Assembly: GCA_945905765.1 (NCBI GenBank)
Contig: CAMDPZ010000019.1
Location: 1-36,867, forward strand
DNA from: Nitrospira lenta
GTDB taxonomy: Bacteria; Nitrospirota; Nitrospiria; Nitrospirales; Nitrospiraceae
Reading direction: 5' to 3'
DNA: 36,867 bases
In this document: piece by piece, positions 1 to 36,867 of the stretch
Position numbering within the stretch: position 1 is the stretch's first letter
How the letters are laid out: the number at the start of each line of letters is the position of its first letter
Notes under the pieces: generated by a model
What the model was told of the DNA's origin: nothing
Database searches by the model: none
What the model saw: only the letters and a program-made list of their open reading frames with translations
Made by a program: the position numbers and the translations under genes

Positions 1-4
1 TGCT

Positions 5-33
5 TTGACAACCTGGGGGGCAGTAACTATAAT
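5..33 (+). promoter_or_regulatory. Perfect consensus sigma70 promoter ahead of lepA
   Basis: TTGACA at 5-10 and TATAAT at 28-33 are separated by exactly 17 bases, so both boxes and the spacer match the housekeeping consensus. Transcription would start near 40, leaving a leader of about 25 bases before the lepA TTG codon at 65. It is the only perfect-consensus promoter I found in the window and probably drives the packed lepA-lepB-hldE1-kdsB series. This is a sequence match only; activity is inferred. Confidence 0.85.
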
Positions 34-64
34 GAACCGATTTTATTGGGAAAAGAGTTAGCAT

Positions 65-1864
65 TTGCAAAGCCTTATACGCAATTTTTCGATTATCGCC
101 CATATCGATCACGGCAAATCTACCCTCGCTGACCGGATCCTCGACGCAACTGGCGCGGTGACTGCCCGAGAAGCCAAGGAGCAGATCCTTGATGCGATGG
201 ACCTGGAACGGGAACGGGGCATCACGATCAAGGCCCATGCGGTCGCGATCAAGTATCGGGCCAAAGACGGGAAGACCTACTCCTTGCATCTGATCGATAC
301 GCCGGGTCACGTGGACTTCACCTATGAGGTCTCACGCAGTCTTGCCGCATGCGAAGGAGCGCTCTTGCTCGTCGATGCTACACAGGGTGTGCAGGCGCAA
401 ACCATTGCCAATGTGAATTTGGCCATGGCGAACAACCTCACGATCATTCCGGTTATCAATAAAATCGATCTGGCCAGCGCCGACGTCGAGGGCACCAAAC
501 AGTCGATTTCCGATGTGCTGATGTTGGATGCGACCGATGCCCTCTTGATCAGCGCAAAAGAGGGCAAGGGTGTGCCGGAGGTGCTGGAGGCCGTCATCGA
601 ACGGATTCCGCCGCCTTCCGGAGATCCCGCTGCGCCGCTGAAGGCGCTCATTTTCGATTCCTGGTTCGATAATTATCAGGGCGTGATCGTGCTGGCCCGG
701 ATCGTGGATGGCTCCGTGCGGCCCGGCATGAAGATCAAAGTCATGTCGAACGAGCGGGTGTTTGAAGTGATGGAAGTCGGACAATTCAGCCCGAAGCGGA
801 CCAAGAAGACCGAGCTCTTGACCGGCGAGGCTGGCTATCTCTGTGCCAACATGCGGGAAGTCGCGGACGTGAAGATCGGCGATACCCTCACGGATGCGGT
901 GACGCCCACGAGCACGCCGTTCCCCGGCTATAAAGAAGTGAAGCCGCTGGTGTTCTGCGGGCTCTATCCCACCGACACGGCCCGCTACGAGGATTTGCGG
1001 GATGCGCTAGTCAAACTGCGGTTGAACGACTCCTCGTTCGTCTACGAGCCGGAGACCTCGTTGGCTTTGGGGTTCGGGTTCCGTTGCGGTTTTCTGGGCC
1101 TCCTCCATATGGAAATCATCCAGGAGCGCCTCGAACGCGAATACAACCTGACCTTGCTCACGACCGCGCCGACCGTCGTCTATCGCGTGTTGCTGACTAA
1201 TGGCGATGTGCTGGAGGTCAATAACCCCTCGCAGCTTCCTCCCCCCAGCAGCATCGAATCGTTCGAGGAGCCGTTCATTCTGGCTTCGGTCATTACGCCG
1301 GAACGGTACATGGGGGCCATCATCCAGCTCTGTCAGGAGCGCCGCGGCATTCAGCGGGGGATTCAATTCCTCGACCCGACGCGGGTGACGATCAGTTACG
1401 AAATGCCGCTCAACGAAGTCATTCTCGATTTCTACGACAAGCTCAAGTCGCGCACGCAGGGTTATGCCTCGCTGGACTATGAATTGCTCGGCTATCGCCC
1501 GTCCGATCTCGTGCGGCTCGACATCCTCTTGAACGGCGAATCGGTCGATGCTCTGTCCTTCATCACCCATAAAGATCGGTCCATTCAGCGCGGACGTCAG
1601 TTGGCCGAGAAAATGAAGGAACTCATTCCCCGGCAGATGTACGAGATCGCCATTCAGGCGGCGATCGGGAGCAAGGTCATCGCGCGCGAGACGATCGGCG
1701 CGATGAAGAAGAATGTGTTGGCGAAATGCTACGGCGGCGACGTTTCGCGCAAACGTAAGCTCCTTGAGAAGCAGAAGGAAGGGAAGAAGCGCATGAAATC
1801 CGTGGGGAACGTGGAAGTGCCGCAAGAGGCGTTCCTGGCCATCTTGAAAGTCGGTGACGAGTGA
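65..1864 (+). CDS. lepA: Elongation factor 4 (LepA), ribosomal back-translocase GTPase
   Basis: The 599-residue protein has the length usual for LepA and is complete. The G1 loop AHIDHGKST lies at about residues 12-20, followed by the switch region with [13 protein letters not shown] (G3) and NKID (G4). The C-terminal LepA-specific part includes [20 protein letters not shown], the hallmark of the family. LepA acts on the ribosome in the cytoplasm, where it rescues or remodels stalled elongation complexes. The start is TTG at 65, because the conserved N-terminus ([16 protein letters not shown]) begins right there and no in-frame ATG lies upstream; the ribosome-binding site is weak (AAGAG). The stop overlaps the lepB start (GTGA), so the two are translationally coupled, the classic lepA-lepB pairing. 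Confidence 0.98.
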
Positions 1865-2637
1865 GCGGGGACACCAACCTTCCTCCGTCGGACGGTCTTG
1901 CCTCTGCGACCCACGAGGGGCGCACGGATGCAACAGGCGCGACAACCGTCCTCGATGAGCCGTCGACATCGCAGCCTGGCAGGAAATCGATCTTTCGCGA
2001 ATATGCGGAAGCCATCGTCGTGGCGATGCTCCTGGCCTTTGCGATCCGGGTGTTCATCGTGCAGGCGTTCAAGATTCCGTCCGGCTCGATGATCCCCACC
2101 CTGTTGATCGGGGATCATATTTTAGTCAGCAAGCTGACTTACGGCATTCAATGGCCCAGCCAGTGCAAGTTCCAAGTGGCCTTGCCTCCCGTCAATTGCT
2201 ACGCGTCGCAGGCGCTCATTGAATTCGGTAAGCCGCAGCGGGGCGACGTGATCGTGTTCCGGTTCCCTGAAGATGAGGAAAAGGATTTCATTAAACGGAT
2301 CGTGGGGGGGCCTGGCGATACCGTGCAGGTGCTCAACAAAGCCATCCTGGTGAACGGGGCGGTGCTCGACGATAAGCTCTTCACGCAACGGATCGATCCG
2401 GGGATCATTGACGGCGCCATCAATCCGCGCGACAATTTCGGGCCGGTGACCGTGCCGGAGGGCGCCTATTTCGTGATGGGCGACAATCGCGATCAAAGTC
2501 TGGACAGCCGGTTTTGGGGCTATGTGCGCGAGGAGAAGATCCGCGGGAAGGCGTTCCGCATCTACTGGTCGTGGAGCGGGCAGGGACAATGGACGGAGTG
2601 GGTCAGATGGGATCGATTCGGCAAAGCCATTCAGTAA
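1861..2637 (+). CDS. lepB: Signal peptidase I (LepB)
   Basis: This membrane serine protease cleaves signal peptides from exported proteins on the outer face of the inner membrane. A hydrophilic N-terminus of about 45 residues precedes one transmembrane helix (about 50-68). Then come box B SGSMIPTL with the nucleophile Ser76, box [10 protein letters not shown] with the general base Lys145, and box [12 protein letters not shown]. All catalytic boxes are intact. The start is GTG at 1861, sharing four bases with the lepA stop. A short insertion with two cysteines (about residues 100-118, [12 protein letters not shown]) lies between boxes B and D and could form a periplasmic disulfide; that is inference. 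The gene ends inside the start region of the heptose kinase gene. Confidence 0.97.
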
Positions 2638-3674
2638 ATAAAGCGACGAAGCAGGCTGCGGCAGGCTCAGGCGGACCGGGACGCGGGGGGCCTGCGTCGC
2701 CGAAAGTCCTGCGGCAATATATTGCGCGGTTTCCGCAAGCCTCCGTGCTTGTCATCGGCGACCTCATCCTCGATCATTATATCTGGGGCCGTGTGAGCCG
2801 GATCTCGCCGGAAGCCCCGGTGCCGGTGGTCCATGTCGATTCTGAATCCTTCAGACTCGGCGGCGCCGCCAACGTCTTCAATAACATTCTCGCCTTGGGC
2901 GGCAAAGCCGACCTTTGCGGCGTGATCGGATCGGACGAGTCGGGCCGGATGCTCCTGAAAGAATTGGGCACGAGCCGTTCCGGGCGGGGCGGGGTCGTGA
3001 TCGATCCGGATCGCCCGACCACCAGAAAGTCCCGCGTCATCGCCCATAATCAGCAGATCGTGCGGTACGACGTGGAGCGACGCGGGGAGCTTAAGCCTGC
3101 GATGCAACGGAAGATCCTTCGTTACGTCGAATCGCGGTTGCGGGATCTCTCCTGCCTCGTAGTGTCGGACTATGCCAAGGGAGTCGTGAGCGCCAGCTTG
3201 ATGGCGGACCTGACGCGCCTCGCCTCGTTGCGCGGCATCCCCCTCGTCGTCGATCCGAAAGTCGAACATTTCAGCTACTACAAAGGGGCGACGGTCATCA
3301 CGCCGAACCACCTGGAAGCGATGCAAGCCGCCGGCGTGCATGGCGACGACGATCAGGCCAGCAATGATGCCGGCGCGATCATCCGCCAGCGGTTAGGCTG
3401 TCAGGCGGTGCTCATTACGCGCGGCGAAAAAGGGATGAGTCTGTACGAGGGAGACGGAGTCTCCTGGCATATTCCAACCCAGGCCCGCCAGGTCTACGAT
3501 GTGACCGGCGCGGGCGATACAGTGATCGGGACCTTGGCTCTTGCGCTGTCGACCGGTGCCTCGATGAGGGATGCGGCGGCGCTGGCGAATCACGCGGCTG
3601 GCGTTGTCGTCGGCATGGTGGGCACCGCGACCCTGTCGGCGCAGCAGCTTTCGGAGGCTTTAGGCCATGACTAG
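2607..3674 (+). CDS. hldE1/rfaE1: D-glycero-beta-D-manno-heptose-7-phosphate kinase (single-domain RfaE1/HldE kinase)
   Basis: A PfkB/ribokinase-family kinase that phosphorylates heptose 7-phosphate at C1 in the ADP-heptose pathway for the LPS inner core. The substrate loop is seen in FRLGGAANVFNN and the ATP/anion-hole signature in DVTGAGDTVIG, with the catalytic Asp at the end of that motif. I chose ATG 2607, which has GGAG at 2595-2598 with 8-base spacing; upstream in-frame ATGs at 2514 and 2589 lack a well-placed site. The protein is then about 355 residues and starts 31 bases inside lepB. Only the kinase half is present: the C-terminal adenylyltransferase domain of bifunctional HldE is missing, so that step must be encoded elsewhere. 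It overlaps kdsB by 8 bases. The first ~35 residues are low complexity and poorly conserved-looking. Confidence 0.93.
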   Translation: MGSIRQSHSVNKATKQAAAGSGGPGRGGPASPKVLRQYIARFPQASVLVIGDLILDHYIWGRVSRISPEAPVPVVHVDSESFRLGGAANVFNNILALGGKADLCGVIGSDESGRMLLKELGTSRSGRGGVVIDPDRPTTRKSRVIAHNQQIVRYDVERRGELKPAMQRKILRYVESRLRDLSCLVVSDYAKGVVSASLMADLTRLASLRGIPLVVDPKVEHFSYYKGATVITPNHLEAMQAAGVHGDDDQASNDAGAIIRQRLGCQAVLITRGEKGMSLYEGDGVSWHIPTQARQVYDVTGAGDTVIGTLALALSTGASMRDAAALANHAAGVVVGMVGTATLSAQQLSEALGHD

Positions 3675-4464
3675 GACGCCTTTTGTGACGGTCGTCATTC
3701 CGGCCCGGTACGGGTCGACGCGTTTTCCCGGGAAACCCCTCGCCATGCTCGGGCCTAAGCCCATGATCCAGCATGTCTATGAACAGGCGGCGGCCTGCCG
3801 TTTGGTTTCGGATGTGCTGGTGGCCACCGACCATAAACGGATCAAGGAGGCCGTGGAAGCATTCGGCGGGCAGGCGGTAATGACCGGCGGAGCCTATCGG
3901 ACCGGCACCGATCGGGTCGCCGAGGTTGCGCGTCTGGTCCGCGGGGACTTTTTCGTGAACCTCCAAGGCGATGAGATCCCGCTGCAGCCTGAGCTGTTGG
4001 CGGACCTCATCGAGCCGTTCCTCGCAAGCGGCGCAGAGATGGGGACCTTGAAGCGCGCGATCGACTCGACGGAGGATCTCCACAATCCCTCAGTGGTGAA
4101 GGTGGTCACGGATCATCAGGGTAACGCCCTCTATTTTTCTCGCGCGCCGATTCCGGTGGTGCGGGACGACGCCGGCCATGTGGCCGTTGCAGGGCTGCAT
4201 TATATTCATCTCGGTCTCTATATCTACCGGCGCGATATCCTGTTGAAGATCGAGGCGCTGCCCTCCGGACGGTTGGAGGAGGCGGAGAGCCTTGAGCAGT
4301 TGCGCGCCTTGGAGCACGGGATTTCAATCAAAGTCTGGGAAACCAAACGGGCCTCCTTGCGGGTGGATAGGCCGGAAGATGTCGAGCTGGTGACGGAGAA
4401 GCTGCGCCACTTTGAGGCCGTGAAGCGGGAGCTGGCTGCGATCAGAGCCACCCACGGGAAGTAG
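3667..4464 (+). CDS. kdsB: 3-deoxy-manno-octulosonate cytidylyltransferase (CMP-Kdo synthetase)
   Basis: This enzyme activates Kdo with CTP to CMP-Kdo, the donor for the first LPS core sugars, in the cytoplasm. The 265-residue protein begins with the nucleotidyltransferase loop [17 protein letters not shown] and has the family motifs [22 protein letters not shown] and YFSRAPIP. Length and order match the family. ATG 3667 is preceded by GGAGG with about 8-base spacing and overlaps the heptose kinase stop by 8 bases. Its position directly before pyrG links CTP supply to CTP use. Confidence 0.97.
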
Positions 4465-4517
4465 CCCCCGGTGGCAGAGATGTCGGAATTATAGGACCGG
4501 ACAAGATGGGGGCAGCC

Positions 4518-6119
4518 ATGAGTAAATTCATTTTCGTCACCGGCGGCGTCGTCTCCTCCCTGGGGAAAGGGCTCGCATCGGCTTCGATCGGCAACCTGCT
4601 GGAAAGCCGCGGGTTGAAGATCACCTTCCTGAAGCTCGACCCCTACATCAACGTCGATCCCGGCACGATGAATCCCTATCAGCATGGGGAAGTCTACGTC
4701 ACGGACGACGGAGCGGAAACGGACCTGGACCTCGGCCACTATGAGCGGTACACGTCCCTGACCCTCACCAAAGAAAACAACTACACGACCGGACGGATCT
4801 ACCATTCGGTCATTACGAAAGAGCGGCGCGGCGACTACCTGGGCGGGACCGTGCAGGTGGTGCCCCATGTCACGGACGAGATCAAGCAGAGCATCATGCG
4901 CATCTCGAAGGGGATGGATGTCACGATCGTGGAGATCGGCGGCACTGTCGGCGACATTGAGAGCCTGCCCTTCCTCGAAGCGATCCGCCAGATGCCCTAC
5001 GACGTGGGCCGCGAGAACGTGCTCTATGTCCACCTTACGTTGGTGCCCTATATCGGCGCAGCGGGCGAACTGAAGACCAAGCCGACGCAGCATTCCGTCA
5101 ATAAGCTGCGGGAAATCGGTATCCAGCCCCATATCCTCCTCTGCCGGACCGACCGCTACCTGCCGCCGGAGCTCAAGGACAAGATCGCGATGTTCTGCAA
5201 CGTCGAAAAAGACGCGGTCATCACGGCCAAGGACGTGGATTCGATTTACGAAGTGCCGATCGTGTTCCGGAAGGAGGGGCTGGACGATCTGATCGTGCGC
5301 CTGCTCCATCTGGAGACCGGGCCGCCGAACCTGCGCGAATGGGATGCGATGGTCCAGAAGATCAAGCATCCCAAGCATGAAGTCTCCGTGGCCCTGGTCG
5401 GCAAGTATGCGGGCTTGAAGGAATGTTACAAGAGCCTCGCGGAATCGCTCGTCCATGGCGGCATCGACCATGAAACGAAGGTGAACATCCAGTGGATCGA
5501 GTCGGAGGACATCGAGCGGAATGGAACCGAGCGGATACTGCGCGAGGTCGATGGCATCCTGGTGCCTGGCGGATTCGGTTCGCGCGGGATCGAAGGCAAG
5601 ATCGCGTCGATTCGCTATGCCAGGGAACATCAGATCCCATTTTTCGGCCTCTGCCTGGGCATGCAATGCGCGACGATCGAGTTTGCGCGGAACGTGGCAG
5701 GCCTGGCCGGCGCCAATAGCGCGGAGTTCGACGAGGCCACTTCCTATCCCGTTATTCATCTGATGTCGGATCAGCAGTCTGTCAGCGACAAGGGCGGGAC
5801 GATGCGGCTCGGCTCCTATCTCTGCAAGCTGGGGGAGGGCACCTTGGCCCAAAAGATGTACGGGGTGAACGAAGTGCGCGAGCGCCATCGGCACCGGTAC
5901 GAATTCAACAATGCCTACCGTGAGCAATTAACCGCCAAGGGCCTCGTGCTGAGCGGCCTGTCGCCGGACGGCCGGCTGGTCGAGATCGTCGAATTGAAAG
6001 ATCATCCCTGGTTCCTGGCGACGCAGTTCCATCCGGAATACAATTCACGGCCCCACCGGCCTCATCCTCTCTTTAGTGGTTTTGTGGGGGCAGCGTTACG
6101 CCGCAAATGCGGCCACTGA
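4518..6119 (+). CDS. pyrG: CTP synthase
   Basis: PyrG aminates UTP to CTP using glutamine. The N-terminal amidoligase domain starts with the canonical [16 protein letters not shown] (P-loop) and contains [15 protein letters not shown]; the C-terminal class I glutaminase domain has GLCLGMQ with the nucleophile Cys379 and the His-Glu pair in [10 protein letters not shown] chose ATG 4518 over the in-frame ATG at 4506: family members start with M(S/T)KFIFVTGG, and from 4518 the nucleophile is residue 379, the same number as in E. coli PyrG. A GGGGGC stretch sits just upstream. The protein is 533 residues and complete. A palindromic repeat follows the stop by three bases. Confidence 0.98.
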
Positions 6120-6121
6120 GG

Positions 6122-6245
6122 CGGGATGCTGAAACTGCCTTTCAGCTTCGTTCTCGGCTCATCGAAATCCTCAACGTACCCAGAGGGTACGCTTCCGGTT
6201 TCGATTCGCCTGCGGCCTTGCTGAAAGATCAGTTTGAGCATCCCG
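6122..6245. repeat. ~124-bp palindromic dispersed element, copy 1
   Basis: The element starts CGGGATGCTGAAACTG and ends CAGTTTGAGCATCCCG, near-perfect inverted ends. The arms also pair internally (CTTTCAGC with GCTGAAAG; CGAAATCC with CGGTTTCG) up to a central CGTACCC/GGGTACG palindrome at about 6175-6191. It fills the gap between pyrG and kdsA. Copies 2 and 3 in this window share the ends and centre. It has no coding capacity and no target-site duplication that I can see, and could act as a terminator, an mRNA-processing hairpin or a MITE/REP-like element. Confidence 0.9.
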
Positions 6246-6264
6246 TAGTTTGCGAAAGGCTAAG

Positions 6265-7092
6265 ATGAGACACGAAATCGAGATAGGAAATTTCACCGTC
6301 GGTGCTGGGCATCGGCCGTTTTTGATTGCTGGGCCTTGTGTCATCGAGAGCGAAGCGCTCGTGCTGGAGACGGCGGCGCGCATCGCGGAGATCGCCCAGT
6401 CTCTGGGCATGCCCTACATCTTCAAGTCCTCTTTCGATAAAGCCAACCGGACCTCCATCAATTCCTATCGCGGACCAGGCCTTGAAAAGGGCCTGGCGGT
6501 GTTGAAGAAGGTGAAGGATCAGTTGGGCCTTCCGATCCTGACGGACGTCCATACGGAAGAGCAGGCGACCGAAGCAGGGAAGATCGTGGACGTGCTCCAG
6601 ATTCCCGCCTTCCTCTGCCGTCAGACTGACTTGCTCATCGCGGCGGCCAAGACCGGCAAGGTTGTGAACGTCAAGAAGGGCCAATTCCTCTCGCCCCTGG
6701 AGATGGGCAATGCCGTAAAGAAAGTGGAAGACTCTGGAAACAAACGGATCATCCTGACGGAACGAGGCTCGTCGTTCGGCTATAACAATCTCGTTGTGGA
6801 CATGCGCTCGTTTCCAGTTCTGAGGAGCTTCGGGTACCCGGTAGTCTTCGATGCCACCCATAGTGTGCAGTTGCCTGGCGGCGGGGGCACGAAATCCAGC
6901 GGCCAGCGTGAGTTCGTCGAGCCCCTGGCCTGTGCGGCAGCCGGCGCCGGAGTCGATGGCTTCTTCATGGAAGTCCATCCCAATCCAGACGAGGCCCTGT
7001 CGGATGGACCGAACATGGTGCCGCTCCATCAACTCAAAGCTTTGCTAGAACGGGTCTTACGGATATGCGACGCAGCACAACCGCACAAGTAA
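6265..7092 (+). CDS. kdsA: 2-dehydro-3-deoxyphosphooctonate aldolase (Kdo-8-phosphate synthase)
   Basis: KdsA condenses arabinose 5-phosphate with phosphoenolpyruvate to Kdo-8-phosphate. The 275-residue protein has the DAHP-synthase-I/KdsA barrel motifs: [65 protein letters not shown] and [17 protein letters not shown] chose ATG 6265, preceded by GAAAGG at 6254-6259; the TTG at 6250 overlaps that site and adds only five residues. No Asn/Cys verdict on metal dependence is offered. The gene lies 19 bases after the palindromic element and overlaps kdsD by 28 bases. Confidence 0.97.
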
Positions 7093-8093
7093 CCAAGTCG
7101 AAGGCAACCAAGCCCTCGCCTGCGAAGGGCGGAACCAGCCTGGAGGTCGGTCGTCGCGTGCTGGCAATCGAAGCCCGCGCGGTTCAGGCCATGGTCCAGC
7201 GGCTCGATGGCGCCTTTTCAAAAGCGGTCGATCTATTGTATCAATGCAAGGGCAAGGTCGTGGTCTCCGGCATGGGCAAGTCCGGTTTGATCGGGCAGAA
7301 AATTGCCGCCACGATGGCCAGCACCGGGACCCCGTCATTTTTTCTCCATCCGGCCGAAGGACTCCATGGCGATCTCGGCATGCTGGGGCGCGGCGATGTG
7401 CTCATTGGGATTTCGAATAGCGGAGAGACCCAGGAAATTCTGCAGCTCCTGCCCTTCATGGAGCGAATGGGTGTTCCTGTCGTGGCGATTGTCGGCCGCA
7501 TGGGGTCTACTCTGGGGCAAACGAGCGCTGTGGCGCTGGACGTCTCCGTCGCAGAGGAAGCCTGTCCCTTGGGGCTCGCGCCGACGGCGAGCACGACCGC
7601 GACCCTCGCGATGGGCGATGCTCTGGCCGTGGCCCTGCTCGAAAAGCGCGGATTCAAGGAACATGACTTTGCGCAGTTCCATCCAGGCGGCACCTTGGGC
7701 CGCCGGTTGCTGGTGAAGGTGCGGGACCTGATGCATGTCGGGGCGGAATTGCCGCAAGTGAAAGAGACGGCCTCAACGTCGGCAGCCTTGCTGGAAATGT
7801 CGGCCAAGAAACTCGGTATGACGACGGTCGTTAATCGCGCCGGCGCGCTGGTGGGCATCATTACAGACGGAGACCTGCGCCGGTTTATTCAGCAGGGCGG
7901 TAATTTCTCCAAGGGCACAGCCGGAGCTCTGGCCTCGCGGCAGCCCAAATTGATCGGGCCGGACGAATTGGCAGCCAAGGCGGTCGAAATGATGGAGCGC
8001 TATTCCATCACGACGCTCGTCGTGGCAGAAAATGCCAAACGCATTGTCGGGGTCGTGCACCTGCATGACTTATTAAAGCACGGTATCGTTTGA
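7065..8093 (+). CDS. kdsD: D-arabinose-5-phosphate isomerase (SIS-CBS type)
   Basis: This isomerase makes arabinose 5-phosphate from ribulose 5-phosphate, the first Kdo step. It has an SIS domain ([45 protein letters not shown]) followed by two CBS domains from about residue 220, the second holding [13 protein letters not shown]. The gene could start at ATG 7065, overlapping kdsA by 28 bases (342 residues), or at GTG 7158, which has GGAGGT at 7142-7147 and removes the overlap (311 residues). Known KdsD proteins have about 18 residues before the conserved VLAIE segment, between these two options. It forms the Kdo set with kdsA and kdsB; a kdsC phosphatase is not adjacent. Confidence 0.95.
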
Positions 8094-8108
8094 CGGAATG
8101 GGTCACCA

Positions 8109-8705
8109 ATGAGTCGCATGCCGGCAGCCTGGAAATTAGTCGGGCAAGAATCATTCAACCTCCCGAACTTCATTACGCTCACCCGCATCCTTTTGATCCC
8201 TGTCTTCGTGGTGCTCTTTGCTACGCCGACTCCAGACCGATCCCTCAGCGCAGCCCTCATCTTCGTCATCGCCGCGGTCACCGATCTGTTGGATGGATAT
8301 CTGGCCCGCCGGAACGGCCAAGTCACCATACTCGGAAAGCTGCTCGACCCCATTGCCGATAAGCTGTTGGTCCTCTCCGCCCTGATTCTTCTGGTCAACG
8401 TCGATCGCGTAAGCGCCTTGGTCGCGATTTTGATCATCGCGCGAGAGGTGGCGGTTACGGGTATTCGCGCCATTGCCGCCAGCGAAGGGATGGTGATCTC
8501 GGCTGAGACGACGGGCAAGTACAAGATGGCGCTGCAAGTCGTGGCGATCGTGCTCTTGATCCTCGAAGGCACGTTCCTGTCCGACTTCGGCAATCTACAC
8601 CTGGCCGGCATCGGCACACTCTATCTCTCGCTGGTGCTGGGTTATGTGTCAGGCGGGCAGTATGTCTGGAGTTTCTGGAAGCAGGTCGTCGCCAAGGGGC
8701 TTTGA
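8109..8705 (+). CDS. pgsA: CDP-diacylglycerol--glycerol-3-phosphate 3-phosphatidyltransferase
   Basis: PgsA makes phosphatidylglycerol phosphate, the committed step to acidic phospholipids, in the inner membrane. The CDP-alcohol phosphotransferase signature D-G-x2-A-R-x8-G-x3-D-x3-D is intact as DGYLARR...GKLLDPIADK, and the NLPNFITLTR-like start (FNLPNFITLTRILLIP) is typical. Several hydrophobic helices cover most of the 198 residues. ATG 8109 follows kdsD by 15 bases with no clear ribosome-binding site. The stop codon TGA shares bases with the outer end of repeat copy 2. Confidence 0.96.
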   Translation: MSRMPAAWKLVGQESFNLPNFITLTRILLIPVFVVLFATPTPDRSLSAALIFVIAAVTDLLDGYLARRNGQVTILGKLLDPIADKLLVLSALILLVNVDRVSALVAILIIAREVAVTGIRAIAASEGMVISAETTGKYKMALQVVAIVLLILEGTFLSDFGNLHLAGIGTLYLSLVLGYVSGGQYVWSFWKQVVAKGL

Positions 8706-8830
8706 CCGGATGCTGAAAAAGCCCGTCAGCTGCGTTCTCGCATCGTTCAGACCCTCAACGTACCTTCCGGGTACGCCTCGGTCCTTCACTCGCTGCGGCC
8801 TTGCTGGACGGACTTTTTGAGCATCCGGTC
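8704..8830. repeat. ~124-bp palindromic dispersed element, copy 2
   Basis: Ends are GACCGGATGCTGAAAAAG and CTTTTTGAGCATCCGGTC, complementary except for one base. The centre is CGTACC-ttcc-GGGTACG. The internal arms differ from copies 1 and 3 but still pair: GTTCAGACC here faces GGTCCTTCAC, where copy 1 has CGAAATCC facing CGGTTTCG. The first two bases of the extended inverted repeat belong to the pgsA stop codon. It separates pgsA from plsY. Confidence 0.9.
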
Positions 8831-8865
8831 AGTTTAAATATTCTGTACGGTTGATTTAATCATAC

Positions 8866-9471
8866 ATGGACCATCAAGGACTTTTTGTATTGCTCGTGGT
8901 TGCCGGCTATTTGCTGGGGGCTGTGCCATTTGGCGTCGTGGTGTCGAAGGCGATGGGCCTGCCGGACCCTCGTACGGTGGGGAGCAAGAACGTCGGCTTT
9001 ACTAATGTGCTGCGCGTGTCTGGCAAGAAGGCCGGCATCCTGACCCTGATCGGGGACATGGGCAAGGGCTGGATGATGGGTTTCGCGGCAACACAACTGT
9101 TGCAAGACGAATGGACCATCCTGCTCGTGGCGCTTGCGCCGATCCTCGGACACCTCTGTTCCATTTTTCTTGGATTCACCGGCGGCAAGGGAGTGGCGAC
9201 AGCTCTTGGCTCGGTCCTCGGCGTGGCCCCACTCATCGGCTTCATTTTATTGTGTGCCTGGCTCGGGGCCGTCGCTCTCTGGCGTTATTCCTCCGGCGGG
9301 GCACTCACAGCCTTTGCGATTTTTCCCCTCGTTGCCGTGCTCATCCATCCAACGGTGGAGTTCGTGCTCTTCTCCGTCATCGTCAGCAGTCTTATCGTGA
9401 TGAAGCACCGGGGGAATATCGAGAGACTGTGGAAGGGAGAAGAAAGCAAAATAGGGCAGAGGAAGACCTGA
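8866..9471 (+). CDS. plsY: Acyl-phosphate:glycerol-3-phosphate acyltransferase
   Basis: PlsY transfers an acyl group from acyl phosphate to glycerol 3-phosphate in the inner membrane, the first step of phospholipid synthesis. The 201-residue hydrophobic protein carries the family motifs GSKNVGFTNVLRVSGKKAG (motif 1, usually GSGNIGATN) and GHLCSIFLGFTGGKGVATALG (motif 2), and a KHRGNIERL motif near the end. ATG 8866 has no evident ribosome-binding site. The gene follows repeat copy 2, so it may be expressed apart from pgsA. It ends the LPS/lipid block. Confidence 0.96.
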   Translation: MDHQGLFVLLVVAGYLLGAVPFGVVVSKAMGLPDPRTVGSKNVGFTNVLRVSGKKAGILTLIGDMGKGWMMGFAATQLLQDEWTILLVALAPILGHLCSIFLGFTGGKGVATALGSVLGVAPLIGFILLCAWLGAVALWRYSSGGALTAFAIFPLVAVLIHPTVEFVLFSVIVSSLIVMKHRGNIERLWKGEESKIGQRKT

Positions 9472-9622
9472 CCGCTTGGTTGGGTTTCCGATCTGACTAA
9501 CGAGATAGAGCAGGCAGACTCCCTCCGCCACCCCCGTTCACCTCTCACCTTTTACGTTTCACAGCCTCAAGGTGCTTTCCCCTTGGGAAACGGGTATCCT
9601 GCCGCGGCCACACGAGACCACC

Positions 9623-10906
9623 ATGCAGACAACACCACGCTGGATTCCTCTGCCGCTTTATACGCAAGTGCTCATCGCCGTGGCTTGCGGCGCGTTGCTG
9701 GGAACGATCTTCGGGCAGGAGCCCTATTGGGGAGGTCTGCGCAACGAGCAGCTGGGCAAGCTCGGCCTGTTCGTCGTCACCCTGCTCAAGACCCTCGCTA
9801 TTCCGCTCATCTTCTTTGCGATTCTCGATGCCCTGATTCGCGCAAGCCTCCCGATGCGCCAGGGGGGCAAGTTGCTTCTCATCTGCCTCGTCAACGTTTC
9901 CGTCGCCATGATGATCGGCCTCGCGATCATGAACACCTGGCAGCCTGGCCTAGCCTGGGTCGGCCACGTCGACGAGTTGCTGCATTACGTGCCTGGCGCC
10001 ACACCATCGGCGGGCCAGTTCGCGACGGTGCAGGCCGGTTCGCAGAGCCCGTTCGAATACCTTGCCTCCTATATTCCCCGCACCATCATGGCGCCATTTT
10101 CCAGCAACAACATCATCGGCGTCGTCCTCCTCGCGCTGGTCCTGGGCATCATGCTCCGCCGTCTGCTCAGCCATGCAGGCCGCGAGGGCGAGGCAATTCA
10201 TACCCTTGCGCGGGCGGTCGAGCGCATTTATGGCTGGCTGGTGCAGATTCTCGGATGGATCATCCTCGCCGTGCCGCTCGCCGTCTTCGGCGTCGTCGCG
10301 CAGGTCGTCGGCAAGTCAGGCATCGGTGTCTTCTCGGTCCTCTGGATATTTCTCGCCGCCATGCTCGCGGGGCTGGCCGTCCATGGGCTCCTCTACTATC
10401 CGCTCGTCGCCTGGCTGGTGGGGAAGAAGTCGCCCAAGGTCTACCTGGGGCAAGGGGCCGATGCGATCATGACCGCCATGTCCTGCAATAGCAGTCTCGC
10501 CACCGTGCCGGTCACGCTTCGATGCCTCGACCGCATGCAGGTCTCGCCGCAATCGGCGCGCCTCGCCGCCTGTATTGGCACGAACCTCAACAACGACGGC
10601 GTCACTCTCTACGAAGCGATGGCCGCGCTCTTTCTCGCCCAAGCGCTGGGATTCGACCTGCCGATGGCGAATCAGTTGCTGATCGTCGCAGCCTCGATCA
10701 TCGCGGGGGCCGGCGTGGCCGGCATTCCCGAAGCAGGGCTGATCGTGCTGCCGCTTGTCCTGTCAGCCGCGGGCCTGCCGGCCCCTGTCATCGTCGCAGC
10801 CATTCCCCTCATCATGACCGTGGATTGGATTATTGCGAGAGCCCGCTCCGGCGTAAATGTGATGAGCGACATGCTTGTCGCCATCCTTCTCGATAGAGGC
10901 CGTTGA
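9623..10906 (+). CDS. Dicarboxylate/amino acid:cation symporter (DAACS family)
   Basis: A sodium- or proton-coupled carrier for dicarboxylates or acidic amino acids, with about eight membrane helices and two re-entrant hairpins. The family signatures are present: the first hairpin as MSCNSSLATVPVTLRCLD (usually a serine-rich stretch) and the substrate-binding helix as GTNLNNDGVTLYEAMAALFLAQ; the second hairpin lies around AGIPEAGLIVLPLVL. I chose ATG 9623 (427 residues), since GTG 9572 would add 17 residues with no family resemblance. The serine-poor hairpin (C-N-S-S-L) departs from typical GltP/DctA, so substrate and ion cannot be assigned. It is followed by a possibly co-transcribed flavin-reductase-like gene after 13 bases. 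Confidence 0.88.
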   Translation: MQTTPRWIPLPLYTQVLIAVACGALLGTIFGQEPYWGGLRNEQLGKLGLFVVTLLKTLAIPLIFFAILDALIRASLPMRQGGKLLLICLVNVSVAMMIGLAIMNTWQPGLAWVGHVDELLHYVPGATPSAGQFATVQAGSQSPFEYLASYIPRTIMAPFSSNNIIGVVLLALVLGIMLRRLLSHAGREGEAIHTLARAVERIYGWLVQILGWIILAVPLAVFGVVAQVVGKSGIGVFSVLWIFLAAMLAGLAVHGLLYYPLVAWLVGKKSPKVYLGQGADAIMTAMSCNSSLATVPVTLRCLDRMQVSPQSARLAACIGTNLNNDGVTLYEAMAALFLAQALGFDLPMANQLLIVAASIIAGAGVAGIPEAGLIVLPLVLSAAGLPAPVIVAAIPLIMTVDWIIARARSGVNVMSDMLVAILLDRGR

Positions 10907-10919
10907 TCTGGAGAGACAA

Positions 10920-11507
10920 ATGGCCAGGACTATCCGGGGTGAGCCGATGAAACGTGACCGCAAGGCAGGAATGGTGAAAAGGTCCCTCCCCCTATCGAAG
11001 GTCTACCGCCTGCTCGAGCCTGGGCCGGTCGTGCTGGTCACGACCGCTGGCAAAGGGAAGGCCAACATCATGGCCCAGTCGTGGCACATGATGATCGAGT
11101 TCGAGCCGCCGCTGGTTGGCTGCGTGATCAGCAACCGGAACCATTCGTTCAGCCTGTTGAAGGCGGCGAAGGAATGTGTGCTCAACATCCCGACGGTGGA
11201 ACTGGCGGCGCAGGTGGTGGGCTGCGGCAACACCTCGGGACGCAGAACCGACAAGTTCAAGAAGTTCGGCCTGACGCCGGTGGCCGCGTCACGCGTCAAG
11301 GTGCCGCTCATCGACGAGTGTTATGCCAGTCTCGAATGCCGGGTCGTCGATATGCGGCTGGCAACCCAATACAACATCTTCATCCTCGAAGTCCTCAAGG
11401 CCTGGATCGATCCCTCCAAGAAAAATCCCCGGACGATCCACCATCGCGGGAAGGGCACCTTCATGGTGGAAGGCCGAACGATCACCTTGCCCTCCAAGAT
11501 GAAGTAG
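10920..11507 (+). CDS. Flavin-reductase-like FMN-binding domain protein
   Basis: The 195-residue protein has the split-barrel flavin-reductase fold: a strand pair in PGPVVLVTTAGKGKANIMAQ, the FMN-contacting stretch SWHMMIEFEPPLVGCVIS, and NIPTVELAAQVVGCGNTSGR further on. Relatives use FMN or FAD, often as the reductase partner of an oxygenase or as stand-alone flavoproteins; no partner is adjacent, so the substrate is unknown. ATG 10920 has GGAGA just upstream (10911-10915); ATG 10947, preceded by GGGGTGAG, is an alternative nine codons downstream. Cytoplasmic, no signal peptide. Confidence 0.85.
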   Translation: MARTIRGEPMKRDRKAGMVKRSLPLSKVYRLLEPGPVVLVTTAGKGKANIMAQSWHMMIEFEPPLVGCVISNRNHSFSLLKAAKECVLNIPTVELAAQVVGCGNTSGRRTDKFKKFGLTPVAASRVKVPLIDECYASLECRVVDMRLATQYNIFILEVLKAWIDPSKKNPRTIHHRGKGTFMVEGRTITLPSKMK

Positions 11508-11675
11508 GGCCAGGCGGACATGGACTTGGAGCCTTTTCCTGTGAAGACCGTTATACTCGTGCCATTCGGTCGAGCCTGAGGGTCGTTGGCTGGGCCTGTT
11601 CTGTCCTCGACCTGTATAGGCTGCGATTCACGGAGTTCCCTATAGTTCTTCACTGTTCTGCTGAGGAGGTGCGCG

Positions 11676-12476
11676 ATGCCGGGAATGGATGCCCTGAAGC
11701 AATACGTCATTCACTACGGGTTTCAGGTGCTGGGCGCGGCGATCGTGTTTGTGGCCGGTGTGCTGGCGGCCCGCTGGGCCGGCCGGCTGACGCAGCGGTG
11801 GCTGGATCGCCAGGACATGGAGCCGCCGGTCCGGATGTTGTTGTCGAAGGCCGTGCAGATCGTGATCCTGCTCTTTGCGACCATGGCGGCGTTGGGCCAG
11901 TTGGGCGTGCATATTGCGCCGTTGCTCGCGGGGATCGGGGTGGCAGGACTTGGCGTCGGGTTGGCGTTGCAGGGGGTGCTGAGCAATCTCGTGGCGGGGT
12001 TCTCCATTATCTTCACCAAGCCTTATCGGGTGGGGGAGCATATTTCGATCTTGGGTGTGCAGGGAGATGTCGTGGCTATCGGGATTTTTTCGACGACGCT
12101 CTTGCATCCTGACCGCTCGCACATCGTCCTGCCCAACCGCAAAGTGGTGGGGGAGATTCTGCACAACTTCGGCACGGTTCGCCAACTCCATCTGCAAGTC
12201 GGCGTGGCCTATCGCACGAACCTGACCGAGGCGCTGGCGCTGGTGCGCGAGATCCTGGCGCAGAATCCCGGCGTCCTCGTTGATCCCGCTCCGGTGGTGG
12301 GGATCTCCCAATTGGGCGACTCGGCCATTACGATCTCCATCTCCCCATGGACCTCGGTCGGCAACTTTGTGAAGGTGCAGGGGGAGTTGAACCAGGCCAT
12401 TATCGAACGGTTCCGCGCAGCCCAGATTGAGATTCCCTTCCCGCAACACGAGGTCCGGATGCTTTCGACGATGTAG
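11676..12476 (+). CDS. mscS: Small-conductance mechanosensitive channel (MscS family)
   Basis: A membrane channel that opens under tension to release solutes on osmotic downshock. The 266-residue protein has about three N-terminal helices; the pore helix shows the Gly/Ala-rich pattern GIGVAGLGVGLALQGVLSNL, followed by the beta domain with FTKPYRVGEHI and IVLPNRKVVGEILHNF and a C-terminal alpha/beta domain. The length matches E. coli MscS. ATG 11676 has an excellent site (GAGGAGGTG, spacing about 7). It is preceded by about 170 bases without a gene and followed by a GTCT/AGAC inverted repeat, suggesting a single-gene unit. Confidence 0.94.
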   Translation: MPGMDALKQYVIHYGFQVLGAAIVFVAGVLAARWAGRLTQRWLDRQDMEPPVRMLLSKAVQIVILLFATMAALGQLGVHIAPLLAGIGVAGLGVGLALQGVLSNLVAGFSIIFTKPYRVGEHISILGVQGDVVAIGIFSTTLLHPDRSHIVLPNRKVVGEILHNFGTVRQLHLQVGVAYRTNLTEALALVREILAQNPGVLVDPAPVVGISQLGDSAITISISPWTSVGNFVKVQGELNQAIIERFRAAQIEIPFPQHEVRMLSTM

Positions 12477-12490
12477 GCGGAGGGGATGAG

Positions 12491-12582
12491 GGGGCTTCTG
12501 GTCTGCCTTGTCTGTCTCGTCGGCCTGATCGGAAGCTCCATCTGAGAAGCCAAGCAGGCAAAACAGACCGGAAAGACCGGAG
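12491..12582. repeat. GTCT/AGAC inverted repeat (word class A, copy 1)
   Basis: The left arm reads GGGGCTTCTGGTCTGCCTTG and continues with GTCTGTCTCGTC; the right arm answers with AGAAGCCAAGCAGGC, then AACAGACCGG and AAGACCGG. The arms are imperfectly complementary and each is built of degenerate GTCT (or AGAC) words. It resembles the clearer class A repeat at 22636-22740 and lies just after a gene stop, as that one does. Confidence 0.7.
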
Positions 12583-12750
12583 GGGCAAGCTGAGTCAGTC
12601 GACCCACTTTGTGTGGGACTTTTCGGGCATCTCACCGTAAGTGATTGATTGTATTGAAATATTATTTCTTATTTCGCAGGGGAAGTTCATGATATGATTT
12701 GTGGGCTGCTTTCTTGGTCGTCATGGGCTCTCCCCTGGCGTAAGAAAGAC

Positions 12751-12786
12751 GGGGAGGTGATGTGGCCATCACCTCCCCATTTTTTT
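12751..12786 (+). terminator. Rho-independent terminator
   Basis: A perfect 12-bp stem (GGGGAGGTGATG with CATCACCTCCCC) closes a TGGC loop and is followed by A and seven T on the plus strand. The T run fixes the direction. The nearest upstream gene is mscS, 275 bases away, so it may end the mscS message or a small RNA. Confidence 0.85.
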
Positions 12787-13119
12787 GCCTCAAGGCCTTC
12801 TCCGGCTCCTGACTTCAGCAGTCTCTCTCTCTCTCTTCTCCTCGGCACCTGACTCCTTATCCGCACCATGAACTTCTGGCGATCGTTTCAATGGCACATC
12901 TGGTTCCTTGCCGTGATGTGTTCAAGAATGCACTAGACGATATGCAGCTCATGGTCACGACGAGGTCGTGGCGTGAGGGAAGGTATACGACCTATTCGTC
13001 CTGACCAACTCGATAGGGGGTGGTCGAACGAGCAGAAATTTTTGCGAGGGACTTTTCTGCGGGGTCTGTTGATTTTGAGATGTGATGTTGGTCTGAGGGA
13101 GATCGAGGAGGAGGGAAGT

Positions 13120-13147
13120 GAGGGGGCGACGTGGCCGTCGCCCCCTC
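13120..13147 (-). terminator. Perfect hairpin after the 19-residue gene, probable terminator
   Basis: GAGGGGGCGACG and CGTCGCCCCCTC form a perfect 12-bp stem with the loop TGGC (GCCA on minus). It begins six bases after the stop of the minus-strand Lys/Ala gene. No long T run follows on minus (ACTTCCCTCC), so it is a weak or non-classical terminator, or a 3-prime stabiliser. Its loop and stem length equal those of the hairpin at 12751. Confidence 0.6.
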
Positions 13148-13153
13148 ATGGTG

Positions 13154-13213
13154 CTACTTCTTCTTCTTTGCCGCTTTTTTTGCGGTCTTCTTCGCTGCTT
13201 TCTTCGTTGCCAT
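13154..13213 (-). CDS. 19-residue Lys/Ala protein, histone-H1-tail-like
   Basis: The minus strand encodes MATKKAAKKTAKKAAKKKK and a TAG stop. A strong ribosome-binding site (GGGGTGGAG, GGAG six bases before ATG 13213) and the stem-loop right after the stop argue that it is expressed. The KKAAKK/KKTAKK pattern is that of the C-terminal tails of histone H1 and bacterial H1-like or AlgP-like proteins, which bind nucleic acids non-specifically. Eleven of 19 residues are Lys and no acidic residue is present. A nucleoid- or RNA-binding role is inference. A frame-shifted longer minus ORF (from 13224) over the same DNA gives only Arg-rich nonsense. Confidence 0.6.
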   Translation of the reverse strand: MATKKAAKKTAKKAAKKKK

Positions 13214-13394
13214 GTGAACTCCACCCCCTTTCGGTGTGAAAATGTTGAACACTGTATGTGATGTATATCAGAGTTTGAGCGGCGAGTAAAATTTTCTCTT
13301 CAAGATTTTCGGGAAAAAGTGGGGCGGGTCGGAGGGGGATAACAGGAGGTCGGGAGTTGTTCTCGCTCCCATGTCAGGTTGTTTGTCGGCAACT

Positions 13395-13448
13395 GAATAG
13401 AAACGGGGCCAATACTTCTTGTGATGATCACAAGAAACATCGGCCCCG
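13395..13448 (-). terminator. Rho-independent terminator of the Tim44-like gene
   Basis: CGGGGCC at 13404-13410 pairs with GGCCCCG at 13442-13448, and inside it TTCTTGTGAT pairs with ATCACAAGAA, making a long two-part stem. On the minus strand it is followed by TTTCTATTC. It lies about 30 bases past the stop of the minus-strand gene ending at 13479. Confidence 0.8.
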
Positions 13449-13478
13449 AATCGTTTCAGTCTGCTGGTTCGCCGCGCT

Positions 13479-14498
13479 CTAGGCGGTTTGTTGGATCGCC
13501 GAGAGCAGCCACTTCCCGTCTTGGAAGCGCATGAAGGTCCAGACTTCGCGTGACTCGCTCGACGTCACGTCGCTGCCTTCGACGAGATAGCCTGCGTCGC
13601 CTCGTTGCTTCGTGAGGGAGACCGTATAGTCGCGGGCGCTCCAGCGGAGTCCCACCGTCGCGTAATGCGTGGCGTCTTCGATCCAGGACTCTCTGACTTC
13701 TGCCTGGAGGAGGGCCACATCTTCCACATAGTTCTGGACGTCCAGGCTGGTCTGTTCTGCCAGGGCTGTGCCGAAATAGGTGAGCATCTCCGGTGTGACG
13801 AACCGTCGCAGCCCTGCCAGGTCTTGTTTGCTCCAGGCCGTTTGAATGTCGGTCAGTAGTTGCTGAAAGGCGGCTTTGTCCTCCGGGGTGACATCGCTGA
13901 CCACCACCGTGGTTTGGATGGCGGTAGCGGAGGGTTCTGCCAAGAGGCTACCGCTGGTTGCGCTGCTTCTGGTGATCCCTGAAAAGTCAGGAATCGGTCG
14001 CCGGACTTTCATGAAATACAATAGTGCTCCTGCTCCGACAAGCATGAGGATGAGGAGTATCCCGGTGGAGCTGGAAGATCCGGCTGCCTGTTCGGTTGCG
14101 CCTGTCTGCTCGCCGGCTTCGGTGGTCTTTGCGCTGCTGTCCGTCGCCCCGAAGAGCATATGCCCGATCCATGATCCGGCAAGACCTCCTGCGATTCCAG
14201 CTAGAAGGGGATTGCGCTGCAGGAACGAAGGCTGCCTGGCAGGAGTCGGCTGGGCCGCTGGCGCTTGCTGCGGCGCGGTCGCGGCAGGTTTTGGCGTGGA
14301 GGACTGTTGAATCGGCTTCGCGCTGTTCTGGTCATAGGTGCGTGACCCTCGGCTGCCGATGCTGCCAGAGGCGCTCCCGCTCCGTGAGCCGCTGGAATAG
14401 CCTCCGCCAGATCCGCCCCTCGCTCTTGCGAAGGAGATGGCTGGTGTTCCGATCAGGGCAAGTACGATGAATGAGGCAATGAGTTTCGTGTGGTTCAA
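13479..14498 (-). CDS. Secreted/membrane Tim44-like domain protein
   Basis: The product has a signal peptide (NHTKLIASFIVLALIGTPA, cleavage likely near SFA-RA), a Gly/Ser-rich stretch and a Pro/Ala/Gln-rich linker. Two hydrophobic segments follow (NPLLAGIAGGLAGSWIGHML; GILLILMLVGAGALLYFMKV), then a C-terminal Tim44-like domain (about the last 150 residues, starting TPEDKAAFQQLLTDIQ and ending WTFMRFQDGKWLLSAIQQTA). I chose TTG 14498 because GGGAG lies seven bases upstream and the signal peptide then starts at the N-terminus; ATG 14549 would bury it. In mitochondria this fold binds lipids near the import motor; bacterial relatives are uncharacterised envelope proteins. It stands alone with its own terminator. 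Confidence 0.82.
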   Translation of the reverse strand: MNHTKLIASFIVLALIGTPAISFARARGGSGGGYSSGSRSGSASGSIGSRGSRTYDQNSAKPIQQSSTPKPAATAPQQAPAAQPTPARQPSFLQRNPLLAGIAGGLAGSWIGHMLFGATDSSAKTTEAGEQTGATEQAAGSSSSTGILLILMLVGAGALLYFMKVRRPIPDFSGITRSSATSGSLLAEPSATAIQTTVVVSDVTPEDKAAFQQLLTDIQTAWSKQDLAGLRRFVTPEMLTYFGTALAEQTSLDVQNYVEDVALLQAEVRESWIEDATHYATVGLRWSARDYTVSLTKQRGDAGYLVEGSDVTSSESREVWTFMRFQDGKWLLSAIQQTA

Positions 14499-14715
14499 GA
14501 CAGGCTCCCTTTCTATCCAGGTCACGGATGAATCACATATTTTGAACATCCTAACAGCAATGGGTTGAAGAAGATGGAATATTCGCGAGGGGACAGCCGC
14601 CTGGTCCTCCTTCTGCTCGCGGTACGCGCAGGATCGGAATGTGCTCTGCGACGCGTGCAGTCGAGGATCGACTAACTGTGCTGTAAAGAAAGATATGAGA
14701 TAGCTGGGAGGGAGG

Positions 14716-14889
14716 ATGGAGCCTGATGATCTGCTGTGCTCGCGCAGCGGAAGACCGATTCCAGGCTTCTACTTGTTTGAGACTCGCAGGCTGGATGGTT
14801 CACGAGAGGACTGTTCTCAGGGAGGATTCATGTGGCAGGTTGGGTCTTACCCTTGGCGAGGCGGCTCGCCAAGGGTGGTCAGCCCTTAA
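14716..14889 (+). CDS. Possible small protein (57 residues), unrecognised
   Basis: An ORF starts at ATG 14716 after the purine-rich GGGAGGGAGG, which abuts the start codon rather than leaving normal spacing. The product is mildly acidic to neutral with a cluster GFYLFETRRLDGSREDCSQG and a Trp/Pro-rich end (FMWQVGSYPWRG). I do not recognise a family. Its 3-prime end contains the stem at 14849-14876, and its TAA stop overlaps the stop of the minus-strand ORF. It may be chance. Confidence 0.3.
   Translation: MEPDDLLCSRSGRPIPGFYLFETRRLDGSREDCSQGGFMWQVGSYPWRGGSPRVVSP
14849..14876. repeat. 11-bp inverted repeat (hairpin)
   Basis: ACCCTTGGCGA and TCGCCAAGGGT are perfectly complementary around GGCGGC. 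No T run follows on either strand. It lies ten bases beyond the stop of the minus-strand ORF at 14886-15098 and could end that transcript, or it lies inside the plus ORF at 14716. Confidence 0.6.
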
Positions 14890-15098
14890 CCGATGACGTT
14901 CGGGCCGATTTGCGCCAGCTCTTCGCGATGCTTCCGGATCTCTTCTTCTTCTTGCCGTCTCCGGGCATCATGCGTGCGGCTCGGGGTCGTTTCGCTGCCT
15001 GCTCCATGCGATCCGTTGCTTGAAAATCCGCTCCGCCAGCTGTCGCGAAAGCTCTGATGTTCCATCTCTGCCGTGATATGTGGAAGCCTCTTCTCCAT
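14886..15098 (-). CDS. Possible small charged protein (70 residues), unrecognised
   Basis: The minus-strand ORF starts at ATG 15098 with AAGGAG about 11 bases upstream. The product is polar: a His/Glu-rich start, a Ser/Gly-rich middle, then a charged helix ARRRQEEEEIRKHREELAQI and a short end PNVIG. No family is recognised. The helix could be a short coiled coil. A hairpin just beyond the stop is consistent with a transcript end. Support is moderate at best. Confidence 0.4.
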   Translation of the reverse strand: MEKRLPHITAEMEHQSFRDSWRSGFSSNGSHGAGSETTPSRTHDARRRQEEEEIRKHREELAQIGPNVIG

Positions 15099-15405
15099 CG
15101 ACTCGCTACTCCTTCGATATGTGTTGAAATGTCGGTTGCTGTCTATCGCAACCTTTTGGTTGGTACACTATGCACAAGCCATTCCAGCGAGTTTGTACGG
15201 GAACCGGCTTTAATGCACACTATTTATGAAATATGAACAGGTCGGAACTTGCTCTTGGCGAGAAAGGTGCGCTGCGAGAGCAATAAGTGGCGTGCGTGGT
15301 GCAGGCGTGAGACGTTTGCTACAGGTAGGAGAATGGCGGAGCCAGCAGGTTTTCACTGCGCCAGTTACAAGGAAGAAGGTTGGACTCTCCATTGCTCTCC
15401 GTTCA

Positions 15406-15434
15406 TTGACTCTCTTCAGACCCCTCCATATAAT
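15406..15434 (+). promoter_or_regulatory. Near-consensus sigma70 promoter of the MutL/DUF6754 gene set
   Basis: TTGACT at 15406-15411 and a perfect TATAAT at 15429-15434 are separated by exactly 17 bases. Only one base departs from consensus. The start point would be near 15441, giving a leader of about 34 bases before ATG 15475. It marks the 5-prime end of the seven-gene set and suggests constitutive expression. Confidence 0.8.
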
Positions 15435-15474
15435 GCCGCTCGATAGTCGCTTCTGACTGCCTTTCCAGACAGTT

Positions 15475-15855
15475 ATGACTTCTTTTTCCAAGACATCTCT
15501 GGCGGAAACCTGGGGCAAGGTTCGTGCGGAACTGTCCCATGCCTTTTCAACCGGATCCAAGGTCGAGGTGTTCACCATTGAAGACCTCGCGTTGCTCGAA
15601 CGGGTGGCCGATGCGGTGGTGACGCGGGGAATGGCGGCTCCTGCCACGGTGTTTCTCGAATCGCTTGGACCCATGAACTTTCTCGGCAGCCAGGCCCTGT
15701 ACTTCCTGACTCCGATCATCGAATGGGCGTTCAACGTGAAGGAAGTCGAGCAGGTGGCCCGCTTGCTCGAACGGCGCGATACGATCTCCCGTCTCCTGAC
15801 CCTCATTGAAACGAAGTCTGCTCCCCAGGCTCCTCAAGGAGCCTCTGCTCAATGA
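15475..15855 (+). CDS. Conserved-looking small helical protein, first gene of the MutL/DUF6754 set
   Basis: I do not recognise a named family. The 126-residue protein looks largely helical and soluble, with a central hydrophobic stretch (FLESLGPMNFLGSQALYFLT, about residues 61-80), a probable amphipathic helix VKEVEQVARLLERRDTISRL and a disordered Ala/Pro/Gln tail. No signal peptide is present. The central stretch could associate peripherally with a membrane or with its neighbours. ATG 15475 lies 40 bases after the -10 box; its stop overlaps the MutL-like start (ATGA), so the two are coupled and probably work together. Confidence 0.8.
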   Translation: MTSFSKTSLAETWGKVRAELSHAFSTGSKVEVFTIEDLALLERVADAVVTRGMAAPATVFLESLGPMNFLGSQALYFLTPIIEWAFNVKEVEQVARLLERRDTISRLLTLIETKSAPQAPQGASAQ

Positions 15856-17690
15856 TTGTGCCGAGCGCTACATCTAAGTCTGTGAGCACCCAGCCGCTCA
15901 ACGTCATCGTGGCGACTGATTGCGGCAGCACCACGACCAAAGCCATCCTGATCGAAAAAATCGGCAACGAATACCGGCAGACCTATCGAGGGGAAGCGCC
16001 TACGACTGTGGAAGCGCCCTTCGAAGATGTGACGCGCGGAGTGCTGAACGCGATTGCGGAAATCGAAGAACTCTCCGGCCGGAAAATCCTGGACGGAGAT
16101 CGGATCATTACGCCCTGCCGCGATGCGAAGACCGGCGTCGACATCTATATCTCCACCAGCAGCGCGGGCGGCGGCTTGCAGATGATGGTGACGGGCGTGG
16201 TGCAGAACATGACGGGGGAAAGCGCGCAACGGGCCGCGCTGGGCGCCGGCGCGATCGTCATCGATGTGCTCGCCTCCAACGATGGCCGGCTGCCCCATGA
16301 AAAGATCGAACGGATTCGCACGATGAGACCGGACATGATCTTGATGTCCGGCGGGACGGACGGGGGCGCGGTGACCCATGTGGTCGAGATGGCCGAATAT
16401 ATTTCCGCCGCGGAGCCCCGTCCCCGCTTTGGGGCCACCTATAAGCTCCCCTTGATTTACGCGGGCAACAAAGATGCGCAGCCGCAAGTGAAGAAGATCC
16501 TGGGCGAGAAAGCTGCCCTGGTACTGACCGACAATATTCGTCCTGTGCTGGAGCGGGAGAACCTCACGCCCGCGCGCGACAAGATTCACGACCTTTTCCT
16601 CGAACATGTCATGCAGCAGGCGCCTGGCTATAAGAAGCTGATCGAGATGGCCGGGGCGCCGATCATGCCGACGCCGGCGGCGGTCGGGGTGATCATGGAA
16701 ACGATCGCCAAGCGGGAACATCTGAACTTGATCGGGGTGGATATCGGCGGCGCGACCACGGACGTCTTTTCGGTCTTCGAAGGCCTGTTCAACCGGACCG
16801 TCAGCGCGAACCTCGGGATGTCCTACAGTATCTCCAACGTGCTGGCTGAGGCGGGCCTCGCCAACATCATGCGCTGGGTGCCCTTCACCCTCGACGAGCA
16901 GACGCTGCGCAACCGGATCAAGAATAAGATGGTCCGTCCGACCACGATTCCTCAGACGCTGGACGAGCTGCAGATCGAACATGCCATTGCCCGCGAGGCC
17001 CTCCGGCTCGCGCTAATTCATCACAAGTCCCTTGCGACGGCGCTCAAAGGCATACAGCAGGAACGGACGATCTCGGACGTGTTTGAACAGCAGCAGTCCG
17101 GCAAGACCTTGATCGATATGCTCAAGCTGGATTTGATCGTGGGGAGCGGCGGGATTTTGTCCCATGCGCCGCGCCGTGTGCAATCGATGTTGATGATGGT
17201 GGATGCCTATGAGCCGCTCGGAGTGACTAGGCTCTCGGTGGACAGCATCTTCATGATGCCGCATCTGGGCGTGCTTTCGACGATTAACGAGCAGGCGGCC
17301 ACCGATGTCTTCGTCCGCGATTGCATGGTCTATCTGGGGACCTGCGTCGCGCCGATCGGGCAGGGGAAAGAGGGAGAGCGGTGCGCAGACTATGCCATTA
17401 CCTTCCCGGACGGGCGAGTGGACAAGGGGCAACTGTCGTTCGGTGATTTGCGGCTGCTGCCATTGGCCAGCGATCAGAAGGCCTCGATCACGATCCAGCC
17501 GGCGAAACAGGTTAACCTCGGAGCCGGGGCAGGAGTCTCGGTCACGCGCGAGGTGCAGGGAGGCGTGGTGGGACTCTTGCTCGATGGACGAGGGCGACCC
17601 TTGCAGTTGCCGACCGAGCACAATGCCAGAGTGGCCATGTTGACGAAATGGTTCAAAGCTGTCGGATTGTACCCGGGAAGTGATGTGTGA
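15852..17690 (+). CDS. MutL/GlmL-family actin-fold ATPase (glutamate mutase L-like)
   Basis: The 612-residue protein has the ASKHA nucleotide-binding pattern: phosphate-1 loop ATDCGSTTTKAILIEK (about residues 20-35) and phosphate-2 loop IGVDIGGATTDVFSV (about 296-310), with an LMSGGTDGGAV motif between. Sequence and length match the MutL family named for the product of the glutamate mutase operon, thought to act as a reactivating chaperone of the B12 enzyme. No mutase subunit gene (mutS/mutE, glmS/glmE) is nearby; the neighbours are membrane proteins, so a role in mutase repair is unlikely here. It shares four bases with the gene before it. Its last codons S-D-V-stop lie in a GTGATG repeat, so the C-terminus may be repeat-derived. 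Confidence 0.9.
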   Translation: MIVPSATSKSVSTQPLNVIVATDCGSTTTKAILIEKIGNEYRQTYRGEAPTTVEAPFEDVTRGVLNAIAEIEELSGRKILDGDRIITPCRDAKTGVDIYISTSSAGGGLQMMVTGVVQNMTGESAQRAALGAGAIVIDVLASNDGRLPHEKIERIRTMRPDMILMSGGTDGGAVTHVVEMAEYISAAEPRPRFGATYKLPLIYAGNKDAQPQVKKILGEKAALVLTDNIRPVLERENLTPARDKIHDLFLEHVMQQAPGYKKLIEMAGAPIMPTPAAVGVIMETIAKREHLNLIGVDIGGATTDVFSVFEGLFNRTVSANLGMSYSISNVLAEAGLANIMRWVPFTLDEQTLRNRIKNKMVRPTTIPQTLDELQIEHAIAREALRLALIHHKSLATALKGIQQERTISDVFEQQQSGKTLIDMLKLDLIVGSGGILSHAPRRVQSMLMMVDAYEPLGVTRLSVDSIFMMPHLGVLSTINEQAATDVFVRDCMVYLGTCVAPIGQGKEGERCADYAITFPDGRVDKGQLSFGDLRLLPLASDQKASITIQPAKQVNLGAGAGVSVTREVQGGVVGLLLDGRGRPLQLPTEHNARVAMLTKWFKAVGLYPGSDV

Positions 17691-17770
17691 TGAGTGAAGG
17701 GTGATGGGTAAGAAGGGCTGTGCGGAAATGTACGTTCCCTGCCTATCACGCATCACTGATCATTTATCAC
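17679..17770. repeat. GTGATG/CATCAC inverted repeat (word class B, copy 1)
   Basis: The left arm begins AGTGATGTGTGATGAGTG and continues with GGGTGATGGG; the right arm reads CTATCACGCATCACTGATCA and continues TTTATCAC. Each arm is a degenerate run of GTGATG-like words and the arms are complementary over most of their length. The left arm includes the MutL-like stop codon; the right arm ends 12 bases before the next ATG. Confidence 0.85.
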
Positions 17771-17782
17771 GGCATTAAAATT

Positions 17783-18910
17783 ATGGCCCATTCTTACACA
17801 CCAGGCTTAACCGTCACAGAACAGACCACGGTCCGTCGCAGACGGATGTTGTCTCTGCCAGGCACAGTGCTGGTCGCAGTGGGCGAGTCTGTGCGTGCGA
17901 ATCAGGCTGTGGCTCGTGCGGAATTGCCCGGGAAGGTCTATCCCCTGAACCTGGCCAACCAGCTGGGCGTCGCGCCGGATGAGATCAACGAGTATCTGAT
18001 CAAGAAGGCCGGCGATCCGGTGCGGAAGGACGAGATCCTGGCGGAGAATAAACCGCTCATCAAATGGTTCAAGACGGAAGTTCTTTCTCCTATTACAGGC
18101 CTGGTGGAATCCGTGTCCACCATCACGGGGCAGGTCCTGTTGCGGGAGCCGCCGCGCGTGCTAGAGCTGTTGGGCTATGTAGACGGACTCATCGTCGAGG
18201 TGATCCCTCAGCAAGGGGTCGTGGTCGAAACCGATTGCAGTCTGGTACAGGGGATCTTCGGCATCGGCGGGGAAACCTGGGGCGAGATCGTGATCGCGGT
18301 GACTGCGCCGGACGAAGTCCTCTCGCCTCGTCACTTCACCGATGCCATGAAGGGCAAGGTGGTCGTGGGAGGTTCCTTCATCTCGTCGGACGGGTTGGCT
18401 CGCGCGAAAGAGGTGGGGGTGGCGGGGTTGGTTATTGGCGGCATTCATGATAAGGATTTGCGCGCACTCTTGGGCTACGACCTTGGCGTGGCCATCACTG
18501 GCACGGAACGAGTCGGCTTTACCCTCATCCTCACCGAAGGGTTCGGCACCATCCCCATGGCCGACAAAACATTCACGCTCCTCTCAGCTCATGCGGGCCA
18601 ACTGGCCTCCATTTCAGGCGCGACGCAAATTCGCGCCGGCGTCATTCGTCCGGAGATCATCATTCCCAAGCGCATCACGGGCTCTCACGGCGCTGCCACC
18701 ATGCCCCAGCGGGAAGGCATCAGAGTCGGCGACCAGGTGCGGATCATTCGAGATCCTCTGTTCGGCAAGATCGGCGAAGTCGCGAGCCTGCCATCCGACC
18801 TCCAGAAGATTCCGACCGAAAGTGAAGTGCGCGTGATGGAAGTCCGCTTTGCCGACGGCAGCAGGGTGATGATTCCTCGGACCAATATCGAACTGATCGA
18901 GGGGGCTTAG
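17783..18910 (+). CDS. Soluble protein with barrel-sandwich (RnfC/biotinyl-like) and KOW-like parts
   Basis: The function is unknown. The first ~140 residues show two hammerhead-like units typical of barrel-sandwich folds: PGTVLVAVGESVRANQAVAR and, later, AGDPVRKDEILAENK then LSPITGLVESVSTITGQV. A Gly-rich middle (GIFGIGGETWGE, KGKVVVGGSFISSDGLARAK, GLVIGGIHDKDLRALLGYD) resembles an alpha/beta unit. The last ~65 residues (GIRVGDQVRIIRDPLFGKIG onward) look like a KOW/SH3-type barrel. No signal peptide or membrane helix. I chose ATG 17783 (375 residues): upstream codons to 17720 lie in the class B repeat. It probably contacts the MutL-like ATPase and the membrane proteins. The stop is five bases from the next possible ATG. 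Confidence 0.82.
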   Translation: MAHSYTPGLTVTEQTTVRRRRMLSLPGTVLVAVGESVRANQAVARAELPGKVYPLNLANQLGVAPDEINEYLIKKAGDPVRKDEILAENKPLIKWFKTEVLSPITGLVESVSTITGQVLLREPPRVLELLGYVDGLIVEVIPQQGVVVETDCSLVQGIFGIGGETWGEIVIAVTAPDEVLSPRHFTDAMKGKVVVGGSFISSDGLARAKEVGVAGLVIGGIHDKDLRALLGYDLGVAITGTERVGFTLILTEGFGTIPMADKTFTLLSAHAGQLASISGATQIRAGVIRPEIIIPKRITGSHGAATMPQREGIRVGDQVRIIRDPLFGKIGEVASLPSDLQKIPTESEVRVMEVRFADGSRVMIPRTNIELIEGA

Positions 18911-19035
18911 CGGGATGCTGAAAACGTCTGCCAGCTTCGTTCTCGGCTCGCCGAAATCCTCAACGTACCCTGGAGGGTACGCCTCCGGTTTCGACTCGCC
19001 TGCGGCCTTGCTGGACAGCCGTTTTGAGCATCCCG
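18911..19035. repeat. ~124-bp palindromic dispersed element, copy 3, inside a coding start
   Basis: Ends are CGGGATGCTGAAAACG and CGTTTTGAGCATCCCG, complementary but for one base. The centre is CGTACCC-tgga-GGGTACG, and the inner arms (CCGAAATCC with CCGGTTTCG; CTGCCAGC with GCTGGACAG) pair with one or two mismatches. It starts one base after the stop of the preceding gene, and its ATG at 18915 opens the frame that runs into the DUF6754-like gene. Confidence 0.9.
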
Positions 19036-20285
19036 TCTCATGGTTGGCATTGCTGCTCCTGTTCGTCGTTATTCCCTGGTCGCCGGTGTTTGCTCAGTAC
19101 GAGGACCAGACGAAGAAGACCCTCTCTCCTCCCCAAGATGTCCGCGCCTTCGATACGCCCAGCGACGGTGGCGGCAGTGTAACCGTGATTTGGGCGCCGG
19201 CCGCTTACGATAGCGCTGAGACCAAGTATCAGATCCTCCTGAGCGAGGGATCGGCGGTTGATCTTGCTGCGATGAAGGTCGTGGCGGAGTTTCCTGCCAA
19301 TCAACATTACGTCCGCGAATCCAAGTGGCCCTGGTGGACGAGGCCTGCGACGGGTGATCAGCATCAGTTTACATTGAGGAACGGACGGGGAGTCGAGCTG
19401 AAGAGCGGGACTGTCTACAGCATCACGGTGGCGGCGGTGCTGAGCAACGATCGCGGCATTGCCCCGCCTGTGCTGGTGACGCCGCAACCGAACTGGATGA
19501 ACTGGAATCAGATTAATAATCTTGTGCTGGCGCTTCTGTTCGGTGGCATCGTGTTCTACGCGATTGGCAGGGCCAGAACGAAGGAGATCTTCTTGCGCCG
19601 TATTCCCGGCCTGGATGCCGTGGATGAGGCCATCGGTCGCGCGACCGAGCTGGGCAAGCCGATTCTCTATCTAACCGGCGCCCACGACATGAGCGATCCC
19701 TCGACGATCGCGGCGGCGGTCATTCTGGGGCGGGTGGCTAAACGCACGGCAGCCTATGAGACCGAGCTGCTCGTGCCTCATCGGGACCCGATGACCATGG
19801 CTGTCTGTCAGGAAATTACGAAACAGGCCTATCTGGAAGCAGGCAAGCCGGATCTTTACAAGGATGATTCCAATTTCTTCATTACGTCGGATCAGTTCAG
19901 CTATACCGCAGCAGTGGACGGGATCATGCTGCGCAAAAAGCCTGCGGCGAATTTCTTCATGGGAGCCTACTTTGCCGAAGCCTTACTCTTGACCGAAACC
20001 GGCGCGAGCACCGGCGCGATTCAAATAGCCGGGACGGACTCGGATCACCAGCTCCCGTTCTTCGTCACCACCTGCGATTACACCTTGATCGGGGAGGAGC
20101 TCTACGCGGCCAGCGCCTATCTCTCTAGAGAGCCGGTGCAGGTCGGGACCTTGCTCGGACAGGATATCGGTAAGGGGCTCATCCTCTGCATCCTCGTAGC
20201 TGGGACCGTCCTGGCCACTCTGGGAGTGTTGCTCGATGTGCAGTGGCCGCAATTGTTTCTGGATGTGTTTAAGGACGTGAAATGA
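18915..20285 (+). CDS. DUF6754-like membrane protein with Fn3-like outer domain
   Basis: The recognisable protein starts with a signal-type hydrophobic segment (LALLLLFVVIPWSPVFAQ), then an outside domain of about 130 residues that looks fibronectin-III-like (VTVIWAPAAYD, TKYQILLSEG, VYSITVAAVL). A helix follows (NLVLALLFGGIVFYAIGRA), then a cytoplasmic domain (RIPGLDAVDEAIGRATELGK, LYLTGAHDMSDPSTIAAAVI) matching what I know as DUF6754, and a final helix (LILCILVAGTVLATLGVLL). From ATG 18915 (AGGGGG nine bases upstream) the protein is 456 residues and its first ~41 residues are repeat copy 3. TTG 19044 or 19050 would give a normal signal peptide but lack a ribosome-binding site. The stop overlaps the next start (ATGA). 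Function unknown. Confidence 0.85.
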   Translation: MLKTSASFVLGSPKSSTYPGGYASGFDSPAALLDSRFEHPVSWLALLLLFVVIPWSPVFAQYEDQTKKTLSPPQDVRAFDTPSDGGGSVTVIWAPAAYDSAETKYQILLSEGSAVDLAAMKVVAEFPANQHYVRESKWPWWTRPATGDQHQFTLRNGRGVELKSGTVYSITVAAVLSNDRGIAPPVLVTPQPNWMNWNQINNLVLALLFGGIVFYAIGRARTKEIFLRRIPGLDAVDEAIGRATELGKPILYLTGAHDMSDPSTIAAAVILGRVAKRTAAYETELLVPHRDPMTMAVCQEITKQAYLEAGKPDLYKDDSNFFITSDQFSYTAAVDGIMLRKKPAANFFMGAYFAEALLLTETGASTGAIQIAGTDSDHQLPFFVTTCDYTLIGEELYAASAYLSREPVQVGTLLGQDIGKGLILCILVAGTVLATLGVLLDVQWPQLFLDVFKDVK

Positions 20286-20932
20286 TTTTTCTTCGTCGAC
20301 AGGTCCCGCTTCTGATTACGCTCATCACGGGGCTGGTGTTTGCGGCACAGTATTATGTGCCGCATCCGGCTTCGGAGCAGATGCTGACCTCCGTCACCAA
20401 GTGGCTCCAGATCATCGGCGGATTTGCGCTGGTACTGGGCGTGAGCAGCCTGTTCCACGTCCATGCGATCAAGATTCGGCGCAAGGAAGCAGGCTGGGGC
20501 TACAGTTTCGTGCTCTATGTGAGCATGCTGGGCACCATTGCGGTCGGCCTCTGGTCGAACGGTAAAGAAGCTGTCGATGGTGCCATGACCTCCTTTGGCT
20601 GGATCTATAACTTCATGATGGTGCCCTTGCAGGGGACGATGTTTGCCATCCTCGCCTTCTTCATCGCCTCGGCCGCCTACCGGTCGTTCCGCGCGAGGAG
20701 CCGCGAGGCGGCGGTCCTGCTCATTGCGGCGGTGATCGTGATGATGGGCCGAGTGCCGCTCGGGGAATATCTCATCCCGCTCAGCGGCGACCTGTCTCAG
20801 TGGATCTTGAACGTGCTGAATGCGTCGGTGCGGCGGGCGATCCTGATCGGCGTGAGCCTCGGCACTGTCGCCCTCTCCATCAAGATCATCTTCGGGATGG
20901 AACGGTCGTATCTGGGCGGCGGGAAAGAGTAA
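20282..20932 (+). CDS. Six-helix inner-membrane protein of the MutL/DUF6754 set
   Basis: No named family is recognised. The 216-residue protein has six likely membrane helices: QVPLLITLITGLVFAAQYYV, WLQIIGGFALVLGVSSLFHV, FVLYVSMLGTIAVGLW, FMMVPLQGTMFAILAFFIAS, AVLLIAAVIVMMGRVPLGEY and ILIGVSLGTVALSIKIIF. Between helices 2 and 3 a basic loop (IKIRRKEAGW) suggests the cytoplasmic side. No transport signature is visible. It overlaps the DUF6754-like gene by four bases, so the two products are made together and likely form a complex. Confidence 0.82.
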   Translation: MIFLRRQVPLLITLITGLVFAAQYYVPHPASEQMLTSVTKWLQIIGGFALVLGVSSLFHVHAIKIRRKEAGWGYSFVLYVSMLGTIAVGLWSNGKEAVDGAMTSFGWIYNFMMVPLQGTMFAILAFFIASAAYRSFRARSREAAVLLIAAVIVMMGRVPLGEYLIPLSGDLSQWILNVLNASVRRAILIGVSLGTVALSIKIIFGMERSYLGGGKE

Positions 20933-20936
20933 GGCA

Positions 20937-21018
20937 AAGTTAAAAATGCAAAATGAAAAATTGATCGAATCTCGTACGTGTTACCCTATTTTGCATTTTA
21001 CATTTTGCATTTCTCATT
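20937..21018. repeat. AAATGCAAAATG inverted repeat (word class D)
   Basis: The left arm (AAGTTAAAAATGCAAAATGA) is answered by TTTTGCATTTTACATTTTGC and then ATTTCTCATT. The arms are A/T-rich, unlike the flanking DNA, and built from the same kind of degenerate short words as the other repeats. It lies between the six-helix protein gene and the next gene and ends just before the GAGGT ribosome-binding site at 21021. Confidence 0.8.
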
Positions 21019-21031
21019 GCGAGGTCACGCG

Positions 21032-21877
21032 GTGACCTTCGCAGAGCGCATGTTGAAAATCGACCGGCGGATCATCTTTCTGGTGATCGGCCTCTGCACG
21101 CTCTTGCCCTTGCTCTATCCGGTCGGGCTGCCGATCAAGATTTCGCCGGAAGTGCGAGGGGTCTACGATTACATCGAGTCGCTCCCGGAGGGGTCCGTGT
21201 TTCTGCTCTCGCTGGATTTCGATCCTGCCTCGAAGCCGGAGCTCCATCCCCAATCGATTTCCTTACTGCGTCATGCTTTCCGGAAGAATCTCCGTGTGGT
21301 GGCGATGACCCTCTGGGTCTCCGGCACCGGCATGGCAGACCAGGTCGTGACGCAGGTCGCCCGTGAGATGGGCAAGGAGAACGGGAAGGACTATGTGTTC
21401 CTCGGTTGGAGCCCAGGCGGAACCGCCGTCATCATGAATATGGGGCAGGACCTCTATGGGGCCTTTCCTGCAGACTACAATGGCAAACCGACGAAGGGGC
21501 TCCCAGTGCTTCAGGGGATTGCCAACCTGCGAGATGTGAACTATGCCGTCAGTCTGGGAGCAGGCAATCCCGGCGTGGAAGCCTGGTATGTGTTCGGCAA
21601 GGACAAGTACAAGTTCGAGCTTGGCGGAGGCTGCACCGGCGTGATGGCTCCCGGCTTATATCCTTTGTTGAGGAGCGGTCAGATCAATGGACTGATCGGG
21701 GGCCTGCGAGGCGCAGCGGAATACGAGACCCTGATCGGCCAGAAGGGGAAAGCCATTGCCGGCATGGATGCCCAATCTGCCACCCATCTTGCCATTATCG
21801 TGCTGGTGATCCTCTGTAATCTGTTTTACTTCTCGTTGCGTAGGCAGTCTAAGCAACAGGGCCATTCTGGATTGTGA
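21032..21877 (+). CDS. Two-helix membrane protein with large outer domain, MutL/DUF6754 set
   Basis: No named family is recognised. After a short basic start there is one helix (RRIIFLVIGLCTLLPLLYPV), then about 215 residues outside the cytoplasm, then a C-terminal helix (ATHLAIIVLVILCNLFYFSL) with a basic end. The middle contains an alpha/beta pattern: EVRGVYDYIESLPEGSVFLL, LDFDPASKPELHPQS, VAMTLWVSGTGMA, and a glycine-rich LGGGCTGVMAPGLYPLLRSG. I chose GTG 21032, with GAGGT six bases upstream; earlier in-frame codons back to 20978 lie in the class D repeat. Orientation of the middle domain is inferred from positive charges. It is followed after 6 bases by the last gene of the set. Confidence 0.8.
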   Translation: MTFAERMLKIDRRIIFLVIGLCTLLPLLYPVGLPIKISPEVRGVYDYIESLPEGSVFLLSLDFDPASKPELHPQSISLLRHAFRKNLRVVAMTLWVSGTGMADQVVTQVAREMGKENGKDYVFLGWSPGGTAVIMNMGQDLYGAFPADYNGKPTKGLPVLQGIANLRDVNYAVSLGAGNPGVEAWYVFGKDKYKFELGGGCTGVMAPGLYPLLRSGQINGLIGGLRGAAEYETLIGQKGKAIAGMDAQSATHLAIIVLVILCNLFYFSLRRQSKQQGHSGL

Positions 21878-21883
21878 GGATCT

Positions 21884-22636
21884 ATGCCGATTGAAACCAT
21901 CATCGGGGCCTGGGTGGCAACGGGGCTGACCCTCTTTATCTTCTCGTTCCTCTATAAGGATAACCCCCTGTTCAAGCTGGCGGAGAACCTCTACGTCGGA
22001 GTATCGGTCGGCTATACCATCGTGAAGACCTACGACACGGTGATCGTCCATCTCATCTGGACCCCGATCGTCAAGAACGGGGAATGGGCCCTGTTGATCC
22101 CGGTTGCCATCGGAATGCTCATGCTCACGCGCTATGTGCCGAAAGCCGCTTGGCTCTCGCGCTATGCGTTCGCGTTTATTGTGGGAGTCGGGTCAGGCCT
22201 GGCCATTCCGCGGGTGATTTCCTCCTACATCCTCAAACAGATCGAAGATACGGTGCGCCCGCTTCTGGTGATGGTGCCGGGCGAGGGGCTCACCTTTACC
22301 TGGAACTTGCTCAACCCGGCCAGCAGCCTCAATACCATCATCATTCTGATCGGGGTCAGTTCCGTGTTGTTTTACTTCTTCTTCTCCGTCGAACATACGG
22401 GGCCAGGCAAGGTCGTGGCCAGGACCGGCATCCTCTTCCTGATGATCGCGTTCGGCGCTGCCTTCGGTTATACCGTGATGGCCCGCATGTCGCTCTTGAT
22501 CGGGCGGTTGACCGACCTGATCGAGTTCACCGATCCCTCCTATGGCAGGCCAAGCCTCTGGCTCCTGGGGTTGACCATTCTCACCCTGGTGGTGATGGGC
22601 CGCAGGGGCAGCAGTAGTACTCCCGAAAAAGAGTAG
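21884..22636 (+). CDS. Seven-helix inner-membrane protein, last gene of the MutL/DUF6754 set
   Basis: No named family is recognised. The 250-residue protein has about seven membrane helices, including TIIGAWVATGLTLFIFSFLY at the start, WALLIPVAIGMLMLTRYV, YAFAFIVGVGSGLAIPRVI, IIILIGVSSVLFYFFFSV and LWLLGLTILTLVVMGRRG at the end. There are few charged residues inside the helices, so a transporter role is not evident. A TGAGGA stretch lies just before ATG 21884. The stop is followed at once by the class A inverted repeat, a plausible end of the transcript. Confidence 0.82.
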   Translation: MPIETIIGAWVATGLTLFIFSFLYKDNPLFKLAENLYVGVSVGYTIVKTYDTVIVHLIWTPIVKNGEWALLIPVAIGMLMLTRYVPKAAWLSRYAFAFIVGVGSGLAIPRVISSYILKQIEDTVRPLLVMVPGEGLTFTWNLLNPASSLNTIIILIGVSSVLFYFFFSVEHTGPGKVVARTGILFLMIAFGAAFGYTVMARMSLLIGRLTDLIEFTDPSYGRPSLWLLGLTILTLVVMGRRGSSSTPEKE

Positions 22637-22740
22637 GTCTATCTAGTCTGTCTTGTCTATTCGGTCTGTCTGGTCTAACAAGACCAACCAGATAGACGAG
22701 ATAGACCAGATGAACCAGATAGACCAAACAGACCAGACTG
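22636..22740. repeat. GTCT/AGAC inverted repeat (word class A, copy 2)
   Basis: The left arm (GGTCTATCTAGTCTGTCTTG, then GTCTATTCGGTCTGTCTGG) is a run of GTCTRTC words; the right arm (GACCAACCAGATAGACGAGA, then TAGACCAGATGAACCAG, ATAGACCAAACAGACCAGAC) is the complementary run of AGAC words. The arms can pair in several registers. It follows a stop codon directly and precedes a likely promoter at 22745, so it may insulate the two units. Confidence 0.85.
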
Positions 22741-22744
22741 ACGG

Positions 22745-22774
22745 TTGCAGCTGGCGTAATCCCTTCGTTACAAT
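22745..22774 (+). promoter_or_regulatory. Possible sigma70 promoter of the Memo-like gene
   Basis: TTGCAG at 22745-22750 and TACAAT at 22769-22774 are 18 bases apart. The -10 box is good, the -35 box matches at three positions. The leader would be about 16 bases to ATG 22796, with AAGGAG at 22786-22791. Confidence 0.45.
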
Positions 22775-22795
22775 GGCGCTCCAATAAGGAGTGCT

Positions 22796-24043
22796 ATGAC
22801 TACTACAGCCAGCCCCACAAAAGACCCCAAGCAGTATCCCGCTCTTCGCAATCTGCAATTCTCGCCGATCAGAGAAGGCGAGGAGCAGTTCATGGTCCTG
22901 TGGGACCCGACGGGCTTGAGCAAAGAAAAGCTCGTGCTGCCGCTCAACTACTTTTTCATCATTCAGCATTTTGACGGTGAACATTCGCTGGCGGAGATCG
23001 GGGCGCTGTACCTGAAGCGATTCGGTGAATTTCTCGTGCCCAGTAAGATGGATCAGCTGGTTGTCGATTTGAATGAGAAGCTGTTCCTGGAGGGTCAGCG
23101 CGCCGAGGAGGCCGGGCGGCTGGCGCGGGAAGCCTATCGGCAGAGCCCGCTACGTCGCGCGGCCCATGCAGGGCGGGGCTATGAAGCAGACAGTGCCAAG
23201 CTGAAAAAACAGATCGACGGATTCTTTACGTCGGAAGAAGGACCGGACTTCAAACCGTCAGAGAATGCGGGCAAGAAAATCAAAGGTCTCGTTGCTCCGA
23301 CCTATGATTTGAAGCAGGCGGGGCCGATCTATGCCTGGGCCTATAAAGAACTCCAAGAAGCGGAGCAGCCGGACCTCTTCGTCATCGTCGGGACTGCGTC
23401 TGCCGGATTGGACCATGTCTTTGCCGTGACGGATAAAGACTTCGAGACCCCGTTCGGCGTCGTATCCGCCGACCAGCCGATCCTGAGTCAGCTCAAGGCC
23501 AAGCTGCCGGAATTTTTCGAAGACGATCTCTGTCATCAGGCGGAGCAGGCGGTGGAGTTTCAGCTTCCCTTTCTTCAAGACATCGTGGGGAAGAAGAAGC
23601 CCTTCACCATCGTCCCGATCTTGAGTGCCTTCTCCGCTGCGAGCCTGGGGGATCCGGCCGTGCGCCAATCGGTCGACCAGTTCTTGACCGGTTTGCGAGA
23701 GGTGCTGGCGCAGTCTGGCAGGACCTACTGTGTGGTCGCAGCGGGCGAGCTGGCCCATTTGGGCATGAGGTATGGAGACAAGGCGCCTCCGACGGACTTC
23801 TCCTTCCATCGCTGCATGCAGTTCGATTTGGAAATGTTGAAGCCGGTGGAGGAGCGGCAGCCGGAAGAGTTCGCCAATTACATCAGGAAAGAGCAGGACC
23901 AGCGCCGGATATCCGGCTTCTCACCCATCTATTCGTTGCTGCGGTTGATCGATGCGGAGAGCGGGCAAGTGTTGCGCTATGACCGCGGGATCACGGACCA
24001 ATATAACTCGACCGTCACGTATGCCAGTATGGCGTTCTTCTGA
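22796..24043 (+). CDS. Memo-family protein (AmmeMemoRadiSam system B-like) with PqqD-like N-terminal domain, ligands lost
   Basis: Residues ~10-105 form a small domain resembling PqqD (YFFIIQHFDGEHSLAEIGAL, then MDQLVVDLNEKLFLEGQRAE). Residues ~160-415 follow the Memo fold: GLVAPTYDLKQAGPIYAWAY, LFVIVGTASAGLDHVF, EQAVEFQLPFLQDI, VVAAGELAHLGMRYGD and a final GFSPIYSLLRLI. In typical members the first reads APHxGY, the third EHSxEVQLPFLQ and the last has a Cys before Gly. Here the two His are Thr169 and Gln251 and the Cys is Ser, so the usual metal site is lost. The reaction of this family in bacteria is unknown to me; this copy is probably non-catalytic or differently used. No AmmeMemoRadiSam A or radical SAM partner is adjacent. 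ATG 22796 has AAGGAG four bases upstream. Confidence 0.85.
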   Translation: MTTTASPTKDPKQYPALRNLQFSPIREGEEQFMVLWDPTGLSKEKLVLPLNYFFIIQHFDGEHSLAEIGALYLKRFGEFLVPSKMDQLVVDLNEKLFLEGQRAEEAGRLAREAYRQSPLRRAAHAGRGYEADSAKLKKQIDGFFTSEEGPDFKPSENAGKKIKGLVAPTYDLKQAGPIYAWAYKELQEAEQPDLFVIVGTASAGLDHVFAVTDKDFETPFGVVSADQPILSQLKAKLPEFFEDDLCHQAEQAVEFQLPFLQDIVGKKKPFTIVPILSAFSAASLGDPAVRQSVDQFLTGLREVLAQSGRTYCVVAAGELAHLGMRYGDKAPPTDFSFHRCMQFDLEMLKPVEERQPEEFANYIRKEQDQRRISGFSPIYSLLRLIDAESGQVLRYDRGITDQYNSTVTYASMAFF

Positions 24044-24049
24044 GAAGAG

Positions 24050-24133
24050 CGTATGGCTGATGGCCTATAGCTAATAGCACAAGCTTCGGTCTTTCTGATC
24101 TCGTGTTATACGCCATAAGCTATTAGCTATCTG
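24050..24133. repeat. ATAGCTAATAGC inverted repeat (word class C)
   Basis: The left arm (ATGGCTGATGGCCTATAGCT, then AATAGCAC) pairs with the right arm (GTGTTATACGCCATAAGCTA, then TTAGCTAT), with a core AGCTAATAGC/GCTATTAGCT. It lies between the stops of two convergent genes and could serve as a bidirectional terminator, although T runs are absent. Confidence 0.8.
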
Positions 24134-24141
24134 CCCTTCCG

Positions 24142-24663
24142 CTACTCCTTGACCGTCATGGTCATGGGGATCGGTTCCAGGGGATTGTCGCAGTCGTCCC
24201 GGACTGCGGCGACGATCTTGTCCACGACATCCATCCCTCGAAAGACCTCGCCGAAGACGGTGTAGGTCCTGTCCAGCCCGCTGTTATCCGCAACACTGAT
24301 ATAAAACTGGGATCCGCTGTCGTTGAAATCTCTCGTGCTGTTGCTCTCCCGTGGCACCTTGGCCATGGCGAGGGCGCCCCGCTTATGAGGTCGATCGCTT
24401 GTTTCGGGATTCAGCCAGTAGCCAGGACTGCCTGATCCGTGCAGGGAGCGGTCCGGGTTCTTGCTCAGCGGATCGCCACCCTGAATGATGAATCCCGGGA
24501 CGACGCGATGGAAGGTGGTGCCATTATAGAACCCCATTTTGACGAGTTTGATGAAGTTCTCGACGTGGCGCGGCGCGTCATCAGGGTAGAAACGAATCTT
24601 GATCTCACCGAAGGGTGTCGTGATGGTGACGCGGGGATCGATTTTTTGGAATTGCATAGTCAT
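24142..24663 (-). CDS. Peptidyl-prolyl cis-trans isomerase, cyclophilin type
   Basis: Cyclophilins speed the cis-trans isomerisation of proline peptide bonds. The 173-residue protein has the fold and active-site motifs FHRVVPGFIIQGGDP (catalytic Arg in FHRV), GALAMAKV, GSQFYISV and YTVFGEVFRGMDVVDKI. No signal peptide is present, so it is cytoplasmic. The length is normal for a single-domain bacterial PpiB. ATG 24663 and a second ATG two codons later are both possible; neither has a clear ribosome-binding site. It lies downstream of the MFS gene on the same strand, separated by a class B repeat. Confidence 0.95.
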   Translation of the reverse strand: MTMQFQKIDPRVTITTPFGEIKIRFYPDDAPRHVENFIKLVKMGFYNGTTFHRVVPGFIIQGGDPLSKNPDRSLHGSGSPGYWLNPETSDRPHKRGALAMAKVPRESNSTRDFNDSGSQFYISVADNSGLDRTYTVFGEVFRGMDVVDKIVAAVRDDCDNPLEPIPMTMTVKE

Positions 24664-24713
24664 GGGTGATGAATGTAGCAGGGGTAAGCTTCAGGCGGCA
24701 AGAGGTATGAAGA

Positions 24714-24804
24714 CGTGATGGGTGATGAGTGATCGGTGGGAGAGAAGGAGGAAGAATGAACGAGGTTGGGTCCGATCAGTCCTCATCACTGATCACGCAT
24801 CACT
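24714..24804. repeat. GTGATG/CATCAC inverted repeat (word class B, copy 2)
   Basis: The left arm reads CGTGATGGGTGATGAGTGAT; the right arm CTCATCACTGATCACGCATC and CACT. Read on minus, the right arm is AGTGATGCGTGATCAGTGAT, nearly the same as the left arm of copy 1. It contains the last three sense codons and the stop of the MFS gene. Confidence 0.85.
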
Positions 24805-26157
24805 GTTCACCTTCTTCAGTCCCTTGCCTGGATCGATCTTGAACCAGAGGAGGCCGCCCAGGATGGCGATGGCTGCCGCCACCCCTAACGAAACAGGCCA
24901 GCCCCAGTGATGGGCCAGCCAGGGAGTCAGGGTCGGGGAAATCGTTCCGCCGATATTGGCGCCGGTGTTCATGAGTCCGGACAGGGTGCCGGCATGGGCC
25001 TTGGACAGATCGGTCGTCGAGGCCCAGTAGGCGCCGATGGCGAAGTAGAGCCAGCCCGCGCCGAATGACAGACAGGTGATTGCGAGAAAGGGAGATTCGA
25101 TAAGGGCTCCCAGGGCGATCGAGACCCCGGCCAGGACCATGCCGGTCATGCCGGCTATGGCCCGCCCGGTTGTGAGTCCGTAATTGGCCGCCAGACGATC
25201 GGTTACCCAGCCTCCCAGGGGGCACATGACCAACATGGCCAGAAAGGGGGCGGAGGCATAGATTCCGCCACGGAGCACATCGAATCCTCGAACATTCACC
25301 AGATATAAGTAGAACCAGGACAGATAGACGTAGGCGACGTAGCCGAGGCAACTGTAGCTGAGCACCAGCCACCAGACTGTGGGGGTCTGTCTGAATGTCC
25401 GCCAGGGCACTGCGATGCTGGTGGGTGGCTCACGCTGAAGGAGAGCCTGTTCTCCTTCATTGACCCAGGGATGTTCATGAGGATGGCTACGCGAGAGGAG
25501 CCACCAGAGGAGTCCCATTCCCAGTCCGAGCAGACTGGCCAGATAGAAAACGGTTTGCCAGCCCCAGTTCACCATGACCCAGGCGGCAATTGGCGGGGTC
25601 ATGGCAGAGCCTAATCCGATGCCGCCGATTGCGACGCCGATGCCGAAGCCTCGCGCGTGAGCCGGGAACCAATTGGTGACGGCGCGATTGAAGGTCGGCA
25701 GGGCCACGGCTTCTCCAAGTCCCAGGCAGAACCGCACGAACATCAAGGCGCCGACCGTTCCGACCAGGCCCGCAAGCCAGGAGGCGGCGACCATGGCGGT
25801 GAAGGCGGTACAGATCGACCACCAGAGGAGCGCGCCGGTGAGCACGACTCTCGCGCCCCAGCGATCCGCCAGCCATCCACCGGGAATCTGGAAGAGGGCA
25901 TAGCCGATGACGAAGGCCGAGAAGATCCAGCCCATCTGCTGATCGGTGATGCCATAGGCCGGCATCATCTGCCGCGCGGTCACGGAAATATTGACTCGGT
26001 CGATATAGGTGACGACGCTGACGAGAAAGAGCAGCGAAAGGATGAGCCAGCGTATTCGGGATGGGCGAGTGGCAGGCTGGTTCACGAAATTTGGTTGTGC
26101 GGTCTGTATAGGGGCATGTCGGTGCCGGATTATAGCTGGTTCAGGCGGTTTCATCAT
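24793..26157 (-). CDS. MFS transporter, anion:cation symporter-like (ACS family)
   Basis: The 454-residue protein has twelve likely membrane helices. The first helix holds LFLVSVVTYIDRVNISV, as in ACS carriers for organic anions such as hexuronates or galactonate. The loop 2-3 MFS motif appears as GGWLADRWGARVVL, and a second copy of that loop as GGWVTDRLAANYGLTTG. The substrate cannot be told from the sequence. ATG 26157 starts a 34-residue hydrophilic leader; GTG 26085 is a shorter alternative. Its last residues (S-D-A) and stop lie in the class B repeat. It diverges from the AsmA-like gene across about 120 bases. Confidence 0.9.
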   Translation of the reverse strand: MMKPPEPAIIRHRHAPIQTAQPNFVNQPATRPSRIRWLILSLLFLVSVVTYIDRVNISVTARQMMPAYGITDQQMGWIFSAFVIGYALFQIPGGWLADRWGARVVLTGALLWWSICTAFTAMVAASWLAGLVGTVGALMFVRFCLGLGEAVALPTFNRAVTNWFPAHARGFGIGVAIGGIGLGSAMTPPIAAWVMVNWGWQTVFYLASLLGLGMGLLWWLLSRSHPHEHPWVNEGEQALLQREPPTSIAVPWRTFRQTPTVWWLVLSYSCLGYVAYVYLSWFYLYLVNVRGFDVLRGGIYASAPFLAMLVMCPLGGWVTDRLAANYGLTTGRAIAGMTGMVLAGVSIALGALIESPFLAITCLSFGAGWLYFAIGAYWASTTDLSKAHAGTLSGLMNTGANIGGTISPTLTPWLAHHWGWPVSLGVAAAIAILGGLLWFKIDPGKGLKKVNSDA

Positions 26158-26279
26158 CTATTGAGCGTTGAGAGGGCGATGCGGGGATTTCCCAGTCTTG
26201 ACGCAGGCTTAGTAGATTTCATGCAGGTGATTCGGTAAGATGCCTTACCCGCAGACTCGATGCGGTTTATTCCCCCCGC

Positions 26280-29200
26280 ATGGCCGATCTTAGGGAGCAG
26301 GAGTTGGTTCGAACTCGCCGTCTCATCATTTTCAGTGCCCTTGTGCTGGTCGGCATCCTCGTGCTGATGGTCTTGCCCTCCCTTACCGGCGGCGAGTATT
26401 TCAAAGATTTCTTCCTGCAGCAGCTGGAGGAGGGGATCGGACGGAAGATCGACGTCCATCGCGCCAAGCTAGTGCTCTTCCCCCGTCTTCGCTTGGAACT
26501 CACACAGGTCGCGATTCACGATCGAAACTCCGACGACATCTTATTGTCCGCCAAAAAACTGGATGTCGTTCTGCGCTTGCTTCCTCTGTTGCGTAAACAG
26601 GTGGTCGCGAAGCGGTTGCTGCTCGAGGAGCCGACCTTGACGCTTCGGCGCGATCAGAGCGGTCACTGGAACTTCCTGGATGGAGTAGCGCAGGGAGGCG
26701 CGCCCGATGAAGGCGCCGTGCAGACGGTCAGCCGGGTCTTCCGCATTCGTGAAGCCACCTTGGTCAAGGGGAAGCTGATCATTATCGACGACGGCCGTCC
26801 TGACGGGACTCGGTCGATGGTCTTGGAGTCGGTGGAAGCGTCACTGGTCGTCAGGGCGGAGCGGGGCCAGGCGGATCTGCATGTTTCCGCCGCTCATGCC
26901 AGCGACAAGGGTTTGTCCGCGTTGTCGTTAACCGGGACGATTACTACCGCGCAACGTCAGCTTCTGGCGCCAGACAATCCTGACGTCTCGCAGGTCCGGC
27001 TCCAGTTCGACGGCAACCTGGATGCCGCCAATGTAAATCTTCGTGCTGCGGCGGACTTCTTCGGGCCTCGTCCGGTTCCTGAGCAGTTGCAGGGTGTCGT
27101 GAATGTGCGCAGCCTCGTGCGCGCCGTGCCAGGCGTGGCCGGCTATGATGTCCTCCTGTCCGATCTCTCCGTGAACCTCGAACAGCTGGCCCTCACGGGC
27201 CAAGCCAGTCTCTCCGGTCTGCTGACGCCTCAACCCACCTTTGCTGTGACCTTTGCGGCATCCCCGATCCAATTGCGCCAGTTGCTCACGCAGCTGCCGG
27301 CTCAGTGGATCCATCCGCAGTTGCCCGCGATCATTCAGGAGAGGGAAATCGATGGGACGGTGGAGATTGTGTCGGCCACGGTCACCGGGTCATCGGTGGC
27401 AGGGCCGCAGTTCTCGTTGACGGGAGAGTTTCGTGTGAGCCAGGTGCAGGCGCTGATAGGGGAGAGTCGTACCCCTGCCAAAGATGTGTCCGCAGTCGTG
27501 TCGGTCGAAGCAGGCCGCGTCAGAGTGTCGAACCTGAGCGGACTCTATGGCGCGATCCATATGCAGGACAGCAAAGCGCTCGTGTCCTTTCTGGAGGCAG
27601 GGCCCTGGCTGGAAGTCGATATTGCCGGGACGATGACCGCTGCGGACTTGATGCAGTTTCTCGCGAAGACCGTCACATCGGAGCAGCTGTCGCGTACGCT
27701 GGCCTCCTCGCGCAATGTCGAAGGCATGACCAGCCCCACATTCCGTTTGGTCGGTCCGCTCAATCAGCCCGGCGGTATCACGTTCGCCGGGGGAGAGATT
27801 ATCGTGCGGGGGGTCAGTTTGACGAATGCGTTATTGCCTGAGCGGTTGACCGGCTTGCAGGGGCGGTTTGTGCTGTCAGATGGCGGGACTAAGTTCGATC
27901 AGGTGACGGGCCATTTTGGCGATTTGGCCTTGCAGGTCAGCGGCGGCATCACAGGTGGCAGCGCCAGTCTGTTCCAGGATTTTCTAGTTCGGGTCAAAGG
28001 CGATGCTGGTCATATGATCCGGTTGTTGCCCGCGAACAGCGTTCCGGCCAAAACGATCGAGGGACTGGTGAGCGGCGCCGTGGTTTTGACCGGTCCGACC
28101 CTGTCGCCGCATGTGCGGGGCGAGGTCGTCCTGACCGAGTCGAAAGTGACGCTGGCCGGCCTGGTCGAAAAACCGATCGGCGCCCAGGCGACGGTGGAAT
28201 TCGAGGGGATGATTCCGCAGGCCGGAGTGTTGCTCGACAGGATCGAGCTGGTCGTGCCGCCGCTCCGGCTGCCGATCAAAGGCAAGATTCAATTGGGTAA
28301 ACGGTTTGCCATCGATGCGTCGCTGTCGACGGGGACCCTGTCCTTGTCCCGTGTGCCGGAATGGATTGCGAAGGGCGGCTTTGAGGCGGGCAATATCGAG
28401 TTGTCGCTGGACTTGAAGGGGAAGGGGCTCAATTGGAATGGGTGGCGGACCACCGGGTGGCTCGCCATGACCAATGGCTTGATGAATGCCAAGGGGGCCG
28501 AGGGCCCGATCCAGGATTTGTATCTGCGGGTCCACTTCGTGCGGAACGGCGCGGAGATCAAACGGGCGTCCTTCCGCCTGCTCGACAGCGATCTCACGAT
28601 GGAAGGGACGGTCCGGAATTGGGCGGAGAAACCGGCGATTACGGCCAAGATCGAATCCAATCAGATGGATATCGATCTCCTCATTCCCAAAGGCGACCGG
28701 TCGCCGATTCGAGATTTCCTCGAAACCCTCGCCGCCACCAGCACGGTTCAGGCTACCGTGTCGATGGCGCGCGGCCATTACCATCATCTCAAGTTCGGAA
28801 ATCTCTCCGCCCGGGTCACGATTCAAAACGGTGTGCTGGGTGTGGATCGTTTGTCCGGCCGGTCGACCAGCGGGGAATTGGCCGGCCATTTTGTGGTGCA
28901 CCTGCCGCGCAAGCAGCCGGCTGACGCCGAAGTCTCGGTGCAGGCGACGGGCTTGCGGGTGGAAGATCTCTTGAAGTTGCTGGGCGAGAAAGAGGGGGGC
29001 TTGGCGACGGGGGATGTGCGTGTGACGGGGACGCTCAGCGGGCATGGACGGAATCCGCACGGGCTCGCTCCCACGTTGAACGGCAAAGTGGAAGCCCTGC
29101 TGGAGAACGGGCGCATGTTGAAATCGCAGAAGCGGGCGCTCTGGAAAATTATCAGCATCTTGAATCTGCCGGCGGTGTTGCAGGGGAAGGTGGATTTGGA

Positions 29201-29663
29201 AAAAGACGGGCTGCCCTATAACAAGATCACGGCGACGATGGTCGCGAGGAACGGTCTGTTCGAGACGGAGAATTTAGTCATCGATAGTCCGATCGTCAAG
29301 ATGACCGCCGCAGGCAATTATGACTTGACGACGGATCAAATCGACATGGTCTGGGCCGTCAGTCCGTTCGGGTCCTATTCGGAATTCATTAACACGATTC
29401 CGCTCTTTGGACGAATTTTTGCCGGCGAGCGTCACGGCCTGGCCACGGCCCTCTTCTCCGTCAAAGGGTCCATCGAGGATCCGGAGGTGACGTACCTGCC
29501 GATGCAGTCGTTCACCAGCGGCGTGACGGGGCTGGCGCAACTCGCGTTTGACGTCTTGAAGAACACCGTGATGTTGCCGATCGATCTGATTACGCCTGGC
29601 GAGGGCAAGGGCGCCAGTAAAGACGCGATTCCTGCGCCGGGACCGGCGCCAGCCGCGCCTTGA
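26280..29663 (+). CDS. Large AsmA-like envelope protein
   Basis: The 1127-residue protein has a single N-terminal helix (LIIFSALVLVGILVLMVLP) and then over 1000 residues of repeating beta segments, as in AsmA/TamB/YhdP proteins, which span or approach the periplasm and move phospholipids or influence outer-membrane assembly. The N-terminal part shows the AsmA pattern (GRKIDVHRAKLVLFPRLRLE; LLLEEPTLTLRRDQSGHWNF). The C-terminal part matches the AsmA C-terminal region: KMTAAGNYDLTTDQIDMVWA, then PLFGRIFAGERHGLATALFS and DPEVTYLPMQSFTSG. A Pro/Ala tail ends it. ATG 26280 has no clear ribosome-binding site. It fits the LPS-bearing envelope inferred from the first genes. The exact subfamily is uncertain. 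Confidence 0.9.
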   Translation: MADLREQELVRTRRLIIFSALVLVGILVLMVLPSLTGGEYFKDFFLQQLEEGIGRKIDVHRAKLVLFPRLRLELTQVAIHDRNSDDILLSAKKLDVVLRLLPLLRKQVVAKRLLLEEPTLTLRRDQSGHWNFLDGVAQGGAPDEGAVQTVSRVFRIREATLVKGKLIIIDDGRPDGTRSMVLESVEASLVVRAERGQADLHVSAAHASDKGLSALSLTGTITTAQRQLLAPDNPDVSQVRLQFDGNLDAANVNLRAAADFFGPRPVPEQLQGVVNVRSLVRAVPGVAGYDVLLSDLSVNLEQLALTGQASLSGLLTPQPTFAVTFAASPIQLRQLLTQLPAQWIHPQLPAIIQEREIDGTVEIVSATVTGSSVAGPQFSLTGEFRVSQVQALIGESRTPAKDVSAVVSVEAGRVRVSNLSGLYGAIHMQDSKALVSFLEAGPWLEVDIAGTMTAADLMQFLAKTVTSEQLSRTLASSRNVEGMTSPTFRLVGPLNQPGGITFAGGEIIVRGVSLTNALLPERLTGLQGRFVLSDGGTKFDQVTGHFGDLALQVSGGITGGSASLFQDFLVRVKGDAGHMIRLLPANSVPAKTIEGLVSGAVVLTGPTLSPHVRGEVVLTESKVTLAGLVEKPIGAQATVEFEGMIPQAGVLLDRIELVVPPLRLPIKGKIQLGKRFAIDASLSTGTLSLSRVPEWIAKGGFEAGNIELSLDLKGKGLNWNGWRTTGWLAMTNGLMNAKGAEGPIQDLYLRVHFVRNGAEIKRASFRLLDSDLTMEGTVRNWAEKPAITAKIESNQMDIDLLIPKGDRSPIRDFLETLAATSTVQATVSMARGHYHHLKFGNLSARVTIQNGVLGVDRLSGRSTSGELAGHFVVHLPRKQPADAEVSVQATGLRVEDLLKLLGEKEGGLATGDVRVTGTLSGHGRNPHGLAPTLNGKVEALLENGRMLKSQKRALWKIISILNLPAVLQGKVDLEKDGLPYNKITATMVARNGLFETENLVIDSPIVKMTAAGNYDLTTDQIDMVWAVSPFGSYSEFINTIPLFGRIFAGERHGLATALFSVKGSIEDPEVTYLPMQSFTSGVTGLAQLAFDVLKNTVMLPIDLITPGEGKGASKDAIPAPGPAPAAP

Positions 29664-29703
29664 CCGACCTCCCCCCCCGTGCTAGATTCCGAGCACACCT
29701 ATT

Positions 29704-30849
29704 ATGGCTTCATCGACTTCCCCCTCCCAACGCGCCACGGTCTTTATCGCTGCCAGCGAGAGCGACGCCAATCTCTATTACGCGACGAAGTTTATTGCGC
29801 CGGACCCCTTTATCTATCTCGAGATCAAAGGGGAGCGGATTCTCGTGATGAGCGATCTCGAAATGGATCGGGCCAAGAGCCAATCGTCCGTCGATCGGGT
29901 GCTGTCCTACTCGGAGGTCGAAGCCCGCGCGAAGACGCAGGGCATTGCCGAGCCTGGCACGGTCGAGGTGGTCCATATCCTCTTGCGGGAAGCCGGTATC
30001 ACGCAGATCCTGGTCCCGGCTAACTTTCCCTTCGGCCATGCCGTCAAGTTCCAGTCCTTGGGGTATCAGCTCCATCCGAAACGGGACCCCTTCTATGAAC
30101 AGCGGGTGGTCAAGACCGCTGAAGAAGTGCGCTATATCGAAATCGCCCAGCGCGCGACCGAGCAGGCGGTTGCGGCGGCTCACGACCTGCTGCGCCGGGC
30201 CTCGATCGACAAGGATCAGCTCTGGTTCGAGGGGGCGCCGCTGACGTCGGAGCGAGTGAAGAAATTTATTAATGTGGCCTTGATGGAGAGCGACTGCGTG
30301 GCCCAGCATACGATCGTTGCCGGTGGCGAGCAGGCTTGCGATCCGCACAACGAAGGGAGCGGGCCCCTGCCTGCTCACCGCAGCGTGATTTTCGACGTGT
30401 TTCCCCGTTCGGCTTCCAATCGGTATTTCGCTGACATGTCCCGAACCGTGGTGCGGGGGACCCCGAGTCCTGAACTGAAGCGGCTCTATCAGACGGTCCT
30501 GGACGCGCAGGAAGAGGCCATCACGAAAATCAAGGACGGGGCGGACGGAAAACGCATTCATCAAGGGATTTGCACGAGGTTTGAAAAAGCCGGTTATAAG
30601 ACCGGCCTTGTCGATGGACGGATGCAGGGGTATTTTCATGGCACCGGCCACGGCGTCGGTCTCGATATCCACGAAGCGCCCCGTATCAGCCGCACCGGAT
30701 CATTGCTTCAAGAAGGTCATGTCGTGACCGTCGAGCCGGGCCTCTACTATCCAGGCCTGGGGGCCGTCCGCATCGAGGACATGGTACTCGTGACGAAAGA
30801 CGGCTGCCGTAACCTGACGAACTTCCCGAAGGTTTTCGAACTGGGCTGA
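29704..30849 (+). CDS. M24-family metallopeptidase, Xaa-Pro aminopeptidase-like
   Basis: The 381-residue cytoplasmic protein has an N-terminal creatinase-type domain (about 1-140) and a pita-bread catalytic domain. Metal ligands are visible in order: two Asp in FDVFPRSASNRYFADMSRT, a His in GTGHGVGLDIHEAP, a Glu in TVEPGLYYPG and a Glu in AVRIEDMVLV. A catalytic His is also present in the HTIV segment (QHTIVAGGEQACDPH). Such enzymes remove N-terminal residues next to proline; the exact substrate cannot be told. ATG 29704 follows the AsmA-like gene by 40 bases. A class B repeat lies directly after its stop. Confidence 0.92.
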   Translation: MASSTSPSQRATVFIAASESDANLYYATKFIAPDPFIYLEIKGERILVMSDLEMDRAKSQSSVDRVLSYSEVEARAKTQGIAEPGTVEVVHILLREAGITQILVPANFPFGHAVKFQSLGYQLHPKRDPFYEQRVVKTAEEVRYIEIAQRATEQAVAAAHDLLRRASIDKDQLWFEGAPLTSERVKKFINVALMESDCVAQHTIVAGGEQACDPHNEGSGPLPAHRSVIFDVFPRSASNRYFADMSRTVVRGTPSPELKRLYQTVLDAQEEAITKIKDGADGKRIHQGICTRFEKAGYKTGLVDGRMQGYFHGTGHGVGLDIHEAPRISRTGSLLQEGHVVTVEPGLYYPGLGAVRIEDMVLVTKDGCRNLTNFPKVFELG

Positions 30850-30854
30850 GAAGC

Positions 30855-30958
30855 AGTGACGAGTGACGTGTGATGGGTGACAGGTGGTGGAGCAGTAGGG
30901 CGCTGTGCCTGTCGCTACATAACTACCACCGATCACTCATCACCCATCACTGATCACG
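30855..30958. repeat. GTGATG/CATCAC inverted repeat (word class B, copy 3)
   Basis: The left arm reads AGTGACGAGTGACGTGTGAT and GGGTGACAGGTGG; the right arm ACCACCGATCACTCATCACC and CATCACTGATCACG. The arms pair over most of their length. It fills the space between the M24 peptidase stop and the SdhB-like ATG at 30964. Confidence 0.85.
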
Positions 30959-30963
30959 TTCTT

Positions 30964-31923
30964 ATGCGCCTGACCTTCACTATCCAACGATTCAACCCCG
31001 AAGTCGATTCCACTGCCCATCCACAAGAGATCCGCTTCGACGTCGGGCGCGGAATGACGGTTCTGGATGCCCTCATCCGTATCAAGCAGGAATGTGATGG
31101 GAGTCTGGCCCTCCGCTATTCCTGCCGCTCCGCGATTTGCGGATCCTGCGCCATGACCATCAACGGCAGCGAGAAGTTGGCCTGCCGCACCTCTCTCCGT
31201 AAAGAACTGGAACGGCATGGACAGATCACGGTCGCGCCGTTGCGTAACTTTCCTGTGATCAAAGATCTGGTCGTGGATATGGCGCCCTTCTGGCGGAAGA
31301 TCCGCGATGTGCAGCCCTGGCTCTCGCCGGGCAGTGCCAGGCGCAGGGAGGGCGGGGGCGGGGTCCATTCCCATCCGCAGTTTCATAATGTGGACGCCTG
31401 CATCATGTGCGGCGCCTGCGTGGCGGCTTGCACCGTGCATGAAGTCTCGAAGGAGTTTGCCGGCCCCGCCGCCTTGGCGAAGGCCGATCGGTTCCTGTCA
31501 GACCCGCGAGAAGCTCGCGCCTCGACGAAGGCCCGGTTATCGGCCCTCCAGGGCGAGCATGGGATCTGGGACTGTACTCGCTGCAATTTTTGCGTCGAAG
31601 TCTGTCCGAAAGACGTGCAGCCGATGGAAGCGATCATTCGGTTGCGGAGGGCCTCGCTTGAACGAGGGATGACCACGACCGGCGGCGCGCGCCATATCCT
31701 CGGCTTTGCCTCATTGGTCGAGCAGCAGGGGCGCTTGAATGAAGCGCTCATGCCGCTGAAAGTGGTGGGGCTCGCACCGAGAGGCCTGCTCCATATCCTG
31801 CCTCTGGGCATCAAAATGTTCCTCAAGGGGAAAATGCCGAACCCTCTCGGCCATGCGTTCCCTGGCCTCGGCCACCTCAAGGACCTGATTCGACGAGCGA
31901 AACGCGCGCTGCCGCCGGTCTGA
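30964..31923 (+). CDS. SdhB/FrdB-like iron-sulfur protein
   Basis: The 319-residue protein has an N-terminal ferredoxin domain whose [2Fe-2S] cysteines lie in CRSAICGSCAMTINGSEKLA plus the next C, and a C-terminal alpha-helical domain with CIMCGACVAACT and CTRCNFCVEVCPKD for the [4Fe-4S] and third cluster. This is the layout of succinate dehydrogenase/fumarate reductase subunit B, which passes electrons from the flavoprotein to the quinone. The protein is longer than usual SdhB: after the last cluster come about 90 residues with a basic end. No sdhA, sdhC or sdhD gene is adjacent, so partners must lie elsewhere. I chose ATG 30964, where the ferredoxin domain begins; earlier codons are in the repeat. 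Confidence 0.88.
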   Translation: MRLTFTIQRFNPEVDSTAHPQEIRFDVGRGMTVLDALIRIKQECDGSLALRYSCRSAICGSCAMTINGSEKLACRTSLRKELERHGQITVAPLRNFPVIKDLVVDMAPFWRKIRDVQPWLSPGSARRREGGGGVHSHPQFHNVDACIMCGACVAACTVHEVSKEFAGPAALAKADRFLSDPREARASTKARLSALQGEHGIWDCTRCNFCVEVCPKDVQPMEAIIRLRRASLERGMTTTGGARHILGFASLVEQQGRLNEALMPLKVVGLAPRGLLHILPLGIKMFLKGKMPNPLGHAFPGLGHLKDLIRRAKRALPPV

Positions 31924-31927
31924 CTTT

Positions 31928-32362
31928 ATGGCTTGGACCTTTCGATTTCTTGAAGAGATTGCCATGGCCGATGTCGCCTTCGAAGCGGAAGGGGAGTCGG
32001 TGGAGGAGGTTTTTCGCGGCGCGACGCAGGCCCTTCTCGAAAGTATGGCCAATCCTGTGACGGTGAGGGGAGGATGGGAGCGGGCCATCGAACGGCGCGA
32101 CGAGGACCTGTCGGAACTTTTGTTCGATTGGTTGTCGGAGATCGTCTATTGGAAAGATGCGGCGGGGGTGGTGTTCCGGGAGGCGCCGCTGACGCTGACG
32201 CAGGAAGGGGGCGCCTGGCTGTTGCGCGCGAAACTGATCGGCGCGCCGGTGGATCAGCAGACGCAGGAGCTCCATGCCGATGTGAAAGGGGTCACGAAGC
32301 ATTTGTATCGCGTGGGCCAAGAGGGCGAGCGTTGGAAGGCGCTGGTGGTGTTGGACATATGA
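31928..32362 (+). CDS. Archease, RtcB activator
   Basis: Archease is a small cytoplasmic protein that lets the RNA ligase RtcB turn over by promoting its guanylylation. The 144-residue protein has the family pattern: ADVAFEAEGESVEEVFRGAT near the start, DEDLSELLFDWLSEIVY in the middle and a closing WKALVVLDI, with acidic residues in the usual places. The N-terminal motif is FRFLEEIAMADV where most members have an H-T-A-D segment, so the first metal-site residues differ. It follows the SdhB-like stop by four bases without a clear ribosome-binding site and overlaps rtcB by four bases (ATGA), the usual archease-RtcB coupling. Confidence 0.9.
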   Translation: MAWTFRFLEEIAMADVAFEAEGESVEEVFRGATQALLESMANPVTVRGGWERAIERRDEDLSELLFDWLSEIVYWKDAAGVVFREAPLTLTQEGGAWLLRAKLIGAPVDQQTQELHADVKGVTKHLYRVGQEGERWKALVVLDI

Positions 32363-33960
32363 AGCTGAACACAGACATGACGGTCAACCGGATTACGGAC
32401 GAGATCTGGGAAATTCCCGCGTCTGAAAAGCCCGGCATGTTGGTGCCGGCCAGGATTTATGCGACCAGAGATATTTTGCAGGCTATGGATTCCGGGGTCT
32501 TCGATCAGGTGACCAATGTCGCTTGCCTGCCCGGTATCCGCCGCTATGCCCTCTGTATGCCGGATGGCCATTGGGGCTATGGATTTCCGATCGGGGGTGT
32601 CGCGGCGTTCGACGCGCGGGACGGCATCATTTCTCCCGGCGGTGTGGGCTACGATATCAATTGCGGTATGCGGCTGATTCGCACGGATTTGACGCTGGCG
32701 GATGTGCAGCCTCATCTGGAACGGCTTATGACGGAACTCTTCCGGACGGTGCCGGCCGGCGTCGGGGCAAGCGGGTTCGTCCGGCTTTCGGGGGAGGAAT
32801 TCAGCCGCGTGATGACCCATGGGGCCAAGTGGTGCGTGGAGCGGGGATACGGGTGGCATCGGGATCTCGTGCGGATGGAAGAAGGCGGTTGTATCGAGGG
32901 GGCCGATCCGTCGCTTGTGACCGACCACGCCATCAAACGGGGGATCAATCAGCTGGGGACCCTGGGGTCCGGCAATCATTATCTTGAAGTGCAGGTGGTG
33001 TCGGATGAGGGGATCTTCGATCCAGTCACGGCGGCGGCGCTCGGCATCACCGGCCACGAGCAGATCGTCGTGATGGTGCATTGCGGTTCGCGGGGATTCG
33101 GCCACCAGGTGGCGAGCGACTATCTCAAGGTGTTCGAGAAGTGCATGGGCCGCTACGGCATCACGGTGAAGGATCAACAGCTGGCCTGCGCGCCCTTTCG
33201 CTCTCCCGAGGGGCAGGAGTATTTTTCCGCCATGAACTGCGCCGCGAACACGGCCTTTGCCAACCGTCAAGTCATCACCCATCAGATTCGCGAAGCCTTT
33301 GCGACGGTGTTCGGCCGGTCCGCCGAATCCCTGGGGATGGAGTTGGTGTATGACGTGGCGCATAACATCGCCAAGGTCGAACGGTATCCGGAAGGGGAAT
33401 TGGTGGTGCATCGCAAGGGCGCCACCAGGGCCTTCGGGCCCGGGAGCCCTGAATTGCCGGAGGTGTTTCGCACGACCGGTCAGCCGGTCATCTGCGGCGG
33501 CTCGATGGAGACCGGCTCCTACTTGCTGGTGGGAACGGATCGAGCGGTGCGCGATACGTTCGGATCGACGATGCACGGGGCCGGGCGCACGATGTCCCGC
33601 GCGCAAGCGAAGCGGACGGTTCGCGGCGCGCAGCTGCAGCAACAGATGAAGCAGCGCGGCATTCTGGTCAAAGCCGTGTCGATGTCGGGCCTCGCGGAGG
33701 AGGCAGGCCTGGCCTACAAAGACATATCTGAAGTTGTGCAGTCGGTCGATCGTGCGGGAATTACAAAAAAGGTGGCGCAGTTACGACCGATTGGCAATAT
33801 TAAGGGCTGCACTCACCGTTATCTCAAGGAGTCCAATGGATCAACGCCAATGTCCCCGTTTCCCCGTTCGTTTTACGAGTACGTTTTCTTCTGCCAATCT
33901 GGTGAGAGGCGCGGGCTCGGTTCTCGATCTGTCGATTCGTGGCTGTCGCATCGAGAGTAG
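32359..33960 (+). CDS. rtcB: RNA-splicing ligase RtcB with an unusual C-terminal extension
   Basis: RtcB joins RNA ends with 2',3'-cyclic phosphate and 5'-OH, using GTP and Mn2+. Family motifs are seen: MPDGHWGYGFPIGGV, GGVGYDINCGMR (metal Asp and Cys), GSGNHYLEVQ, HCGSRGFGHQ, and STMHGAGRTMSR with the His that carries GMP (His406). The start is ATG 32359, coupled to archease; an upstream in-frame stretch from 32074 is noise from the archease frame. RtcB proteins normally end right after a Lys-Gly pair near the active site; here that is Lys482-Gly483, followed by TGC instead of a stop and 50 more residues (CTHRYLKESNG onward) that overlap the PilZ gene. The tail resembles no RtcB part and is likely a stop-loss product, unless sequencing error. 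Confidence 0.93.
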   Translation: MKLNTDMTVNRITDEIWEIPASEKPGMLVPARIYATRDILQAMDSGVFDQVTNVACLPGIRRYALCMPDGHWGYGFPIGGVAAFDARDGIISPGGVGYDINCGMRLIRTDLTLADVQPHLERLMTELFRTVPAGVGASGFVRLSGEEFSRVMTHGAKWCVERGYGWHRDLVRMEEGGCIEGADPSLVTDHAIKRGINQLGTLGSGNHYLEVQVVSDEGIFDPVTAAALGITGHEQIVVMVHCGSRGFGHQVASDYLKVFEKCMGRYGITVKDQQLACAPFRSPEGQEYFSAMNCAANTAFANRQVITHQIREAFATVFGRSAESLGMELVYDVAHNIAKVERYPEGELVVHRKGATRAFGPGSPELPEVFRTTGQPVICGGSMETGSYLLVGTDRAVRDTFGSTMHGAGRTMSRAQAKRTVRGAQLQQQMKQRGILVKAVSMSGLAEEAGLAYKDISEVVQSVDRAGITKKVAQLRPIGNIKGCTHRYLKESNGSTPMSPFPRSFYEYVFFCQSGERRGLGSRSVDSWLSHRE

Positions 33961-34198
33961 CTTGGAAGTGGCGCCCGGCACGACGTTGGACGTGCATGTG
34001 CAGACTGATGGCGATGTGCTTCCTGTTCAGGTGCAGCAGGCGGTGGTGCGTTGGAGTCGGCCCCCTCAGTTTGGACTGGAATTTGTGACGTTGGTGCCGG
34101 AAGAATGGGCTCGCCTCCAGGAAGTCGTCAGGCGGATTGAGATGGAACCCTACCAGCGAGAGGCTGAGGAGGCTCAGAAAACACAAGCCAGCTCGTAA
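33836..34198 (+). CDS. PilZ-domain protein
   Basis: PilZ domains bind cyclic di-GMP and control motility, exopolysaccharide or secretion. The 120-residue protein starts with QCPRFPVRFTSTF, where the usual arginines are only partly kept (RF in place of RxxxR), and has LDLSIRGCRIESSLEV in the place of the D-x-S-x-x-G motif, which is intact as DLSIRG. A C-terminal helix (about 85-120) is charged. I chose ATG 33836, with AAGGAG four bases upstream. It overlaps the RtcB tail by 125 bases in a different frame. A GGDEF-EAL gene lies 550 bases downstream, so cyclic di-GMP may be its ligand; binding is uncertain because of the altered arginine motif. Confidence 0.82.
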   Translation: MDQRQCPRFPVRFTSTFSSANLVRGAGSVLDLSIRGCRIESSLEVAPGTTLDVHVQTDGDVLPVQVQQAVVRWSRPPQFGLEFVTLVPEEWARLQEVVRRIEMEPYQREAEEAQKTQASS

Positions 34199-34750
34199 TG
34201 GGCTGAACTCCTCCGCGTCATTTTTTCTGCAACCCTGCGCCGGCGCCTGGTCATCCAGGCCTTCGAAACCCCAGTACCTTCAAGCCCCCAGCTCTGCAGC
34301 ATATGTACTATTACTTGCCATTGCGGCTGGTAGGGTACAGGGTATGCTGACCCTAGGTATGAGTGAGATAAGGCGGAATATCGAGCCAACGGTCGCATTT
34401 GCGCCTGGGTTTCAGTGTCACTGCAAGGAGGGGACGGTTCCTCGTGGTCGAAGAGGATCCGTCTAGGGCATCACACCGGGACGAGTCTGCATGGCGGTCA
34501 GTGATCAGCAGTGTCTTGTGACCTGTGCCTTGGTCCTGCTTTCTCCCGAAGCGGACCCGGTCCGTCAGGCTGTGCCTATTTCGCACAGGGGCTCCCGTCT
34601 CACACCTCCTATCGATGCCGTGGCGCAGAATGCCGCCAACAGGCCCCTCTTCTCACCGCACATGTGTTTCCTGTTTCAGCTAGGGCACAGGCAGTCCTGT
34701 CTGTCGATTGGCGCAGAACGTTCGAGGCAGAAGTGGGCATAGGCTACTGA
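34199..34750. other. Intergenic stretch without a convincing gene
   Basis: About 550 bases lie between the PilZ and the GGDEF-EAL genes. Short plus ORFs (for example 34491-34742) have no ribosome-binding site or family resemblance. I looked for a cyclic di-GMP riboswitch and found no recognisable core. A weak promoter-like pair (TTGCGG 34321-34326, TATGCT 34343-34348, 16-base spacer) is possible. Nothing else stands out. Confidence 0.5.
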
Positions 34751-36867
34751 ATGGAATTGCAAGGAGAACGGATCGCACCGCTGGCTCTCGTGGTCGATGG
34801 CGACGACGGCGTTCGGTTGCTCGCGCGCGAGGCGCTCGAGCGGGCCGGGCTGGAGGTTTGCGAGGCGACGCGCGGGGAACAGGCGCTGGCGCTGTTTGCT
34901 AAGGTCAGGCCTGACATCGTGGTGCTGGATGTGATGCTGCCAGGCCTCGACGGGTTTGCGACCTGTGCGAAGCTGCGCGGATCCGCGGGGGGGAACCGCG
35001 TGCCCATTTTGATCATGACGGGGCTCGACGATGCGGAGTCGATTTCCCGAGCCTATGAACATGGCGCGACGGATTTCATCACCAAGCCGCTCAATCCGAT
35101 GATCTTGAGCCATCGTGTACGGTACATGTTGCGGGGGAGTCATACTGTGGATGCGCTGCTTCGAAGCGAAGCGAGGCTGGGGCTCGCGCAGCGGATCGCC
35201 AAGATCGGTAATTGGGAATGGTGTCCGGACTCGAATCAGTTTACGGCCTCCGCTGAGCTCTGCCGCCTGATGGGTATTCGGCTTCAGGATTTTGCCGGTA
35301 CGTTCGACGCGTTTCTCCGTCTCGTGCATGAGGAAGACCGTGAGCGGGTCGAGGAGGCGCTGAGGGGGATTCTGAGCAGGCGAGCCCCCTGCAAAATCGA
35401 CCATCGCCTGGTCTTGCCGAACGGCATGGATGTGACGGTCAACCTCCAGGCTGAGGCGGTGTTTGATGACCACAAAAAAACATACTCGATCGTCGGGACG
35501 GCGCAAGACATCACTGACCGGAAACAGTCCGAGCGGGAGATCCATCGATTGGCCTATTTCGACAGCCTGACAGGGCTCCCAAATCGAGTGCTATTCAAAG
35601 ATCGCATTGCGCAGGCGCTCGCTCATGCCCGCCGCTACCAGACCTCCATGGCGTTGCTTTTTTTGGACTTGGACCGATTTAAAGTCATTAACGATACCTT
35701 AGGCCACAATATCGGTGACTTGCTCTTAAAGAATGTGGCTGACCGTCTGGCCGACTGTGTACGGCACAGTGACTCCGTTTGCCGATCGGTGGAAAAGCAG
35801 GAGGGGCATTCACTCGCGCGCTTGGGCGGCGATGAATTTACGGTGCTGCTGACGAATCTGTGCGATGTGCACGATGCCGAGAAAGTTGCCTGCCGGATGA
35901 TGGCGGGGCTGGCGCAATCGTTTGTGATCGAAGGACATGAGATTTTTGTCACCGCCAGTGTGGGGATCGCGATCTTTCCCGTCGATGGCGATTCGGTCGA
36001 TGTCCTGCTGAAAAATGCGGACAGCGCGATGTGTCACGCCAAGGAGAAGGGCCGGAATAATTTCCAGTTCTATTCCAACAGCCTGAATGCCGCGGCCACT
36101 GAGCGATTGGTTTTGGAAGGCGCGCTCCGCCATGCTATCGAGCGGGAGGAGTTTGTGGTGTATTACCAGCCGCAGATCGATCTGCGGACGGGCGGGGTCA
36201 TCGGGGCTGAGGCGTTGGTGCGATGGCAGCATCCCCAGCGAGGGCTCCTGCTTCCCGCGGAATTTCTGCCTGCTGCGATGGACGCGGGTTTGATCCGGCT
36301 GATCGACGAGTGGGTGTTGCGGACGGCGTGCCGTCAGAATCAGGCCTGGCAGGAGCGCGGGTTGATGCCGGTACGGATGGCCGTCAATGTGTCCCATTCA
36401 CTGTTCCATGGAAGTTCCTTGTTGTCGGTGGTGGAGGAGACGCTTCGCCAGACCGGATTGACGCCGGCCTGTCTTGATTTGGAATTGACGGAATCGGTCG
36501 CGATGCGCAACGTTGAGGCGTCGATTACGATGTTGTCCAGCTTGAAGGAGATGGGAGTGCAACTGTCGATCGACGATTTCGGCACCGGCTATTCGTCGCT
36601 CAGCTATCTGCAGCGGCTCCCGATCAATCTGGTAAAGATCGATCAGTCCTTTATTCGCGAGATCCTCGCGCTGCCCAGCCCAGCCCCCGCGCCTATCGTG
36701 CGGGCGATTATTGCGATGGCGCACAGTCTCAATCTGTATGTGTTGGCCGAAGGGGTTGAGCAGGAGGCTCAGCGAAAGCTATTGCTCACTCACGGTTGCG
36801 ATCAAGCGCAAGGCTATCTCTTCGGATCGCCGATGCAGGCTGAGGCCTTCGCCTCGTTACTCCCGCC
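34751..36867 (+). CDS. REC-PAS-GGDEF-EAL response regulator, cyclic di-GMP enzyme (truncated by window end)
   Basis: The frame is open from ATG 34751 to the window end (705 residues seen). A receiver domain (about 1-125) has the phosphate acceptor Asp60 in LDVMLPG and the switch Lys in FITKP; its first acidic motif is VVDGDD, with Gly where the second acidic residue usually sits. A PAS domain follows (about 140-260; IGNWEWCPDSNQF to DITDR). The GGDEF domain has LDLDRFKVINDTLGH and an intact GGDEF at 359-363, with about 13 extra residues (SVCRSVEKQEGHS) just before ARLGGDEF. The EAL domain has EAL at 487-489, LELTES, DDFGTGYSSLSYL and AEGVE, all intact. It may both make and degrade cyclic di-GMP under phosphorelay control. 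The nearest possible effector is the PilZ protein upstream. Confidence 0.93.
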   Translation, partial: MELQGERIAPLALVVDGDDGVRLLAREALERAGLEVCEATRGEQALALFAKVRPDIVVLDVMLPGLDGFATCAKLRGSAGGNRVPILIMTGLDDAESISRAYEHGATDFITKPLNPMILSHRVRYMLRGSHTVDALLRSEARLGLAQRIAKIGNWEWCPDSNQFTASAELCRLMGIRLQDFAGTFDAFLRLVHEEDRERVEEALRGILSRRAPCKIDHRLVLPNGMDVTVNLQAEAVFDDHKKTYSIVGTAQDITDRKQSEREIHRLAYFDSLTGLPNRVLFKDRIAQALAHARRYQTSMALLFLDLDRFKVINDTLGHNIGDLLLKNVADRLADCVRHSDSVCRSVEKQEGHSLARLGGDEFTVLLTNLCDVHDAEKVACRMMAGLAQSFVIEGHEIFVTASVGIAIFPVDGDSVDVLLKNADSAMCHAKEKGRNNFQFYSNSLNAAATERLVLEGALRHAIEREEFVVYYQPQIDLRTGGVIGAEALVRWQHPQRGLLLPAEFLPAAMDAGLIRLIDEWVLRTACRQNQAWQERGLMPVRMAVNVSHSLFHGSSLLSVVEETLRQTGLTPACLDLELTESVAMRNVEASITMLSSLKEMGVQLSIDDFGTGYSSLSYLQRLPINLVKIDQSFIREILALPSPAPAPIVRAIIAMAHSLNLYVLAEGVEQEAQRKLLLTHGCDQAQGYLFGSPMQAEAFASLLP

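Follow-up and report, generated by a model that had tools for sequence, protein, structure and literature searches.

A seven-gene set of Nitrospira with a MutL-type ATPase and a DUF6754 protein that probably builds an ATP-using cell-envelope complex

Genes and promoter of the locus

The window, by which is meant the whole 36,867-nucleotide stretch of DNA that was analysed, carries seven open reading frames (ORFs), named A to G here, that span positions 15475-22636 and all lie on the forward strand; checking the ORF list confirmed the seven same-strand genes of the initial annotation. Gene A (15475-15855) encodes a protein of 126 aa without a hydrophobic membrane segment, and gene B (15852-17690) a protein of 612 aa that is predicted from its sequence to be a MutL-type ASKHA ATPase (PF13941). 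The product of gene C (17783-18910) is soluble and consists of a barrel-sandwich hybrid, a middle alpha/beta domain and a KOW domain, while that of gene D (18915-20285) has a putatively outer Fn3 domain, a membrane helix, the DUF6754 core and a C-terminal membrane helix. Genes E (20282-20932) and G (21884-22636) encode multi-pass membrane proteins according to hydropathy, and gene F (21032-21877) a protein with two hydrophobic segments around one domain that is likely to lie outside. The start of gene C was taken as ATG 17783, which fits the relatives, instead of position 17720 in the ORF list, and that of gene F as GTG 21032 instead of 20978. A simple hydropathy scan finds five clusters of hydrophobic segments in each of E and G, so that the six and seven helices first assigned to them are neither confirmed nor excluded.

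The junctions between the genes had been described as including several 4-base overlaps, which holds for two of the six (A/B and D/E); the other four are gaps of 92 (B-C), 4 (C-D), 99 (E-F, counted from GTG 21032) and 6 bases (F-G). Few of the proteins have recognizable relatives. Protein A has no significant Pfam family, either in the window or among its orthologues, protein F has no significant Pfam or PDB relative, and a sequence search for solved relatives of B, C, D, E, F and G gave nothing significant, the best match being that of C with SPT5 (E 0.039). A role in anti-phage defence was rejected, as none of the seven proteins matches a PADLOC defence model at E 0.1. No known RNA element reaches its gathering threshold in 14500-24700. 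The neighbouring genes scanned with Pfam include LepA, signal peptidase and CTP synthase, as well as a Tim44-like protein that is encoded upstream on the opposite strand; downstream lie a Memo protein, a cyclophilin and an MFS transporter.

At the start of the set, on the same strand, is a sigma-70-type promoter (TTGACT, 17 bases, TATAAT; 15406-15434) that agrees with the consensus at 11 of 12 positions, in line with the near-perfect promoter proposed at this place. It is the sole sigma-70-like match in 14500-23500; however, shuffled sequences give 3.1 on average, so the match alone proves little, and its conservation proves more. In 600 mononucleotide shuffles, 10 of 12 positions were reached seven times and 11 never. 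The 150 bases upstream of gene A were compared for 60 of the 61 A orthologues, the remaining one having too little upstream sequence, and both hexamers recur letter for letter in 58 of the 60 loci at -64 to -75 from gene A, with a spacer of 17 in 57 loci and of 18 in one; the exceptions without both hexamers are L105 and L123. In the alignment the promoter stands out as a conserved island, ATTGACTCTC...TATAATG, amid unconserved flanks. Among 15 further loci, the same two hexamers, and with them an 11/12 match, are present in 11, including four from family f27 (L186, L187, L190 and L205; spacer 17 or 18), and a lower match with 8-9 of the 12 positions in three loci from family f28 (L193, L194 and L195) and in L199.

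Co-occurrence, order and boundaries of the set

A single draw of 148 genomes of Nitrospirota, the phylum of the window, served for the searches with all seven families. All seven, that is A, B (MutL), C, D (DUF6754), E, F and G, are present in the same 31 genomes, and the other 117 have none of them, apart from one sub-threshold MutL match in G138 (E 2.3e-4); the homologues are thus not scattered among related genomes. Each family occurs once per positive genome, except for a few split or fragmentary matches. In three genomes (G036, G043 and G147) the match to F has one in-frame stop, in the gene or before its start. All 31 positive genomes belong to the window's own family, f1, of which 32 genomes were sampled; the one f1 genome without the set (G018, 99% complete, 230 contigs) lacks all seven genes and Memo as well, through either loss or an assembly gap. 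Of 120 nearer relatives sampled, 75 carry DUF6754, of which 63 are f1, 8 are f27 and 4 are f28, while the 20 listed of the 45 without it comprise ten f1 genomes (seven of them less than 90% complete) and ten f2 genomes of the same taxonomic order. The sister families f27 and f28 carry the set too, and all genomes with it fall in one taxonomic order. As all 31 genomes come from one family, the co-occurrence of the set represents few evolutionary events and not 31, and for this reason the result shows a unit rather than 31 trials. The expectation of a conserved set without a mutase gene is partly supported, as within this phylum 31 of 148 genomes have all seven genes and none of the 148 has mutase subunit E.

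The sequence of genes is equally constant. In 20 of 20 loci from the 31 genomes, A to G are followed in one order by gene H (22796-24043, forward strand), which lies outside the set and encodes a Memo-like protein with an N-terminal extension (PF01875, E 3.6e-37). Of 100 other loci, some from the same genomes again, 72 have all seven genes in order and the other 28 have partial runs in the same order, most of them on short or cut stretches. An unrelated ORF of 564 residues separates D and E in one f28 locus (L196). One Nitrospira locus (L069) has no detectable A or H, with B to G in place and its only run of N elsewhere. Across 40 loci that hold the complete run of A to H, the pairwise distances of the different genes, also those of H, are correlated at 0.75-0.93, as vertical descent would produce, and the mean distance of B, E and F is 0.13-0.17 against 0.28 for the neighbouring Memo gene. 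The orthologue lists behind these comparisons omit proteins that are identical, short (<85% length), open-ended or N-bearing; the alignment of D holds 70 of 76 orthologues and that of C 70 of 72, each with the window added.

A contig search returned 345 relatives, and the best 80 of these are 78 assigned to Nitrospira, Nitrospirae, Nitrospirota or Nitrospiraceae and two to uncultured Nitrosospira. The carriers in this search include N. moscoviensis and N. defluvii, both of which are nitrite oxidisers. Viral contigs hold no relatives of D, E, F or B, and plasmids none of D, F, E or C; plasmids do hold ten distant relatives of B, of which six are labelled GlmL or glutamate mutase L and the remaining four carry no annotation.

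The Memo-like protein H was considered as an eighth part and rejected, because f2 genomes have H without A to G and f28 genomes have the set without H, even though H follows the set in all 20 loci of the window's family and also in f27. In five f2 genomes (L213-L217) Memo lies near the same cyclophilin, adjacent to it in four and about 2.7 kb off in L216, and no trace of A to G was found in these genomes by tblastn with A to G or by profiles for A and C to G; Memo was in turn not found in three f28 genomes carrying the set. Memo and cyclophilin (22796-24663 in the window) form a block independent of the seven genes, and in L213 an ORF reading like the same MFS gene follows this block. The spacer between G and Memo (22636-22737) is made up of 9-base repeats and folds into a strong hairpin (z -7.3). 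A conserved terminator was considered for this hairpin and rejected, as the spacers of relatives vary from 44 to 370 bases and some hardly fold.

Proteins B, C and D

Protein B matches the MutL family PF13941 with E 1.5e-131 (439.7 bits, cut-off 27), so the identity first given as MutL/GlmL-type holds at the level of the MutL family. More specific models are not reached: B scores 237.4 bits against a cut-off of 475 for the GlmL equivalog NF040745, 168.5 of 204.05 for the wider GlmL-family model TIGR01319, and 210 bits against a cut-off of 600 for Or-4 (NF040744), which is the second-best NCBIfam match; no ornithine pathway gene as in the Or-4 system is present among the window ORFs scanned with Pfam. 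The phosphate-binding motifs DxGSTxTK, GTDGG or GSDGG, and GGATTDV are common to B and three GlmL controls, and DxGSTxTK and GGATTDV are what we take to be the ASKHA nucleotide motifs. These nucleotide motifs are intact in B. B is 30-32% identical to the controls, which belong to the same Pfam family, but it differs in a C-terminal extension of about 120 residues that GlmL is without, whereas GlmL has a short insert before the RTV motif that is absent from B.

A passage of PMC4682846 that cites a paper on diol dehydratase describes MutL or GlmL as a chaperone in the reactivation of glutamate mutase. In all three controls (Peptoclostridium, Prevotella and Rhizobium) GlmL is encoded between the mutase subunits S and E, but the locus of B differs in that neither subunit of a glutamate (methylaspartate) mutase is found among the window ORFs scanned, and PF06368 (methylaspartate mutase E) is present in 0 of the 148 genomes of the phylum. 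The statement that no mutase gene is here stands for the window ORFs scanned, and within this phylum subunit E does not accompany the set.

The AlphaFold2 model of C has a mean pLDDT of 83. Compared with the PDB by Foldseek, only two matches reach E 0.001, with TM-scores of at most 0.17, and the C-terminal part matches many KOW domains (SPT5, NusG and uL24), a good number of them at probability 1.00 with E 0.004-0.03. Profiles place the first part less precisely: RnfC_N matches 12 of 14 C orthologues (best E 1.4e-5), Biotin_lipoyl also 12 (best E 5.1e-5) and NQRA_N 6. As all three match, the first part is assigned to the barrel-sandwich domains as a whole. In the window's own proteins, the Pfam matches to fn3, KOW and RnfC_N are below their cut-offs. 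C also contains the motif SGATQIRAGV, which is the same in at least 13 of 14 aligned sequences at each position; it is similar to the flavin-attachment motif of RnfG/NqrC, without its aspartate. In G108 (L048), the match of C to its profile is split in two inside a single frame of 330 residues, and about 80 residues of the middle domain are seemingly missing.

Protein D combines DUF6754 with an Fn3 domain, as had been proposed from the sequence. The match to PF20539 (DUF6754) has E 4.2e-115 (383.7 bits, cut-off 27) and covers positions 2-250 of 257, so that D holds a nearly full-length copy of what is, by its name, a domain of unknown function; the literature search found no paper mentioning DUF6754. 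The AlphaFold2 model of D is poor (mean pLDDT 58.5), with an unusable DUF6754 core and a confident Fn3 part that matches solved Fn3 domains at a Foldseek probability of 1.00. We infer an outer position for the Fn3 domain and an inner one for the DUF6754 core. In 14 sequences from three families, the core has a mean column identity of 89% with 105 of 183 columns invariant, against 56% for the Fn3 domain, and its invariant residues include H289, C298, D375, D377, H378, C387, D388, E394 and E395. The core of D and the outer domain of F were considered as paralogues; this was rejected, as profile comparison found nothing.

A putative envelope complex and its alternatives

The set A to G probably builds an ATP-using cell-envelope complex. 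In the best explanation, to which a probability of about 0.5 is given, the seven products form one complex and B remodels its membrane part; that the genes are a unit is much surer than this mechanism. One strong promoter would drive all seven genes, and B, together with A and the adaptor C, would bind on the cytoplasmic side to the DUF6754 core of D and to E and G, with the Fn3 domain of D and the domain of F standing outside. ATP binding and hydrolysis by B may then remodel or re-set the membrane part, by analogy with the MutL-type and related reactivases that re-set B12 enzymes, a membrane client here replacing the mutase. Chemistry or ligand binding would most likely take place in the DUF6754 core, which is conserved more strongly than any other part and has many invariant charged, His and Cys residues. 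This reading draws on the joint presence in 31 of 148 genomes, the fixed order, the promoter kept in 58 of 60 loci, the ASKHA motifs, the barrel-sandwich and KOW domains of C, the conservation of the DUF6754 core, and the A/B and D/E overlaps; counted against it are the poor model of the D core, the ORF between D and E in L196, the lack of A in L069, the few evolutionary events, and the lack of a profile match between D and F.

The seven-gene block in Nitrospira and close relatives is apparently undescribed. Titles and abstract openings of the literature on MutL/GlmL, glutamate mutase L, PF13941 and Nitrospira contain nothing on this set, and those searched for a role of a MutL-type ATPase outside B12 mutases yielded no paper. 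Comparison by family, sequence, structure and literature found no known complex that corresponds to the set, a result bounded by the libraries used and by this phylum. It is possible, though speculative, that it represents a new class of ATP-energised envelope machine in Nitrospira and two sister families, in which a B12-reactivase-type ATPase lost its mutase and now powers or gates a housekeeping membrane enzyme or transporter with the DUF6754 core as active centre. If the proposal of one remodelled complex is true, it would provide a role for a MutL-type ATPase outside B12 mutases and an initial clue to DUF6754. Much of the Earth's nitrite oxidation is due to Nitrospira, and an envelope system of seven proteins that 31 of 32 sampled f1 genomes have kept would be a sizeable blind spot in its physiology.

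Rather than remodelling a client enzymatically, B could be a nucleotide-gated clamp or scaffold, as which PilM, GspL and FtsA work, that brings D, E, F and G together into an envelope structure. The ASKHA motifs of B, its weak match to archaeal MreB-like proteins (E 0.12) and the putatively outer domains of D and F are consistent with such a role; however, the family closest to B is MutL, followed by the hydantoinase family and not by actin-like assembly proteins, its Pfam hits include none of PilM, GspL and FtsA, and no pilus or division gene is present among the window ORFs scanned, making this reading rather unlikely. It is quite improbable that B acts as an ordinary reactivase on B12 enzymes whose genes lie elsewhere, its place among membrane genes being incidental. 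B12-binding domains are indeed present in 13 of 13 genomes examined, and the window's genome has seven, none on the window's contig, but three f2 genomes without the set are among the 13, mutase E is absent from all 148 genomes, and above the cut-off B never occurs without its six partners in these genomes. The gaps of 92 and 99 bases at B-C and E-F would suit a pathway of seven genes that are regulated together without their products joining into one complex; the fixed order, the joint presence or absence of all seven and the two 4-base overlaps argue against this, and it is considered very unlikely.

A membrane redox or ion-coupling complex similar to RNF or NQR would assign C as an RnfC/NqrA-like cytoplasmic cap, E and G as the membrane part, and a c-haem partner outside in f27. 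The barrel-sandwich domain of C is weakly RnfC/NqrA-like, as seen in the RnfC_N and NQRA_N matches and in RnfC at rank 11 of its structure matches with a low probability (0.23), yet Biotin_lipoyl matches C as often as RnfC_N, so this likeness is not specific. The rest of C and proteins A, B and D to G have no counterpart in RNF or NQR according to Pfam: Rnf-Nqr membrane, flavin and iron-sulfur subunits have no match in A to G (E and G included) or in the orthologues of A, C, E, F and G, and A to G contain no iron-sulfur or flavin domain. The c-haem partner refers to one or two Tll0287-like genes that lie between C and D in all eight f27 loci (L186-L192 and L205), with two copies in L186, L188 and L190 and one gene cut by a contig end; the one such protein scanned matches PF11845. 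None of the 112 other loci, some of which repeat a genome or do not span the C-D junction, has such a gene. On balance, an RNF- or NQR-like complex is highly doubtful.

For the complex remodelled by B, the c-haem genes of f27 are the sole clue to what it may touch outside. PMC12889525 describes the Tll0287-like family as binding c-haem and its stand-alone domains and members as behaving as redox proteins. The insertion of these genes in f27 speaks more for a redox function than for remodelling alone. At two f27 loci (L186 and L187), an ORF upstream of gene A resembles lipoyl synthase by eye.
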